Of a DNA stretch of 64,000 nt, positions 1 to 64,000 are shown piece after piece (the first letter of the stretch is position 1; the number at the start of each line of letters is the position of its first letter). The position numbers were made by a program, and so were the translations under genes. This DNA is from Lachnospiraceae bacterium P6B14 (GTDB lineage: Bacteria; Bacillota; Clostridia; Lachnospirales; Lachnospiraceae). The notes under the pieces are model-generated. The model did not search any database. It saw nothing but the letters and a program-made list of their open reading frames with translations, and was not told the origin of the DNA. Location: assembly GCA_000687695.1 (NCBI GenBank), contig JHWZ01000002.1, positions 1 to 64,000 on the forward strand, read 5' to 3'.

Positions 1-270
1 GTAGAAATAACTGAAGATATCCGACACACAATCGGAATGAAGGATCTATACAATAAACGAAAAGAAACCATAGAGCGATTGTTTGGAACAGCAAAAGAGA
101 ATCACGGTTTCCGATACACGCAGATGTATGGAAAGGCCCGGATGCAAATGAAGGTCGGGCTAACCTTTGCGTGTATGAATCTAAAGAAACTGGCAAGAAT
201 CCTAAAAAAGAAGGGGATAATCCCCACTATTTTTCGCTATTTTCCTAAAAATCTACCAATTGCATGCTAA
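1..270 (+). mobile_element. C-terminal part of an IS1182-type transposase (cut by window edge)
   Basis: The reading frame is open from base 1, so the visible 89 codons are the end of a longer gene beginning outside the window. The piece contains the motif RKETIERLFGTAKENHGFRY and then TFACMNLKKLA, which resembles the C-terminal end of DDE transposases of the IS1182 group, where the Glu of a K-E-x-x-E-R-x-F-G motif is catalytic. The stop is followed by a strong inverted repeat and a terminator before recA. Whether the element is intact cannot be judged because the 5-prime part is missing. Family assignment is from remembered motif similarity. Confidence 0.72.
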
Positions 271-289
271 AACAGGAAAAAAAACGAGA

Positions 290-327
290 AAACCCGGTTC
301 AGCGGAACTTTCCGCCAAACCGGGTTT
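290..327. repeat. Long inverted repeat after the transposase
   Basis: Bases 290-307 (AAACCCGGTTCAGCGGAA) pair with 310-327 (TTCCGCCAAACCGGGTTT) with one or two unpaired bases. It lies just after the transposase stop. It could be the transposon terminal repeat region or a factor-independent terminator, although no clear T-run follows. The pairing is seen directly; the role is inferred. Confidence 0.6.
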
Positions 328-340
328 GTCTACGGTCTGA

Positions 341-366
341 ATAGGGCGTATCACGCCCTATTTTTT
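341..366 (+). terminator. Intrinsic terminator between transposase and recA
   Basis: An 8-bp stem, ATAGGGCG (341-348) with CGCCCTAT (354-361), has a 5-base loop and is followed by a T-run (361-366). It isolates recA from upstream transcription. Confidence 0.75.
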
Positions 367-494
367 GTCTAAACCGCTCTTTACTAACAGTGTTTTTTAT
401 GTTATCATATCCATAGTGGTTCATCCTTTCGTGTGTTATATCCGAGCTCGGGCAGAGTTTGGATGGTACGCGAAATTTTTTTTGAAAAAAGTAC

Positions 495-523
495 TTGACA
501 AGTAACTATACATCGTGTATCAT
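495..523 (+). promoter_or_regulatory. recA sigma-A promoter
   Basis: TTGACA at 495-500 and TATCAT at 518-523 are separated by exactly 17 bases. The predicted start is near 530, immediately before the LexA box. This is the only strong promoter upstream of recA. The rest of the 310-base non-coding stretch 271-580 holds the inverted repeat, the terminator and no gene. Confidence 0.85.
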
Positions 524-532
524 AAGGTCATA

Positions 533-546
533 CGAACAAGCGTTCG
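533..546. promoter_or_regulatory. LexA (SOS) operator of recA
   Basis: CGAACAAGCGTTCG is a near-perfect match to the Gram-positive LexA box (CGAAC-N4-GTTCG). It overlaps the predicted transcription start of the recA promoter. LexA bound here would block initiation until RecA filaments on single-stranded DNA trigger LexA self-cleavage. Confidence 0.88.
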
Positions 547-580
547 TTATGCGAACAGATTTTCGAACAGGAGGATAATC

Positions 581-1660
581 ATGGCAGAGAATACTATAGA
601 GAGAGATCCGAATAAGATCAGAGCGCTGGAGTCAGCGATAGCACAGATTGAAAAGCAGTATGGACAGGGTTCCATCATGAAACTCGGGGACAACACACAC
701 CTTCAGGTGGAGGCTACTCCGACGGGCTCGCTGAGTCTGGATCTGGCACTTGGTGTGGGTGGTATCCCGAAGGGAAGAGTTGTTGAGATATACGGACCGG
801 AGTCCAGTGGAAAGACTACAGTTGCTCTCCACATGGTAGCGGAGGTTCAGAAGCGCGGAGGTATCGCAGGCTTTATCGATGCGGAGCACGCTCTTGATCC
901 GGTATATGCGAGAAATATCGGAGTAGATATCAACGAGTTATACATTTCACAGCCTGACAGCGGTGAGCAGGCGATGGAGATCACGGAGACGATGGTGCGT
1001 TCAGGCGCCGTGGATATCGTAATCGTAGACTCTGTTGCAGCCCTTGTTCCGAAGGCTGAGATCGATGGAGATATGGGAGATTCACATGTCGGACTTCAGG
1101 CCAGACTGATGAGTCAGGCTCTGAGAAAGCTGACCAGTGTTATTAACAAGTCGAACTGTACAGTTATCTTTATAAACCAGCTTCGTGAAAAGATCGGTGT
1201 CATGTTTGGAAACCCTGAGACTACGACAGGTGGTAGAGCACTTAAGTTCTATGCATCGGTACGTATGGAGGTACGCAGGATTGAGACACTTTCACAGGCA
1301 GGAGAGAAGATAGGTAACCGTGTTCGTGCAAAGATAGTAAAGAATAAAGTTGCACCGCCATTTGCCGAGGCTGAGTTTGATATCATGTTCGGAAAGGGTA
1401 TTTCCAGAGAGGGTGATGTACTTGATCTGGCAGCAGCTCAGAACATCATCGTTAAGAGCGGAGCATGGTACAGCTACAAGGATGAGCGTATAGGCCAGGG
1501 ACGTGAGAATGCAAAGGCTTATCTCGCAGAGAATCCCGATGTGTTTGCTGAGGTTGAGCAGGCTGTCAGGGACAAGTGCCTTACAAAGACAGCTGAGACA
1601 GAGGAGGAGGCGACTGATAAGCCTTCAAAAAAAGCTGATAAGGCTGCAGAGGATAAATGA
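581..1660 (+). CDS. recA: Recombinase RecA
   Basis: RecA forms ATP-dependent filaments on single-stranded DNA, drives strand exchange and stimulates LexA self-cleavage. The 359-residue product has the Walker A motif GPESSGKTT, the DNA-binding L1/L2 region with the [21 protein letters not shown] stretch, and an acidic, Lys-rich C-terminal tail, at the normal family length. The start is ATG 581 behind AGGAGG (about 569-574); the longer open frame beginning at 515 runs through the promoter and LexA box and is not used. The stop overlaps the start of recX (ATGATG), indicating co-transcription under SOS control. Confidence 0.97.
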
Positions 1661-2142
1661 TGGATCAGCAGTCCATTAGCTATCCGAACGAAGAGTCTAA
1701 AAAGGCCACCGAAAAGGCGATGGCACTCCTTTTGCACAAGGACAGGACCAGGCAGGAGCTCATAGACAAGTTAAAAGCAGCAAAGTATTCCGATGAGGCT
1801 GTTTCATTTGCGCTCAGCTATGTGAGTTCATATGGATACATAGATGATCTTCGCTATGCAAAGGGTTATACTGATTATCATAAGACGTCAAAGAGCAAAA
1901 GAGAGATCAGGAGAAAGCTCAAAGAAAAAGGAATATCTGATGACATACTTTCAGAGGTGTTTTCGGAGTATATAACTGAGGACGGTATGGATCCTGAGGA
2001 GGTCGCGATTCGCGCATTAGTGGAGAAGAGACTAAGGGGAGCTGATGTATCTGAGCTTACCTATGAGGAGAAGCAGAAACAGATGAGATATCTCGCAGGA
2101 AAGGGGTATCCGACAGATCTGATAAGGCGCGCATTTTCTTGA
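1657..2142 (+). CDS. recX: Regulatory protein RecX
   Basis: RecX binds RecA filaments and limits their growth and activity. This 161-residue protein has the RecX pattern of repeated three-helix units: a first unit with KDRTRQEL and Y-x-x-D-A-V-like segments, then [14 protein letters not shown], then [15 protein letters not shown]. It overlaps the recA stop codon by four bases, a coupling common in Firmicutes. Position after recA plus the motif order make the call firm although RecX is poorly conserved. It ends at a terminator. Confidence 0.9.
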
Positions 2143-2168
2143 CGCATCGGAGAAACATGTGATATAAT
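2139..2168 (+). promoter_or_regulatory. Promoter for the moxR operon, nested in the recX terminator
   Basis: TTGACG (2139-2144) and TATAAT (2163-2168) are separated by 18 bases. The -35 overlaps the recX stop codon and the -10 overlaps the left arm of the following hairpin. A transcript starting near 2175 would lack part of that arm. Confidence 0.65.
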
Positions 2169-2204
2169 AAGGGAGTCTGAGACGCTCGGACTCCCTTATT
2201 TTTT
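2166..2204 (+). terminator. Intrinsic terminator after recX
   Basis: AATAAGGGAGTC (2166-2177) pairs perfectly with GACTCCCTTATT (2189-2200), followed by further T residues. The 12-bp stem should end recA-recX transcripts. Confidence 0.85.
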
Positions 2205-2239
2205 GACTATTATCCCGATAAAAAGGAGAGTATTAATAA

Positions 2240-3169
2240 ATGGATGAAAACAGATTGACCCGGATACGATCCGAGGTCGGAAAGATCATAAAGGGTAAGG
2301 ATGATATCATACTAAAGATACTTGCTGCTATCCTTGCAGAGGGACATATTCTTATGGAGGATATCCCCGGTGTCGGAAAGACTACCCTCGCGACTTCTTT
2401 TGCAAAGACCATGTCTTTAGTATATCACAGGGTTCAGTTTACACCCGATGTTCTTCCGAGTGATATACTGGGCTTTTCCATGTATGATAAACAGACCGAT
2501 AAGTTCGTATTCAGAAAGGGCTCGGTTTTTTGTAATCTATTTTTGGCGGATGAGATCAACCGTACCTCACCGAAAACCCAGTCGGCACTTTTGGAGGCGA
2601 TGGAGGAGAGACAGGCAAGTGTGGAGGGCCACACATGGAAGTTACCTGAGCCTTTCATCGTTATCGCTACACAGAATCCGTCGGGTGCGTCAGGAACACA
2701 GCTACTGCCTGAATCACAGTTAGACAGATTCATGATCCGTATATCGATGGGTTATCCTGCCCATAAGGATGCCGTAGAAATACTAAAGACAGAGGTATGG
2801 GAGAATCTGGATTCTGTTTCACAGGTTATAGACCTGGATGAGCTTACCTCCATCCAGCAGCATGTAAAAACCGTGACCGTTCATGACTCACTTTATGAAT
2901 ATATAGTATCAATTGTTGAGAAAACCAGAAACCACGAATACTTTATCGGAGGCGCGTCGCCCAGAGCGACTATAGCGCTTCTTCGTATGTCTAGATCAAT
3001 GGCAGTGCTTTCCGGCAGAGATTTTGTGACAGCTGAAGATGTACAGCAGGTAGCAGCGGATGTTTTATCACATCGTGTGAAGCTGAGTGCCAGAGCTGCT
3101 GCGGAAGGAAAGAAAGTAGATGCCTGTGTCAGGCAGCTGATGGTGGAGATTACCCCGCCACGCATGTAA
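2240..3169 (+). CDS. MoxR-family AAA ATPase
   Basis: MoxR ATPases are chaperone-like AAA+ proteins, usually encoded with DUF58 and transglutaminase-like membrane proteins and thought to help assemble or activate partner complexes. The 309-residue product has Walker A (GVGKTT), Walker B (FLADEINRTSPKTQSALLEAM) and the sensor segment IATQNP, which are the hallmarks of the family. It starts 5-prime to a DUF58 gene and a transglutaminase gene in the standard order. The AAAAGGAG ribosome site precedes ATG 2240. The substrate of this copy is unknown. Confidence 0.9.
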   Translation: MDENRLTRIRSEVGKIIKGKDDIILKILAAILAEGHILMEDIPGVGKTTLATSFAKTMSLVYHRVQFTPDVLPSDILGFSMYDKQTDKFVFRKGSVFCNLFLADEINRTSPKTQSALLEAMEERQASVEGHTWKLPEPFIVIATQNPSGASGTQLLPESQLDRFMIRISMGYPAHKDAVEILKTEVWENLDSVSQVIDLDELTSIQQHVKTVTVHDSLYEYIVSIVEKTRNHEYFIGGASPRATIALLRMSRSMAVLSGRDFVTAEDVQQVAADVLSHRVKLSARAAAEGKKVDACVRQLMVEITPPRM

Positions 3170-3227
3170 TGCTCGATGCTCCGCGAACGTGTGAGCCTGT
3201 AGAGAGTGCCCGGCATGGAGGATTGTT

Positions 3228-4406
3228 ATGAAGAATAAGATCAGAGCTGTCCCGCGTCCGTTCAGAATTCTGGGATATCTGTTCCTGATATTTTCCATGG
3301 CTGCGATGTATGTATTTTTTCGCAGCTATCTTTTGTTGTTTTTCGTGGTATTTTTATCTGTGATTCCATGGATTTCTGTTTTGCTCGGATATTTGATCGC
3401 AAAAAAGGTACACTGTTGTGTACGTATCATGAATGAGAACAGTATTATTCCGGGAGATAATATTTCTCCGTTTATTGAGGTATATAATCCGCTTTACATA
3501 GGATCACTTGATATGCGTCTTTCTGTGGAGGCGTGGAATATATTTTTTTCAAAAAAAGAGGAGATGGAAAGCTTTGATGTATCTCTCCCGGTGATAGCGA
3601 GAAAAAACAGAAAAACAGAGGGCAAATCCTTTATAAGACTTCCTCTGACAGCGACACTTATCGGAGTATACAGGATTGGTATAACCGGAGCCTGTGTACA
3701 GGATCCGTTCGGCCTTATAAAATACAGGATAAGACTTCGGGAAAGCCTTGGGAGTGCAGCGGGCATACATTCGGAGTCACATAGTCATTCGGCTGGAACG
3801 TGGCAGACTGAGGCTGATTTTACTGTGCTACCCCGGGTCACCGGTGGAAAGCAGCCTGATTCGGAAACAATATCTGTCGGGATGACTGAGGTCGAGGAGT
3901 CAGGAAAAAGAGGAAATGATTTCTCGGAGGTTACCGATATCAGAGAGTATATCCCCGGAGACAGGATCAGGGATATACACTGGAAGGTATCCGCTCGTAT
4001 GGAGGAGTGGATGGTGAAGGTGCGTACCCAGATGGCAGGTATGGAGCTGAGTGTGGTACTCACACCTGAACACGATGAGAAGACAACAGAATATATCATA
4101 ACATATGCATATCAGGAGCTTAGAACATGGTCACTCGCTGAGACTGATATACGTCTGTTAGTATATACCTCCGGACCTGAGGCTGTGCGCAGGTATACGC
4201 TTTCAACGCCTGAGGATGTTGATGAAGCGTTTAAAAATATCATGTCCGAGCACTACTTAACGCACATTCCCGAGGGAAGTGATCCGAAGATGGCAGTCGA
4301 TGGTATCATAAAGAATCTGTATCCGTTTATGGGAGGTTACATCCGTTTCGGACTGTTGGATGACGGGACCATAGGTTTTGCGTCTGTAGAGGGGGTGAGC
4401 GTATGA
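3228..4406 (+). CDS. DUF58 membrane-associated protein
   Basis: This 392-residue protein has two adjacent N-terminal membrane helices (about residues 10-55) followed by a soluble region with the DUF58 signature REYIPGDRIRDIHWKVSARM (residues about 238-257). DUF58 proteins are vWA-like and pair with MoxR ATPases; their role is not well established. The start ATG 3228 follows GGAGG. Its stop overlaps the start of the transglutaminase gene (ATGA), so translation is probably coupled. Confidence 0.85.
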   Translation: MKNKIRAVPRPFRILGYLFLIFSMAAMYVFFRSYLLLFFVVFLSVIPWISVLLGYLIAKKVHCCVRIMNENSIIPGDNISPFIEVYNPLYIGSLDMRLSVEAWNIFFSKKEEMESFDVSLPVIARKNRKTEGKSFIRLPLTATLIGVYRIGITGACVQDPFGLIKYRIRLRESLGSAAGIHSESHSHSAGTWQTEADFTVLPRVTGGKQPDSETISVGMTEVEESGKRGNDFSEVTDIREYIPGDRIRDIHWKVSARMEEWMVKVRTQMAGMELSVVLTPEHDEKTTEYIITYAYQELRTWSLAETDIRLLVYTSGPEAVRRYTLSTPEDVDEAFKNIMSEHYLTHIPEGSDPKMAVDGIIKNLYPFMGGYIRFGLLDDGTIGFASVEGVSV

Positions 4407-6928
4407 GTTCATTCCTGAGTCGATTAAAAGAAAAAAAGCCCCCCTATGAAACCATAACAAAGGGTTTGATAATACGTGATGATGCGGTATACGATACGGA
4501 ACCCCGATATTTTACGCTGCTTTTAAAGGGATTTATTGTATATCTTGTTGTGATGGGATCGATGGGATGCATGCTCTCATCGTTCAAGATACCATACAAT
4601 GCAATGATCATTAATATAGCTGTATTCATCGGTGCTTTGTTCTCGTCATTTTTGTACTATACAAAGATATGGGAAAACCTCGGCTATTTTATACTGTTTG
4701 CGTTTATGCTGGGTACGGGACTTCTGTTGGGGAGATATATCAGCAGTGGTTTCTTTGCAGTGGTAAATATCATATCCGAGCGTGCTGCATACTATTTCGA
4801 TACGGAGGTTATACAGGGATATGCTGAGTCCATAAGCAATCGTGATATCACAGTGACGATTGCATTTATCTATGTTGGGTGGGTATTTGCTATTCTGTTA
4901 AATGCACTGATATCCAGACAAATGAAATACTTCGCTGTAATGTTTACGTCATTTTTCTTTTTGACAATACCGTTTTATCTGGAGTGCGAACCGGATATGC
5001 TGTACATAATGATGCTTGCGGCAGGAAGTATCATCGTATTTGTTTTCCGCGGTGCCAGACATACACCCATAACGAAAAATGACAACAGATTCGAATATGT
5101 TTCGGGAAAGAGATTTTTTAATTATGTTTACTCGGTAGGACATCATATCAAAACGGTAGGGATGCTGATGGCGCTTGTTTTGGTTTTTGCGGGAGTATTC
5201 CAGATATTTGTTAATAAATCGGATTTTGAACTGGAGAAAACAAGGGGGCGAAGTGAACTCAAACAAAGCACGCATGCTACCATGGCAAACCTCTATAAAA
5301 ATGGTCTGATGGGACTGTTTAACCGCTATGACTCCACGGGTGGACTGAAGAGCGGTGTCCTGGGCGGGGTAAACTCTGTAAGTCTTGATTATGAGACGGA
5401 CCTCGAGGTTACCTATGTTCCGTACAGCTCTGAGAGACTGTATATCAGGAGCTTTACGGGAGCTGATTATCTGCCGTATCAGAACAGATGGCAGAGAGCG
5501 AAGAAGGTTGCCACATATACCGACACAACAAGTAAAAAGGGTGTTATGAGAGTGGGGCTTAACCTGGTGAACAAGGAAGAGGAGCTGTCTTCCGATACTG
5601 CAAGGCTTCTGAAAAAAAGATTTGAGGATGGTGATTCAGGCTTTGCGAAAGCAAGGATGGATATCGAAAATATAGCGGCTCCGGCCGGGGCATTTTTGCC
5701 GTACTATGTTGACGAGGAGGGCAAAAATGAGCTTCGCTTCATGGGTTTCAGAAGGATCTATGACTTGACATATTATCCGTGGGTATCTGATCCGGGATCT
5801 GTGGAAACAGCCACGGAAGAAGAAAAGAATACGGAAAAAAAGAACCGGAAAAGTAAAAAGAAAAAGACCGCAGAAACACAGGCAAAAGAAAGCAAGAAAA
5901 GAACACTTGAGGAAACCATCAAAAAATGGGAGGACGGTGTATACCTAAGTGTTCCTACGGAAAACAGAGATGCGGTCGATCAGTTCATAAAAGAGTCAGG
6001 ACTCGGAAGGTATAAGAATACCTCTTATACTCCGGATGGCTCGAAAACAACAGAGCTTATAAATGCTCTCGGGGAGTATTTCCAAGAGGAGATTCCCTAC
6101 ACCTATCAGCCGGGAGCCACGCCTCGTGGAACAGACTTTGTAAACTATTTTCTGACGGATAATAAAAAAGGGTATTGTGCTCACTTTGCGTCAGCGGCGA
6201 CTCTGATACTGAGGCGGCTCGGATACAGGGCGAGATATGTTGAGGGATATGCCGTAGATCCGACTGATCTGGCGGAGGATGCCAGGATCAGGCCGGAGCT
6301 CGATCCCGCGAAATACTATCAGGGTGCATCGGCTCTTAAGGGGGACCAAAAGGTGATCACCGTGGACGTAACCGATGCCATGGCCCACGCCTGGATCGAG
6401 GTGCTCATAGACGGACACTGGAGAGTGGCGGAGATCACCCCGTGGACGGATGAGGAGGCTCCCTCGGGAGGGCTTTTGGCAGCACTCATTGATTTCTTAA
6501 GTGGAACGTCATCCTCGAAAGGCTCGGATGCATCATCGGAGGTTGGGACCTCATCGGGAGCATTCGGTGGACTCGATTCACTCGGAAGGATACTGGGATA
6601 CGGATTTCTGATACTGTTTGGTGCGGCTGCCGTGGTGGCTGTCGTGGTATTTTTGATAAGGATCACTGCGCGAAGGATAAAATACGCCAAGGCGGGATAC
6701 AGTGATAAGCTGGTTATGGACTTCCACAGGATGGGCAAAAAGTCAAAGGATGACGCGATCAACTACAGGGAGCGCGTGAGAAACATGGAGGAGCAGGGAC
6801 TTATAGATGTTTCCTTTGATGAACAGGAGAGGCTCATATCTATCCTGGAGAAGGCCGGATTCTCAGGTGGTGAGATATCTGAGGAGGAGTACAGGTACGC
6901 GATCCGCAGATTAAGGAAAAATAAGTAA
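4403..6928 (+). CDS. Membrane transglutaminase-like protein
   Basis: The 841-residue protein begins with several membrane helices (about residues 35-285), continues with an extracellular transglutaminase/protease-like domain, has one more helix near 725-750 and a cytoplasmic tail. In the core the catalytic Cys is in KGYCAHFASA (Cys592) and His is in MAHAWIEV (His662). The third residue, usually Asp in a D-x-T-P motif, is Glu677 in AEITPW. A Lys/Glu-rich insert near residues 470-510 lies before the core. It completes the MoxR-DUF58-transglutaminase operon; such proteins may modify or cleave proteins or wall peptides, but the substrate is unknown. Confidence 0.85.
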   Translation: MSSFLSRLKEKKPPYETITKGLIIRDDAVYDTEPRYFTLLLKGFIVYLVVMGSMGCMLSSFKIPYNAMIINIAVFIGALFSSFLYYTKIWENLGYFILFAFMLGTGLLLGRYISSGFFAVVNIISERAAYYFDTEVIQGYAESISNRDITVTIAFIYVGWVFAILLNALISRQMKYFAVMFTSFFFLTIPFYLECEPDMLYIMMLAAGSIIVFVFRGARHTPITKNDNRFEYVSGKRFFNYVYSVGHHIKTVGMLMALVLVFAGVFQIFVNKSDFELEKTRGRSELKQSTHATMANLYKNGLMGLFNRYDSTGGLKSGVLGGVNSVSLDYETDLEVTYVPYSSERLYIRSFTGADYLPYQNRWQRAKKVATYTDTTSKKGVMRVGLNLVNKEEELSSDTARLLKKRFEDGDSGFAKARMDIENIAAPAGAFLPYYVDEEGKNELRFMGFRRIYDLTYYPWVSDPGSVETATEEEKNTEKKNRKSKKKKTAETQAKESKKRTLEETIKKWEDGVYLSVPTENRDAVDQFIKESGLGRYKNTSYTPDGSKTTELINALGEYFQEEIPYTYQPGATPRGTDFVNYFLTDNKKGYCAHFASAATLILRRLGYRARYVEGYAVDPTDLAEDARIRPELDPAKYYQGASALKGDQKVITVDVTDAMAHAWIEVLIDGHWRVAEITPWTDEEAPSGGLLAALIDFLSGTSSSKGSDASSEVGTSSGAFGGLDSLGRILGYGFLILFGAAAVVAVVVFLIRITARRIKYAKAGYSDKLVMDFHRMGKKSKDDAINYRERVRNMEEQGLIDVSFDEQERLISILEKAGFSGGEISEEEYRYAIRRLRKNK

Positions 6929-6994
6929 GGTATATGTTACAAAAAGAGAAAATAAAGGAGTTTCTTCGGAAAGGGCTGTTGTAAGGCGATTATT

Positions 6995-8464
6995 ATGAAA
7001 AAATCTCTAAGAAAAAGGATCTCACTGCTGATCATATTTTCAGTTGTGGCGGGATTACCCTGTGGTGCGGGTATATCGGAAGTATCGGTCAGAGCAGCGG
7101 TAACAAAGCCCGCGAAATACTGGCATTTAAAAAGTATCGGGCAGCCCGAGGCGAAGGAGCGTATAGGAAAGTCTGGCCGCGTGCCCGGTGAAGGAGTGGT
7201 CGTGGCAGTGATAGATACAGGCGTGGACATAACGCATCCCGCGCTGATAAACCATCTGTGGGTAAACGAGGCCGAGAAAAACGGAAAAAAGGGAGTGGAC
7301 GATGACAGGAACGGATATGTCGATGATATAAACGGGGTAAACATTTACAATTCAGGTGCCCCTGTGGACGACAGCCACGGGCACGGCACTCAAATCTCGG
7401 GTATCATCGCCATGGACGATACAGAGACGGGAGAGATCACGGGAGTGGCTCCGGGAGCCCGCATCATGTGTATTAAGCTCGCAGCCGGTAAGGATTTTAC
7501 GATAGATGCCGCAATCGAGGGAATAATGTACGCTGTTAATAACGGTGCCGACATCATCAACATGTCCTTCGCTACAAAGGGAGATAACTCAGGTCTGTCC
7601 AGACTCCGGCCGGCGTTAGTCGTGGCTTCCAAAAGGTGTATGCTGGTATCAAGTGCCGGGAACGAGAATGACAATACCATAGACAGTCCTTCATATCCTG
7701 CGGCGTATGACTTCGTAACGGGAGTCATGAGCTATGGGGAGGATGAGAAGATATCCGATTTTTCGAACTGGGATATAGACCCGGGGAGCGGTGCTGAGTA
7801 TGAGATCGCAGCTCCGGGTGAGTATATTTACTCTGCGACGAAGGATGGAAAGTATAACAGATTTGACGGGACGTCGCATGCTACAGCAGTAGTCAGTGGT
7901 GCGATGGCGGTGATCCTGTCCGAGCTCAGGAGCGCCGGAAAGGAAATAGAGCCGACTGCGTTTAAGAAATGGTTTGCGGAGTCGATAGGCCATACTACCG
8001 TGCCGGATAGCCTGCATCAGTTCAATGCATATCGGAAGCTGTATCTGCCGGATATCCTCGATGCGACAGAAAAATTGGATCCCGACGGGTATTCCGTGCC
8101 TGAGCCTACCGTCGGACCCGAGGTCTCACCGACACCGACCGAAACTCCCGCCACACTGGAAAAAGGAACCGTAGAGAAGGCAGGCAAAGGCTCGTCGAGA
8201 GCATCCTACAAGATAAAGAGTTCAAAGACAAAAACAGTTATCTACTACCGTAGTCTGGTTTCGAAGACGGCTAAAACAGCTACCATCCCCGCGAAGGTTC
8301 GTATGTCGGACGGGACAGTCTATACTGTGGTCTCTGTACAAAAAAAGTGCTTTTCCAAACGGAGGAATATCCGTAAGGTCAAAGTGAGATCCAAAAAGAT
8401 CACAAAAAAAATGATGAGGATGGCGCTAAAGGGTTCCGGAATAAAGAAAGTCTCCTATTATTAG
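6995..8464 (+). CDS. Exported subtilisin-like (S8) serine protease with C-terminal repeat-type module
   Basis: The protein has 489 residues and a Sec signal peptide (residues 1 to about 35). The S8 triad is visible: Asp74 in AVIDTGVD, His128 in DSHGHGT and Ser294 in DGTSHAT, with the oxyanion Asn223 in SAGNEN. There is no obvious I9-type propeptide between signal and catalytic domain. A Pro/Thr-rich linker (about residues 365-390) leads to a basic C-terminal region (about 395-489) resembling the end of the two large exported proteins in this window, consistent with a surface-binding or LRR-type module. A 66-base gap without a clear promoter separates it from the upstream gene. Confidence 0.87.
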   Translation: MKKSLRKRISLLIIFSVVAGLPCGAGISEVSVRAAVTKPAKYWHLKSIGQPEAKERIGKSGRVPGEGVVVAVIDTGVDITHPALINHLWVNEAEKNGKKGVDDDRNGYVDDINGVNIYNSGAPVDDSHGHGTQISGIIAMDDTETGEITGVAPGARIMCIKLAAGKDFTIDAAIEGIMYAVNNGADIINMSFATKGDNSGLSRLRPALVVASKRCMLVSSAGNENDNTIDSPSYPAAYDFVTGVMSYGEDEKISDFSNWDIDPGSGAEYEIAAPGEYIYSATKDGKYNRFDGTSHATAVVSGAMAVILSELRSAGKEIEPTAFKKWFAESIGHTTVPDSLHQFNAYRKLYLPDILDATEKLDPDGYSVPEPTVGPEVSPTPTETPATLEKGTVEKAGKGSSRASYKIKSSKTKTVIYYRSLVSKTAKTATIPAKVRMSDGTVYTVVSVQKKCFSKRRNIRKVKVRSKKITKKMMRMALKGSGIKKVSYY

Positions 8465-8467
8465 TCC

Positions 8468-8496
8468 TTGCAAAGACAAGGAAAATATGGTATTAT
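8468..8496 (+). promoter_or_regulatory. Promoter of the giant exported protein and possibly the exporter operon
   Basis: TTGCAA (8468-8473) and TATTAT (8491-8496) are separated by 17 bases. The predicted start is near 8503. It is the last clear promoter before the NHLM-type exporter genes about 9 kb downstream. Confidence 0.6.
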
Positions 8497-8505
8497 AGGC
8501 ATTGG

Positions 8506-8538
8506 GCGTATGGGAGTTTGTTCCCGTACGCTATTTTT
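8506..8538 (+). terminator. Terminator-like hairpin in the leader of the giant gene
   Basis: GCGTATGGGA (8506-8515) pairs with TCCCGTACGC (8522-8531), with one G-T pair, followed by TATTTTTT. It ends transcripts from the subtilase gene, but it also lies directly downstream of the 8468-8496 promoter and could act as an attenuator or as a 5-prime stem-loop. Confidence 0.7.
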
Positions 8539-8591
8539 TATGATCAGAGAAATAATGAAGGGGAATCCTTACAACAACAGGAGGTTAGCAA

Positions 8592-11500
8592 ATGAGGAAG
8601 AAAACCGCTATGAAAAGGCTTCTGTGTGTGCTTTTGACACTGGGCTTCATAGCTTCGGACTTCGCCGGACTCGGAAGAGAGCTGGCATCGAAGGCCGCAA
8701 CGAAGCAGAAGTCGGAAGAAGCACAGGAAGCAGCTCTGAAAAAGGAGCTTGCAAAAAGCGTGAAAAAGTACCCGGATGGTGCTTTTGGACTGCTTGAGAC
8801 TCAGATCAACCTGGATGAGGACACAGATGAACGAAAGAAGATCACCATCGTCAGAGAGGGAGGTCTTGACAAGAGAGCATCCGTGACTCTGAAGACTGTT
8901 GATGTAACTACCACATATGATGAAGATTATCGTTTGTATGTGGACGGCAAAAAGATCGAAGCACCTGAGGGGACGACCTCGATGCTGAATGTGTTTGCCG
9001 ACGCCGTTACTGCAAACTATAAGAATAAAGGGAAGGCTGAAGGTGAAAAGAAGGCAGCCTCCGGAAGTGCTGCAGAGATCGAGGACGGATACAAGATCAC
9101 TGCAAAGGAAAAAGCTCCAAAGAAAAAGAAGGTAAAGAGTGACGGACTCAGCCCTCTTCAGCGCGGTATAAAGGCGCAGACGGGAGAGGTTGAGACTCAG
9201 AAGGACTGGAGAGAGCTTACTGATACTGATCCGGATTATTCGAAGGCTGACAAGCTGATGAAAGACGGAGAGTCAGACATCCAAAAGATAGCGGAAGCTG
9301 TTGATGGGGCAAACCATACGTTTGTTTTTGAAAAGGGTGAGTACAAGAAAGAAGTTGAGATCGAGCTTCTCGATGATGAGACATCAGAGGGTGATGAGCA
9401 GGCAGCCATCATGCTCATCGATGCCAAAGGAAGCGTGCTCGGCGATTCTTATCATGGATATATCAATATCAGTGACGATGAGGAGGAAGTAAAGGCTACT
9501 TACTCCATCAAGGATAGCTTCTATACGGCACCTGCCGGAGCGAGTTCGGTAACGGTGACGGTTGTAAAGAAGGGCGCGAAATCCCGTATGACGGTTACCG
9601 ATATGGCTGCTGTTGACGGTACCGCTAAAAAAGGCAAGAACTATGTGTTTGATACACAGCCTATCGTATTTATCCCGGGAGAGACCGAAAAAGAGATCAC
9701 TATCCCGGTTATGAATAAATCCACGAAAAAGGATGTAAAATTCACCATCGGTGTAAACAGCGGAGACGGAGAGACAAAGCTTTCCGACGGTATGGCTGTC
9801 ATAACCATAAATAAAGCCAAAAAGCAGAAGGCAAAGAAGGTCAAAGCTAAACAGACAGAGAAGACAACAGAGCAAAAAGAAGAGGTCCTCGAAGCAAAGT
9901 ACAATAATCCGCGTTTCGGAGGAGGGGCTTTAAAAAGCTTTGATAATGATTCGGATCCAAACAACGTGATCCTGAAGTATGAGCCGGTAAATACACCGGT
10001 GAGTGTAGTGTGCGACGAACCTGTGATCGAGTATCTGAACTCGGATGAGAATCCCGGTCATGACGGAGAGTACGATGAGTGGAGAGACATCCCTATAAGT
10101 GCAGATGGAAATAATGTGGGAGAGGCCATAGATTTCACAAACGCGGAGAAGGTTGAGATAGAGTATTCTTCAAGGTGGTGTGAGGGACAGTATACCGATA
10201 AGGAGATACCCATCATCGGATGGATCGGAGGCTGGACATACGATGGAAAGATGAACCCTGCACGTGCGGTAGGTTTCTGTGTTTTCGATAATTACGGCAG
10301 CAGTCAGAACAATGCGTATTATTTCAAAAATGAAAGTGACGGAAAGATCCAAAAGACTACTGCTACCATCAATATGAACGGCAAGATGAAAGGCGAAGGA
10401 AGGATCAAGTACTTTGTCCGCGGAAATGTCAATAAGTCAAACAGGTTAAACGGAGCGAGTATAGAGATATACCGTGTGAGAGTTTACTATAAAAAGAGAA
10501 ACGTATCCGTAAAGATGTTTTCATACAACGGATCAAACTCATACATGGAGAGAGTTTACAGCGCGGATAAGACAAGCAAAGCAGGAGCGGTCTTTACCGA
10601 GCTGGGGGAAATAAATGTAAACGGAACAGTCGGAGGAAGCACTGAGATCGCGTATCCGGGAGATGCTGTAAAACTCGCTCCCGTGTTCCCTTCTGATACA
10701 GAAGAGAAGACAGACACCGGTGTCATCCCTGCTGAGTACAATACTGACTTCCTCGGATTCATGGTTATCGGAAAGGGAGGAAATCCACTAAAGCCTCTCG
10801 AGATGGATCTTGAGAAGAGGGTGGATATTCCGGCCGAGGATAGCGGAGAGTATAATATAGGTACCTTTTTGGAGTATTTTGACGAAAATGCTCAAACCTA
10901 CACGGACAGCACCGGAAAATCAGTGAACGACTGTCTTGTGTTGGCACCGGTATTCAAACCTAAAAAGGTCAAATATGTATTCAAGAGTTCCGACGGGTCA
11001 GGCATCTATAAGGGTTACGAGATGAACAAAGCCGAAAAAGATGCACTGGAGGTGTCTGCTCTTGATACCGTCGTCGTAGATGCGGCACCGGCTGAGAGCG
11101 GGATTTCAGTCGGCGAGTATACAGCTATCGATGATAAGGACGTTGCGCTGAATGTTATCACCGAAAAGAGCGGATCAGGCATAGTAGGAAAGATAGATAT
11201 ATCTCCTGCCGATGGTAAGTGGCAGAAATATATCACCTGGACAGAAAATGTCTTTATTGAGCCAGATCCTTTCAGCAAGCTTTGGGGCTTTGGCGTTACC
11301 GGATATTATACTGATGTTGTTAAAAAGGAAAAACGCGGAGCACCTGTTATTACGGTAGAAACCGTAAAGGACAAGATCAGCCTGCGTGTTATGACCCGTC
11401 CCGGAAGCGAAAACAATTATAAAGATATGAGGTCGGTATTCTATGTCGATGGTTCCGGGAAAGAGGTTGGAGTTGCTGATAAAGAGACCAACTACGACTT

Positions 11501-14500
11501 TACTCTGAGCGATTCACTCGTACTTGGCAAGGAGTATCCGCTCACCAGTATTGAGAATGCAGTTCTTGCCGGAGCCGAGCGCTATACCATCCTGTGGCAG
11601 GACGCGACCTGCGATACAAATGAGGACGGTATCCTCAGTGATTCCGAGCTGAAGACGATGTACGGAACAAACAAGATCAGTGACATCGATGATGTGAAGA
11701 AGCACAAGGGTGATACCTGGATGTACAGGGTAAACAAACAAAACGCAAAGATCTACTATGAGGTGAGAAAGACCGATCCTACGAGTGATGACAAGATTGC
11801 CGGAGCGGTAAGCGTAAAGGATACGGAGCTTTTCACGGGTTACTCTACGGAAAAATACGTAAACGGAGCAAGTGTGGTTCTTGGAAGGGATATAGCAACA
11901 ACCGCTACCCTTGACAAAAAGAACGCATACTATAAGGGCGGAGACGGCTACTATGAGTTCGGAGGAAACGGAACGCTCGAGCCTGACGGAACCTACAGTA
12001 TTGCCGTAAACTACGATGCAGAGGAAGGTGCATCAATGCACGGATATGTCTATGCTCAGACCAAGGCCTTTACAAAAATCGAGCTCCTGACAGATGCCGT
12101 GATGGAGGTCAAATCCTCAAAGATCGAAAAGCCAAAGGATACAAACAATCTTCTGGCGCCTGAGAACTTCGAGGCTATGAATTATCAGGATGTCGACAAC
12201 TCGGATACAAACTTCAAGCTTACCTTCAACTTCGCAAGCAAGGACTCGGCTCGTATTCCGAAAAAGGCTTATCTGAAGTTTGTGAGGTCGGACGGTACCA
12301 CGGTATCTGTTGCCGGTAAAACCATAACGAAGGAAGACGGAACGACCTTCACGGTTGCAGAGGGAGAGGAAAGGATTCCGATGGATGTCGCGCTCGACGG
12401 AAGCGTTTCATTTATCTTCAATCCTGAAAAACTCGAGCTGCCACCGGGAACCGGAATCAAGGTTCAGGTAGAGGATCAGCTCGGTATCAAATATCCTGAG
12501 AGAACTACAGGTATCAAGCTCAGAAAGGCACTGGAGCCTTTCGTGCTTATGAGCTCGTTTATCTGCGGTGGGGATAGCACGATCGTAGATATGATCGGAA
12601 AGGTTATGGCTGTTCTTGATCTGGGAGGAGAGGCGAGCTTTTCAAAAAAATCTAATCTTTCCGCCAAGATGGACTCAGGTCAGAGAACGATAACCGCAGA
12701 TGAGTTCAGGTACTACAAGGAGCTTGAGGCAAATCTCAATAAAAAAAGAGATGCAAAAAACCAGCTCGATTTCCGCCTGAGCGAAGATACAAAGATGTCA
12801 TATGTCACCATCAGCCTCGGTTGGGGAAAGGATGATGTAGTTAATAAAGACTTCTTCAAACAAAAAACTGCGGCGCAGAATAAGGCGGAGGCAGATGAGG
12901 CATATGCCAAGGCGCGTATGACCAATGAGATCATCGCGGACTTGAAGGCTGCAGGTAAGCCTATACCGACTGATAAAAAAAGCAAAAAACCCGTCTACAC
13001 GGAAGTGAGCGAGGAAGAGCTGAAAGAGAAAAGAGATGCCGTAACAAAAGCTGATGGAGATTTTGACAAGGAAATAAAGGATAAACTCGAGGGCAAGGAA
13101 GAAAAGAAAAAGCTTTCGGCAAACCTAAAGCTTGGATTGAAGTTCTCATTCTCGCTGAACTTCTACAGGGATCTGAATCCTGAGTTAAATGGCGCACTGT
13201 ACTTCGACAGCTTTATGCTTGTAGCTCAGGCATCGGGTAAATATTCGCTCAGCAAGGAGTTTATGCTTCCGCTCGGAATCACGATCAAGATCGGATTTAC
13301 CGTGGGAGCTGATCTCGGTGCGACATTTATAGTGGAGAATCCGCTGATATATGGACATCGCTACTATATGGAGAAAATAGAAGGCGGAGAGGATATGAAG
13401 GCTCTCGGAGCAGACGGAGAGTATATGAATATCTTCAAGATGATATCGAATAAAAAAGGTGATTTCAAGGCGTCTGGAGTATTTGATGTATCTCCGTATG
13501 TAACCATAGAAGCAAACGCTAAATGGGGTGGAGATATCATCGGTATTGAGGCGACCGCAAAGGGTACCGCGAAGTTCAACATGAAGTTCTATACAGGTTA
13601 TCAGGGAGTTAAAAATGATAACTACGGTACGGTGACTCTGAGTGCATCGATCACGGCGAGGGTATCTGTCCTTAAGTACACCTGGGAATGGGAGACAAAA
13701 CCGCTTTCACTCTTCGGAGAGGCGCCTCTTTCCGCAGCGGGCTTTGATACCAGGGAAGCTATGAATGATGATGCGTCGATACTGAAGCCGACAAACTTCA
13801 AATACATGGACACCAGACCCGGTTGGCAGGGAGGCGGTGACACCGCTATAGATGAGAACGGACTCAGTATCAGAGCGACACAGACTACTGATCCGGGTGT
13901 TGCATTGAAGACACTCCAGCAAAAGGTATACTCAGGAACGCGTGTGGATATGAAGTCCATCGGTGGCGGAAACTATCTGGCAGTATTCATCGACGCGGAT
14001 GCATCGAGGAAGCTTGACGTAAACAAGACCGCTGCTTACTATACCATCTTCACCGGTTCGACCGGAAAGTGGAGCACGCCGAAGCAGCTGGATAACGATA
14101 AAACAGCTGATGAGGATGTGAAGCTCGTAGATCTCGGCGATCGCGGTTTGGTTGCGATCTGGGTGGACGCGACAAAAGAGTTTACAAACAAATCACTCAG
14201 AACAGAAATACTGCAGCACAGAGACTTGAGCGGAAGATTTTTCGATAAATCGACGAAGAGCTTCGGTTCTGTCATGGCATTTACAAAAGAGACAAAAGAG
14301 TCAGCAGACGGTGATAAATACGGACATGACTATGCGGCAGATACCAAGCCGAATATAGTTTACAGTAAGGCTAAAAATACCATGCTTCTGTACTACACCA
14401 AGTCACAGTATGATTATGATGAGAAGTCAGGGGAGAAGATAGGAGACGTGGTAGTACCTACTCTTTCAAAGATGGCTTATAGAGAGTATCGATTCAGCGG

Positions 14501-17177
14501 TGATACGGGTACAGCCGGAGAGTGGATCACTGATTATGAGAAGCTGACTGACAAGACAGTCGCTGAGGGTATGAAGAGTCAGGGGATCGATGATTTTGCA
14601 CTTTACTCAGATCAGTGGTATGGTCAGGTATGGTTTGATACGATAGCTGACGTATATATCGATGAGACACTCAATAACGAAGGATATTGGGCTGATGAGA
14701 TGATGAGCGGAGGAAAGCTCTCCGAGAGTCGCGTGTTCGCAGGTCACAAGGTGACAGGTGGTGCCACAAAGGATGCTGCAAAGAACGCAGACAAGATAGG
14801 GTCGGTAGTCTCAGAGGATACCAAGGTATCGGGAGCTACGACTGAGGCAACCGTGACACCGCGTATCATCGATACAGATGCTATCCACTACACAAGTGCG
14901 ACGGGTAAAGACATGGGCATATTTGCCTACACTGTTGACTATGATGATGATTTCGGAACAACGAAGGACAGAGATATCTACATCCAGTACTTCGATTTCG
15001 ATACCGGAGTGATGGTACATCCTATCATCATCACGAGCGACAGTGTGACTGACGGCAATGTCAGGTTCGTACAGAATGATAAAGCAACATACCTCGCATG
15101 GCTGCATGACGGAGATCTCGTGATGTTTAACTTGAAGAATCTCGAGGATCACCTGATCAAGAGAACAAAGGGTGAGGATACGTACTATATCCTCGACAAG
15201 AGCGCACCCGTGATAAATCCGAACATGACAGATGATCGGATCAGGGCTGCATACGAAAAGGCTTACACACCGCCGCTTATGATCGCGGACGGACACCGCC
15301 ACATCAAGGAAACGGTGATCATGCCGGGCGAGGATGGATATCCGTCTGATAAGACTGACGGACTTCCGTATGTCAAGGACAGTAAAAAAGAAACAGAAGG
15401 CTGCATCTCTGACTTTGATGTATCGTCAACCGGAGATACCACCTACTTTACCTGGACTGAGACGATATCAAAGACAAAGGACGGTATTGACGAAAACAGC
15501 GAAGAGGCTTCCAAACCGGAAAACCGTCTCGTAGAGTCACAGCTCTGGATGATAAAGATGGTTTCAGCTGATGAGAACAAACCGGGAGAGAAGACAGCAC
15601 CTGTACAGGTGACAAACTACAAGGGAGTAAACTTCTCCAAGGTGGCAAGTACAGTTACCGACAAAGGAAATGTCAAGCTCATCGCAGTGAAAACAGGGAC
15701 ATCTGTGACCAAGATTAAGAAAACAAAGGTTGCAGGCGTATCCGATAAAAATGATATGGTAGCGATGGATGTGGTTCCGGATACCAAGCCTGAAATCGAC
15801 ATAGAGGAGGATATCCTCAAGGATGTTAAGGCCGGTGAGTACGCAGGCTTTACCGTAAACGTACACAACAACGGGCTTAAGGAATCGAAAAAGCTGACAG
15901 TTTCAGCGGTCGATGACGGCGGTAAATCGATCCTTGACGGAGAGTCTGAGCTTGGCACTCTCTACGGTGGTGAGGAGCGAGAGGTCAAGTGTGTATTCAC
16001 ACCTGATAAAGCTGCCAAGAGCACATCGGTAACAATCAGTATCAAGGATGAGTCAGGAAAGGTACTTGACAAAAAGACCGTAAAGAAGACGTTCTCCGAG
16101 TCGATAGCAATATCTGATCTGTCGGTAGAGCCTACGGATAAGCGTGATGAGTTCATGGTTTACTTTAACGCGGCAAATGACGGAGAACGAAAGAGTGTTG
16201 CGCACAAGGCAAAGATAGGTGTAGCTAAAGGAAAGAAAAAGACTACGCTTGAAACCGTGTCCATTGAAGGTATGGATGTCGGGAAAGGCTCAATGTATGC
16301 AGTCAGAGTCAAAGCCAACTCGGCCAAATGGTTTGAGGCCACGGCAGACGGAGACGGTGGGCTTTCCGAAGTTGGTACATTCTATATCACGGATGGAAAG
16401 CAGGCACTGGATGCGGCTGTTTACCGTGAGGCGACCAAGGCTCAGGTAGATGCGGTCAAGAGTCTCTCATCGAAGCTTGCGGGTGGAAAGGTAGCAAATA
16501 TCAAATCCGGACAGAAGTATTACGGACTTGGCCTAGTTTCTACCAACAAGAAAGCCGATAAGGAGACCAAGATATCGGGCGTCAAGACAATCTATGTATC
16601 AGACGATCCGACTGTGGCAGATGTTTCAGCAGACGGTATCGTTACCGGACACAAGAAGGGTACTGCCGTGATCAAAGTCATCGCAATGCCTGCTGATACG
16701 GATAGTCTTGTTACAAGCGCGAAAGCTAAGTCAGATAAGTTTGGCGGAGAGTTCGCCGAGAAGACTGACGGTTATCCGGTTATGCCTAACGCTGCGATAA
16801 AGACCTACAGCGTAGTAGTAAATGTCGATGGCGGTTCGAACTTAAAGACTATCGGCGGAGTGACATACAAAAAGTCAGGAAAGACTGCCGTAGTCACCAA
16901 GGCAAAGAAGACACTTACCAAGGCTACGATCGCTGCCACGGTAAGCATCAAAGGCAAAAAGTATAAGGTAACAAAGATAAATGCAGGAGTATTTAAAAAC
17001 TGCAAGAAGCTTAAAAAAGTAGTGTTCAAATCTGCTTCGGTTCCGACGATCGGCAACAAAGCGTTCGCCGGCATCTATAAGAAGGCAGTATTTGATGTAC
17101 CTGACAAATCAAAGAAGAAATACAAAAAGAAGCTTAACAAAAAGACAGGATTCAAAAAGACAATGAAGATCAAATAA
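8592..17177 (+). CDS. Giant exported protein with Calx-beta, CARDB-like, BIg2 and LRR-type modules (2861 residues)
   Basis: A Sec signal peptide (residues 1 to about 36) is followed by Calx-beta-like sequence, the first split by a Lys-rich insert (about 55-280) and the second near 300-410 with VDGTAKKGKNY and IPGETEKEITIPV. A very long beta-rich middle follows, including repeated short blades with Trp/Asp motifs near 1750-2250. A CARDB-like domain lies near 2400-2500, a BIg2 domain near 2640-2700 (DPTVADVSADGIVTGHKKGT), and a Lys-rich LRR-type end near 2740-2861. No LPXTG motif or membrane anchor is present. ATG 8592 follows AGGAGG. Exact function is not recognised; it is probably a surface or matrix protein. 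It precedes the peptide-exporter genes in the same orientation. Confidence 0.82.
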   Translation: MRKKTAMKRLLCVLLTLGFIASDFAGLGRELASKAATKQKSEEAQEAALKKELAKSVKKYPDGAFGLLETQINLDEDTDERKKITIVREGGLDKRASVTLKTVDVTTTYDEDYRLYVDGKKIEAPEGTTSMLNVFADAVTANYKNKGKAEGEKKAASGSAAEIEDGYKITAKEKAPKKKKVKSDGLSPLQRGIKAQTGEVETQKDWRELTDTDPDYSKADKLMKDGESDIQKIAEAVDGANHTFVFEKGEYKKEVEIELLDDETSEGDEQAAIMLIDAKGSVLGDSYHGYINISDDEEEVKATYSIKDSFYTAPAGASSVTVTVVKKGAKSRMTVTDMAAVDGTAKKGKNYVFDTQPIVFIPGETEKEITIPVMNKSTKKDVKFTIGVNSGDGETKLSDGMAVITINKAKKQKAKKVKAKQTEKTTEQKEEVLEAKYNNPRFGGGALKSFDNDSDPNNVILKYEPVNTPVSVVCDEPVIEYLNSDENPGHDGEYDEWRDIPISADGNNVGEAIDFTNAEKVEIEYSSRWCEGQYTDKEIPIIGWIGGWTYDGKMNPARAVGFCVFDNYGSSQNNAYYFKNESDGKIQKTTATINMNGKMKGEGRIKYFVRGNVNKSNRLNGASIEIYRVRVYYKKRNVSVKMFSYNGSNSYMERVYSADKTSKAGAVFTELGEINVNGTVGGSTEIAYPGDAVKLAPVFPSDTEEKTDTGVIPAEYNTDFLGFMVIGKGGNPLKPLEMDLEKRVDIPAEDSGEYNIGTFLEYFDENAQTYTDSTGKSVNDCLVLAPVFKPKKVKYVFKSSDGSGIYKGYEMNKAEKDALEVSALDTVVVDAAPAESGISVGEYTAIDDKDVALNVITEKSGSGIVGKIDISPADGKWQKYITWTENVFIEPDPFSKLWGFGVTGYYTDVVKKEKRGAPVITVETVKDKISLRVMTRPGSENNYKDMRSVFYVDGSGKEVGVADKETNYDFTLSDSLVLGKEYPLTSIENAVLAGAERYTILWQDATCDTNEDGILSDSELKTMYGTNKISDIDDVKKHKGDTWMYRVNKQNAKIYYEVRKTDPTSDDKIAGAVSVKDTELFTGYSTEKYVNGASVVLGRDIATTATLDKKNAYYKGGDGYYEFGGNGTLEPDGTYSIAVNYDAEEGASMHGYVYAQTKAFTKIELLTDAVMEVKSSKIEKPKDTNNLLAPENFEAMNYQDVDNSDTNFKLTFNFASKDSARIPKKAYLKFVRSDGTTVSVAGKTITKEDGTTFTVAEGEERIPMDVALDGSVSFIFNPEKLELPPGTGIKVQVEDQLGIKYPERTTGIKLRKALEPFVLMSSFICGGDSTIVDMIGKVMAVLDLGGEASFSKKSNLSAKMDSGQRTITADEFRYYKELEANLNKKRDAKNQLDFRLSEDTKMSYVTISLGWGKDDVVNKDFFKQKTAAQNKAEADEAYAKARMTNEIIADLKAAGKPIPTDKKSKKPVYTEVSEEELKEKRDAVTKADGDFDKEIKDKLEGKEEKKKLSANLKLGLKFSFSLNFYRDLNPELNGALYFDSFMLVAQASGKYSLSKEFMLPLGITIKIGFTVGADLGATFIVENPLIYGHRYYMEKIEGGEDMKALGADGEYMNIFKMISNKKGDFKASGVFDVSPYVTIEANAKWGGDIIGIEATAKGTAKFNMKFYTGYQGVKNDNYGTVTLSASITARVSVLKYTWEWETKPLSLFGEAPLSAAGFDTREAMNDDASILKPTNFKYMDTRPGWQGGGDTAIDENGLSIRATQTTDPGVALKTLQQKVYSGTRVDMKSIGGGNYLAVFIDADASRKLDVNKTAAYYTIFTGSTGKWSTPKQLDNDKTADEDVKLVDLGDRGLVAIWVDATKEFTNKSLRTEILQHRDLSGRFFDKSTKSFGSVMAFTKETKESADGDKYGHDYAADTKPNIVYSKAKNTMLLYYTKSQYDYDEKSGEKIGDVVVPTLSKMAYREYRFSGDTGTAGEWITDYEKLTDKTVAEGMKSQGIDDFALYSDQWYGQVWFDTIADVYIDETLNNEGYWADEMMSGGKLSESRVFAGHKVTGGATKDAAKNADKIGSVVSEDTKVSGATTEATVTPRIIDTDAIHYTSATGKDMGIFAYTVDYDDDFGTTKDRDIYIQYFDFDTGVMVHPIIITSDSVTDGNVRFVQNDKATYLAWLHDGDLVMFNLKNLEDHLIKRTKGEDTYYILDKSAPVINPNMTDDRIRAAYEKAYTPPLMIADGHRHIKETVIMPGEDGYPSDKTDGLPYVKDSKKETEGCISDFDVSSTGDTTYFTWTETISKTKDGIDENSEEASKPENRLVESQLWMIKMVSADENKPGEKTAPVQVTNYKGVNFSKVASTVTDKGNVKLIAVKTGTSVTKIKKTKVAGVSDKNDMVAMDVVPDTKPEIDIEEDILKDVKAGEYAGFTVNVHNNGLKESKKLTVSAVDDGGKSILDGESELGTLYGGEEREVKCVFTPDKAAKSTSVTISIKDESGKVLDKKTVKKTFSESIAISDLSVEPTDKRDEFMVYFNAANDGERKSVAHKAKIGVAKGKKKTTLETVSIEGMDVGKGSMYAVRVKANSAKWFEATADGDGGLSEVGTFYITDGKQALDAAVYREATKAQVDAVKSLSSKLAGGKVANIKSGQKYYGLGLVSTNKKADKETKISGVKTIYVSDDPTVADVSADGIVTGHKKGTAVIKVIAMPADTDSLVTSAKAKSDKFGGEFAEKTDGYPVMPNAAIKTYSVVVNVDGGSNLKTIGGVTYKKSGKTAVVTKAKKTLTKATIAATVSIKGKKYKVTKINAGVFKNCKKLKKVVFKSASVPTIGNKAFAGIYKKAVFDVPDKSKKKYKKKLNKKTGFKKTMKIK

Positions 17178-17193
17178 TCTTGCAAGTGTTATC

Positions 17194-17213
17194 GGTACCC
17201 CGAAAGGGGTACC
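17194..17213 (+). promoter_or_regulatory. Perfect stem with GAAA tetraloop upstream of the peptide gene
   Basis: GGTACCCC (17194-17201), GAAA, GGGGTACC (17206-17213) form a perfect 8-bp stem with a GNRA loop. No T-run follows, so it is unlikely to be an efficient terminator. It lies between the giant gene and the small peptide gene, 26 bases before its start codon, and may be a processing or stabilising element separating the two messages. Confidence 0.55.
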
Positions 17214-17239
17214 CATGACGCTTCGGAATGGAGGAAAAT

Positions 17240-17392
17240 ATGAGCGAAGAAAACAAAAATGATGTAAAAAAAGATGACAATGAAAAGAAGATAAACCTCG
17301 ATGAGCTCGAGAATATGAGCGGCGGAGGCGGAGGTATGGAAAGCGGTTATACTCATAAGACCGGAGATATCCCGACAGGCGGTACAAAATAA
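17240..17392 (+). CDS. Small double-glycine leader peptide, candidate bacteriocin or signal precursor (50 residues)
   Basis: ATG 17240 follows a strong GGAGG (17230-17234). The peptide has a charged leader ending in INLDELENMSGG. Taking Gly28-Gly29 as -2/-1, the C39-leader consensus is met at every position: Ile18 at -12, Glu22 at -8, Leu23 at -7, Met26 at -4. Cleavage would release a 21-residue, Gly/Thr-rich core (residues 30-50) with no Cys and one Tyr, so disulfide or lanthionine bridges are excluded. It sits 14 bases before the adaptor gene and is followed by a C39-peptidase transporter, the classical partner arrangement. Whether it is antimicrobial, a signal or something else is unknown. 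Confidence 0.82.
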   Translation: MSEENKNDVKKDDNEKKINLDELENMSGGGGGMESGYTHKTGDIPTGGTK

Positions 17393-17406
17393 AAGGAAGA
17401 CAGGAT

Positions 17407-18363
17407 ATGAGTGATTTATACCGTGAAGAAGCAATAAAGAATATCAGATCAGCCAAAAAGCTCGACAGCGATGTCCGCGTAGTATCAGTACGTATGTGGA
17501 TCACCCTGATTATCTCTTTGGCATTTGTTGTTGCACTCATTATCTGGGGGATCGTAGGTAAAGTTCCCATAACGACAGATGTTATGGGAGTCTATATTTG
17601 TTCACTTGGAAATCTGGATATACGAGCTGAAAGAAGTGGAACGATCGAGACTGTCCCTGAGGGTTCAGTCGTGTATATGAAGGGCGATGAATTATGCAAG
17701 TTTCAGGATGGAGAAGTTATATATTCACCGAGTAATATTTCCGTAAGAAAGTTTTTCGTTAACCCCGGAGAATGGGTTCAGGAAGGGGATATTTTATTCT
17801 CCTGTACCAGAGAGTCAAAAAGTGCTTTGGGTGGTGTTGAAAGAGCTTATCTGTATATTCCATATGATGAAAATGACAAGTTTGATTACCGTCTGCCGGT
17901 GAGACTTGATGCGGTAGGAGTGGCTGAGGATTCATCTCGTATGCAGGGGCTCATAGTGTACAAAACAGAGACTGTGGTAAGCGAGGAGCAGATAAAAAAG
18001 AAGTTTGGAATGGAAGAGGCATCCGAAATCTTCGCAGATGGAAAGCCGAAGATAGAAGTGCTCTGTATACCAAAGGAACCGGGCAAGCTCCCGGAAGAGG
18101 CAGATGAAGTGATGGGTGACGTGGATGTCAGACAGATCAAAAATCAGGGATGGACGTTTGCCCTTTCTAAAGACATGGAAGATGATCCGACGAATTTATT
18201 TTTCGTTCCGGATATGAATCTGGTCAAGGCAACAGTCACACTTGAGTACAAGAGACCGATCACTCTTTTGATACCTGCACTTGAGAGTGTTTTTAAACCG
18301 ATCTCGGCTCAGTATTCTTTTGATGAGATCGACTGGGAGAGAGATATGGAACCGGTTGAATGA
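17407..18363 (+). CDS. HlyD-type membrane-fusion/adaptor protein, NHLM-like secretion system
   Basis: This 318-residue protein has a cytoplasmic N-terminus with the pattern LDSDVRVVSVRMW, one membrane helix (about residues 37-60) and an extracytoplasmic domain with a biotinyl-lipoyl-like segment (FFVNPGEWVQEGDILFSC). The short length and this N-terminal pattern resemble the NHLM bacteriocin-system secretion protein more than classical HlyD, which has long coiled coils. It lies between the double-glycine peptide and two ABC transporters and should link them to the outside. Its stop overlaps the start of the next gene (ATGA). Confidence 0.8.
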   Translation: MSDLYREEAIKNIRSAKKLDSDVRVVSVRMWITLIISLAFVVALIIWGIVGKVPITTDVMGVYICSLGNLDIRAERSGTIETVPEGSVVYMKGDELCKFQDGEVIYSPSNISVRKFFVNPGEWVQEGDILFSCTRESKSALGGVERAYLYIPYDENDKFDYRLPVRLDAVGVAEDSSRMQGLIVYKTETVVSEEQIKKKFGMEEASEIFADGKPKIEVLCIPKEPGKLPEEADEVMGDVDVRQIKNQGWTFALSKDMEDDPTNLFFVPDMNLVKATVTLEYKRPITLLIPALESVFKPISAQYSFDEIDWERDMEPVE

Positions 18364-20522
18364 TCGTGGGAAGAGTTATGGGAAACTACAAAAAGACATC
18401 AACCATTCTTCAGATGGAAACATCGGAGTGTGGTGCGGCCTCATTAGGTATGATACTGAAATACTATGGGCATGCCGTCCCGCTCGAGGAGCTCCGCGTG
18501 GCGACGGGAGTATCCAGAAATGGTTGTAACGCGAAGAATATTATCCTGGCAGCAAGAAACTACGGGCTCAAAGCAGATGCTTATAAAAGAGAGCTTGGAG
18601 AGCTTGCCGGCTTAAAGACCCCCTGTATACTGTACTGGGGGTTTAGTCACTTTGTGGTTTTCGAGGGAAAGAAGGGACGTTATTATTATATAAATGATCC
18701 GGCATACGGACGCAGACGCGTAGATGAGAACGAGATGAGCAGGGAGTTTACGGGGATTTCTCTTGAGTTCTCGCCTGATACGATTAAGCCCAAAAGAGTA
18801 AGGGAAAAATCCATCCTGCGTATATCATGGAATCGCATGAAGGCCGAAACGATAACCATAGTTCCGTTGATCTTATTTGGAATATGTTCTGTCTTGCCGG
18901 GACTTATGGTGCCTGCCATGTCACAGGTATTTGTCGATGAAGTGTTGTTATATGATGAGTCCTACTGGATAAATATCATTCTTATTGGATTTTTGGCCGC
19001 GGTAGTCATGCATGTGATCTTTATGGGGGCAAGGTATATCCTGTTATCCAGACTCCAGCTCAAAGTCAGTTATTTTTCCACCTATTCATTTTTGGATAAG
19101 CTTATGAGCCTGCCGATATTTTTCTTCGAACAGAGGATGCCGGGAGAGCTGTCTTTGCGAACAAAAAACAATGATGTAGCGAGCGGATTTTTTTCGGGAG
19201 AGTATCTGGATATCCTGCTTGATACGATCATAGCTGCGGTATATCTTTTGCTTATGTTCTACTATTCACCGACTATGGCAGCGATAACGCTGGGAGTCCG
19301 TATAGTAGGTCTTTTGATCGAGAGGCTTTTAAACAACAGGCTTCATGAGCATACGATGCGCTGGCAGAACGAGGATGCGAATGTTACAGGCGTGTTGAAT
19401 AACGGCCTGCGTATCATCTCGTCGTTGAGAGCTGCCGGAGCCGAGGAGGTCTATGTAGAGAGACTGCTGGGCAGATCCGCCACGGAGATGAGAGCTGCAT
19501 CAGACAGACAAAAGACCACCGAGTATCTGCACTCTATCCCCGTGGTCGTGGACGCGATCGTGCTTATGACCAATCTGTTGGTGGGAGGATGGCTCGTCAT
19601 GACGAGCGAATACTCCGTAGGTTATCTGGTCGCGTTTATCATGCTGGAATCCCTCTTTGCGGGGCCGTTTGATCATCTTGTCAGGTTGTCGGGTGTAAGA
19701 GAGCTTTTGAGGACACATCTTACCAGGATCGATGATATCATAAACTATCCCTCGGACAAAGAGGGTGTTGTCTATGCGGATATGCCCGACGAGCGTCTCT
19801 CGGGAGATGTGGAGTTTAAAAATATCACGTTCGGATACAGCAGGGTTGATGAACCCGTGATAAAGGATTTTTCACTGCGGATACCGGCGGGAAAGACAGT
19901 TGCGATCGTGGGTAACACAGGAAGCGGTAAATCCACCTTATCAAAGCTTCTTTTGGGACTCCATCATCCGGCTGAGGGTGAGGTATGTGTTGACGGGGTT
20001 TCGGTGAGAGAGATACCTGAGGATATCATGGCAGTGAGCGTAGCGGGAGTATCTCAGGAGACGACTCTTTTTCCGGGGACGATCAGAGACAATATCACAC
20101 TGTGGAATCCTGATATCAGCGACAGGGAAGTGATAGATGCTTCCAAGAAAGCCTGCATAAACTTAGAGATACTCAGGCGCTCCGGTGGTTATGATTATCT
20201 CGTAAATGAAGGTGGTAATAACTTATCAGGTGGCCAGAAGCAGCGCATACAGATCGCTCGTGCGTTGGTGACACATCCGTCCGTACTTGTTATGGATGAG
20301 GCGACCAGTGCGCTTGATGCAGTGGTTGAGGAAAAGGTAATGAATAATATCATGAGTATCGGATGCACATGTATCGTGATCGCACACAGGCTTTCCACGG
20401 TCAGAGACTGCGATGAGATAGTGGTCCTTAATGACGGAAGGATCGCGGAGCACGGAACTCATGAAGAATTGATAGAGAAAAAGGGATTGTATTTCGATAT
20501 GGTCTCAACGAAAGAGGCATAA
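18360..20522 (+). CDS. Peptidase C39-containing ABC exporter (NHLM-type permease/ATPase 1)
   Basis: The 720-residue protein combines an N-terminal C39 peptidase, a six-helix membrane domain and an ABC ATPase. The peptidase triad is visible: Cys24 in METSECGAAS, His97 in FSHFVVF and Asp113 in INDPAYG. The ATPase has Walker A GNTGSGKST (Lys524), signature LSGGQKQR and Walker B VLVMDEATSALD. It would cleave the peptide after its Gly-Gly and export the core. The start may be ATG 18360, overlapping the adaptor stop, or ATG 18378 six codons later behind GGGAAGAG; the catalytic domain is unaffected. All key residues are intact. Confidence 0.92.
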   Translation: MIVGRVMGNYKKTSTILQMETSECGAASLGMILKYYGHAVPLEELRVATGVSRNGCNAKNIILAARNYGLKADAYKRELGELAGLKTPCILYWGFSHFVVFEGKKGRYYYINDPAYGRRRVDENEMSREFTGISLEFSPDTIKPKRVREKSILRISWNRMKAETITIVPLILFGICSVLPGLMVPAMSQVFVDEVLLYDESYWINIILIGFLAAVVMHVIFMGARYILLSRLQLKVSYFSTYSFLDKLMSLPIFFFEQRMPGELSLRTKNNDVASGFFSGEYLDILLDTIIAAVYLLLMFYYSPTMAAITLGVRIVGLLIERLLNNRLHEHTMRWQNEDANVTGVLNNGLRIISSLRAAGAEEVYVERLLGRSATEMRAASDRQKTTEYLHSIPVVVDAIVLMTNLLVGGWLVMTSEYSVGYLVAFIMLESLFAGPFDHLVRLSGVRELLRTHLTRIDDIINYPSDKEGVVYADMPDERLSGDVEFKNITFGYSRVDEPVIKDFSLRIPAGKTVAIVGNTGSGKSTLSKLLLGLHHPAEGEVCVDGVSVREIPEDIMAVSVAGVSQETTLFPGTIRDNITLWNPDISDREVIDASKKACINLEILRRSGGYDYLVNEGGNNLSGGQKQRIQIARALVTHPSVLVMDEATSALDAVVEEKVMNNIMSIGCTCIVIAHRLSTVRDCDEIVVLNDGRIAEHGTHEELIEKKGLYFDMVSTKEA

Positions 20523-20525
20523 AGG

Positions 20526-22712
20526 ATGAACGGAGCAGATGAAGCGAACCGCCTGATCCAAAAAAGGAAACAGGTAAGAGAAATGACTGCGGAAGGTATG
20601 TCAGAGGGTATCCGCAGTATTTTTGGTGCTTCAGAGGGAGTTTCCAGGTTGGGCATCTCACCCGGCCCTCTTTACAATGCTTTTTACAGAGCTACCAGGA
20701 ACATGAATGTAAATGTTATTCCATATCACAGACTGGTTGAGATATGTGATGAGAATTACACGGTGGAGGATATAGCGAGACTTTCTCATGTTCCGTGCAG
20801 AAAGGTAGTATTTGACAAGGAGTTTACAAAAGATCTTTTTGGTAATTATATAGTATTTGATGCGCAGACCGGAGAACCCGGTGTATTGATCCGTGAAAAA
20901 AAGGGCTACGTGATCATCATGGACGGAAAACCTCCTGTGAAAGCCGGTATGTCCACGAGAAGGGAGCTTAAGGATGAAGCGTTCGTGATATACGAGCCCC
21001 TTCCGGAGAAGCAGATGAGCTTCAAAGATGTCCTGCGCTTTACATATAAAGGAACATCGTTTAAGGACATGAGAAGCTTTGTGATATTCGGTCTGCTCTC
21101 TTTGGCGACCGGGATAATACTTCCATTTATTACACAGCGTTTTTATGATTATATCCTCCCGTCGCTGAATGAGGAGCTTCTGATACAGAGTCTGACCATG
21201 GTCATGCTCTATATGTTGGCGAGTGTTGTTTTTTCGACGACGTCGGGCCTGTGTCTGTACAGAATGCTGTCGAGAGGAGAAACAAGGCTTAAGGCAGCGA
21301 TGATCGACAGAGTATTCCGTATGCCTACCGGTCTTTTTTATCAGCATGATTCGTCTGACATGACAGCAAGGACAATAGAGCTCCCACAGACGATGACAGA
21401 GGTGGCCGGAGGGATGGCAAAGGCCATTTTGGGACTCGTCTTTGCGCTGGTGTACATAGTGATGATGTTTATGTACAACGCTGAGGCTACATGGGTTGCC
21501 ATCGCGTGTCTGGTGGTAGTTACATGCATTCTTTTGATAGTCGGATTTCGTCAGAAGAAACGCGCGGTCCTTATGAAGGATGTTGAGACCCAAAACCAGA
21601 CATTTTTGTTCCATATGATAAACGGTATCACGGCGTTACGTACGGCCGGAGCCGAAAACATGGCGCTTAACTCATACATGAACGGATATCTGAAGCCGAT
21701 GGGTATGAAGATGAAATCAGAGCGTGCCAGAGGCTTTTCAAACGTACTGCGAACGATAACGACGACGATCGTTGTATTGCTTATCATCTTTCTGGCATAT
21801 GACGCAGACTTAAGTGTCGGTGAATATGTTGTTTTGACAACGCTTTTCGGACTTGTGTCAACATCCGTGTTTGCGGCACTCGATCAGATGATGCTTTTCT
21901 TTACCAAAAAGCCCGTGTATGACAGAGCGGCGGTAATTCTGAAAAATGTTCCGGAGGAGTCGAGTGCTCTGCTGGTCCCGAAGCCTTTCGTGGGGCGCAT
22001 ACTTATCGATCATCTTGGCTTTACCTACAGGGATATGGAGAAGCCGGTACTTCGCGACATATCTTTAAAGATCCAGCCGGGCGAGTATATCGGTGTAGTG
22101 GGCGCATCCGGTTGCGGAAAGACCACACTTATGAAGCTTCTTTTGGGATTCGTTGAGCCGACAGAAGGAAAGATATATTATGACAGTCTGGATTTCGAGT
22201 GCCTCGATAAAAAAGAGCTCAGACGTCGTATGGGAGTCGTGCTGCAGGACGGAAGCCTGATCGCGGGTACTATTGCCGAGAACGTATCGGTTACCAAACC
22301 TGATGCGACAGAGGAAGAGATAATGCAGGTACTCGCCAAGGTAGGTATGGCAGAGGATGTAAACAGGATGCCTATGGGCATAAGAACGAATCTGTCCGAG
22401 ATGTCACAGACGATATCGGGAGGACAAAGACAGAGAATACTCATAGCCAGAGCCATACTGGCAGGACCCAGAGTCCTGTTTATGGATGAGGCGACAAGCG
22501 CTCTTGACAATATCTCGCAAAAGCAGGTAAGTGATGCTCTGGCGGATCTGGATATGACGAGGATAGTGATCGCACACAGACTGAGCACCGTGAAGGAATG
22601 TGACAGGATCATCGTGATCGCTGACGGAGTGATCGCTCAGGAGGGAACGTATGATGAGCTGATGAGCGAGGAGGGATACTTCCGCGATATGGCCGACAGA
22701 CAGATGCTGTAG
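20526..22712 (+). CDS. Second ABC exporter without peptidase domain (NHLM-type permease/ATPase 2)
   Basis: This 728-residue protein has about 170 N-terminal residues that lack the Cys/His/Asp of a C39 peptidase, then a membrane domain (about residues 180-470) and an ABC ATPase with Walker A GASGCGKTT, signature ISGGQRQR and Walker B VLFMDEATSALD. A pair made of one C39-bearing and one non-C39 transporter next to a short HlyD protein is the NHLM bacteriocin-export arrangement. The gene starts 3 bases after the preceding stop, so the two probably form a heterodimer. The family match is from recognition of architecture, not a search. Confidence 0.85.
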   Translation: MNGADEANRLIQKRKQVREMTAEGMSEGIRSIFGASEGVSRLGISPGPLYNAFYRATRNMNVNVIPYHRLVEICDENYTVEDIARLSHVPCRKVVFDKEFTKDLFGNYIVFDAQTGEPGVLIREKKGYVIIMDGKPPVKAGMSTRRELKDEAFVIYEPLPEKQMSFKDVLRFTYKGTSFKDMRSFVIFGLLSLATGIILPFITQRFYDYILPSLNEELLIQSLTMVMLYMLASVVFSTTSGLCLYRMLSRGETRLKAAMIDRVFRMPTGLFYQHDSSDMTARTIELPQTMTEVAGGMAKAILGLVFALVYIVMMFMYNAEATWVAIACLVVVTCILLIVGFRQKKRAVLMKDVETQNQTFLFHMINGITALRTAGAENMALNSYMNGYLKPMGMKMKSERARGFSNVLRTITTTIVVLLIIFLAYDADLSVGEYVVLTTLFGLVSTSVFAALDQMMLFFTKKPVYDRAAVILKNVPEESSALLVPKPFVGRILIDHLGFTYRDMEKPVLRDISLKIQPGEYIGVVGASGCGKTTLMKLLLGFVEPTEGKIYYDSLDFECLDKKELRRRMGVVLQDGSLIAGTIAENVSVTKPDATEEEIMQVLAKVGMAEDVNRMPMGIRTNLSEMSQTISGGQRQRILIARAILAGPRVLFMDEATSALDNISQKQVSDALADLDMTRIVIAHRLSTVKECDRIIVIADGVIAQEGTYDELMSEEGYFRDMADRQML

Positions 22713-22737
22713 TTAAAAATGTAACACAATATAAAAG

Positions 22738-22750
22738 CAATAATATTGCA
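22738..22750 (+). repeat. Short palindrome next to a ribosome site
   Basis: GCAATAATATTGC forms a 5-bp stem with a 3-base loop and is directly followed by AAGGAGG of the next gene. It may influence ribosome access; no role is proven. Confidence 0.35.
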
Positions 22751-22764
22751 AGGAGGATTACAGA

Positions 22765-24939
22765 ATGAAAACAAAAAGGTTTACGGCAGTCATGCTGACG
22801 CTGGCATTCATCATTGGATTCGCCATGCCGGCAGCACCCGCTACTGCTAAAGGTGTAAGCCTGAATAAGACCAAGCTTACACTTTCGGTAGGTGAGAGCG
22901 CGACTCTGAAGGTAAAGGGCTTAAAAGCCAAAGTTACCTGGAAGACGTCGGATGCCAAGGTGGCTTCAGTCACTGCCAAAGGAAAGGTGACCGCAAAGAA
23001 GACAGGAAAAGCCACGATCACCGCCAAGGTTGCAAAGAAGACCTTAAAGTGCGCAGTTACCGTAAAGGCAGCAAAGGCTCTTTCAAAAAACTGGTCTTCA
23101 GACTCTGCTGCAGCCAAAAGTCTCAGAGAGTATGTAGCCAAGGTCACAAATGCAAAGAATAAGGATGGGTTCATCCCGAAGAACGATCGTATCGCCGTAT
23201 TTGATATGGATGGAACGCTCATGGGAGAGAACTATTTTACATACTATGACACCATGATGTTCATAGAGTTTCTAAAGGATCATCCGGAGAGAGCCACTGA
23301 GGAGTTAAAGGCTGCTGCGGCTGAGATAAAGCCGGGATATAAGGCGGACATCACACTCGCTCAGAACTTCGCAAAGGCTTATGCCGGAATGACTATAGAT
23401 GAGCTTTATGACTACGCTGTTGAGTTCGGAAAAAGATATAATTCATGCTTTACAAATATGCGTTTCATCGACGGATTTTTCCTTCCGATGGTAGAGCTTG
23501 TAAAATATCTGTATGAGAACGACTTTACGATCTACGTGGTCAGCGGTACCGAGCGTACCACTACACGCGCCATCGTTGCGCAGTCACCTATCGCTGATTA
23601 TGTGAGCAGTAACCATGTCATAGGAACTGAGTTTGAGGTAAAGGTTCGCGGTCACGAGACCGAGCAGTACAACACAAACTACAAGTATGCAGATGGTGAC
23701 GATCTGGTGATCACCGGTGGATTTTTGCAGAAGAACTTAAATGCAAACAAGTCGATCTATATCGAGAGAGAGATCGGCAAACGTCCTGTGCTCGCTTTCG
23801 GAAACAGCGGAAGTGATACTTCCATGATGGATTATACCATCGACAAGAGAAACAAATATCCGACCGCGGCATACATGCTTGTAAATGACGATGCCGACAG
23901 AGACTGGGCAGGCGAGGATTGGGAGAAAAACTCCGAGAAATACAACGCCATGGGATATCAGTCAGTCTCCATAAAGAACGAGTTTAAAAACCTCTACAAG
24001 GCCGGTATCGAAAAAGCGGTAAATCAGGGTACAACGGTGCTTCCTGCAGGAGTAGCGCCTGTCACATGGGCTCCTTCATCAGAAAAACTCATGATACAGA
24101 ACGAAGAGGCTAAAGCGCTGTATGACAGGATCATAAGCGGTGACTATCCGACCTTTGAGGACCTAAAAAAAAGCCCTGTCATCGCATGGTTAGACTCGCT
24201 GTCTGCATACTACAAGGATATTTACGGATCTACAGTTGATATAAATACTCCTGAGCGGGAAAAGCTCCGAGAAGAGTTGTTAAAGAAGTTTCTTTCCCGC
24301 GGCTCCGCAGAATCCTCTACGGATGCAAAGACAGGAAGGAAAACTTATAAGAATACAGGTGCCTTGAAAAAGGATTACAAGATGGAGCTTGTGCTCGGAC
24401 TGCCGGCATCCGGAAAGTCATCGACCGTGGTGAATCCTGACAGTGAGGAGATGGGCGCATTTATCCTGGATCCGGATGATCTCAAGGCTACCATCCCTGA
24501 GTATGTCGAGTCGCATGGAGCCGGAGCTGACGCTATCCACTTTGAGGGAATGATGGTTACCGACAGCGCGATAAAGGAGTTTACTGAGGGGACGAAAAAG
24601 GGTGTAAATGCGATCATTCCTTTGGTCGAATCAAGTGTAGACAACCTGCTGGAAAAATACATTAGACCGTTTGAAGCAGCCGGTTATGAAGTGACGGCGA
24701 AATATGTTGATGTGCCCGTAAATGTTTCCATGGCGCGAAACGTCGCCAGGGAACTCGAGGGAGGACAGCTGATAAACAGCGCTGTGGTATTCTCCTTCGG
24801 AGACGGTCCGAGAAAAGCGTACGATGAGCTTATCAAACTAAAGAACATAAAAGGCAATTCATACGACGGCGGTTTGTATGAGAATGAGTATAAAGCAAAA
24901 CAAAAACCGCAGGGAGCTGTTTTGGTCCCTGCGGCATGA
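22765..24939 (+). CDS. Exported BIg2-HAD phosphatase-zeta-like kinase fusion (724 residues)
   Basis: Three parts follow a signal peptide (residues 1 to about 28). A BIg2 domain (about 29-105) contains the SDAKVASVTAKGKVTAKKTG core. A HAD-type phosphatase (about 107-430) has motif I DMDGTL (Asp147, Asp149), motif II VSGTE and motif IV FGNSGSD. A C-terminal P-loop domain (about 535-715) has GLPASGKSS (Gly545-Ser552) and resembles zeta-toxin/polynucleotide-kinase-like proteins. A kinase needing nucleotide triphosphate on an exported protein is unusual. ATG 22765 follows AAGGAGG. It could be a surface enzyme, or a toxin delivered to other cells; neither can be decided here. Confidence 0.75.
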   Translation: MKTKRFTAVMLTLAFIIGFAMPAAPATAKGVSLNKTKLTLSVGESATLKVKGLKAKVTWKTSDAKVASVTAKGKVTAKKTGKATITAKVAKKTLKCAVTVKAAKALSKNWSSDSAAAKSLREYVAKVTNAKNKDGFIPKNDRIAVFDMDGTLMGENYFTYYDTMMFIEFLKDHPERATEELKAAAAEIKPGYKADITLAQNFAKAYAGMTIDELYDYAVEFGKRYNSCFTNMRFIDGFFLPMVELVKYLYENDFTIYVVSGTERTTTRAIVAQSPIADYVSSNHVIGTEFEVKVRGHETEQYNTNYKYADGDDLVITGGFLQKNLNANKSIYIEREIGKRPVLAFGNSGSDTSMMDYTIDKRNKYPTAAYMLVNDDADRDWAGEDWEKNSEKYNAMGYQSVSIKNEFKNLYKAGIEKAVNQGTTVLPAGVAPVTWAPSSEKLMIQNEEAKALYDRIISGDYPTFEDLKKSPVIAWLDSLSAYYKDIYGSTVDINTPEREKLREELLKKFLSRGSAESSTDAKTGRKTYKNTGALKKDYKMELVLGLPASGKSSTVVNPDSEEMGAFILDPDDLKATIPEYVESHGAGADAIHFEGMMVTDSAIKEFTEGTKKGVNAIIPLVESSVDNLLEKYIRPFEAAGYEVTAKYVDVPVNVSMARNVARELEGGQLINSAVVFSFGDGPRKAYDELIKLKNIKGNSYDGGLYENEYKAKQKPQGAVLVPAA

Positions 24940-24948
24940 TGGCTAAGT

Positions 24949-27900
24949 TTATATGCGTCGGAAGTGGGTGCTCTTTGGACACCCGCTTTTCTTTCTTATC
25001 GTGTCTCTCAGTTTTTTGTATTTTTTCTTTGGCGCCTTTATGTAGACGTAGGCGTCTTTAGCTATATTCTTAAGCCAGTTTTTACCCATGGATGTGATGT
25101 CACCGCTCATGATCTTTATAAGCTTAAGTTTTTTGCAGTCTCGAGCCGCATTGGCGCCGATGGACCTGACATTTTTACCGATCACGAGTTTTTTCAGTTT
25201 CAGCATACCGTAGAATGCTTCGGCTGTAATCTTTGTGACCTTGTAGTTTTTGCCGTAGATCTTCACGGTAGGCTTGATGGTGATGGATGTGGCATCCCAG
25301 TCGTATGGATTTGTAGCTGCAGCCTTTCCGTTTTTAACATTGTAACTAACCTTGCTGATCATATAATACTCATCAGGCTGAGGTTTGTCGCCGGGATTGG
25401 AGGACGGAGCCGGTGAGGCACTCGGTGTCGGTTCGATATTCCCGGATGGGATCACGGTATATCTCTTGCCATCAATTCCGTCAAAGTAGATCCTGGTGCC
25501 ATACAGCGTGGTCTCAGAGTTATATTGGTTCACGGCGACAGTCTGAGTTGTGCCGTCTGAGTAGGTGATGGTCGCTGTCGCTGCACCTGTTACGTAGGTC
25601 GCTTTTATCGTGGACGGAAGATCCGTGGCAGCGATGTAGTTTACCGTGGTGAGGTAGGTCTTTCCGTCGGATGTCTTGAATTGAATCGAGTTCGATCCAC
25701 CTTTTAAGGCGATTCCCTGAGCGGCGATATTTACGTCCTCTGTGGATTTGTTTGCATAGGTTATGGTGATGATCTTCCCGTTTGCTGAGGCTACAGCCTT
25801 GGCGCCTGTTGGAAGGTCAGTTACGTTCGGATCTGTCCATACTGCCGTGAAGGTCTGATCACCTGTCTGGGTTTTTGATATCGAGGTGACCATGGTACCT
25901 GCGCTGTTTTTCCAACCGTAGAAAGTCGACCCGTCCTTGACTACGTAGGTTGGGAGCATCAGCTCCTGGCCGTAGCTGTAGGTCGTCGGAATGTTGCTAC
26001 CGATGATGGTACCTCCGTTTGTATTGAAGGTGATCTTGTACTCAGCTGCCTTCGGAGTGATGGCGATATTCATGTTTGATCCCGTCGGGAAGTTGATGCT
26101 TTTGTTTACGGTTACTGTTGAAGCGGGAGTAGAAAAAGTACCTGAATCCAGTGATGCTCCGCTGTCATTGGTTATGTTGTATCCTTTTATCAGCTGATTG
26201 TCAACAGCTGTTATCTTTATGTTTGAAATCGACTCACCGCCCTTGAATGTCATGCTTGCGAGTGTACCGTTTGATGCAATTGTTTTTTGTGTGCCGTTGA
26301 TGCTGGCGGTGATGCTCTTTATATACGAGTCAGGTGATATCGTGATAAAATGGTCGTTATCCCAGGCAGCGGTGAAGGTCAGGTCTCTGGCCGGAGCTGA
26401 GAATACCAGATGAGCCGTATCATAAAGAGTGTTACTCTCCATCCATCCTCTGAAGGTGTGATCCCTCATGGTAAGTGTCGGGAGAGTGATGGTGTCGCCA
26501 TACTCAAAGGTCTCATCAGATAAGCCGGATACTCCGTCACCCTGATAGTGGAGAGTGTATCTTTCCTTCTGCCATATCGGATATACGTATATGGTTTCGT
26601 TATTTGAAACGTTCGTTATTGATGCAGTACCCTGACCGGCTGTATAATCAATGCTGCCAGCTACGTTCGAGCCTGCGCTGTATGGGAGTATGACTGCTGT
26701 TGGATTGGAGGATGAATTAGTCTTCTTCCAGCCGACAAACCTGCAGCCGGGACGTGTATATCTGCAGCTGCTGAAGGAAGACAGATAGCTTCCGTAGGTG
26801 CACTCGGTGTCGTTCATCTCCGGGCCTCCGTCCAGCACACTGGTTGAGTGTCCTTCAGAATCAACGCCAGTGCTTACTGATCTAACATATTTGATTTTGA
26901 ATGTGTGTGGTTGATAGATAGCATAGACAGTTTTTTCACCGCCGTTTGGCGCCAGATCACTACTGAGATCCTGGCCTGCGGGGTAATTAACGTTCCCGTT
27001 CTCTGTATCACTCCATCCGAGGAAGGTATGTCCCTGTATGGGAGGTCTGGTAGGGAGAGGTGAGTGATTATCGCAATCACGGATCTCCGGATTTAAAGCA
27101 AAGGCTGCGGCGTTCTTTCTGTCGATATATGTTAATGTGTAACGTCCTTTTTCCCAGATGGCATAAAGCCTTATGGGAGTTAAGGCAGTGGCATGAGTCT
27201 CTATATAAGGGTCGTTTTTGATAGCGTCTACGGTGCTTAGCTCAGCATCCTTTCCTATTACTTGATCGACTGAGATGGAGCTTGTGAATGTCGGGTCAGT
27301 CGGTCCCGGAGTTGGGCTCAGAGCCCAACATTTAAAGGTGTACCCGTCTCTTTGATAGGTGTTTTGGGCAACACGGGTGGTCGTTCTGTCGTTGTATGAA
27401 AATGTCTGATTGCCCATTGGGTTTCCCGTGCCGCCGTTAGGGTCATATTGGATCGTATAGCTGTTTGTAGTCCAACAGGTATAGAGATTCAGGTCGTCAT
27501 AAAGCGCATCGGTTGTAGCCCTGTCATCGTATCTTTTGATACCGTTTGACTCCGTTGCCCAACCGGTAAAGACATGGCCTGTGCGTTTACAATTAGTTTC
27601 TTCGAGCTGTGTTGTGGTACCATAGGGAATCTCCAGCGCGGTCGGTACAGTTCCGAATGTAGACTGGACAGCATGGTAGGTAAGTGTTACATTTCCCGCG
27701 GTCCACTGTGCGTAGAGATTTACCGTTGATTCGGTAATCCCGGAAAGAACGGCATCGGTAGCAGCGGTATTAAAAGATCCCGCAGCGGGATCGTTGCTGC
27801 TTGCAGGTGTTCCGTTGAATATCTTTATACCTTCTCCGTTGGTCGCAGATGTAAAGTATCCGTTAAACGTATGATGCTTTCTTGTTTTCGGAAGAGCGTT

Positions 27901-28776
27901 AGGATCAAGCTTGTTATACACAGCGTATTCGGCTGCGGTGCTTTTATACATGTATCCGGAAAATCCCACCGTCTGGTTGTTCATAAAGCTCGTAGGAGTG
28001 TGTGTATCACAGTTCAGTCCCTCGGGATAGGAGATGACATACTTAAAGGAGCCCGTATCAAACTTGGGAGCACCGTCAGCTGTAGGATAGTTATCATCGG
28101 AAACCAGGTTCTCTCCGAAGACTTCCTTTGCTTTTGAGTTGGCATAGCCGTGAAACTCAACACCGGAGTAGGACGAACCGAAGGTGTTGTTCAAAGAGTT
28201 GATATAAATCTTGTTTTTATTTGAGCTGTTCGCAAGAGAGTTGTTTTCAAGAACATGCGAACCCAGTGATTGCAGCGAACGCGGGAGTTCGAGAGTAATA
28301 CCCGAGCGTCCGGTCATCACATAATCACTTACGGTAGTAAGGGTATTTACAGCTGATGCATCGACAGTGAGAGCTGCCGGAATGTGTGATGTGACGGTAG
28401 AATTAAAAAAGCTGTCGGTCGTGCCGTCCGGTGAACCGATGCTTACGACATCACACGATACAGTAGTCGCAGTGCCACCTTCCGGATCCGGAGTAGTATA
28501 TGAAAAAGATTCAGGAATGGTGATACTACCGGTGTTCCCACCTAAATAGTCGGAGTCGCCACCGATAAAGCCGTGGATACGGACGTTTGTTGCTTTTCCG
28601 TTCAAAACAGTATAGGCCCATTGAATTCTTGTTATGGAATCGTAGTATGTTCTTTCTTCCCCGGCGGCCTGTGAGGTCCTGTTATACAGCTTCAGCCCCG
28701 CAAATGTCGAAGCAAATACGCCCAGAGAGAGCGCGAATGCGAGCATTTTTCTTTTCAGCTTACCTGATCTGATCAT
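24949..28776 (-). CDS. Large exported surface protein with InlB B-repeats and LRR-type ends (1275 residues)
   Basis: A Sec signal peptide (residues 1 to about 38) is followed by an LRR_5-like region (about 40-235) and then a long array of InlB B-type repeats (about 240-985), seen as recurring blocks ending in F-x-G-W, about 60-75 residues apart, followed by an A-x-W. After two further related segments comes a Pro/Ser linker and a Lys-rich LRR-type end (about 1160-1275; YKVTKITAEAFYGMLKLKKL). No LPXTG motif is seen. It is probably an adhesin or surface-displayed binding protein. It converges with the HAD-kinase gene, with only 9 bases between the two stops. Confidence 0.82.
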   Translation of the reverse strand: MIRSGKLKRKMLAFALSLGVFASTFAGLKLYNRTSQAAGEERTYYDSITRIQWAYTVLNGKATNVRIHGFIGGDSDYLGGNTGSITIPESFSYTTPDPEGGTATTVSCDVVSIGSPDGTTDSFFNSTVTSHIPAALTVDASAVNTLTTVSDYVMTGRSGITLELPRSLQSLGSHVLENNSLANSSNKNKIYINSLNNTFGSSYSGVEFHGYANSKAKEVFGENLVSDDNYPTADGAPKFDTGSFKYVISYPEGLNCDTHTPTSFMNNQTVGFSGYMYKSTAAEYAVYNKLDPNALPKTRKHHTFNGYFTSATNGEGIKIFNGTPASSNDPAAGSFNTAATDAVLSGITESTVNLYAQWTAGNVTLTYHAVQSTFGTVPTALEIPYGTTTQLEETNCKRTGHVFTGWATESNGIKRYDDRATTDALYDDLNLYTCWTTNSYTIQYDPNGGTGNPMGNQTFSYNDRTTTRVAQNTYQRDGYTFKCWALSPTPGPTDPTFTSSISVDQVIGKDAELSTVDAIKNDPYIETHATALTPIRLYAIWEKGRYTLTYIDRKNAAAFALNPEIRDCDNHSPLPTRPPIQGHTFLGWSDTENGNVNYPAGQDLSSDLAPNGGEKTVYAIYQPHTFKIKYVRSVSTGVDSEGHSTSVLDGGPEMNDTECTYGSYLSSFSSCRYTRPGCRFVGWKKTNSSSNPTAVILPYSAGSNVAGSIDYTAGQGTASITNVSNNETIYVYPIWQKERYTLHYQGDGVSGLSDETFEYGDTITLPTLTMRDHTFRGWMESNTLYDTAHLVFSAPARDLTFTAAWDNDHFITISPDSYIKSITASINGTQKTIASNGTLASMTFKGGESISNIKITAVDNQLIKGYNITNDSGASLDSGTFSTPASTVTVNKSINFPTGSNMNIAITPKAAEYKITFNTNGGTIIGSNIPTTYSYGQELMLPTYVVKDGSTFYGWKNSAGTMVTSISKTQTGDQTFTAVWTDPNVTDLPTGAKAVASANGKIITITYANKSTEDVNIAAQGIALKGGSNSIQFKTSDGKTYLTTVNYIAATDLPSTIKATYVTGAATATITYSDGTTQTVAVNQYNSETTLYGTRIYFDGIDGKRYTVIPSGNIEPTPSASPAPSSNPGDKPQPDEYYMISKVSYNVKNGKAAATNPYDWDATSITIKPTVKIYGKNYKVTKITAEAFYGMLKLKKLVIGKNVRSIGANAARDCKKLKLIKIMSGDITSMGKNWLKNIAKDAYVYIKAPKKKYKKLRDTIRKKSGCPKSTHFRRI

Positions 28777-28927
28777 ATCCGTTCATCCTTCCTGTATATA
28801 TGTCAATTGGGCAGGTTTACCCGTATCATCAAATATATATTTCGGCATAATGGGCCGAACTCTTCACATACAATTATTCTAATCCTTTTCCCTTCTTATG
28901 TCAAACGAAATGGGGGACGATCCTGAA

Positions 28928-29003
28928 GGGGTGGAAACAAGGGTCGTTCCGACTTTTTGAATAGAAACAGAAGAAAAGTCGGAATCGCCGCTGCTTCCAC
29001 TCC
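28928..29003. repeat. Two-tier imperfect inverted repeat in a divergent intergenic region
   Basis: In the 316-base gap 28777-29092, GGGGTGGAA (28928-28936) pairs with TTCCACTCC (28995-29003), and inside it TTCCGACTTTT (28947-28957) pairs perfectly with AAAAGTCGGAA (28974-28984). The tiers are separated by 10 bases on each side. No T-run follows, so a simple terminator is unlikely. The rest of this gap holds one promoter and nothing else I can identify. Confidence 0.5.
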
Positions 29004-29034
29004 TCCTCTGCCGGCAATCACAAAAAAGTTCTAC

Positions 29035-29063
29035 TTGATTTTTTTCTTCATATAATTTATAAT
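29035..29063 (+). promoter_or_regulatory. Promoter of the CheX-like gene
   Basis: TTGATT (29035-29040) and TATAAT (29058-29063) are separated by 17 bases and lie 30 bases before the start codon. Confidence 0.65.
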
Positions 29064-29092
29064 AAAACGAGCGGAAATGAAAGGAGTTTTTT

Positions 29093-29962
29093 ATGTTTAG
29101 TCAGTTTTTTGGAAACTATCTCTTAGAAAACAACAAAATCACCGCTGAGCAATTTGACTCATGCATGAATTATATCAAGGCGAATCGCGTCAAATTGGGG
29201 CTTATCGCCGAGAGCGAGGGATTGCTGACAAGCAGCCAGGTGATGGAGCTCAATTATCTTCAGGTGCAGTCTGATGAGCGTTTCGGTGACCTCGCAGTCA
29301 AGAAGGGTTACCTGACCGAGTCGGATGTCAACTATCTGCTTGGACTGCAGAGCAACCCGTATCTGCTTTTCGTTCAGGCGCTCGATGAGAACGGATGCCT
29401 GACGCATGAGGAAATTGATTACAATCTTGCAGCTTTCCAGAAGGAGAATGATTATTCAAACTCCATCATGAAGGCTATTCGTGATGCAAATATCGAAGGT
29501 ATGCTTCCGGCATTTATCGATGTACCGGATAAGAGATACCTCGATTTGGTAGGGTTGGCGCTGAGAAACATAGTGCGTTTTATCAACACATTCATTCGTA
29601 TCGCTCCGGGCGAGTTCATCTCGGGAGTCACACACAAGTACGCTGCATATCAGCATACTATCGGTGATTACCAGGTTATGCTCGGATTCACGGGTGAAAA
29701 TGATGAGATCCTCATGATGGCTGATGGATATGCCAAAGAGGAGTTCGGCGAGGTTGATGAGGATGCACTTGATTCCATCGCGGAGTTTACAAACTGTGTA
29801 AACGGTCTGTATGCTGCAGAGCTCAGCTTCCAGAATGTGTCTATGGATATGATGCCGCCGCAGCTTTCATTCGATGAGAAGATCGATATTACCGGCGAGT
29901 ATTATTCACTTCCTATTTTCCTGGAAGGTAAGCAGGTAAACCTTATAGTAAAATTTGATTAA
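29093..29962 (+). CDS. CheX-like chemotaxis phosphatase-type protein
   Basis: The C-terminal half (about residues 150-289) resembles CheX/CheC-type proteins that remove phosphate from CheY-P, with a SIAEFTNCVNGLYAAE segment in the place of the conserved E-x2-N helix. The N-terminal half (about 1-135) is a helical region that looks like two copies of a short motif with LLENNKITAEQFD and VKKGYLTESDVNYLL, similar to N-terminal domains of type II secretion or PilB-like ATPases. It lies 20 bases before a cheY gene, supporting a signal-termination role. The N-terminal domain is an unusual addition. Confidence 0.65.
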   Translation: MFSQFFGNYLLENNKITAEQFDSCMNYIKANRVKLGLIAESEGLLTSSQVMELNYLQVQSDERFGDLAVKKGYLTESDVNYLLGLQSNPYLLFVQALDENGCLTHEEIDYNLAAFQKENDYSNSIMKAIRDANIEGMLPAFIDVPDKRYLDLVGLALRNIVRFINTFIRIAPGEFISGVTHKYAAYQHTIGDYQVMLGFTGENDEILMMADGYAKEEFGEVDEDALDSIAEFTNCVNGLYAAELSFQNVSMDMMPPQLSFDEKIDITGEYYSLPIFLEGKQVNLIVKFD

Positions 29963-29982
29963 TAAAGTTGGGGGTAAGAAAA

Positions 29983-30348
29983 ATGGCAAAGATACTTATC
30001 GTTGACGATTCCCGGACATCACGACGGATGTTGACGAACATCCTTGAAAAGTTCGGACATGAGGTTGTCGGCGAAGCGAAAAACGGCGAGGAAGGCATAG
30101 AAAAGTACAAAGAGTTAAAGCCGGACATCGTCACACTCGATATCACGATGCCGGTCATGGATGGTCTCGGAGCACTTGATATGATCATCGAGGAGGATCC
30201 TGATGCAAACGTGATCATGGTCACAGCGGCAGGACAGAAGGAAAAGATGGTAGAGGCTATAAAGAGAGGTGCTCTCGAGTTCATGCAGAAGCCTTTTGAT
30301 CCTGATCAGATCGAAGCGATCATCGAGTCGATCCTGGCAGAAGAGTGA
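29983..30348 (+). CDS. cheY: CheY-type response regulator
   Basis: This is a 121-residue stand-alone receiver domain. Visible residues are the acidic pair in IVDDSRTSRRM, the phospho-acceptor Asp in VTLDITMPVMDG, Thr in VTAAG and Lys in MQKPFDP. There is no output domain. ATG 29983 follows GGGGG; the frame also extends to a TTG at 29968, which is less likely. Together with the preceding CheX-like gene it probably forms a chemotaxis output pair acting on the flagellar switch. Confidence 0.87.
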   Translation: MAKILIVDDSRTSRRMLTNILEKFGHEVVGEAKNGEEGIEKYKELKPDIVTLDITMPVMDGLGALDMIIEEDPDANVIMVTAAGQKEKMVEAIKRGALEFMQKPFDPDQIEAIIESILAEE

Positions 30349-30373
30349 TCGCGAGATCAAACGACAGTAAACT

Positions 30374-30405
30374 AAAACGTCGCCCGTTTGGACGACGTTT
30401 TTTTA
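30374..30405 (+). terminator. Terminator after cheY
   Basis: AAAACGTCG (30374-30382) pairs with CGACGTTTT (30393-30401) and runs into further T residues. It separates the plus-strand pair from the minus-strand genes that end just downstream. Confidence 0.8.
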
Positions 30406-30420
30406 TTACTGATCAGATCA

Positions 30421-31290
30421 TTACCTCAGTTTCTTTTTATTGCCCGCATAGGTGAAGTTCGCTGTGGAGTCATCCTTTTTATCAGGCTTTGTGCCGAGAG
30501 GAATCTCGACATTTTTCTTCATAAAGACCTTACCCGTTTTGAGATACGTGAGAAGGATCCACATCGAGTAGATGGCCAGCATGCTCATCAGGAAATGATA
30601 CAGGATCGTCGATGCCATATCAGGCATGAGCGACGGGAAAAGTGTATTGAAAAACTTTATGAAAAACTGCGATACGAACACGATGATAAACATCCTGCCC
30701 TTACGTCCGTGTTGGTGATAGTAGCCCATCACGAGAGTTGTACCGATGAGTATCAGCGTGAACAAAACGGTGTCCAATGCGAACAGGTACATGTTCTCGA
30801 CAGGCAGTCCCAAAACCTTTTGTTTGATCTCCTCAGATTCGTTGAAACCACCGAACTTCATCTGGAAGCCGTATATGATCGGGGCACCGTAAACCAGAAC
30901 GTAGTTCCAGATTGTGTAGCAGATACCGAAGCCGAGTCCAACGGTCGTGCCTCTCCTGGTGTCGGATTCGCGCATGTTGGCAAGAAATACCGCCCAGTAC
31001 AGGCCTCCTGCCGCGAAAATCGCATAGAGCAGGGCAACGAGCATCTGTCTAACGACATCGCCGATCCCCGTCAAAAACCAATCCTCCTGGATCATCCACG
31101 CGGAAAGCCAGTTGTAGGCCATGGCGTAGATCCAGGCCTCCCAGAGATATCCGACCGCGCCGTAGCACGCCGTGAAAAACAGGCCCTTGACCTTCAGTTC
31201 CTTTTTTATATGTAAAAATACCACGATACCGATCATGATCGGTACCACGATCGCCAGGATCATCCCGACCATCTGTCCATTTGAGATCAT
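30421..31290 (-). CDS. Polytopic membrane protein, possibly YhfC-like
   Basis: The 289-residue product has about seven hydrophobic segments between residues 8 and 255 and a charged C-terminal tail. A FFTACYGAVGYLWEAWIY segment and the helix spacing recall YhfC-type putative intramembrane proteases, but I am not certain. Its start overlaps the region of the hom stop codon (1-base gap), and its ribosome site AAAGGAA lies inside hom, so it is the last gene of the secA-prfB-cheW-hom string. Confidence 0.5.
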   Translation of the reverse strand: MISNGQMVGMILAIVVPIMIGIVVFLHIKKELKVKGLFFTACYGAVGYLWEAWIYAMAYNWLSAWMIQEDWFLTGIGDVVRQMLVALLYAIFAAGGLYWAVFLANMRESDTRRGTTVGLGFGICYTIWNYVLVYGAPIIYGFQMKFGGFNESEEIKQKVLGLPVENMYLFALDTVLFTLILIGTTLVMGYYHQHGRKGRMFIIVFVSQFFIKFFNTLFPSLMPDMASTILYHFLMSMLAIYSMWILLTYLKTGKVFMKKNVEIPLGTKPDKKDDSTANFTYAGNKKKLR

Positions 31291-31291
31291 A

Positions 31292-32491
31292 TTATTCCTT
31301 TCGAATGCGTGAGATGATGCCGAGCTCTGATGCCTTTGCAGCGAAATCCTTTTCGGTCATCACATCCGTGATGAAGCCTGCCTCGCCGTCAACAACACCC
31401 TCTATAAACTCTGATACGCCGAAAATATCGGTAGCCTTATCCTTTTTGGATGCTTCGATACGAACGAAGAATGCGTTCTTCATATCATCGAGAGGCTCTA
31501 CGATCTGTTTTTTCTCATCCCAGCGGATCTCCACGGGGATATTTTTGTTCTTTACAGCCTCGACGATATCGGTCACTACAGCGCTGGCGGTAGCTTCCTT
31601 ACCGGCGCCCTGTCCGTAGAACATCACCTCTCCGAGCATGTTACCTGTGACTGAGATGGCGTTGAACACGCCGTTTACGCTGTATAGCGGGTTTTCAGAG
31701 CCGATGATATACGGAGATACCAAAGCATAGAGCTTTCCGTTTTCGCGCTTGCTCAAGCCGAGAAGACGGATCACCTTGCCCATTTTCTTTACATATGAGA
31801 TGTCTTTATCTGTTATCTTTGAGATTCCCTCTGTGGAGATGTCCTCGTAGTCAACCTGCGCGCCGTAGGCGAGTGCCGTGAGGATGGCGATCTTTCTGCA
31901 TGTATCGTAACCCTCGACATCAGCGGTAGGATCAGCCTCGGCGTATCCGAGCGCCTGTGCCTCCTTAAGTACGTCCTCATACGCGGAGCCTTCATCGGAC
32001 ATCTTGGTCAGGATGAAGTTCGTTGTACCATTAAGGATTCCATTTATGGAAAGCAGCTCATCCGCAACGAGACATCTTGAGAGTGGGCGGAGAATAGGGA
32101 TACCGCCGCCAACGCTGGCCTCGAAAAAGAAGTGAACGCCTTTTTCTTTGGCGAGGCGTATGAGCTCCGTACCGTGGTCAGCAACGAGAGCTTTGTTTGA
32201 TGTACAAACGCTCTTGCCTTTTAAGATGGAACGCTTTACAAAGTCGTATGCCGGCTTGGTTCCGCCCATGGTCTCTACAACGACGGAAATCTCGTCATCG
32301 TTTTCAATGTTGGCAAAATCGTGTGTTACCATATTCTCTACGGGATCACCCGGAAAGTCCCTGAGATCGAGAACTCTCTTTACCTCGATGGCTTCGCCGG
32401 CCTTATCCTTTATGATATTCGCATTTGTCGTGAGAACCTGAACAACGCCTGATCCGACGGTTCCATATCCCAAAACTGCTATCTTACTCAT
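31292..32491 (-). CDS. hom: Homoserine dehydrogenase
   Basis: Homoserine dehydrogenase reduces aspartate semialdehyde to homoserine for threonine and methionine synthesis. The 399-residue protein begins with the NAD(P)-binding motif VLGYGTVGSGV, contains GILNGTTNFILT and the active-site region EADPTADVEGYD, and ends with an ACT-like segment (about 320-399) typical of threonine-sensitive forms. ATG at 32491 is preceded by AGGAGG; the longer frame upstream overlaps cheW and is not needed. It overlaps the cheW end by 8 bases. Confidence 0.93.
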   Translation of the reverse strand: MSKIAVLGYGTVGSGVVQVLTTNANIIKDKAGEAIEVKRVLDLRDFPGDPVENMVTHDFANIENDDEISVVVETMGGTKPAYDFVKRSILKGKSVCTSNKALVADHGTELIRLAKEKGVHFFFEASVGGGIPILRPLSRCLVADELLSINGILNGTTNFILTKMSDEGSAYEDVLKEAQALGYAEADPTADVEGYDTCRKIAILTALAYGAQVDYEDISTEGISKITDKDISYVKKMGKVIRLLGLSKRENGKLYALVSPYIIGSENPLYSVNGVFNAISVTGNMLGEVMFYGQGAGKEATASAVVTDIVEAVKNKNIPVEIRWDEKKQIVEPLDDMKNAFFVRIEASKKDKATDIFGVSEFIEGVVDGEAGFITDVMTEKDFAAKASELGIISRIRKE

Positions 32492-33110
32492 TGTTTTCCT
32501 CCTGTGCCTGATCCGGTGTGTCTGATGGCTTTTCCGAATCACCGTTTTCTTCTCTCATCCGCGCCAGCTCTTCCTCGCGCTGACGTTTTTCTTCTTCTTT
32601 GCGGCGACGTTCTTCCTCGATGCGCTTTCTTTCAGCTTCTTTGCGTTCCTCTTCGAGTTCGTCTATGATCTTTTTGACTTCCTGAGCCTGCTCCTTTGTG
32701 AGCATCCTGTTCGGATTCATCACGAGAACGAGCTGCTTGTCCTTTTTTTGAATCATGCAATCCGCGTAGTTTGTCTCGTCCTGATTGAAAAATCCGGGCA
32801 TACCCTGTACGGAGCTGTCCTCAACACTCACAATCTCGGAGATTCCGTCGCACTCTATGGCAAATGACCCGCAGGTCACGTTGAAAACGACATATCTGAG
32901 TTCGTTTCTTTTTTGATTGTCCGGTATGGTAAATAACTGCTCATAGTCAAGCAGGGGTACCTGTTCACCGTGGATATCCACGATTCCTTTGACGTACTCC
33001 GGAAGGCCGTCTCTGGGAATGAGCTTTGTCTCATTCGCTATGGTCTTCATCTGGGATACATCAACTCCGAACTCTCGTCCTTTTAGGAAAAAGCATACGA
33101 CTTCTTTCAT
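32484..33110 (-). CDS. cheW: CheW-like adaptor with a long charged coiled-coil tail
   Basis: Residues 1 to about 135 form a CheW domain (FLKGREFGVDVSQMK, then GIVDIHGEQVPLLDY), which normally joins receptors to CheA. About 70 further residues are almost wholly Glu, Arg and Lys with heptad-like spacing (about 138-190), then an acidic low-complexity end. Normal CheW is about 140-160 residues, so the tail is an addition that could oligomerise or localise the protein. It lies between prfB and hom in one orientation. Confidence 0.82.
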   Translation of the reverse strand: MKEVVCFFLKGREFGVDVSQMKTIANETKLIPRDGLPEYVKGIVDIHGEQVPLLDYEQLFTIPDNQKRNELRYVVFNVTCGSFAIECDGISEIVSVEDSSVQGMPGFFNQDETNYADCMIQKKDKQLVLVMNPNRMLTKEQAQEVKKIIDELEEERKEAERKRIEEERRRKEEEKRQREEELARMREENGDSEKPSDTPDQAQEENNE

Positions 33111-33138
33111 ATGTACCGCCCTCCATGTTTTCCATAAA

Positions 33139-34245
33139 TCATTGCTCGTTTATGTACTTGAGGTAAGCATTCATAAACATGTCTATGTCACCGTCCATGA
33201 CTGCCTGGACGTTTCCTGTCTCAGCGTCAGTGCGCAGATCCTTTACCATGGTGTATGGCTGCATTACGTATGAACGGATCTGAGAGCCAAAGCCGTTCTC
33301 CATCTGCTCGCCACGGATACCCTGTTCCTTTTCCAGGTTTTCCTGCTGTTTCAGGATAAGGAGCTTTGTTTTCAGCATCTGCATAGCCTTGTCCTTGTTC
33401 ATGTGCTGTGAGCGCTCGTTCTGGCACTGTACGACGATTCCAGTCGGGAAGTGCGTAATACGGATAGCAGAGGAGGTCTTGTTGATGTGCTGACCACCGG
33501 CTCCGCTCGAACGATATGTATCGATACGGATGTCATCATCCGCGATCTCGATGTCAATCTCTCTCTCGATATCAGGCATCACATCGCAGGATACGAAGGA
33601 TGTCTGACGTTTGCCCTGTGCATTGAAAGGTGATATACGTACCAGTCTGTGTACGCCGTGCTCACTTTTGAGGTAGCCGTACGCATTCGGTCCCTCTATC
33701 TGCATCGTGATGGACTTAAGGCCGGCTTCATCACCGTCCAGGAAATCAAGTATCTCGACCTTGTATTCCTTTTTGTCTGCCCAGCGCTGATACATGCGGC
33801 TCAGCATGCTGGCCCAGTCACAGCTCTCCGTGCCACCTGCTCCGGCGTGGAGAGTAAGGATGGCATTTTCCATATCATACTCTCCTGTGAGCATGGTAGA
33901 TACACGCAAAGTATCAAATCTGTTTTTAAATTCTTCAAACTCGCTTTGCACCTCAGGTATCAGAGATTCGTCGTTTTCCTCATTACCCATCTCGATAAGA
34001 GTCATGATATCGTCATAGTCTGAGGTTAATCCGTCAGCTTCCTCGACTATGCTTTTCAGATCCTTGGCTTCCTTCATGGATGCGGAAGCTGCGTCTGCGT
34101 CATCCCAGAAGTTCGGTGCTTCCATATTGCGCTCGAGCTCCGAGATGCGAAGCTTTTTATCCTCGAGGTTCAGGGAGTGCCTGACCTCCTCGAGAGGCTT
34201 TTCATAGCCCTGAAGCTCTATTCTTATGTTGTCCAACTCTACCAT
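33139..34245 (-). CDS. prfB: Peptide chain release factor 2, without the programmed frameshift
   Basis: RF2 recognises UGA and UAA stop codons and triggers peptide release. The 368-residue protein contains the anticodon-like SPF in RISPFNAQGK and the GGQ loop in SSGAGGQHINK. Many bacteria interrupt prfB after about 25 codons with an in-frame UGA that needs a +1 shift. Here the frame is continuous from ATG 34245 through the HSLNLEDKK segment, which aligns with the usual shift point, so autoregulation of that kind is absent. Confidence 0.94.
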   Translation of the reverse strand: MVELDNIRIELQGYEKPLEEVRHSLNLEDKKLRISELERNMEAPNFWDDADAASASMKEAKDLKSIVEEADGLTSDYDDIMTLIEMGNEENDESLIPEVQSEFEEFKNRFDTLRVSTMLTGEYDMENAILTLHAGAGGTESCDWASMLSRMYQRWADKKEYKVEILDFLDGDEAGLKSITMQIEGPNAYGYLKSEHGVHRLVRISPFNAQGKRQTSFVSCDVMPDIEREIDIEIADDDIRIDTYRSSGAGGQHINKTSSAIRITHFPTGIVVQCQNERSQHMNKDKAMQMLKTKLLILKQQENLEKEQGIRGEQMENGFGSQIRSYVMQPYTMVKDLRTDAETGNVQAVMDGDIDMFMNAYLKYINEQ

Positions 34246-34336
34246 TTTTCTTACTTCCTCCTAACCATTCACGTCGTCACCTACGGCCATTCGGAAATGA
34301 CGGCTTTCACGCACTGTACGGCCGTGAATGGTAACC

Positions 34337-36892
34337 TTAACGTCCACAGCAGTGCTTGTATTTTTTACCTGAACCGCATGGACACGGATCGTTTCTTCCG
34401 ACCTTCTGCTCGACCTTTCTCTGGGTCGGAGCCATAGAGTCGTCTTTGTTTGTTCCGGTGACCTCAGCTACCTGCTCACGCTCAACCTTCTGCTCGATAC
34501 GTACGTGCATGAGCATCTTTACGGTCTCCTCACGGATAGATGTGATCATCTCCTCGAACATGTCGAAGCCCTGCATACGGTACTCGACTACCGGGTCACG
34601 CTGACCGAGACTCTGAAGTCCGATGCCCTGACGGAGCTGGTCCATATCGTCGATATGATTCATCCAGTGAGAGTCAGTCACACGCAGGATGACCACGCGC
34701 TCGATCTCACGGATCTGCTCAGGCTCGGGGAACTCGGCCTCCTTGCTCTCGTACAGATGGATGGCACGTTCCTTCAGATCCTGTGTGAGCTCTTCCTTTG
34801 ATTTGCCCTCGTAGTCAGCCGGGCCGATAGGCTCGAGAGGGATGACGGGAAGCAAAAGCTCATTCAGCTCTGCCATATTTTCAGCGGTCGGTCCCTGATC
34901 TACTCCGATCACGTGACCAACATAACGCTCAACCTGCTCCTCGATCATTCCGAGGATGACATCGCGCATGTTGTCTCCGTCGAGCACGCGTGCTCTCTCA
35001 GCGTAGATGATCTCACGCTGCTCGTTGTTTACCTGGTCGTAGTCGAGAAGGTTTTTACGGATTCCGTAGTTGTTGCTCTCTATCTTTTTCTGCGCACGCT
35101 CGATGGCGTTTGTAAGCATCTTGTGCTGGATCTGCTCGCCCTCGGGTATTCCGAGTGAGTTGAACATGTTCATCAGGTTCTGAGCACCGAACAGGCGCAT
35201 CAGATCATCCTCAAGTGAGATATAGAACTTTGATTCACCCGGGTCACCCTGACGTCCTGCACGACCACGCAGCTGGTTATCGATTCGTCTACTCTCGTGA
35301 CGCTCGGTACCGATGATCTTTAATCCGCCGAGCTCCTTTACGCCCTCGCCGAGCTGGATATCCGTACCACGTCCGGCCATGTTGGTGGCGATCGTAACGG
35401 CTCCCATCAGACCTGCGTCGGCGATGATCTCAGCCTCCATCTCGTGGAACTTCGCGTTCAGGACTTTATGCTTTATGCCTTGTTTACTGAGCATGGCAGA
35501 AAGCTCCTCGGAAGCGTCGATATTTATGGTACCAACGAGCACAGGCTGTCCTTTTTCATGTGCTTCCTTGATATCGTTTACAACGGCATTCAGTTTTTCA
35601 CGCTTTGTCTTGTAAACTGAATCCTGATGATCGATACGCTGAACCGGAAGGTTTGTCGGAACCTCTACGACGTCCATGCCGTAGATCTCACGGAACTCCT
35701 TCTCCTCGGTTACGGCAGTACCGGTCATACCGCATTTTTTATGATATTTATTGAAGAAGTTCTGGAACGTGATGGTCGCAAGTGTTTTGGACTCACGCTT
35801 TACCTTTACCTTCTCTTTTGCCTCTATCGCCTGATGAAGACCATCGGAGTAGCGACGTCCCGGCATGATACGTCCGGTGAACTCGTCGACGATGAGGACC
35901 TGATCGTCCTGTACCACGTAATCCTTGTCTCTGTGCATCAGAGCGTGAGCACGGAGTGAAAGGTTTACACAATGCTGGATCTCGAGGTTCTCGGGATCAG
36001 CAAAGTTTTCCAAATGGAAAAATCTCTCGGCCTTCTCGACACCGGCTTGGGTGAGGTTGGCAGTCTTTTCCTTTTCGTTTGCGACATAGTCTCCGGTCTC
36101 GTTAGACTCTTCCTTCATGATGAGATCCATCTTGGAGAGTTCTTTTTCGGTACCGCGCTTGAGCTGGCGGACGAAATTGTCGCAGGCTTCGTATATCTTG
36201 GTCGATTTACCGCTGGATCCTGAGATGATGAGCGGTGTTCTCGCCTCGTCGATGAGAACAGAGTCGACCTCGTCGACGATAGCGTAGTTAAGCTCTCTCT
36301 GTACGAGCTGCTCCTTGTAGATGACCATGTTATCACGAAGATAATCAAATCCTAGCTCGTTGTTTGTAGCATATGTAATATCGCAGTTGTATGCTTCTCT
36401 ACGTTCATCACTGTCCATGGAGTTTAAGATGACACCCACGCTCAGACCGAGGAATCTGTGAATCTCACCCATCCATTCGGCATCACGGTGAGCCAGATAG
36501 TCGTTTACCGTCACGATGTGGACGCCCTTTCCTTCGAGGGCATTTAAGTAAGCCGGGAGAGTAGATACGAGGGTCTTTCCCTCACCGGTACGCATCTCTG
36601 TGATTCGGCCCTGATGAAGGATGACACCACCAATCAGCTGAACACGGAAATGTCTGAGTCCTATGGTTCTCTTTGATGCCTCTCTGACTACGGCATATGC
36701 CTCAGGAAGAATATCATCGAGAGTTTCGCCGTCTGCGAGTCTTTTTTTGAACTCATTGGTCTTTGCCTTGAGCTGCTCGTCCGAAAGAGCTTCCATCTCA
36801 GGCTCTAAGGACTCGATCTTGTCGACAATCGGTATGACGCGCTTTACCTCGCGCTCACTGTGTGTTCCCACTATTTTCGTTATTAATCCCAT
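34337..36892 (-). CDS. secA: Preprotein translocase ATPase SecA
   Basis: SecA drives export of signal-peptide proteins through SecYEG. The 851-residue product has Walker A (MRTGEGKTL), the DEVD box ([17 protein letters not shown]), the motif [11 protein letters not shown] and the C-terminal zinc-binding end [15 protein letters not shown], which serves SecB/ribosome contact. Length is normal for Clostridia. The gene is followed by prfB after 91 bases. It is the only SecA in the window and would serve the several signal-peptide proteins encoded here. Confidence 0.97.
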
Positions 36893-36931
36893 TTTTTATA
36901 ACCTTCTTTACTTAATCTTTCTTCTTAATTA

Positions 36932-36947
36932 TATGGGCGAGCCCATA
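36932..36947 (-). promoter_or_regulatory. Stem-loop at the 5-prime end of the secA message
   Basis: TATGGGC, GA, GCCCATA forms a 7-bp perfect palindrome a few bases after the predicted start of the secA transcript. It may stabilise the message or affect regulation; it has no T-run. Confidence 0.45.
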
Positions 36948-36958
36948 CATACTGCATT

Positions 36959-36987
36959 ATTATATCAGATTAGAAGGCATGTTTCAA
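36959..36987 (-). promoter_or_regulatory. secA promoter
   Basis: Read on the minus strand, TTGAAA (36987-36982) and TATAAT (36964-36959) are separated by 17 bases. It diverges from the aroC promoter. Confidence 0.7.
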
Positions 36988-37021
36988 CCATTAATTTGTA
37001 AATATTCGGTTAATACGAAGG

Positions 37022-37050
37022 TTGCAATAAACTCGATGAAATGATATAAT
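37022..37050 (+). promoter_or_regulatory. aroC promoter
   Basis: TTGCAA (37022-37027) and TATAAT (37045-37050) are separated by 17 bases, divergent from secA with about 34 bases between the two -35 elements. Confidence 0.7.
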
Positions 37051-37078
37051 CATAGGGCAAATCAAAAAATGAACGAAA

Positions 37079-37102
37079 ATGACGGGTGTTTGAGCCCGTC
37101 AT
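37079..37102 (+). promoter_or_regulatory. Leader stem-loop abutting the aroC ribosome site
   Basis: ATGACGGG (37079-37086) pairs with CCCGTCAT (37095-37102) and is immediately followed by GGAGGA. The stem ends at the ribosome site, so it could help or hinder translation start. Confidence 0.45.
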
Positions 37103-37113
37103 GGAGGAATGAT

Positions 37114-38238
37114 ATGGCAGGTTCGGTTTTTGGAGACATATTTACATGCTCAACATGGGGTGAATCTCATGGGAAAGCATTGGGTGTTGTGATCGACGGC
37201 TGTCCCGCGGGGATTCCCTTAAGTGAAGAGGATTTTCCGGCAGCTATGGCCAGACGCAGCCCGGGGCAGACGATCTACTCGACTCCGAGGAGTGAGGCGG
37301 ATGAGGTAGAGATCCTATCGGGCGTGTTTACCGGCAAGACCACAGGTACGCCTATATCTCTGATGATAAAAAACACCTCACAGAGATCATCTGATTACTC
37401 CGAGGTGGCGAGCTACTATCGTCCGGGACATGCTGATTTCGGCTTTGACAGGAAATACGGATTCAGAGATCCCAGGGGCGGCGGCAGATCATCGGGCAGA
37501 GAGACCGCAGCGAGAGTCGCGGCCGGAGTTATCGCGGAAAAGCTTCTCGGCGAGCTGGGGATACATACCCGCGCATATGTGAGTCAGATCGGACCGCATA
37601 AATGCGAGAAAAATATATACGACGGGACTCCGGGCAGTGTGCCCACTCTCGATCTGATCGAAAAAAGTCCGCTTCGCATGCCGGATGCCGATGCATCGAA
37701 GGCTGCGGAAGAGTACTTGTCAGGCCTTATGAGTGAAGGTGATTCCTCGGGAGGATTGATCGAGTGCATTGTCACCGGGATGCCGGCAGGGATAGGTGAT
37801 CCCGTGTATAAAAAGCTTGACGCGCTTCTCGGTCAGGCGTTATTCTCTATAGGAGCGGTAAAGGCAGTCGAGATTGGCGACGGAATGAAGGTGGCCTCAT
37901 CAGTCGGCTCGGAGAATAATGACAGCTTTGTTCCGGTTTCGGGAGGAGTCGGAAAAGCTACCAATCACTCGGGCGGAATACTCGGAGGTATCAGCGACGG
38001 TACGGATATCATTTTGAGAGCAGCGTTTAAACCTACCCCGTCCATATCGAAGGAACAGCAGACTGTGAACACGTCCGGTGAGTCGGTGAACATCTCGGTG
38101 AAGGGACGTCATGATCCCATCATCGTACCGAGAGCAGTTGTGGTCGTTGAGTCTGTGGTGAATCTGGTTCTCGCAGACAGATTGTTGGCGGAAATGGGAA
38201 CCCAAATAGACAAAGTTAAAGAGTTTTACTCGAAGTAG
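37114..38238 (+). CDS. aroC: Chorismate synthase
   Basis: Chorismate synthase converts EPSP to chorismate, the last shared step of aromatic amino acid synthesis, using reduced flavin. The 374-residue protein has the signature GESHGKALG near the N-terminus and RPGHADFGFDRKYGFRDPRGGGRSSGR split over its flavin-binding region; a late segment NHSGGILGGISDG is also present. Start ATG 37114 follows GGAGGA; the upstream in-frame ATG at 37069 would translate the leader stem-loop and is rejected. Confidence 0.95.
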   Translation: MAGSVFGDIFTCSTWGESHGKALGVVIDGCPAGIPLSEEDFPAAMARRSPGQTIYSTPRSEADEVEILSGVFTGKTTGTPISLMIKNTSQRSSDYSEVASYYRPGHADFGFDRKYGFRDPRGGGRSSGRETAARVAAGVIAEKLLGELGIHTRAYVSQIGPHKCEKNIYDGTPGSVPTLDLIEKSPLRMPDADASKAAEEYLSGLMSEGDSSGGLIECIVTGMPAGIGDPVYKKLDALLGQALFSIGAVKAVEIGDGMKVASSVGSENNDSFVPVSGGVGKATNHSGGILGGISDGTDIILRAAFKPTPSISKEQQTVNTSGESVNISVKGRHDPIIVPRAVVVVESVVNLVLADRLLAEMGTQIDKVKEFYSK

Positions 38239-38320
38239 AATGTAGAACTTTCGTAGACTACAAATATAGTTTAGTAAATATAGAATTAATTAAATATTAA
38301 ATCTGATTGGAGGAAATGGC

Positions 38321-39775
38321 ATGGCAACAGACGTATACTCAAGCCCGCTTTCAGAGCGGTACGCAAGTAAGGAGATGCAGTTTATTTTTTCTCAGGATAT
38401 GAAATTCCGTACCTGGAGAAAGCTTTGGATAGCACTTGCGGAGACAGAAAAAGAGTTGGGGCTTACTGATGACAAGGGGAACCCGAGGATAACCGATGAG
38501 CAGATCGAGGAGTTAAAAAGCCATCAGGACGACATCAATTATGATGTAGCGAGAGAGCGTGAGAAGATCGTCCGTCACGATGTTATGAGCCATGTGTACG
38601 CATATGGACAGCAGTGCCCGAAGGCGGCGGAGATCATACATTTGGGAGCTACGTCCTGCTATGTCGGAGACAACACGGATGTGATCCTGATGAGAGAGGG
38701 ACTTAAGCTCGTAAAGAAAAAGCTCGTGAACGTCATCGATGAGCTTCAGTCATTCGCTATGAGATATAAGGATCTTCCGACACTCGCGTTTACGCATTTT
38801 CAGCCGGCTCAGCCGACGACGGTCGGGAAGAGAGCTACTCTCTGGATCCAGGAGTTGATGATGGATCTGGAGGACGTTGACTATGTTATGAGTACGCTGA
38901 AGCTTCTTGGATCAAAGGGTACGACGGGAACACAGGCATCGTTTCTGGAGCTTTTTGACGGAGACGAGGAAAAATGCCGTCAGGCTGACAGGATGATCGC
39001 GCAGAAGATGGGCTTCGATTCGTGCTTCTCGGTATCAGGTCAGACATATTCGAGAAAGCTTGACACACGCGTGGTAAACGTGCTCGCGGGTATCGCGGCA
39101 TCTGCTCACAAGTTCTCAAATGATATCAGACTGCTCCAGCACTTAAAGGAGGTCGAGGAGCCGTTTGAGACCGGACAGATCGGATCGTCCGCCATGGCGT
39201 ACAAGAGAAACCCGATGCGTTCGGAGCGTATAGCTTCGTTGTCAAGATACGTTATGATAGATGCGCTGAACCCGGCAATCACATCTGCGACACAGTGGTT
39301 CGAGAGAACACTGGATGACTCGGCGAACAAGAGATTATCGGTAGCCGAGGGATTCCTTACGATAGACGGTATCCTGGATCTGTATCTGAACGTGGTCGAC
39401 GGACTCGTGGTATATGAGAAGGTCATCACAAAACATCTGATGGCCGAGCTTCCGTTCATGGCTACCGAGAACATCATGATGGATGCGACAAAGGCGGGAG
39501 GAAACCGTCAGGAGCTGCATGAGAAGATAAGAAAGCTGTCCATGGAGGCAGGGACCAACGTCAAAGAGCGCGGCCTCGACAACAATCTTTTGGAGCTGAT
39601 TGCAGCGGATGACTCCTTCCCGATGACGCTCGAGGAGTTGAAGAGCACGATGAATCCTTCACGTTATGTCGGACGTGCTCCGAGCCAGGTGAAAGAGTAT
39701 ATCGAGAATGAGGTTCGTCCGGTGCTGAAAGCAAATGAAGACCTGTTGGGTCTGAAGGCAGAGATCAACGTCTGA
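38321..39775 (+). CDS. purB: Adenylosuccinate lyase
   Basis: PurB removes fumarate from SAICAR and from adenylosuccinate in purine synthesis. The 484-residue sequence has the fumarase/aspartase superfamily signature SSAMAYKRNPMRSE and the THFQPAQPTTVGKR motif with the catalytic His. Length fits the longer, eukaryote-like PurB type common in Clostridia. GGAGG lies before ATG 38321. An AT-rich 82-base gap upstream probably holds its promoter, but I see no clear -35. Confidence 0.94.
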   Translation: MATDVYSSPLSERYASKEMQFIFSQDMKFRTWRKLWIALAETEKELGLTDDKGNPRITDEQIEELKSHQDDINYDVAREREKIVRHDVMSHVYAYGQQCPKAAEIIHLGATSCYVGDNTDVILMREGLKLVKKKLVNVIDELQSFAMRYKDLPTLAFTHFQPAQPTTVGKRATLWIQELMMDLEDVDYVMSTLKLLGSKGTTGTQASFLELFDGDEEKCRQADRMIAQKMGFDSCFSVSGQTYSRKLDTRVVNVLAGIAASAHKFSNDIRLLQHLKEVEEPFETGQIGSSAMAYKRNPMRSERIASLSRYVMIDALNPAITSATQWFERTLDDSANKRLSVAEGFLTIDGILDLYLNVVDGLVVYEKVITKHLMAELPFMATENIMMDATKAGGNRQELHEKIRKLSMEAGTNVKERGLDNNLLELIAADDSFPMTLEELKSTMNPSRYVGRAPSQVKEYIENEVRPVLKANEDLLGLKAEINV

Positions 39776-39788
39776 GAGGAGGATTGAA

Positions 39789-39983
39789 ATGGATAAGGAT
39801 GCATTTGAAGAGAAAAAAGAAAAAGCTTATGATTTCCTGAACAAAAGCGATGAGAAGATCGGTGAGTTTGTAAAGGAACACGGACTTGAGGACAAGGTCG
39901 ATGAAGCCGCAAGAATGTTGGAAGGAGCGGCCATGGATGTTGCCGGAGGAGTTAAAAACTTTTTTAACAAAAATAAAAATTGA
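39789..39983 (+). CDS. Small charged amphipathic protein, unknown
   Basis: A 64-residue product with no signal or clear membrane helix. Residues 1-35 are highly charged and likely helical; 36-60 form an amphipathic helix with Ala/Gly (LEGAAMDVAGGVKNFF). An AGGAGG ribosome site overlaps the end of purB, making this a credible gene rather than noise. Function not recognised. Confidence 0.6.
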   Translation: MDKDAFEEKKEKAYDFLNKSDEKIGEFVKEHGLEDKVDEAARMLEGAAMDVAGGVKNFFNKNKN

Positions 39984-40034
39984 CAGTCGGAAATATGGTG
40001 AATACCGGCGTAGAATGCGGATGAGGTGATACAC

Positions 40035-40985
40035 ATGTGGATAGCTGACGGATGGAAAGATTATGAGGTCATCGACACCTCGGGCGGAGAGAAGCTCGAG
40101 AGGTGGGGTGACTATATCCTCGTGCGTCCTGATCCGCAGGTGATATGGAATACGCCTCATGACGCTCCCGAGTGGAAAAAGAAAAATGCCCACTATCACA
40201 GAAGCCCGAAGGGCGGCGGACGATGGGAGTTTATCGATCTGCCGGAGCAGTGGGAAATAGGATATGAGCTTGGAGGAGAGACTCCGCTCAGGTTCAATCT
40301 GAAACCGTTTACTTTCAAGCATACAGGCCTGTTCCCTGAGCAGGCGGTCAACTGGGAGTGGATGGCGGAAAAGATAAAAACATCCGGAAAGACTTATGTT
40401 CCGGAGTGTGACAGCGATCCTTTCCATGATCCGTCATGCTTCAAAGTACTGAATCTCTTTGCGTATACAGGCGGAGCCACCATAGCCTGCGCCGCAGCAG
40501 GCGCGGCAGTGACGCATGTAGACGCTGCAAAGGGGATGGTAGGCTGGGCGAAGGAAAACGCCGCGGTATCCGGCCTTTCCGACGCGCCCATCAGATATCT
40601 GGTCGATGACTGCGTGAAGCTGGTCGAGCGTGAGATACGTCGCGGCAACAAATACGACGGTATCGTTATGGATCCGCCGTCATACGGCAGGGGACCGAAG
40701 GGAGAGATATGGAAGATAGAGGAAGCCGTCTATGATCTGATAGCCAGAAGCGTTGAACTTCTGAGCGATGACGCAGGTTTCTTTTTGATAAACTCGTATA
40801 CGACAGGACTGCAGCCGGCTGTGCTGCGGTATATGCTGGATACACTTATCACACCGCGGTTCGGCGGGGAGGTAAGCGCAGAGGAGATTGGGCTTAGAGT
40901 CACAAACGCATCTGCGCCGGAAGGCAAATGCGTCAATATGTTCCTCCCGTGTGGTGCGAGTGGAAGGTGGTCGGCGAAAAAATGA
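40035..40985 (+). CDS. Class I SAM-dependent methyltransferase, RlmI/RlmK-like
   Basis: The core has the SAM-binding LNLFAYTGGATIACAAAG segment, an acidic VTHVDAAKGMVGWAKENA motif and catalytic-type VMDPPSYGR, as in the RlmI/RlmK group that methylates 23S rRNA cytosines or guanines. An N-terminal domain of about 100 residues with several Trp replaces a normal PUA domain. The start could be ATG 40035 (chosen, behind GAGGTGAT) or GTG 40026. Its stop overlaps the next start by 4 bases. Exact substrate unknown. Confidence 0.78.
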   Translation: MWIADGWKDYEVIDTSGGEKLERWGDYILVRPDPQVIWNTPHDAPEWKKKNAHYHRSPKGGGRWEFIDLPEQWEIGYELGGETPLRFNLKPFTFKHTGLFPEQAVNWEWMAEKIKTSGKTYVPECDSDPFHDPSCFKVLNLFAYTGGATIACAAAGAAVTHVDAAKGMVGWAKENAAVSGLSDAPIRYLVDDCVKLVEREIRRGNKYDGIVMDPPSYGRGPKGEIWKIEEAVYDLIARSVELLSDDAGFFLINSYTTGLQPAVLRYMLDTLITPRFGGEVSAEEIGLRVTNASAPEGKCVNMFLPCGASGRWSAKK

Positions 40986-41872
40986 AAAAGGTTGATGAAT
41001 CAAAAATAAACAGATACCATCTTGGAGTTCTGTATCTGATAGCATCTGCTTTCTTCTTTGCACTTATGGCTGTCTTTATAAGATTGGCAGGAGATGTGCC
41101 TACGATAGAAAAAGCAGTCTTTAGAAATCTGGTCGCCTTTGCCATGGCAGGGGTGGCCCTTATTAGGTCAAAGGAGAAACTTCATATACCGAAAAAGGCA
41201 TGGTTTCCCATCTCCATGAGAGCCGCATTTGGCATGATCGGTATAGTGTGCAACTTCTATGCGGTAGACAGACTACTACTGTCTGATGCATCTATCCTGA
41301 ATAAGATGTCCCCGTTCTTTGCTGTGCTGGCTTCTCTGTTTATATTAAAAGAGAAATTTACGGTTTCACAAGGCTTGGCCGTATTTATCGCGTTTATTGG
41401 AGGGCTATTTGTAGTTAAACCATCTTTTTCAAGTATGGAGTTCCTCCCTGCGCTTATCGGACTCTTGGGTGGAGTCGGTGCGGGCGTAGCATATTCGTTT
41501 TTAAGAAAAGCAGGAATGTACGGAGTGAAAGGTTCATTCGTGGTTTTATTTTTCTCCGGAAGCTCGCTGATCGTTTTTACCCCTATCATGATAATGACTT
41601 ATGTTCCGTTAAGCTGGTATCAGCTACTGATGTTGCTATTGTGCGGGGCAAGTGCAGCACTGGGTCAGTTTACGATCACGGCTGCATACTACTACGCTCC
41701 GGCGAAGGAGATATCTGTTTTTGATTATACACAGCTTTTGTTTTCAACAGCTCTGGGATTCTTCATATTCGGAATGGTCCCCGATGCTTTAAGTATCATA
41801 GGTTATGCCATCATAGTCGCGATGGCGCTATGGATGTTTTTCTATAATAAAAGGCGTGGAAAAAGCTATTGA
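40982..41872 (+). CDS. EamA/DMT-family transporter
   Basis: The 296-residue product has about ten hydrophobic helices arranged as two EamA repeats, typical of drug/metabolite transporters that move amino acids or other small metabolites. The start ATG 40982 overlaps the methyltransferase stop (ATGA). The longer frame from 40928 would overlap the previous gene further and is not needed. Substrate cannot be inferred. Confidence 0.86.
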   Translation: MKKVDESKINRYHLGVLYLIASAFFFALMAVFIRLAGDVPTIEKAVFRNLVAFAMAGVALIRSKEKLHIPKKAWFPISMRAAFGMIGIVCNFYAVDRLLLSDASILNKMSPFFAVLASLFILKEKFTVSQGLAVFIAFIGGLFVVKPSFSSMEFLPALIGLLGGVGAGVAYSFLRKAGMYGVKGSFVVLFFSGSSLIVFTPIMIMTYVPLSWYQLLMLLLCGASAALGQFTITAAYYYAPAKEISVFDYTQLLFSTALGFFIFGMVPDALSIIGYAIIVAMALWMFFYNKRRGKSY

Positions 41873-41909
41873 CACTCAAAAAGAAGACCTACGCACTCAA
41901 GACATGATA

Positions 41910-41939
41910 AAAGGTCCGCGCATAAGCGCGGACCTTTTT
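41910..41939. terminator. Bidirectional terminator between convergent genes
   Basis: AAAGGTCCGCGC and GCGCGGACCTTT form a 12-bp perfect stem with a 4-base ATAA loop, flanked by A-run and T-run, so it can serve the transporter and the minus-strand gene ending at 41954. Confidence 0.85.
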
Positions 41940-41953
41940 GTATCATTACTCTA

Positions 41954-42325
41954 TCAGTATATCTTTTTGTATCCGGGGTTCGCCAAAAGCTCTAATTCGT
42001 TGTGATACAGGTAGAGCTGTTGTACACCGTTTTCCAGGTGGAAATAATGGATGATGTACGGAACCAACAGTACGATGAAAAGGGCTCCCAAGACCAGTAA
42101 AGCCAGCTCCTGTATGGCCAGGTAGGCCGGGACTGTTATCACGGTCGCCAGACCGAAGAGAACGGTCACGATCAGGTGGATCAGACGTTCATGCTGGAAA
42201 AACCCAATCTGTATCCTCAGGCGCTCGAGTTCTTTTTGGGCTTCGTCAGGCGATATCCCGCCTTCTGATCCGGAGGTCAGCTCCTCATAGTATTTCAGCG
42301 CGACACGCAGTCTGTGCTTATACAT
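41954..42325 (-). CDS. Small membrane protein, unknown
   Basis: This 123-residue protein has a charged N-terminal half (1-48) with a possible coiled coil, two membrane helices (about 49-70 and 74-96) and a hydrophilic C-terminus. It overlaps the end of the LeuA-AraC gene by 8 bases, so the two are probably made from one message. No family recognised. Confidence 0.65.
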   Translation of the reverse strand: MYKHRLRVALKYYEELTSGSEGGISPDEAQKELERLRIQIGFFQHERLIHLIVTVLFGLATVITVPAYLAIQELALLVLGALFIVLLVPYIIHYFHLENGVQQLYLYHNELELLANPGYKKIY

Positions 42326-44324
42326 GATTTGTCTCCTTTTGGTCGTTTCTGTACTGAACCGGAGTCATGTTGTATTTTTTCTTGAACACACGATTGAAAT
42401 GCTCTACGTTCGGATATCCGACGGACAGAGCGATACTCTCGACGTTCATCGTGCCGTTTTTCAAAAGAGTTCTGGCTTTCTTCAAACGAACCGCTGTAAG
42501 GATCTCCTTGAATGTCTTGCCACTCTTGTCGTGAATGTATTTGCTGATGTACGGCTCTGAAAGGTGCATGTAGGCAGCCATATCCTCGAGAGTTACGGAA
42601 CGGTAATTCTCCTGGATATAGTTCATCATCTGGATGAGCCTGTCATCGCGGAACTCTTCATTGTTTCTGACAGCAGGAAGCTTGTTCACGCAGACTGTCA
42701 GAGCGTGGATCGAAGCGGTGATGATATCCTCATGTATACCGACGCCCCAGAATACCTCACCGTCGCAGGTTATGCTCACATACGCGATGGCCTTTGAGGA
42801 TGAGCCCTGTGTCAGAGCGTGCTCTTCGTAGGTGGTCAGCTGATAGCTGATATCGAAAAACTGTTTGATCGTATTGCTGACAGCATCCAGGCGTCCGTTT
42901 CCGACCGCGTCGACGATCCTGTCCTTGTCACCGCAGGTGATCGTGACGGATGCCATGATGCCGTTTACCTGGCGGAAATGGCACTCGTTGATCTGAAATA
43001 CCGGTGTCGGGTTGATGTAGTTATCAGCAAAAATATCATAGATCCACTGAGGAGACAGCTCCTTATGCTCCTCATCGGATACGCTCTTCATAAGATATCC
43101 GACCTCTTCACGCATCGCCTCAGGCAGTGTGATACCGAAGTTCTGTTTGAGAGTGTAGTTTACACCGCCCTTTCCGGACTGTGAATTGATACGGATGACA
43201 TCTGAGTCGTAGGTTCTTCCCACATCCTTCGGATCGACAGGCAGATACGGAACGCACCATTTGTCTGTCTTTCCATCCTCGCGCCACTGCATTCCCTTTG
43301 CGATGGCATCCTGATGAGATCCAGAAAACGCGGTAAATACCAGGTCTCCGGCATATGGCTGACGAGGCGGTACCGTCATTCTGGTGTAGGACTCATATCT
43401 CTCTCTGATCTCTTTCATATTTGAGAAGTCAAGTCCCGGATCGTATCCGTGTGAGAACATGTTCATGGCGATAGTCACGATATCCACGTTTCCTGTACGC
43501 TCGCCGTTTCCGAAGAGAGTACCCTCGATACGATCTGCTCCGGCGAGTACTCCGAGCTCGGCGGTAGCCACGCCCTCACCGCGGTCATTGTGCGGGTGGA
43601 GTGAGAGAACGACACCGTCACGATATTTCAAATGCTTATGTACATACTCAAGCTGGCACGCGAATACATGTGGCATTGCGTTCTCAACTGTGGTAGGTAT
43701 ATTTATGATAACCTTCCAGTCAGGAGTAGGCTTCCAAACATCGAGAACTGCGTTACATACGTCGACAGCGTACTCAACCTCGGTTCCCGGGAAGCTCTCG
43801 GGACTATACTCAAAGCGGAAATTGCCCTCGGTCTGATCGGCGAGCTCCTTTAAAAGGATGGCACCGTCAACGGCGATTTTCTTAATTTCTTCTTTATCTT
43901 TTTTGAACACCTGCTCACGCTGAGCTACAGAAGTAGAGTTATATAAATGTACTACTGCGCAAGGTGCACCCTTGACAGCCTCAAATGTCTTTCTGATGAT
44001 GTGCTCGCGTGCCTGAGTGAGCACCTGTACGGTGACATCTTCAGGAATTTTGTTCTGATCGATGAGTGCACGCATGAACTCATACTCCGTATCAGAGGCA
44101 GCAGGGAAGCCAACCTCGATCTCCTTGAAGCCGACCTTGACCAACAGATCAAAGTAATCAAGCTTCTCCTGGAGGCTCATCGGCTCGATCAGCGCCTGGT
44201 TTCCGTCACGCAGGTCTACCGAACACCAAACCGGAGGCTCGGTTATCTCAGTTTTGTTAACCCAGTCATATGTCACCTCGGGTGGCATGAAGTAGGGCGG
44301 TTCGTATTTTTCGTATCCTTTCAT
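42318..44324 (-). CDS. leuA: 2-isopropylmalate synthase fused to an AraC-type DNA-binding domain
   Basis: The first 560 residues are a full LeuA: catalytic barrel with metal-site motif CSVDLRDGNQAL near residue 34, HPHNDRGEG, and the C-terminal leucine-binding regulatory domain (about 430-555). It joins acetyl-CoA and 2-oxoisovalerate in leucine synthesis. Residues 562-661 are then an intact AraC/XylS-type DNA-binding domain with both helix-turn-helix units (VTLEDMAAYMHLSEPYISKY and the ALSVGYPNVEHFNRVFKKKY signature). The frame is continuous. Typical LeuA ends near residue 555, so this is a real domain addition, not a misread. It could act as a leucine-sensing regulator of its own pathway. 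Confidence 0.93.
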   Translation of the reverse strand: MKGYEKYEPPYFMPPEVTYDWVNKTEITEPPVWCSVDLRDGNQALIEPMSLQEKLDYFDLLVKVGFKEIEVGFPAASDTEYEFMRALIDQNKIPEDVTVQVLTQAREHIIRKTFEAVKGAPCAVVHLYNSTSVAQREQVFKKDKEEIKKIAVDGAILLKELADQTEGNFRFEYSPESFPGTEVEYAVDVCNAVLDVWKPTPDWKVIINIPTTVENAMPHVFACQLEYVHKHLKYRDGVVLSLHPHNDRGEGVATAELGVLAGADRIEGTLFGNGERTGNVDIVTIAMNMFSHGYDPGLDFSNMKEIRERYESYTRMTVPPRQPYAGDLVFTAFSGSHQDAIAKGMQWREDGKTDKWCVPYLPVDPKDVGRTYDSDVIRINSQSGKGGVNYTLKQNFGITLPEAMREEVGYLMKSVSDEEHKELSPQWIYDIFADNYINPTPVFQINECHFRQVNGIMASVTITCGDKDRIVDAVGNGRLDAVSNTIKQFFDISYQLTTYEEHALTQGSSSKAIAYVSITCDGEVFWGVGIHEDIITASIHALTVCVNKLPAVRNNEEFRDDRLIQMMNYIQENYRSVTLEDMAAYMHLSEPYISKYIHDKSGKTFKEILTAVRLKKARTLLKNGTMNVESIALSVGYPNVEHFNRVFKKKYNMTPVQYRNDQKETNHV

Positions 44325-44400
44325 GATTATGTCTCTCCTTTCGCTGCAAATATATAGATAGTATATTTCAGTTTTTGGTATGTTTACGGTTACCTACAGT

Positions 44401-44426
44401 AAAAAACATCAATTTTGATGTTTTTT
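44401..44426. promoter_or_regulatory. Palindrome upstream of leuA-araC: possible operator or attenuator
   Basis: AAAAAACATCAA (44401-44412) and TTGATGTTTTTT (44415-44426) are exact inverted repeats 77 bases upstream of the leuA start, in a 294-base divergent region shared with ftsH. With flanking A/T runs it could be a terminator hairpin in either direction or an operator for the AraC domain. Promoters for leuA nearby are weak (TAAGAT or TACAAT near 44435), so the choice is open. Confidence 0.5.
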
Positions 44427-44550
44427 ATGATTGTATCTTACCACACCTTTTTGAAAAAGGGAATGATAAAATTTAATCAATTTTATTGATATTTTTTAAT
44501 TAGTATGATTCAGACGTGTCGTTTTTTAGCAAAAAATGCATATGTTTGAC

Positions 44551-44579
44551 TTGCCATTTTTTACAGAATCAAGTATACT
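44551..44579 (+). promoter_or_regulatory. ftsH promoter
   Basis: TTGCCA (44551-44556) and TATACT (44574-44579) are separated by 17 bases, 40 bases upstream of the ftsH start. Confidence 0.7.
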
Positions 44580-44618
44580 ATAAAATACGCTTTTATAAAG
44601 AAAGGAACGGTTTCAACC

Positions 44619-46634
44619 ATGGATAATAAAGATTCAAATAACAATCGCAGAAGCGAGGAAGAAAGAAAGAAGCGCTTTCGGATCAATCTGTTGATCTCTT
44701 TGGCGGCGCTTTTGTTCGCTCTGTTTTTTATCATGTTTTTGAATACGGAGCTGAAAAGGACTACCGAGGAGGAGATCAGCTACACCAAGTTCATCGAGAT
44801 GCTCGAGGACGGGAACGTCGGAAAGGTCACATTCAAATCGAACATGATCTACATCGAGCCGAATGTTCCGTCTGATATGAAGCTTCTTTCCAAAAAGTAT
44901 TTCACGGGTTATGTAAACGATACCGAGCTTGTTCAGAAGATGCTCAACAAATATAAGGTCGAGTTTACGGCCGAGATCAATGATTCTGATTCGGGAATCT
45001 GGGAGTTTCTGCTGACATATCTGCTTCCGATACTCGGTATATGGGCGCTTTTGTGGTTTTTCATGCGATCGGCGACCAAGGGCGGAGGCCTGATGGGCGG
45101 TGTAGGAAAGTCTACTGCCAAGATGTATGTTGAGAAAAAGACCGGAGTTACCTTTGCCGATGTAGCAGGTGAGGAGGAGGCCAAGGAGAGTCTGACGGAG
45201 CTCGTTGATTTTCTGAAAAACCCTGCAAAGTACAAGGAGATCGGTGCCAGACTTCCCAAGGGTGCTCTTTTGGTAGGCCCTCCGGGAACAGGTAAAACGC
45301 TTCTCGCCAAGGCGCTCGCAGGTGAGGCAGGCGTACCGTTCTTTTCACTGAGCGGTTCTGATTTCGTGGAGATGTTCGTCGGAGTCGGCGCGTCGAGAGT
45401 CAGGGATCTGTTTAAGCAGGCGACCTCGATGGCTCCGTGTATCATTTTTATAGATGAGATCGATGCGATCGGAAAGAGCCGTGACACGCAGTATGGCGGC
45501 GGAAACGATGAGCGTGAGCAGACTCTTAATCAGCTTCTGTCGGAGATGGACGGATTTGATTCATCAAAGGGAATCATCATCCTCGGCGCGACAAACCGTC
45601 CGGAGGTGCTTGATAAGGCGCTCCTTCGTCCGGGACGTTTTGACAGAAGGATCATCGTTGAGAAGCCTGATCTGAAGGGAAGAATTGATGTACTGAAGGT
45701 GCACAGCCATGACGTCCTTATGGATGAGACGGTCGACCTCGAGGAGATAGCGCTCGCAACATCGGGTGCAGTAGGTGCTGACCTTGCGAATATGGTCAAC
45801 GAAGCAGCCATCATGGCCGTTAAGGACGGAAGAAAGGTAGTCAGCCAGAAGGATCTTTTCGAGGCGGTCGAGGTAGTACTTGCCGGCAAGGAAAAGAAAG
45901 ACAGGATCCTCGGCAAGGAAGAAAAAAGAATAGTTGCCCACCACGAGATCGGACATGCGCTCGTGATGAGTATGCTGAAAAATACAGAGCCGGTACAAAA
46001 GATAACCATCGTCCCGAGAACGATGGGTGCGCTCGGTTACGTTATGCAGGTGCCTGAGGAAGAGAAATATCTCATGAAGAAAAACGAGCTTCTCGATCAG
46101 ATCACGGGATTGCTTGGCGGACGCGCGGCTGAGGAGGTCGAGTTCGATGATATAACGACAGGTGCGTCGAATGATATCGAGAAGGCAACCTCGATAGCCA
46201 GAGCGATGGTAACACAGTACGGAATGAGTGAGCGCTTCGGAATGATGGGGCTTGAGACCATCACCAGCCGTTATCTGGACGGCCGTCCGGTGACCAACTG
46301 CGGCGAGCAGACAGAGGCTGAGATTGACGAAGAAGTTAAAAATATACTTAAAAAATGCCACGACAAGGCAAAGAAGATAATAGAGGATAATAAGGATGTT
46401 CTCGAAAAACTCGCGGCTCACCTTATTGAAAAAGAGACGATCACAGGTGATGAGTTCGTAGAGATATTCGAGCAGGAGACCGGTATACGCCTAAAGAAAA
46501 AGAATCCTGACGGAACCATAAAGGAAGATGAGGAGAAGGCCGACGAGGATGCTCAGGAAACAGAGTCCGAGCAGACCGAGGAGACAGTTCCGGAAGCAGA
46601 GACCGGTGAAGAGGAAAATGGAGAAGATGTTTGA
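44619..46634 (+). CDS. ftsH: ATP-dependent zinc metalloprotease FtsH
   Basis: FtsH is a membrane AAA+ protease that removes damaged membrane proteins and short-lived regulators. The 671-residue protein has two membrane helices (about 22-42 and 129-149), Walker A GPPGTGKT (220-227), SRH region [19 protein letters not shown], and the zinc site HEIGH (442-446). The C-terminal 60 residues are highly acidic and low in complexity. ATG 44619 follows AAAGGAAC. Its 3-prime end overlaps the start of uvrC, so the pair is likely co-transcribed. Confidence 0.96.
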
Positions 46635-48453
46635 TCTGGCCGAAGAACTGAAAAAGCTGCCGGCGAAGCCCGGGGTCTACCTGATGCACGATGCCTCGGG
46701 TGAGATCATCTATGTCGGAAAGGCCGTGAGCCTGAAGAACAGGGTGAGGCAGTATTTTCAGGAGAGTCGTAACGTGACTCCGAAGATCGAAAAGATGATC
46801 TCGAGGATCGCGTGGTTTGAGTACATAGTGACAGACAGTGAGCTGGAGGCTCTCGTCCTTGAGAACAACCTGATCAAGGAGCATGAGCCCCGCTACAACA
46901 CTATGCTCAAGGACGGGAAGACCTATCCGTATATAAAAGCAACCGTACAGGAGCCTTTCCCGAGGCTCCTATTTTCGCGTATCGTAAAAAGAGACGGTAA
47001 CAAGTATTTCGGTCCGTTTACGAGTGCAGCATCGGTAAGGGAGGCCATAGAGCTTGTAAACAGGATATATCATCTGAGAACATGTAATAGGATGAAGAAA
47101 CGTCCCTGCCTCTATCACGATATGGGGCAGTGCGATGCGCCGTGCCAGTCCCTGATAGATGAAAAGACGTACAGGGAGCATTTTGATGGGGCGCTCAGAT
47201 TCCTTCAGGGAGATACAAAGGATATCAAAAATGACCTGAACCGGAAGATGCTTGATGCGTCCGAGAGGATGGAGTTCGAGGAGGCGGCGATCTACAGGGA
47301 TCAGTTAGCCAGTATCGAAAGGGTGACGGAGAGACAGAAGATCACCTCCGGAGAGCAGAAGGACAGAGACATTCTGGCCCTGGCCAGGAGCGGAGATGAA
47401 GCTGTGATGCAGGTGTTCTTCATCAGGGACGGAAAGCTTCTAGGCAGGGAGCATTACTATCTTACGGGAGTAGAATCTGAAGCCGAGGAAGATGTTATAT
47501 CTTCATTTATCAAGCAGATGTATTCGGGAACGCCATACCTACCCGATGAGATAATGACTGAGACGGAGTTCAGTGACTCTGAGTCCATACTCGAGTGGCT
47601 CAGTGAAAAAAAAGGCAGAAAGGTAAGGAGTATAGTTCCAAAGCGCGGAACCAAGGAGAAGCTTATCGAGTTGGCCCAAAAGAACGCTAAGCTGGTTCTC
47701 GAAAAGGATGCGGAAAAGCTGAAAAGAGAGCGGGAGAGAACGATCGGCGCGATGGAGGAGATAGAGTCGTTACTGGGTATGGAGGGCAGACTCTCACGTG
47801 TCGAATCCTACGATATCTCCCATATTAACGGTTTTGAGACCGTGGGATCTATGATCGTTTTTGAGGATGGTAAGGCGAAAAAGAACGATTACAGGAAGTT
47901 CAGAATCCGTTCCGTCAGTGGTCCGGATGACTACGGTTCGATGGAGGAGATGCTCACGAGGCGTTTTGAACATGCAAAAAGAGAGGGACTTTCAGATTCC
48001 GATTCATTCAGGCATCTGCCTGATATTATCTTCATGGATGGTGGACGAGGACAGGTTCACATATGTGAGGAGGTTCTTGAAAGATTGCAGATAGATGTCC
48101 CGGTCTGCGGGATGGTAAAGGATGATCATCACCGCACGAGGGGGCTGTATTTCCATGATGAGGAAGTACCTATAGATACTCACGGAGAGGGATTTCATCT
48201 GATCACGAGGATTCAGGACGAGACGCACAGATTTGCCATCGAGTATCACAAGCTCATCCGTGGCAAATCTCAGACGAAGTCCATACTTGATGATATCCCG
48301 GGTATAGGTCCGAAGCGCAGACAGGCGCTCATAAAGGCGTTTGATTCACTTGAGGACATCAAAAATGCCACCGAGGAGGAGTTGTCATCGGTTCCGGGAA
48401 TGGATTTAAAAAGCGCGCACTCAGTAATGGAGTTCTTTAAGAGATCGAATTGA
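46618..48453 (+). CDS. uvrC: Excinuclease ABC subunit C
   Basis: UvrC makes the two incisions of nucleotide excision repair. The 611-residue protein has the N-terminal GIY-YIG nuclease (PGVYLMHDASGEIIYVGKA), a UVR segment near residue 210 (MEFEEAAIYRDQL), the RNase H-like nuclease region (ESYDISHINGFETVGSMIVF, later FMDGGRGQV) and two helix-hairpin-helix units at the end. The start is ATG 46618 or 46627; both overlap the ftsH end. The longer frame from 46528 lies wholly inside ftsH and is rejected. Confidence 0.95.
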   Translation: MEKMFDLAEELKKLPAKPGVYLMHDASGEIIYVGKAVSLKNRVRQYFQESRNVTPKIEKMISRIAWFEYIVTDSELEALVLENNLIKEHEPRYNTMLKDGKTYPYIKATVQEPFPRLLFSRIVKRDGNKYFGPFTSAASVREAIELVNRIYHLRTCNRMKKRPCLYHDMGQCDAPCQSLIDEKTYREHFDGALRFLQGDTKDIKNDLNRKMLDASERMEFEEAAIYRDQLASIERVTERQKITSGEQKDRDILALARSGDEAVMQVFFIRDGKLLGREHYYLTGVESEAEEDVISSFIKQMYSGTPYLPDEIMTETEFSDSESILEWLSEKKGRKVRSIVPKRGTKEKLIELAQKNAKLVLEKDAEKLKRERERTIGAMEEIESLLGMEGRLSRVESYDISHINGFETVGSMIVFEDGKAKKNDYRKFRIRSVSGPDDYGSMEEMLTRRFEHAKREGLSDSDSFRHLPDIIFMDGGRGQVHICEEVLERLQIDVPVCGMVKDDHHRTRGLYFHDEEVPIDTHGEGFHLITRIQDETHRFAIEYHKLIRGKSQTKSILDDIPGIGPKRRQALIKAFDSLEDIKNATEEELSSVPGMDLKSAHSVMEFFKRSN

Positions 48454-51018
48454 TCAGTTGTTATGAACGTCGCAAATAGAGTCTATCAGGTATTTCGGCA
48501 TGATCAGATTCGAATCCATTGTCTTTCCTTCGCCGTATACCTCGTCTTTTTTCTGAAGATAGATAACATCATAAACATCTGACTCGGGACAGCCGTCGCC
48601 GGCGAGCAGACCCGAAGCCTTGCATATCCTGCAGCGGACATGACAGTCGCAGCTGTCTGTCGGCAGCGTATCTTTGGTGAAATATTCTATCCTTGAGCAG
48701 GAGCCACCCGTGGCTTCTTCGCACAATCCGTCTATCGCAAGCTTTCCGCATTTGGTACATATCTTTACGCCGGTAAGTCCGTCATTCTTGCCGAATGAAT
48801 CCTTTACATCATAGTCGGTGCTTACCTTTTCCATTATTCTGCGCCATATATCCTTGTGGTATTCAATATCCTTTTGAGATTTGTTTTCGTCATATCCGCA
48901 CCATATTCCTGCTGTCAGATAAGGAGTGTAGCCTACGAACCAAAGGTCGTTGGAGTTTTCGGAGCTTCCGGACTGTCCTGCTATGGCCATCTCGGATTTT
49001 TTGAAAGTGATATGTCCGGCGTTCATAGTCTTCACTTCCTCACGCATAGCGTCTGTGAGGAGCCATGCTGTTGTGTCCTTCATGACTCTTTTGCTTTGGT
49101 TTGAGCTGTGGTCTATAAGGACGTTTCCGTCGTGGTCAAGTACCTTTGTGTACAGATGCGGTTTGTTGTATACGCCACCCGCGGCGATAGTGGCGAATGC
49201 GCCCGTAAGCTCGAGATTATTGACTCCCTTTGTCAGGTTCCCGAGAGCCAGCGGAAGAGCGATATCCGTGACGCTACGACCCGCATCATCGGAGTAACCG
49301 TCAACCAGCGTGGAGAAACCGAGATTCCTCAGATAATCATAGCTTACACGCGGAGTGACCTGATCCAGAGTCTTTACGGCGACGACATTTGTTGAGTTTA
49401 TGATGGCATCACGGTTGGTGGTCAGACCTCTGTAGGTATCTCCGTATTGATTCTTTACGAGCTCATCGGTTCCGGGATAGTAGTACTCGGTGTCGTCCTT
49501 TACCGTAGCGAGGGTCATCCCTGCTGTGTCCAGAGCGGGGAGATATGTTGAGAGGATACTGAAAGTAGAGCCGGGCTGTTTGTTTGAATCAGTGGCTCTT
49601 CCTCCTGAAACCCCTTCGAGCTTTGCGCCCCTGCCACCGACCAGAGCTTTGATCTCGCCATTGGTCTGGTCGATGATGACGAAGGAGGCCTGAGGCTCGA
49701 TGATCGTGTTTATGGATTCGGCGATAATCTCATCGGATTCTCTAACCATAGATTTTTTAAAAGGAGCTATAACTTTCCTTGCGGCCTTTTCGGTAGAGAA
49801 GAATGATTTTATAGGCTCTCCACGGTCAGAGTACCATTTTTTGATATCAGAAAAACTGAACGACTCCGCAGATCCGTTCGGATGTTTTATGGTGAGCTGA
49901 TACTCAAGCTGATATGAGATGTTCTTGGGATAGTTATTCGGATTGTCAAGCTCTTTTTCGCAGATCTTTTGCATATCCGAATCAAGTGTGGTCTGGATTT
50001 TGAGGCCGCCGGTGTAAAGAGCATTGGCAGCCTGTGTTTCCGAGTATCCCAGCTCGCTTTTCATATCCTCTATGACGCTTTGCAAAAGGGCATCAGTAAA
50101 GTATGAGGAAGGCTTCTGATCCTTCGTGAACTCTTCATTGTAGCGCTGGATGCGCGCCTGTACATCATCCTGGATCGCCAGCTCGTACTGATCCGACGTT
50201 ATGAAGCCCTGATCCTGCATGGCGGTGAGCACTGCAAGCTCTCTGGTACGGTTCCTGCTTGAGTGAGTGATCGGGTTGTATGCAGAAGGATTTTTGGCTA
50301 TACCCGCGAGGGTTGCGCATTCCGGCAGCGAAAGCTCGGAGGCATGCTTGTTGAAATATCTGAGTGAAGCGGACTCGACACCGGTGGTGTTCTGTCCGAG
50401 ACTGATCGTGTTTAAGTAAAACTCCAGGATTTCATCCTTGTTGTATCGATTTTCCATACGAAGAGCCATGTAAAGCTCTTTGAACTTGCGTCTGAAACCT
50501 GAGAGAAGATCATTTTCTTCCTCACCACCGTCGGACAGAAGCTGGTTTTTTAACAGCTGCTGTGTGATGGTAAGATGGTCGGAAGAGGAGCTGCCACTGT
50601 TTGCTATCCGGGATATGGAGGATTTCAATACGGTGACAGGCTCGATGCCGTCATGTGAGCGGAAATGCTCATCCTCTATGGCTATAAACGCATTTTGGAG
50701 ATTGATCGGGATATCGTCGAGCATGACATAATGTCTGTTTGCGTCAGAAGACTCGAGAACGCGCACAGCCTCGCCCGAATCATCGAGAATGGATGTAGTG
50801 TAGCCGTCATGGATCAGATCGACAGCATCCGTATTCGGAACCTCGCCGATCAGCTCCTTCATATATCTGAATCCCAGATATGCCGAGTAAATAGCTCCGC
50901 AAACGAGCAAAAAGAATCCGAAGCGCAACAAAAATACCTGCGCTCTGCGGCCTCTGGCGGGCCATCTGGAGCGGAGTTTTTTTGAGCGTTTTACGACATT
51001 TTTTTCACTGAAATTCAT
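48454..51018 (-). CDS. Class A penicillin-binding protein with degenerate transpeptidase motifs
   Basis: The 854-residue protein has one membrane helix (about 28-50), a glycosyltransferase-51 domain with intact catalytic-site motif EDEHFRSHDG (Glu115) and the TITQQLLKNQ motif, and a transpeptidase-like domain. In the latter SxxK reads STFS (Ser484 to Ser487), so the general-base lysine is lost, and KTG reads QSG (Gln682 to Gly684). The SxN motif STN is retained. It should polymerise glycan strands, but cross-linking is doubtful. The C-terminal part after about 740 has a Cys-rich stretch (eight Cys in about 75 residues) resembling a metal-binding module. Terminates next to uvrC. Confidence 0.88.
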   Translation of the reverse strand: MNFSEKNVVKRSKKLRSRWPARGRRAQVFLLRFGFFLLVCGAIYSAYLGFRYMKELIGEVPNTDAVDLIHDGYTTSILDDSGEAVRVLESSDANRHYVMLDDIPINLQNAFIAIEDEHFRSHDGIEPVTVLKSSISRIANSGSSSSDHLTITQQLLKNQLLSDGGEEENDLLSGFRRKFKELYMALRMENRYNKDEILEFYLNTISLGQNTTGVESASLRYFNKHASELSLPECATLAGIAKNPSAYNPITHSSRNRTRELAVLTAMQDQGFITSDQYELAIQDDVQARIQRYNEEFTKDQKPSSYFTDALLQSVIEDMKSELGYSETQAANALYTGGLKIQTTLDSDMQKICEKELDNPNNYPKNISYQLEYQLTIKHPNGSAESFSFSDIKKWYSDRGEPIKSFFSTEKAARKVIAPFKKSMVRESDEIIAESINTIIEPQASFVIIDQTNGEIKALVGGRGAKLEGVSGGRATDSNKQPGSTFSILSTYLPALDTAGMTLATVKDDTEYYYPGTDELVKNQYGDTYRGLTTNRDAIINSTNVVAVKTLDQVTPRVSYDYLRNLGFSTLVDGYSDDAGRSVTDIALPLALGNLTKGVNNLELTGAFATIAAGGVYNKPHLYTKVLDHDGNVLIDHSSNQSKRVMKDTTAWLLTDAMREEVKTMNAGHITFKKSEMAIAGQSGSSENSNDLWFVGYTPYLTAGIWCGYDENKSQKDIEYHKDIWRRIMEKVSTDYDVKDSFGKNDGLTGVKICTKCGKLAIDGLCEEATGGSCSRIEYFTKDTLPTDSCDCHVRCRICKASGLLAGDGCPESDVYDVIYLQKKDEVYGEGKTMDSNLIMPKYLIDSICDVHNN

Positions 51019-51030
51019 ACATCCTCCGTA

Positions 51031-52713
51031 CTATTTGGAGAAGGACTCGAGTGTCAGACCTTCATTTCGGTCAAGCGCAGTCTGTATACTCCACGGATGC
51101 TGGAAGAGGAGCAAAGGATTGCCCTTCAGGTCCTGAACCTTTTTAGTATCCGAGGTGAGAGAAAGACTGCTGATATCTATATCCGTCGAGGTAATCCAGC
51201 GGATGTGCTCGTAGGGGAGTTGCTCCATGCGGATCTCGACGTTGTATTCATTTTTCAGACGGTAGGTGAGTACCTCGAACTGCAGTACACCGACCACTCC
51301 GACGAGGATCTCCTCCATTCCGACATTCATCTCCTGGAATATCTGGATCGCGCCTTCCTCGGCAATCTGATAGATTCCCTTGGTGAACTGCTTTCTTTTC
51401 ATCGTGTCGACCTGGCGTACTCTCGCGAAGTGCTCGGGAGCGAAGGTCGGTATGCCTTCGAAGCGTACAGGAGTTTTACCGGTGTAGAGAGTGTCTCCGA
51501 TGTGGAAATTGCCGGGATCGAAAACACCGATGATATCACCTGCGTAGGCCTCCTCGATGATGTGGCGGTTCTCTGCCATCATCTGCTGTGGCGCGGTAAG
51601 GCGGATTTTTTTGCCCTCGCGCTCGTGCATAACCTCCATACCCGCGTCAAACTTACCTGAGCAGATGCGCATGAAGGCGATGCGGTCGCGGTGCGCCTTG
51701 TTCATATTAGCCTGTATTTTGAAAACGAAGGCTGAGAAATCATCGGAAAACGGGCTGATCTCAACGGTCTCGGGAGCAGCGCCCGCGGGTGTCTCGTCAC
51801 CGCTTCCTACGAGAGAGCCATCGCTGTATACGACCTTCGACTCGCCTGACTGGGCCAACTCGAGTTTCAGGGAATCCCTGGACAGCGGTGAAGTAGTCAT
51901 CGCGAGGAAATGCTGTAAAAATGCCTCGACACCGAAGTTCGTGAGAGCAGATCCGAAAAATACGGGACTCAGTTTTCCTGCGCGTACGCTCTCGAGGTCG
52001 AAATCATCGCTCGCTCCATCTAAAAGTTCTATCTCATCGATCAGTGTCTGATGCTGGATCTCCGAGATCAGCTCATCCACGGAAGGGTCGCCGAGCTTGA
52101 CCTGATGTGTCTCGACCTTTTGACCGTTATCTCCGGCGACGAAACGAAGGATCGTCTCTGACTCTCTGTCGTATACGCCCTTGAAGCTTTTTCCGGAGCC
52201 TATGGGCCAGTTTATCGGGCAGGTTCTGATCCCGAGCACATCCTCGATCTGGTCAATCAGCTCAAACGGATCCATAGCCTCCCTGTCCATCTTGTTTATG
52301 AATGTAAAGATCGGAATGCCTCTCATCACGCAGACCTTAAAAAGCTTGATAGTCTGCGCCTCAACACCTTTTGATCCATCGATGACCATCACGGCCGAGT
52401 CGGCTGCCATCAGGGTACGGTAGGTATCCTCCGAGAAGTCCTGATGTCCGGGGGTATCGAGGATATTGATGCAGTATCCGTCATAATCAAACTGCATCAC
52501 CGAAGAGGTAACGGAGATACCACGCTCCTTCTCAATCTCCATCCAGTCGCTGACCGCGTGCTTCGCAGCCTTCCTTCCCTTGACTGAACCCGCCAGGTTG
52601 ATAGCGCCTCCGTAGAGGAGGAATTTCTCCGTCAGGGTCGTTTTTCCGGCATCCGGGTGGGAGATGATGGCGAAGGTACGCCTCTTCTCGATCTCGTTTT
52701 TTATATCAGACAT
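51031..52713 (-). CDS. prfC: Peptide chain release factor 3
   Basis: RF3 is a GTPase that frees RF1 and RF2 from the ribosome after peptide release. The 560-residue product shows G1 HPDAGKTTL, the G2 ERGISVTSS segment, G3 DTPGHQDF and G4 NKMD, then a domain III with QLPYEHIRW near the end. ATG 52713 follows GGAAAGGAAA; the upstream extension in the same frame has no family similarity. It is 12 bases upstream of the PBP gene in the same direction. Confidence 0.94.
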   Translation of the reverse strand: MSDIKNEIEKRRTFAIISHPDAGKTTLTEKFLLYGGAINLAGSVKGRKAAKHAVSDWMEIEKERGISVTSSVMQFDYDGYCINILDTPGHQDFSEDTYRTLMAADSAVMVIDGSKGVEAQTIKLFKVCVMRGIPIFTFINKMDREAMDPFELIDQIEDVLGIRTCPINWPIGSGKSFKGVYDRESETILRFVAGDNGQKVETHQVKLGDPSVDELISEIQHQTLIDEIELLDGASDDFDLESVRAGKLSPVFFGSALTNFGVEAFLQHFLAMTTSPLSRDSLKLELAQSGESKVVYSDGSLVGSGDETPAGAAPETVEISPFSDDFSAFVFKIQANMNKAHRDRIAFMRICSGKFDAGMEVMHEREGKKIRLTAPQQMMAENRHIIEEAYAGDIIGVFDPGNFHIGDTLYTGKTPVRFEGIPTFAPEHFARVRQVDTMKRKQFTKGIYQIAEEGAIQIFQEMNVGMEEILVGVVGVLQFEVLTYRLKNEYNVEIRMEQLPYEHIRWITSTDIDISSLSLTSDTKKVQDLKGNPLLLFQHPWSIQTALDRNEGLTLESFSK

Positions 52714-52790
52714 GATTGTTTCCTTTCCACGTGCCGTACGGATCTCTCGTACAGCCCCACGCCTTTCAATCATAGCACAAAACAGAAGCA

Positions 52791-52820
52791 TTGACAAGCG
52801 TATTATCGTAATGTTATAAT
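52791..52820 (+). promoter_or_regulatory. Promoter upstream of the small membrane protein and metF operon
   Basis: TTGACA (52791-52796) and TATAAT (52815-52820) are separated by 18 bases. It precedes the small membrane protein gene and, as no terminator follows, may drive metF, the activation-domain gene and metH too. Confidence 0.75.
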
Positions 52821-52862
52821 CTTGTAGTTGATATCACACATTTAATAAGAGGAGAAGAACGC

Positions 52863-53222
52863 ATGGCAAAGAAGAAGAAAAAAGAAAAGAACCCCGAACA
52901 GTCCAAGCGACGAGGGTTTCTTGCCATAGTTTTTTTGATAGTGCTGGCCACTGCAGTTATCGGCATCAAACTGATCAGTCTCGCTTCATGGCTCGGAGTG
53001 CTCGTACTCCTCGGCGGATCGGCGGGTGCCGTGGTATTTTTCGTGATAAACATGAACAGGTTTCGTATATACGAGACAGTGACCGATAGGACTCGCAAAA
53101 ATGAAGAGAAGGCCGGCGAGAAGCTTGCTGAGGATATGGAAAAATGCAAAGCTCATATCGCCGAGCTCGATGCCAGAGCGGGTGTGACGGTAGATGATAA
53201 GGGAGCCGAGGAGGCCAAATAG
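52863..53222 (+). CDS. Small two-helix membrane protein, unknown
   Basis: A 119-residue protein with a Lys-rich N-terminus, two membrane helices (about 18-37 and 42-63) and a charged helical tail. The ribosome site GAGGAG precedes ATG 52863 and the promoter is strong. No family recognised. The metF start is only 17 bases after its stop, which suggests co-transcription though not a functional link. Confidence 0.65.
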   Translation: MAKKKKKEKNPEQSKRRGFLAIVFLIVLATAVIGIKLISLASWLGVLVLLGGSAGAVVFFVINMNRFRIYETVTDRTRKNEEKAGEKLAEDMEKCKAHIAELDARAGVTVDDKGAEEAK

Positions 53223-53238
53223 GAAGGGGAAAGCAACG

Positions 53239-54129
53239 ATGAAGATTACGGATATTCTGTATAAAAAGAACATGTCACTCTCATTCGAGGTGTTTCCGCC
53301 GAAAGCGGAGACGGGCTTTGATAGCGTAAAAAAAGCGACCGAGGAGATCGCGGGATACAAGCCCAGCTTTATGAGTGTGACCTACGGTGCGGGTGGCGGT
53401 ACAAGTCAGTACACACTCGATATCGCCAAAAATATAATGGACAAATTTTCTGTGCCGACACTTGCCCATCTGACCTGTGTATCGTCTGACAAGGCGACTG
53501 TACACGAGAGGATCAGGGAGTTATCTGAGGCCGGTATCAAAAATATCATGGCACTCAGAGGAGACTTAACGCCCGAGCTTGAAAAAACAGATCGCAGCAA
53601 GTGGGATTACAGATATGCCGTAGAGCTGATAGAGGAGCTGAAAGCAAGCGGTAATGATTTCTGTATCGGAGCCGCGTGTTACCCGGAGATACATCCGGAG
53701 AGCGTGGATCAGAAGGAGGATATCAAACACCTGAAGGAAAAGGTGGATGCGGGAGCAGACTTTCTTACCACTCAGATGGTTTTCGATAACAATCTCTTTT
53801 TCAATTTCATGTACAAGATCAGAGAGGCGGGCATCACTGTGCCGGTGCTTCCGGGAATCATGCCGATAACAAACGCGAATCAGGTAGAGCGTGCGATCAA
53901 GCTCTCGGGAGCGTTTATGCCACAGAGGTTTAAAAGTCTCGTGGATTATTTCGGATCTGACCCGCTCTCGATGAAGCAGGCCGGTATCGCATATGCTACC
54001 GACCAGATCATAGACCTGTATGCAAACGGCATCACAAATGTGCATGTATACTCGATGAATAAACCCGACATTGCGAAGGCGATCAGCGACAATCTCTCGG
54101 ATATACTCGGAAAGGATTTCGGTAAATGA
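53239..54129 (+). CDS. metF: 5,10-methylenetetrahydrofolate reductase
   Basis: MetF reduces methylene-THF to methyl-THF, the methyl donor used by MetH downstream. The 296-residue barrel protein has FEVFPPK with the conserved Glu near the start, SVTYGAGGGTS, and the flavin-binding segment NIMALRGD. ATG 53239 follows AGGAAGGGG; the upstream frame extension overlaps the previous gene. Its stop overlaps the next start codon (ATGATG), so the three met genes are translationally linked. Confidence 0.94.
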   Translation: MKITDILYKKNMSLSFEVFPPKAETGFDSVKKATEEIAGYKPSFMSVTYGAGGGTSQYTLDIAKNIMDKFSVPTLAHLTCVSSDKATVHERIRELSEAGIKNIMALRGDLTPELEKTDRSKWDYRYAVELIEELKASGNDFCIGAACYPEIHPESVDQKEDIKHLKEKVDAGADFLTTQMVFDNNLFFNFMYKIREAGITVPVLPGIMPITNANQVERAIKLSGAFMPQRFKSLVDYFGSDPLSMKQAGIAYATDQIIDLYANGITNVHVYSMNKPDIAKAISDNLSDILGKDFGK

Positions 54130-54824
54130 TGATTTTCGGAGACCTTTCGGGGATGCCGTATGAGCCTGCGCAGTATATGGAGTATGTGGCGCCCGATATA
54201 CGAAAAAGCGAGATCCTCAGATATAGCGGGATGAGAGTGAATCCCGGGGAGATGAGGGGACACAGGGATCCTGATGAGAGCGAAGACGATGGTGTAGAGG
54301 ATTTGTCAAACGATGCCTATGGCCTTCTCGATGAGGTTATAGCTCAGGCAGCATCATCGTTTACATACCGTGTGGCGGCACAGCATATCAGCCTTTCGGC
54401 GGATGCGGACGACATTCCCGTGCTTGAGTTTTTCAGAGAATCCGAGAATCTGAAAAAGAATCTGAAAGGCTGTGATGAAGCGGTGATATTTGCCGCGACT
54501 GTAGGAGCCGGGATCGATCATCTGATCAGGAGATACGAGAGGATAGAGCCCGCGAGATCACTGATGTTACAGGCGCATGGGGCAGAGAGAGTAGAGGCTT
54601 TGTGTGATGCCTTTAACGAGGATGTGAAGCAGCAGGCAGCTGAGGCGGGATACAAAACTCATCCCAGGTTTTCGCCGGGGTACGGTGATCTGCCACTCGA
54701 TGTTCAACCCATACTTTTAAAGCAGTTAAATGCCGAAAAAAGACTCGGTATCACGCTTGGAAACTCATATATGATGAGTCCGTCAAAATCGGTGACGGCG
54801 ATAATCGGATTAGAAAAACTCTAG
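54126..54824 (+). CDS. Stand-alone methionine synthase activation domain protein
   Basis: This 232-residue protein matches the B12-dependent methionine synthase reactivation domain, seen in the ATVGAGIDHLIRRYE region, HGAERVEALCD, and SPGYGDLPLDVQP followed by LGITLGNSYMMSPSKSVTA near the C-terminus. In E. coli this is the last domain of MetH; here it is a separate gene between metF and a MetH lacking it. It should bind SAM and remethylate inactivated cobalamin on MetH. Short, strongly supported by context. Confidence 0.88.
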   Translation: MMIFGDLSGMPYEPAQYMEYVAPDIRKSEILRYSGMRVNPGEMRGHRDPDESEDDGVEDLSNDAYGLLDEVIAQAASSFTYRVAAQHISLSADADDIPVLEFFRESENLKKNLKGCDEAVIFAATVGAGIDHLIRRYERIEPARSLMLQAHGAERVEALCDAFNEDVKQQAAEAGYKTHPRFSPGYGDLPLDVQPILLKQLNAEKRLGITLGNSYMMSPSKSVTAIIGLEKL

Positions 54825-54837
54825 AGAGGATACATAA

Positions 54838-57285
54838 ATGACGATACGCGAATACATGAAAGACCACTTCGTCATATTGGACGGAGGTATGGGTACTTTA
54901 TTGCAGGCAGCGGGGCTGAAGCCCGGCGAGTACCCGGAAAGGTGGAATATAGAACATCCCGAGGAGATCGTAAAGATTCACGGCTCTTATTATGATGCGG
55001 GATCTAATGTGGTTCTGACAAACACCTTCGGAGCGAACTCATTCAAGTTCGAAAGCGATGAGCTCGAGAAGATAGTTTCGGCTGCGGTGAATAATGCCAG
55101 GACGGCTGCCGAAAAAAGCTGTGCACCTCAGGAGAAGTTCGTTGCACTCGACATCGGTCCCTGCGGAAAGCTTTTGAAGCCATATGGTGATCTCGAGTTC
55201 GAGGACGCGGTAGAGGTATATGCCGAGATTGTGCGCTACGGAGTAAAGGCCGGCGTAGATCTGATATTCATAGAGACCATGAACGACAGTTACGACACAA
55301 AGGCAGCGCTGCTCGCAGCTAAGGAAAACTCGGATCTTCCCGTCTTTGTTTCAAATGCGTACGGCAGTGACGGAAAGCTTATGACCGGAGCGAGTCCTGC
55401 GGCCATGGTCGCGATGCTCGAGGGACTGCATGCGGACGCTATCGGAGCGAACTGCTCACTCGGGCCAAAGCAGCTGGTAGGCGTGATGGACGAATATTTG
55501 GAGTACGCATCTGTTCCCGTACTTATTAAGCCAAATGCCGGTCTGCCCAGAAGTGAGGGCGGTCAGACGGTATATGATGTGTTCCCGCCGGAGTTCTCGG
55601 AGGATATAGCTGAGCTCCTTAAAAAGGGAGTGCGTATCACCGGCGGATGTTGCGGTACAACTCCGGATTATATAAAGGCGGTTTCGGAAAAAGCGAAGGA
55701 TATAGAGCCTGTGCCTGTGACTGAGAAGGATATCACAATGGTGTCCTCCTACACGAAGGCTGTTGTGTTCGGAAAAAAGCCCATCCTTATCGGAGAGCGT
55801 ATCAATCCCACAGGTAAAAAGAGATTCAAGCAGGCACTCAGAGAAAAAGATATTGACTACATACTCGGAGAGGGACTGCACCAGCAGGATGCCGGTGTGG
55901 ATGTACTCGACGTGAATGTCGGTCTCCCCGAGATAGATGAACCCGCGATGTTGGTTTCGGTTGTAAAGGAACTTCAGGCGGTATCTGATCTTCCTCTCCA
56001 GCTCGATACGACCGACACAGTCGCGATGGAGGCGGGGCTCAGGATTTACAACGGAAAGCCCATGATCAACTCCGTAAATGGAAAAGATGAGGTCATGGAT
56101 GCGGTATTCCCGCTGGCAGCGAAGTACGGCGGACTTATCGTGGCGCTGACACTCGATGAGGGCGGTATACCCGATCATGCCGAGGACAGAGTCAGGATAG
56201 CGAAAAAGATTTTGAAAAAGGCCGAGGAGTACGGTATCCCGAAAAAGGACCTGATATTCGATCCTCTGGCCATGGCGATCAGCGCCGATACAAAGGCGGC
56301 ACTCGCGACCATAGCATCTGTCGACGAGATCAGAAACGGGATAGGAGCGCATACCTCTCTCGGTGTGTCGAATGTCTCGTTCGGATTGCCGGAGAGAAAT
56401 CTGATCACGCAGACATTTTTCGCGTCGAATCTGGAGCGAGGTCTGTCGGCCGCGATCATGAATCCGTATGCGACCGAGATGATGAATACGTATTACAGCT
56501 TTTGCGCGCTGCATGATCTCGATGAGAACTGTATGAGTTACATCGAATACACGCAGACGCTGCCGGAGATGGTTGAGGCAGGAAGTGTATCTGCAGCAGG
56601 TACGAATGAAAAAAAATCCAAGCCCGGTGAGCCGATAGAAAAAACAACCGAAGGCTCCGAGCTCCACCGGGCGGTAGTAAGGGGTCTGAAGGATAAAGCG
56701 GGGGCACTCACAAAGGATATGTTACAGAGTGTGGAGCCGCTGACCATAGTAAATGAAGATGTCATACCGGCACTCGATCAGGTAGGGCAGGATTTCGAAG
56801 CGAAAAAAGTATTTCTGCCGCAGCTTTTGATGGCAGCGGAAGCGGCGAAGGCGGCCTTCGAGGAGATCAAAAAGAGCATGGCTGAGAGTGGCTCTGCCGG
56901 CAGCGGTAGAAAGCTGAAGATCGTAATTGCAACCGTGCACGGTGATATTCACGACATCGGAAAGAATATTGTAAAGCTTCTTCTCGAGAACTACGGCTTT
57001 ACCGTTATAGATATGGGTAAGGATGTTCCGGAGCAGGATATCGTAGACGCGACCGTGAGAGAGCATGCAGGTTTAGTCGGTCTCTCGGCACTCATGACGA
57101 CAACCGTGCCGGCCATGGAGAACACGATCAAGCTTCTCAGAGAGCAGGCACCATGGGCAAAGGTCGCCGTGGGAGGGGCCGTGATGACTCAGGAGTATGC
57201 CGATTCCATCGAGGCGGACAAGTACGGTCGTGACGCGATGGATACGGTCAGGTATGCTGAGGAACTCGAAAATGCGGAAATCTAA
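54838..57285 (+). CDS. metH: Cobalamin-dependent methionine synthase, lacking the activation domain
   Basis: MetH moves a methyl group from methyl-THF to homocysteine through cobalamin. The 815-residue protein has the homocysteine domain with zinc Cys (ANCSLGP, then GGCCG), a pterin-binding barrel (about 320-580), a B12 cap helix domain and a B12-binding domain with the cobalt-ligand motif GDIHDIG (Asp703, His705). It stops after the B12 domain, where E. coli MetH continues for about 330 residues. The missing activation domain is encoded just upstream. Supports a B12-dependent methionine route. Confidence 0.94.
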   Translation: MTIREYMKDHFVILDGGMGTLLQAAGLKPGEYPERWNIEHPEEIVKIHGSYYDAGSNVVLTNTFGANSFKFESDELEKIVSAAVNNARTAAEKSCAPQEKFVALDIGPCGKLLKPYGDLEFEDAVEVYAEIVRYGVKAGVDLIFIETMNDSYDTKAALLAAKENSDLPVFVSNAYGSDGKLMTGASPAAMVAMLEGLHADAIGANCSLGPKQLVGVMDEYLEYASVPVLIKPNAGLPRSEGGQTVYDVFPPEFSEDIAELLKKGVRITGGCCGTTPDYIKAVSEKAKDIEPVPVTEKDITMVSSYTKAVVFGKKPILIGERINPTGKKRFKQALREKDIDYILGEGLHQQDAGVDVLDVNVGLPEIDEPAMLVSVVKELQAVSDLPLQLDTTDTVAMEAGLRIYNGKPMINSVNGKDEVMDAVFPLAAKYGGLIVALTLDEGGIPDHAEDRVRIAKKILKKAEEYGIPKKDLIFDPLAMAISADTKAALATIASVDEIRNGIGAHTSLGVSNVSFGLPERNLITQTFFASNLERGLSAAIMNPYATEMMNTYYSFCALHDLDENCMSYIEYTQTLPEMVEAGSVSAAGTNEKKSKPGEPIEKTTEGSELHRAVVRGLKDKAGALTKDMLQSVEPLTIVNEDVIPALDQVGQDFEAKKVFLPQLLMAAEAAKAAFEEIKKSMAESGSAGSGRKLKIVIATVHGDIHDIGKNIVKLLLENYGFTVIDMGKDVPEQDIVDATVREHAGLVGLSALMTTTVPAMENTIKLLREQAPWAKVAVGGAVMTQEYADSIEADKYGRDAMDTVRYAEELENAEI

Positions 57286-57294
57286 AATTTTTTC

Positions 57295-57323
57295 TTTCCA
57301 TATGTGAAAAAATGTGATATAAT
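57295..57323 (+). promoter_or_regulatory. cheV promoter
   Basis: TTTCCA (57295-57300) and TATAAT (57318-57323) are separated by 17 bases, upstream of cheV. Confidence 0.55.
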
Positions 57324-57378
57324 AACACATGATTATAACAATATTTGCGCACAGTGTGCTGGTAGTGGAGGAAAACCT

Positions 57379-58293
57379 ATGGCAAACGCAGAAGATACCG
57401 AAATACTGTTGGAGAGTGGTACTAACGAGCTTGAGCTCCTGGAGTTCATCGTTGGAAATCAGCGTTACGGCATTAACGTGGCGAAGATCAGTGAGCTTCG
57501 TCCGTATGAGGCGCCTACCCTGGTTCCGAATGCTCATGAGTACGTAGAGGGCATTTTTATGCCGAGAGATTCGATCATTACGGTGGTTGATCTTTCAAAG
57601 GCGTTATCGGTGCCGCTTCATCCCGATAGAAATTCCGATATGTATATAATCACACAGTTCAATAAAATACAGGTTGCTTTCCATGTGCAGGAGGTGCTCG
57701 GCATCAACCGTATATCATGGCAGGATATCTCGAAGCCGGATCAGACCATTAACAATGGCGGAAACGGCGTAGCTACCGGTATTACAAAGATCGACGGAAG
57801 GATCATCATTATTCTCGACTTCGAGAAGATAATGACCGAGATCAATCCGGAAACCGGTCTGAAGATATCAGATGTAGAGGCTATGGAAGGACGTCAGAGA
57901 AGTGATCACACGATTCTTCTTGCAGAGGATTCACCGCTTCTTCTGGAGATGCTTAAGAAGTGCCTGATCAAGGCGGGTTATACGCACCTGATTCCGACGG
58001 AGAACGGACTCGAGGCATGGCTGAAGCTCGAAAGCATGATCGAGGAAGGCGCAAAGATCGGAAATGATATCTCGATGGTCATCACGGATATTGAGATGCC
58101 GCAGATGGATGGACACCACCTTACAAAGCGAATAAAGAACGACGAACGTTTCGAGGGACTGCCGGTAGTCATCTTCTCATCACTCATCAGTGAAGAGATG
58201 AAGAGAAAAGGCGAGAGACTCGGTGCCGATGCACAGCTGTCAAAGCCTGAGATAGGACAGTTGATCGGAGCGGTGGATAATTTGTTAAAGTAA
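57379..58293 (+). CDS. cheV: Chemotaxis protein CheV (CheW-receiver fusion)
   Basis: Residues 1 to about 165 form a CheW-like domain (FIVGNQRYGINVAKISELRPYE split around the receptor/CheA contact), and about 175-304 a receiver domain with LLAEDSPLL, phospho-acceptor Asp in ITDIEMPQMDG and a late Lys in SKPEIG. CheV couples receptors to CheA and, when phosphorylated, helps adaptation. ATG 57379 follows GGAGGA; the longer frame from 57304 covers the promoter. It stands alone, not in a chemotaxis operon. Confidence 0.92.
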   Translation: MANAEDTEILLESGTNELELLEFIVGNQRYGINVAKISELRPYEAPTLVPNAHEYVEGIFMPRDSIITVVDLSKALSVPLHPDRNSDMYIITQFNKIQVAFHVQEVLGINRISWQDISKPDQTINNGGNGVATGITKIDGRIIIILDFEKIMTEINPETGLKISDVEAMEGRQRSDHTILLAEDSPLLLEMLKKCLIKAGYTHLIPTENGLEAWLKLESMIEEGAKIGNDISMVITDIEMPQMDGHHLTKRIKNDERFEGLPVVIFSSLISEEMKRKGERLGADAQLSKPEIGQLIGAVDNLLK

Positions 58294-58311
58294 AAAGATC
58301 AAAGACTATAT

Positions 58312-58340
58312 GCCCCCGATCGCTCGGGGGCATTTCTGTT
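58312..58340 (+). terminator. Hairpin after cheV
   Basis: TGCCCCCG and CGGGGGCA pair around a 6-7 base loop and are followed by a weak T-rich stretch. It probably ends cheV transcription and lies directly before the transporter gene ribosome site. Confidence 0.6.
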
Positions 58341-58351
58341 AGGGGAGAATT

Positions 58352-59932
58352 ATGAAAGCTGTTTGGAAAGAGTACACTTTGAATGCTGAATCGATAGAAC
58401 AGATATCATCAAGTGTTCAGGAGTATATGAAAGAACTCGGAGAGGACACCAGGAGCATACAGAGAAACCGCCTATTGGTGGAGGAGTTGCTTTTGCGTAT
58501 CCGGGATGCATATGAAACCGAGATCACGTTGAGTGTAATGATAGGAAGGCATCTCGGCAGACATGTGTTTAAGATCAGCTATGAGGGAAGTGCCTTTGAT
58601 CCGACGGTGAGTGAAGGTGAGGACGATGTGCTCCTTGAAACCATCGGACTGGCACCATCATGGGGATTCAGAAAAAATGTAAACACAGTCTCTATGACCA
58701 TATCAGGGAGAGCCAAGAGAGGGCGACTGTTCAAGATTCTCTTGGCTATCGTGCTTGCCGGCCTGTTTGGTTATTTGGGAACGTTCCTTCCGAAAGAAGT
58801 GAGAACGGGAATCGATGACAATTTTATACTGCCTGTTATGAGCTGCTTTTTGGGATTGCTTTCAACCTTTGCAGGTTTCATGATCGCACTCACGATATCA
58901 AGCGGTGTGCTCGGAATCGGTGATATGTCCGCCCTTTCAAAGATCGGTAAAAAGGTTATTCTGCGTTTTGTGTTTATTACTTTTCTTACCTCGCTCGTAG
59001 CGCTCGCCATAGCTTATTTCTTCTTTAGTTTTTCGTCGGATAGTGCGGGACAGGGTGCTTCGTTCCAGTTAAAAGGCGTATTGACCATGTTTTTCAACAT
59101 TGTGCCAAACAATCCGGTTGATCCTTTTATGACGGGAAATGCTCTTCAGATTATAGTGATCGGGCTTTTTGTCGGAGTTGGACTTTTGGCACTCGGAGAG
59201 AAAACAAAGCTTGTGAGGGATTTTGTCAATGAGGGAGCCTCGCTGACGCAGTGGTTGACAACATCGGTTTGTTCTGTAGTTCCGTTTTTTGTGTTTGTCG
59301 CGCTGCTTCATCAGGTTTGGAGTGACAGGGTGGCACTTCTGCTCTCATTGTGGCGTCCGATACTGGTTACGGCAGGTGTCACTGTTTCATGGGTGATACT
59401 TATGCTCATATATGTTTCCATACGTACCAAGTGTTCTCCGATAAAGATTCTAAAAAAGATTTTACCTGTATATGTTTTTGCTACATCGACAGGATCAAGT
59501 CTGATGGCGTTTACTCTGGGTATGGATACCTGCAGGGAAAAACTCGGTGTCGATGAGTCGTATGTCAAGTTCGCATACCCGATGGGCAATGTTGTCTATA
59601 TGCAGGGAACAGTTGTTTATCTGACCGTGATATCTTTGTTCTTTGCGGATGCTTATCACATCAATGTAAGCTTGGTTTGGTTCGCTGTGGCGGTGGTTTC
59701 GGCTGCACTTTTATCGATTGCTGTCCCACCGATCCCGGGTGCGGCTATCATGCTGTTTACCGTGCTTTTTGCACAGTTGGGAATACCTGAGGATGCAATT
59801 GTCTTAGCGATAACCATGGACATAATTATGGATTTTGTAGATACCGGCATCAATGTTATGATGCTGATCATGGAAGTGACCAATGGGGCCAGATCTATGA
59901 AACGGCTGGACTATGATGTGCTTAGGAGCTGA
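58352..59932 (+). CDS. SDF-type symporter with N-terminal ATPase-like (HATPase/RsbW-like) domain
   Basis: The 526-residue protein begins with about 115 soluble residues resembling an anti-sigma/histidine-kinase ATPase fold (RNRLLVEELLLRIRDAY, later VFKISYEGSAFDP, degenerate N-box). About eight membrane helices and re-entrant loops follow, in the order of dicarboxylate/amino acid:cation symporters: TSTGSSLMA replaces the SSS loop, YMQGT replaces NMDGT, and DTGINV replaces the R-T-x-x-N-V motif. The altered substrate residues suggest a different ligand or a sensor role. It is 5 bases upstream of a TIR-propeller gene. ATG 58352 follows AGGGGAG. Confidence 0.78.
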   Translation: MKAVWKEYTLNAESIEQISSSVQEYMKELGEDTRSIQRNRLLVEELLLRIRDAYETEITLSVMIGRHLGRHVFKISYEGSAFDPTVSEGEDDVLLETIGLAPSWGFRKNVNTVSMTISGRAKRGRLFKILLAIVLAGLFGYLGTFLPKEVRTGIDDNFILPVMSCFLGLLSTFAGFMIALTISSGVLGIGDMSALSKIGKKVILRFVFITFLTSLVALAIAYFFFSFSSDSAGQGASFQLKGVLTMFFNIVPNNPVDPFMTGNALQIIVIGLFVGVGLLALGEKTKLVRDFVNEGASLTQWLTTSVCSVVPFFVFVALLHQVWSDRVALLLSLWRPILVTAGVTVSWVILMLIYVSIRTKCSPIKILKKILPVYVFATSTGSSLMAFTLGMDTCREKLGVDESYVKFAYPMGNVVYMQGTVVYLTVISLFFADAYHINVSLVWFAVAVVSAALLSIAVPPIPGAAIMLFTVLFAQLGIPEDAIVLAITMDIIMDFVDTGINVMMLIMEVTNGARSMKRLDYDVLRS

Positions 59933-59937
59933 GATAA

Positions 59938-62304
59938 ATGAACAATCTGAATGACATGCGTTATGACGCATTTATCAGCTACAGACATCTCGAGCCGGAC
60001 AGCTTTGTGGCGCATTCGCTTCACAAAAGGTTGGAAGCCTTTTCGCTTCCGCGTTCAGCCAGAGATAAGGCTAAATCCGGTCAAACGAGGATTGAGCGGA
60101 TTTTTCGTGATGAGGAAGAACTCCCGCTTTCAGAGGATCTGTCGGAGCCGATCAGTAATGCGTTGAAAAACTCAGAGTTTCTGATATGTATCTGTACTCC
60201 GAGGTATCTGGAGTCAAAGTGGTGCATGCGCGAGATCGAGTTGTTTTTGCAGACACACGACAGAGATCATATCCTCGTCGTACTGGCGGAGGGTGAACCT
60301 GATGAGTCGTTCCCGGAGCTGTTAACGCAGGGAGGGAGAGAACCGCTGGCGGCTGATACCCGCGGTGAGACAAAAAAAGAGATAATAACAAAGATAAATA
60401 CTGCGGTGCTCAGGATAAGTGCCGCCATGTTTGGTTTGAATTACGATGACCTCAGGCAACGCCACAGAGAGGCGAGGCTGAAACACCTGATGGTAGTCGG
60501 TGGCGTGATAGGCGCGGCTGTTTTGGCATTTGCTGTTTTTGCGACAGTCGCACTTATAAAGATCTCCAAGCAGAACACGGAGATATATGAACAAAACCGC
60601 GAGATAAGTAATCAAAAAGATACGATATCCGAGCAGTATCAAAACCTTCAGGATAAGTATGTCGAGAAGACGGTTGAGTCAGCAAGGCAGCTTTTGGGAA
60701 AGGGAAGACGAGACGATGCGATAAGTGAGTTGAAAAGTGTTTTGCCTGACGGAGAGAGCAAACCATATAATGCTGATGTGGTCAGGCTTCTGAATGAAAC
60801 GCTTAATGTGTACAGTGTGAATGATAGGCTTTCTCCTGTACAGGTTTATGAGGATGATACAAAGATAGACTCTTTTGATGTTTCGACAGACGGAAAGTAT
60901 GTTCTTTTAGTCGGTGATTCGAAAGCAAGGGTATTTGATTCCGAGTCAAATGAGCTTATTATCGATATAGAGAGCAGGTCGGAGGATGATGATTCGGCTT
61001 TTTCTGCCTACTTTTGCGGTTCAACAGGAGTTGTAGTTATTGATGGCGAAAACAGGAATTATTTCTCCTTGCGCGAACAGGATGCATCCGATGCGATCAC
61101 GCTTCCGGATGAAATCGATCCTTCCACGGCTTTATATCAGGATCCGGATGAAGTGGTCACTATTGTATCCGGTTCGGATTCTCTTTTGGCGATAGATAAA
61201 ACCGGCGAGGTAAGATACAGGGTTGACGTCGGGAGTATTTTTAAAAAGCACGAGCTTTATACCGAGGGGGTCAGCTTTGATAAGAAGCTCGCGGTAGCGT
61301 CATTTACTGACGATAAGAATGCTTATGTGGTCGTATTTGATAAGTATACCGGGAAGCCGATCCGGCATCTCAGTGAAACAAACGATTATGAAGTGGCTGC
61401 GACTGTCTTTGGCGACACATTGTGTTATGTAACATCAGAAAACGCGGAGCAGAGAGATGGGGGTAAGACCAGGGCGGTAGCAGTTGATATACGATCCGGG
61501 AATAAGAAATGGGAGACCGAGTTGTATGGTGAATCGGTGCAGAGGGTCAGTCGGATAAATGATACCATCTATGCCATAGGCGGATCGTCCTGGTCCTCGT
61601 TAAGTGTATCGGGAGAGCTTTTGTCTACGGTCTATACGGAAACTGTGATCGAAACAACATGGACGGAGAAGCGTGAGGGTGGTGACGCATTTTTCTACCT
61701 TTGCAGCTCGGGCGATCTGTTTTCGTGCAGTGAGGGCGGTTCAGTCGAGGGGAGTGACAGGCGTTTTCAGTACAAACCTACCGAAGAGGTTGACAGTGCA
61801 AAGAAGGTTGGAGATGCATTGTACTACAAGCCTTCTTTCCTGGACTATGTGGTTAAATATGCGCCGGAGATATCCGAAAACGCTGAAAAGCTCGCAGATG
61901 ACTATTCGGAAGAATGGTATAACGAGGACTCTGAACTCAGGGAAAACACGGATGAGGTTCTAAACTCGGTTGAGGGAATTGATACCAGGGGATGGTATGA
62001 TGCGTTTTTCTCAAACGACAAAAAGTACCTTTGTGTTTTTCATAATGCCGTGGTCGATATAGTCGATGTGGGAGCTAAAAAACTTATCCGGACGCTCGAC
62101 TTAAAGGGTGAGGAGTGTCTGGGAATGCATTATTCCGAGCTTTCACGCGGATACATTATTGATATAGTGAGTGCATCGTTTATTCTTGACGATGACTTCA
62201 ACATCATTTGTGAGGCGGACAGGATCGTCGGCGAAGATGAGAACGGATTTATAATTATCAGCGATGATTTTACGTATTACAGAGTTCCGTATACAAATGG
62301 GTGA
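59938..62304 (+). CDS. TIR-domain membrane protein with beta-propeller sensor domain
   Basis: Residues 1-170 form a TIR domain: YDAFISYRH at the start, RDEEELP in the middle and SKWCMREIELF, in which Glu99 sits where NAD-cleaving TIR proteins have their catalytic Glu. A single membrane helix (about 184-208) follows, then a coiled coil (about 210-245) and a long beta-rich region (about 285-788) with WD40/PQQ-like blades such as DSFDVSTDGKYVLLVGD and GNKKWETELYG. This places TIR inside and the propeller outside. It is encoded 5 bases after the transporter, suggesting a joint signalling or defence function that I cannot prove. Confidence 0.82.
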   Translation: MNNLNDMRYDAFISYRHLEPDSFVAHSLHKRLEAFSLPRSARDKAKSGQTRIERIFRDEEELPLSEDLSEPISNALKNSEFLICICTPRYLESKWCMREIELFLQTHDRDHILVVLAEGEPDESFPELLTQGGREPLAADTRGETKKEIITKINTAVLRISAAMFGLNYDDLRQRHREARLKHLMVVGGVIGAAVLAFAVFATVALIKISKQNTEIYEQNREISNQKDTISEQYQNLQDKYVEKTVESARQLLGKGRRDDAISELKSVLPDGESKPYNADVVRLLNETLNVYSVNDRLSPVQVYEDDTKIDSFDVSTDGKYVLLVGDSKARVFDSESNELIIDIESRSEDDDSAFSAYFCGSTGVVVIDGENRNYFSLREQDASDAITLPDEIDPSTALYQDPDEVVTIVSGSDSLLAIDKTGEVRYRVDVGSIFKKHELYTEGVSFDKKLAVASFTDDKNAYVVVFDKYTGKPIRHLSETNDYEVAATVFGDTLCYVTSENAEQRDGGKTRAVAVDIRSGNKKWETELYGESVQRVSRINDTIYAIGGSSWSSLSVSGELLSTVYTETVIETTWTEKREGGDAFFYLCSSGDLFSCSEGGSVEGSDRRFQYKPTEEVDSAKKVGDALYYKPSFLDYVVKYAPEISENAEKLADDYSEEWYNEDSELRENTDEVLNSVEGIDTRGWYDAFFSNDKKYLCVFHNAVVDIVDVGAKKLIRTLDLKGEECLGMHYSELSRGYIIDIVSASFILDDDFNIICEADRIVGEDENGFIIISDDFTYYRVPYTNG

Positions 62305-62427
62305 TAACAAATCGGGAAAAGTATCCTGATGTGAAGCAGAAATACAGATTTGAAAGTGTAGAATGACATAAGGAGTAATAGATGGCCGCGTAGATCTGGG
62401 AAAGTACGGAATGTGAGGATAAATAGA

Positions 62428-63174
62428 ATGATTGCTATAATAACAGGTGCAACTGGAGATATTGGAAGAGGGTTTGTTAAAGAGATACTTGATGAGGTGG
62501 ATCAGATATGGGCAGTCGGACGAAGTGATGAAAGGCTATCGGACCTTGCTCAGGAGTTCGGGCAAAAGATCGTTCCGGTCAAATCCGATTTGTCTAAAGA
62601 AGCGGAAATACGATCTCTTTGTGAAAGGATAGAATCTGAAAAACCAAGTATTCGCTATCTGATAAACAATGCTGGGATTGCAAAGATGGGAGAGTTCGGT
62701 GAGTTCTCGCATGATGAGGTATTGTCTATGCTGAACATCAATTGTGAAGCCGCTGCACTTCTATGCAGGACTTCAATTCCCTTTATGGCAAAGGACTCCT
62801 TCATGCTGAATATCGCATCGGCGTCTGCTTTTCAACCGAATCCGTATATATCGTTGTATGCCGCAAGTAAAGCATATTTATTGTCGTTTACACGTGCTAT
62901 AAACAGAGAGTTAAGTGATGTGACATGTACCGCAGTTTGTCCAGGATGGGTTGATACTAAGATGCTTCCAAAAGAAAAGGATGGAAAAAGAGTACGTTAT
63001 CCGGGCATAGTGACTCCGAAGAAAGTTGTAAAACAGGCACTTAAGGATTGCCGCAAGGGTAAGGATATCTCTTTGAGTTCGCCTCAGTTTAGATTTACGA
63101 GGTTTTATAGCAAAGTGATGCCACATAGGTTAATCATGAATCAGTGGTTAAGAATGATAAAAAAATATATATGA
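62428..63174 (+). CDS. Short-chain dehydrogenase/reductase
   Basis: The 248-residue protein has the NAD(P)-binding TGATGDIGRG, the NNAG motif and the catalytic Ser with YAASKAYL (Tyr-x-x-x-Lys), the classical SDR arrangement. ATG 62428 follows GAGGATAAA; a GTG at 62413 is possible but weaker. The substrate is unknown. It is separated from the TIR gene by 123 bases that contain no gene or clear promoter. Confidence 0.85.
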   Translation: MIAIITGATGDIGRGFVKEILDEVDQIWAVGRSDERLSDLAQEFGQKIVPVKSDLSKEAEIRSLCERIESEKPSIRYLINNAGIAKMGEFGEFSHDEVLSMLNINCEAAALLCRTSIPFMAKDSFMLNIASASAFQPNPYISLYAASKAYLLSFTRAINRELSDVTCTAVCPGWVDTKMLPKEKDGKRVRYPGIVTPKKVVKQALKDCRKGKDISLSSPQFRFTRFYSKVMPHRLIMNQWLRMIKKYI

Positions 63175-63301
63175 GAAACCAACAAATCGGGAAATATGGC
63201 AATTACCCTATTGGGAAAGGAAGTAGTGGAGCAATGCAGGCTTTCAAATTATGAGTAATAACCGCGATTCAAGTCAACAATATTCAGGAGGAAAAATAAA
63301 G

Positions 63302-63928
63302 ATGAAAAATGACATTAGTATTCGTTTGGAAGAAAAGAAGGATTACAATGAGGTTGAAAACCTCGTCAGGGAAGCATTCTGGAATGTATATCGTCCGGGA
63401 TGCACCGAGCATTTTCTGATCCATGTGCTGCGTGATGATCCGGATTTTATACCGGAGCTTGATTACGTTATGGAAAAGGACGGGAAATTGATTGGTCAAA
63501 ATGTGTTTGTTAGGGCTATCATCAAATCTGACGATGGAAAAGAAATACCGATTCTGACGATGGGACCGATAGGCATAATTCCCGAACTCAAGCGCAATGG
63601 GTATGGCAAGAAGATCCTTGACTATACCTTGGAAAAAGCGACAGAGTTGGGATATGGTGCAGTTCTCTTTGAGGGGAATATCGATTTCTACGGGAAGAGC
63701 GGATTTACTTACGCCAAGGAGTTTGGTATTCGCTATAATGACATGCCTGCCGACGCGGACACATCTTTCTTTCTCTGTAAGGAACTCATCCCGGGATATC
63801 TTGATGGTATCATTGGAGCATATCAGACACCAAAAGGATATTTGGTTGAGGATGCAGATGTAGCGGAATTTGACAAGAGTTTTCCGACAAAAGAAAAGCA
63901 GAAACTGCCGGGGCAGATTTTTTCCTGA
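63302..63928 (+). CDS. GNAT-family N-acetyltransferase
   Basis: The 208-residue product has the acetyl-CoA binding region MGPIGIIPELKRNGYGKKI (R/Q-x-x-G-x-G/A variant) and flanking strands of the GNAT fold; the C-terminal third (about 150-208) is a family-specific extension. ATG 63302 follows AGGAGG with a 10-base gap; the longer frame from 63251 has poor initiation signals. Substrate unknown. Confidence 0.82.
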   Translation: MKNDISIRLEEKKDYNEVENLVREAFWNVYRPGCTEHFLIHVLRDDPDFIPELDYVMEKDGKLIGQNVFVRAIIKSDDGKEIPILTMGPIGIIPELKRNGYGKKILDYTLEKATELGYGAVLFEGNIDFYGKSGFTYAKEFGIRYNDMPADADTSFFLCKELIPGYLDGIIGAYQTPKGYLVEDADVAEFDKSFPTKEKQKLPGQIFS

Positions 63929-63962
63929 TTTTAGTCTGAACAAATGAATAGGGGAGAAAAAT

Positions 63963-64000
63963 ATGATTCTTTTTATCAATGCTTGTGTACGGGATGGATC
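63963..64000 (+). CDS. Start of a probable flavodoxin-fold NAD(P)H-dependent oxidoreductase
   Basis: Only 12 codons are visible. The beginning ILFINACVRDGS resembles the first strand and phosphate loop of flavodoxin-like NADPH reductases. It is preceded by GGGGAG. The gene runs out of the window. Confidence 0.5.
   Translation, partial: MILFINACVRDG

Follow-up and report, generated by a model that had tools for sequence, protein, structure and literature searches.

A 2-isopropylmalate synthase fused to an AraC-type DNA-binding domain in the Lachnospiraceae, with a candidate operator at its own promoter

The 64,000-nucleotide stretch of contig JHWZ01000002.1 from Lachnospiraceae bacterium P6B14 that was analysed here (the window) carries a leuA-araC fusion gene on its minus strand, a single uninterrupted frame of 668 aa running from an ATG at 44324 to a stop at 42318. 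An earlier note, made from the letters of the window, had described a complete LeuA with its leucine-binding regulatory domain, followed by a full AraC/XylS double helix-turn-helix (HTH) domain, at 42318-44324; the coordinates were right, though given without a strand, there is no internal stop, and both halves of the description are borne out by the domains listed here.

42318..44324, minus strand: leuA-araC fusion gene, 668 aa (open frame, Pfam, NCBIfam)
43404..44228, minus strand: LeuA catalytic TIM-barrel domain (HMGL-like), residues 33-307 (Pfam E 1.9e-67)
43146..43346, minus strand: IPMS_D2 linker domain, residues 327-393 (Pfam; poorly modelled by AF2)
42678..43058, minus strand: LeuA_dimer leucine-regulatory domain, residues 423-549 (Pfam E 7e-25)
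42642..42677, minus strand: variable linker, residues 550-561 (mean top-residue frequency 0.466 for 550-563)
42342..42641, minus strand: AraC/XylS double HTH domain, residues 562-661 (Pfam, conservation, AF2)
42522..42557, minus strand: putative HTH1 recognition helix, residues 590-601 (AF2 helix, conservation)
42372..42407, minus strand: putative HTH2 recognition helix, residues 640-651 (AF2 helix, conservation)

All five Pfam domains of the protein exceed their cut-offs, i.e. the three LeuA domains and, in the tail, HTH_18 (residues 582-660, E 8e-21) and HTH_AraC (residues 625-660, E 2e-10), and its top NCBIfam match is PRK03739, 2-isopropylmalate synthase (785.5 bits against a cut-off of 455). 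The closest solved structures, by sequence and by fold, are those of M. tuberculosis LeuA (1sr9, 3fig), which shares the subfamily and domain order of the LeuA part but stops after the regulatory domain and has no AraC part. Residues R39, D40, H243, H245, N279 and H337, the last just past the HMGL-like domain, are invariant across 38 aligned sequences and are presumed, from the alignment with the M. tuberculosis enzyme, to be metal, substrate and catalytic residues. In the LeuA_dimer domain N476, G477 and Y499 are invariant in the same alignment and L479 is nearly so, and these are taken to be leucine-regulatory residues with the roles they have in M. tuberculosis LeuA. Judged by its domains and residues, the LeuA part is a complete enzyme of the Mycobacterium type, with catalytic, linker and leucine-regulatory domains.

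The tail resembles AraC-type domains by sequence and has the makings of the AraC/XylS family, a domain of about 100 residues with two HTH motifs: beyond the Pfam matches, an AF2 model has seven helices within residues 562-666, forming a bipartite AraC domain, with a block pLDDT of 80-89 for 561-660. The model was built from 38 sequences (mean pLDDT 79.8) and its pTM is 0.61, so the placement of the domains relative to one another is not to be trusted. The genome, which is 98% complete, holds one LeuA, and the five further matches are AraC-like segments only. A 123-aa frame at 41954-42325 on the minus strand overlaps the end of leuA and has no Pfam or NCBIfam match; similar frames lie downstream of leuA in three related loci (L069, L044, L067), and by eye it resembles a small membrane protein and is perhaps translationally coupled to leuA.

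Fusion is the common state at the related loci. At 61 of 79 related loci an open frame of more than 600 aa reaches into the AraC part (one of these, L023, ends at 636 where its contig stops), 16 frames end near 550 aa, and two loci, L006 (broken) and L078 (cut by its contig), were left unclassed and were never counted for the operator described below. The earlier note had named absence of the AraC part from close relatives and an assembly error joining two genes as grounds for doubt; the first does not apply, and an assembly error is ruled out by the recurrence of the fused frame across many assemblies, including strain and isolate records. The fusion gene of L006 is broken early in a relative that is otherwise 93% identical. 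L050, one of the 16 short loci, and L170 carry the AraC part in another frame, with the break within the variable linker, which may be a natural split, frameshifting or a sequence error; both retain the operator as well as the AraC part, and L050 lies on the same contig as L163.

Across the class, the fusion was found in 13 of 391 sampled genomes (E <= 1e-45), ten of them in the window's own family and three in two other families (G471 and G607 in f14, G609 in f73). Horizontal transfer, a deeper origin and contamination are possible readings of these three; the copy in G471 sits at a contig end. Some fusion genomes (G108, G009, G014, G022, G218, G310, G325 and others) give two LeuA matches, either second copies or pieces.

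The AraC part is as well conserved as the regulatory domain beside it. In 73 non-redundant sequences out of 113 fused proteins, the mean top-residue frequency is 0.736 for the AraC domain, 0.745 for LeuA_dimer and 0.466 for the linker, and Y592 and S594 in HTH1 and E641, F643, R645 and F647 in HTH2 are conserved in every sequence. Estimates of dN/dS lie at 0.006-0.029 for the AraC part in the 10 of 16 pairs where they were computable and at 0.011-0.038 for the LeuA part in 15 of the 16, several dS values among these pairs being above 1 and so uncertain. On these estimates, the AraC part is under strong purifying selection equal to that on the enzyme. In a LeuA-core tree of 86 rows, thinned from 148, the 54 fused and two split rows all fall in one group of 64 with eight unfused rows nested within it, and a single gain with several losses is therefore favoured, although the branch uniting the fused genes is not strongly supported (83, below the starred level of 95). 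The fused-or-split label requires seven changes on this tree.

Upstream of leuA, a leader alignment of twelve close relatives contains two conserved blocks amid diverged DNA. The region between 44325 and 44618, which the earlier note had put forward as a candidate target of the fusion protein, does contain an operator-like site, termed O1, together with a predicted promoter and a second site, O2:

44462..44499, minus strand: operator O1, TTAAAAAATATCAATAAAATTGATTAAATTTTATCATT, at the -35 position (leader alignment, matrix scan)
44435..44445, minus strand: extended -10 element, TGTGGTAAGAT; the -10 hexamer begins 21 bp past O1
44401..44426, minus strand: O2, second operator-like site, AAAAAACATCAAAATTGATGTTTTTT, just past the predicted transcription start

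O1 was represented by a 38-bp matrix derived from 13 fused leaders, with the 99.9th percentile of single-base shuffles as the threshold. In a held-out test, from which duplicates of earlier loci and one leader shorter than 200 bp were left out, the matrix matched 42 of 51 new fused leaders. Of the 18 leaders whose genes were classed as unfused from their length it matched only that of L170, which is split. When the 146 loci offering 200 bp or more of upstream sequence are pooled (without L056 and L135, and with the 13 training loci counted as fused), O1 lies within 600 bp upstream of leuA in 95/112 fused, 2/2 split and 0/32 unfused genes, a few of the 95 matches adjoining the start codon and resembling O2 more than O1. 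Six of the 17 fused misses have a strong O1 farther upstream, before an inserted gene or a T-box leader, and another (G007/L138) has one about 0.8 kb upstream. The other ten have no O1 above threshold; several show recognisable weaker copies, and in the leaders of L057 and L141 no copy is visible, even a weak one. Of nine unfused genes examined, eight of them nested in the fused clade, none has O1.

The site is also largely confined to leuA. A scan of 1.84 million positions at the 79 loci gave 41 O1 matches outside plus-strand leuA leaders, of which 40 come from leuA leaders read on the reverse strand (one of them at L078) and one, at threshold, lies elsewhere. A shorter pattern with up to three mismatches matches 43 of 200 genomes of the family, and in 39 of these, by hand tally, the site is at a fused or split leuA, against at least 47 fused or split genomes listed (G163 being counted as fused though its match ends at residue 583). 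All 28 pattern rows with two mismatches or fewer are at a fused or split leuA, again by hand tally, and the five other places have three mismatches each, as have the six matches of the control pattern. Throughout the window's own genome (2.69 Mb) the sole perfect operator is at leuA, with four places at three mismatches, one of which overlaps the leuA operator on the opposite strand. Phylogenetically independent contrasts between O1 and fusion number only 4 (starred) to 7, and the four starred contrasts, which average 2.1 in the expected direction, 0.0 in the opposite one and 1.9 without difference, are too few for a sign test. The association of O1 with the AraC domain is thus near-complete across these loci, albeit short of formal proof.

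O1 looks more like an inverted than a direct repeat (similarity 0.88 inverted, 0.52 direct at 23 bp), whereas classical AraC sites are direct repeats. Operator class covaries with HTH residues, but nearly as strongly with columns of the linker and the dimer domain, so that co-evolution of the HTH residues with the operator is only suggestive. In one lineage of fused leaders (L110, L120, L126, L132 and the like) the distal operator half reads CACT, and by eye its arms form a longer palindrome whose sides seem to change together. Extra genes, i.e. a 108-aa frame and frames that by eye are methyltransferase-like and alpha/beta-hydrolase-like, lie between the operator and leuA in five loci (L019, L020, L025, L042, L043) and, by that position, should share operator control.

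Promoter geometry was compared in 93 of 100 aligned operator rows, those with enough sequence and a distance of over 80 bp to the start codon. The -10 begins 21 bp after O1 in 82/93 and 20 bp after it in 6/93, and therefore O1 occupies the position expected of a -35 box. The extended -10 TG is present in 91/93 leaders; the finder rewards TG, and plain column counts still give TG and TA..AT at 82-91%. O1 is the constant part of this arrangement: O2 scores above 99% of shuffles in 38/93 leaders (30 of these have it starting 71-75 bp past O1) and was not found in 55/93. In the window itself O2 exceeds 99% of controls, but weakly.

A leucine T-box, an RNA element that senses uncharged tRNA, also acts on leuA and is the control in most unfused relatives; in fused genes it is joined or replaced by the protein operator. 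Its core motif lies upstream of 24/32 unfused and 21/112 fused leuA genes. RF00230 reaches the Rfam threshold in 9 of 10 loci scanned (the exception is L016), and in 23 of 25 loci the apparent specifier, at the position it presumably occupies, is CTC or CTG, both leucine codons (L136 and L070 differ); of 44 loci tried, these 25 were the ones in which a pattern could pick it. Within the window no Rfam family attains the gathering score, and the leuA there has no RF00230 leader upstream. Fused leaders carry O1 and a T-box, O1 alone, or O1 and O2. The proposition that a gene has a T-box or the AraC part, never both, is ruled out by 20/93 leaders in which a T-box motif separates O1 from the start codon. 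O2 is found in none of the 20 leaders with the motif and in 38 of the 73 without it (Fisher 5e-6, uncorrected for phylogeny). Among early-branching fused genes, O1 is followed by a T-box in L160, L136, L158, L150 and L157 and stands without one in L147 and L148. The simplest order of events would be a T-box first, then the fusion with O1, then loss of the T-box in many lineages and gain of O2 in some.

The earlier note had supposed that the fusion would be both catalyst and regulator of leucine supply. The conserved AraC domain and the operator that tracks it are strong comparative support for that idea at leuA; the wider part, leucine supply at large, is not borne out in this genome. The leuCD (L103), leuB-ilvD (L104) and ilvN-ilvC (L105) regions were located in the genome (named from their family matches and by eye), and regular expressions found neither a half-site nor a T-box in them, while a looser inverted pattern gave four matches, each within a coding frame. 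A wider regulon in this genome was accordingly set aside as unfound; the operator is seen at leuA alone, and the supported role is therefore autoregulation of leuA.

The compared sequences directly show the fusion and how conserved it is, the sites O1 and O2, the promoter geometry and the tracking of O1 with the AraC domain, and the near restriction of O1 to genes with that domain points to an enzyme in control of its own gene. Autogenous control of leuA through O1 by a fused enzyme-transcription factor is, on this basis, judged likely. Weighing against it are the ten fused genes with no O1 above threshold, the support of 83 for the fused branch, the small number of independent contrasts, the almost equal covariation of other columns and the inverted form of O1. 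In the proposed mechanism 2-isopropylmalate is the product of the LeuA part, whose C-terminal regulatory domain should bind leucine. The AraC domain, the presumed binder of O1, would sit over the -35 position of the extended -10 promoter that drives leuA itself and, in certain lineages, that of the window among them, would also bind O2. Leucine is probably the signal, as the regulatory domain is intact at the four residues named above; leucine binds the corresponding domain of M. tuberculosis LeuA (PMC10464499). The leucine-free dimer would most likely activate leuA from O1, and leucine would both inhibit catalysis and end activation or shift the protein to repression through O2. Given autogenous control through O1, activation is the sign that is rather favoured, because O1 is at the -35 position.

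The main rival to activation is repression, in which the AraC domain at O1 and O2 would mainly shut leuA when leucine or LeuA is abundant and the promoter would fire alone. Extended -10 promoters can function without a -35 element, TG stands at the extended position in 91/93 leaders, and O2 lies just past the predicted start and only where the T-box motif is missing (0/20 against 38/73). However, O2 was not found in 55/93 leaders while O1 is constant, and an AraC-type activator usually has its site fixed at -35 beside an extended -10, so that repression is a possible but unlikely main mode. It is less probable again that a different transcription factor binds O1, with the AraC domain acting elsewhere or through protein contacts. 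Correlation is silent on which protein binds, which could be one that tracks the fusion, and phylogeny-independent contrasts are few; against this, O1 is essentially confined to the neighbourhood of the fusion gene and the nested unfused genes are without it, so it reads as the signature of a local autoregulator.

Two further explanations would dispense with a DNA-binding role for the domain or with the operator itself. A structural or vestigial tail would agree with the nested lineages that dropped the AraC domain and kept LeuA and with the two split cases, and DNA binding by the domain is putative; yet its enzyme-like dN/dS (0.006-0.029 in the 10 computable pairs), the fully conserved residues in both putative recognition helices and the occurrence of the operator essentially only together with the domain leave this highly improbable. 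Nor does O1 look like an RNA element, such as a terminator, belonging to the gene upstream. It is palindromic, and in one lineage its arms run by eye into a T-run, but the 21-bp spacing to the -10 holds in 82/93 leaders, the upstream gene in the window (an FtsH-like frame at 44619) is divergent and O1 is absent at unfused leuA, making this the least credible reading of all. The best reading is autogenous control by the fusion protein, added at first to T-box regulation of leuA and later, in many cases, substituting for it.

Several known systems are comparable in part. NadR and BirA are enzymes with a DNA-binding domain, of the kind called trigger or moonlighting enzymes. Another, PutA, is both a proline dehydrogenase and a direct repressor of the put operon (PMC6978683). 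As in such PutA-type enzymes, a metabolic enzyme would here regulate the transcription of its own pathway; the fusion differs in its enzyme, in its AraC-type domain, in a promoter layout that suggests activation and in having its own feedback-inhibitor domain adjoining the DNA-binding domain. AraC itself consists of a ligand-binding and dimerising domain, a short linker and a C-terminal double HTH, and Ada is an enzyme with an AraC domain. The fusion copies the AraC layout, with LeuA standing where AraC has its arabinose-binding domain, one site at -35 and a second past the start, its companion being, in contrast to those of AraC/XylS regulators, a whole biosynthetic enzyme with a feedback domain. 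A survey of the AraC/XylS family counted 106 companion domains, and a term search of its main text gave no HMGL, isopropylmalate or LeuA (PMC5882156). Among the open-access matches listed, no title or abstract opening describes a LeuA-AraC fusion.

We lean slightly towards a fuller account, in which the enzyme's own feedback-inhibitor domain directly sets DNA binding by the fused AraC domain, and in which this widespread arrangement had a single origin, in the lineage of the window's family, worked at first alongside a leucine T-box, then took its place in many lineages and gained a second operator in some of them. The operator renders the idea of autoregulation directly testable. Should it hold, one protein would unite catalysis, feedback inhibition and gene control at the entry to leucine synthesis, so that a single leucine-binding event could set both the activity and the amount of the enzyme. 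Furthermore, leuA in these gut bacteria would offer a natural and traceable example of a protein-based switch taking over from an RNA-based one, the T-box, at one gene, with the intermediate states still living: T-box alone, T-box with O1, O1 alone, and O1 with O2.
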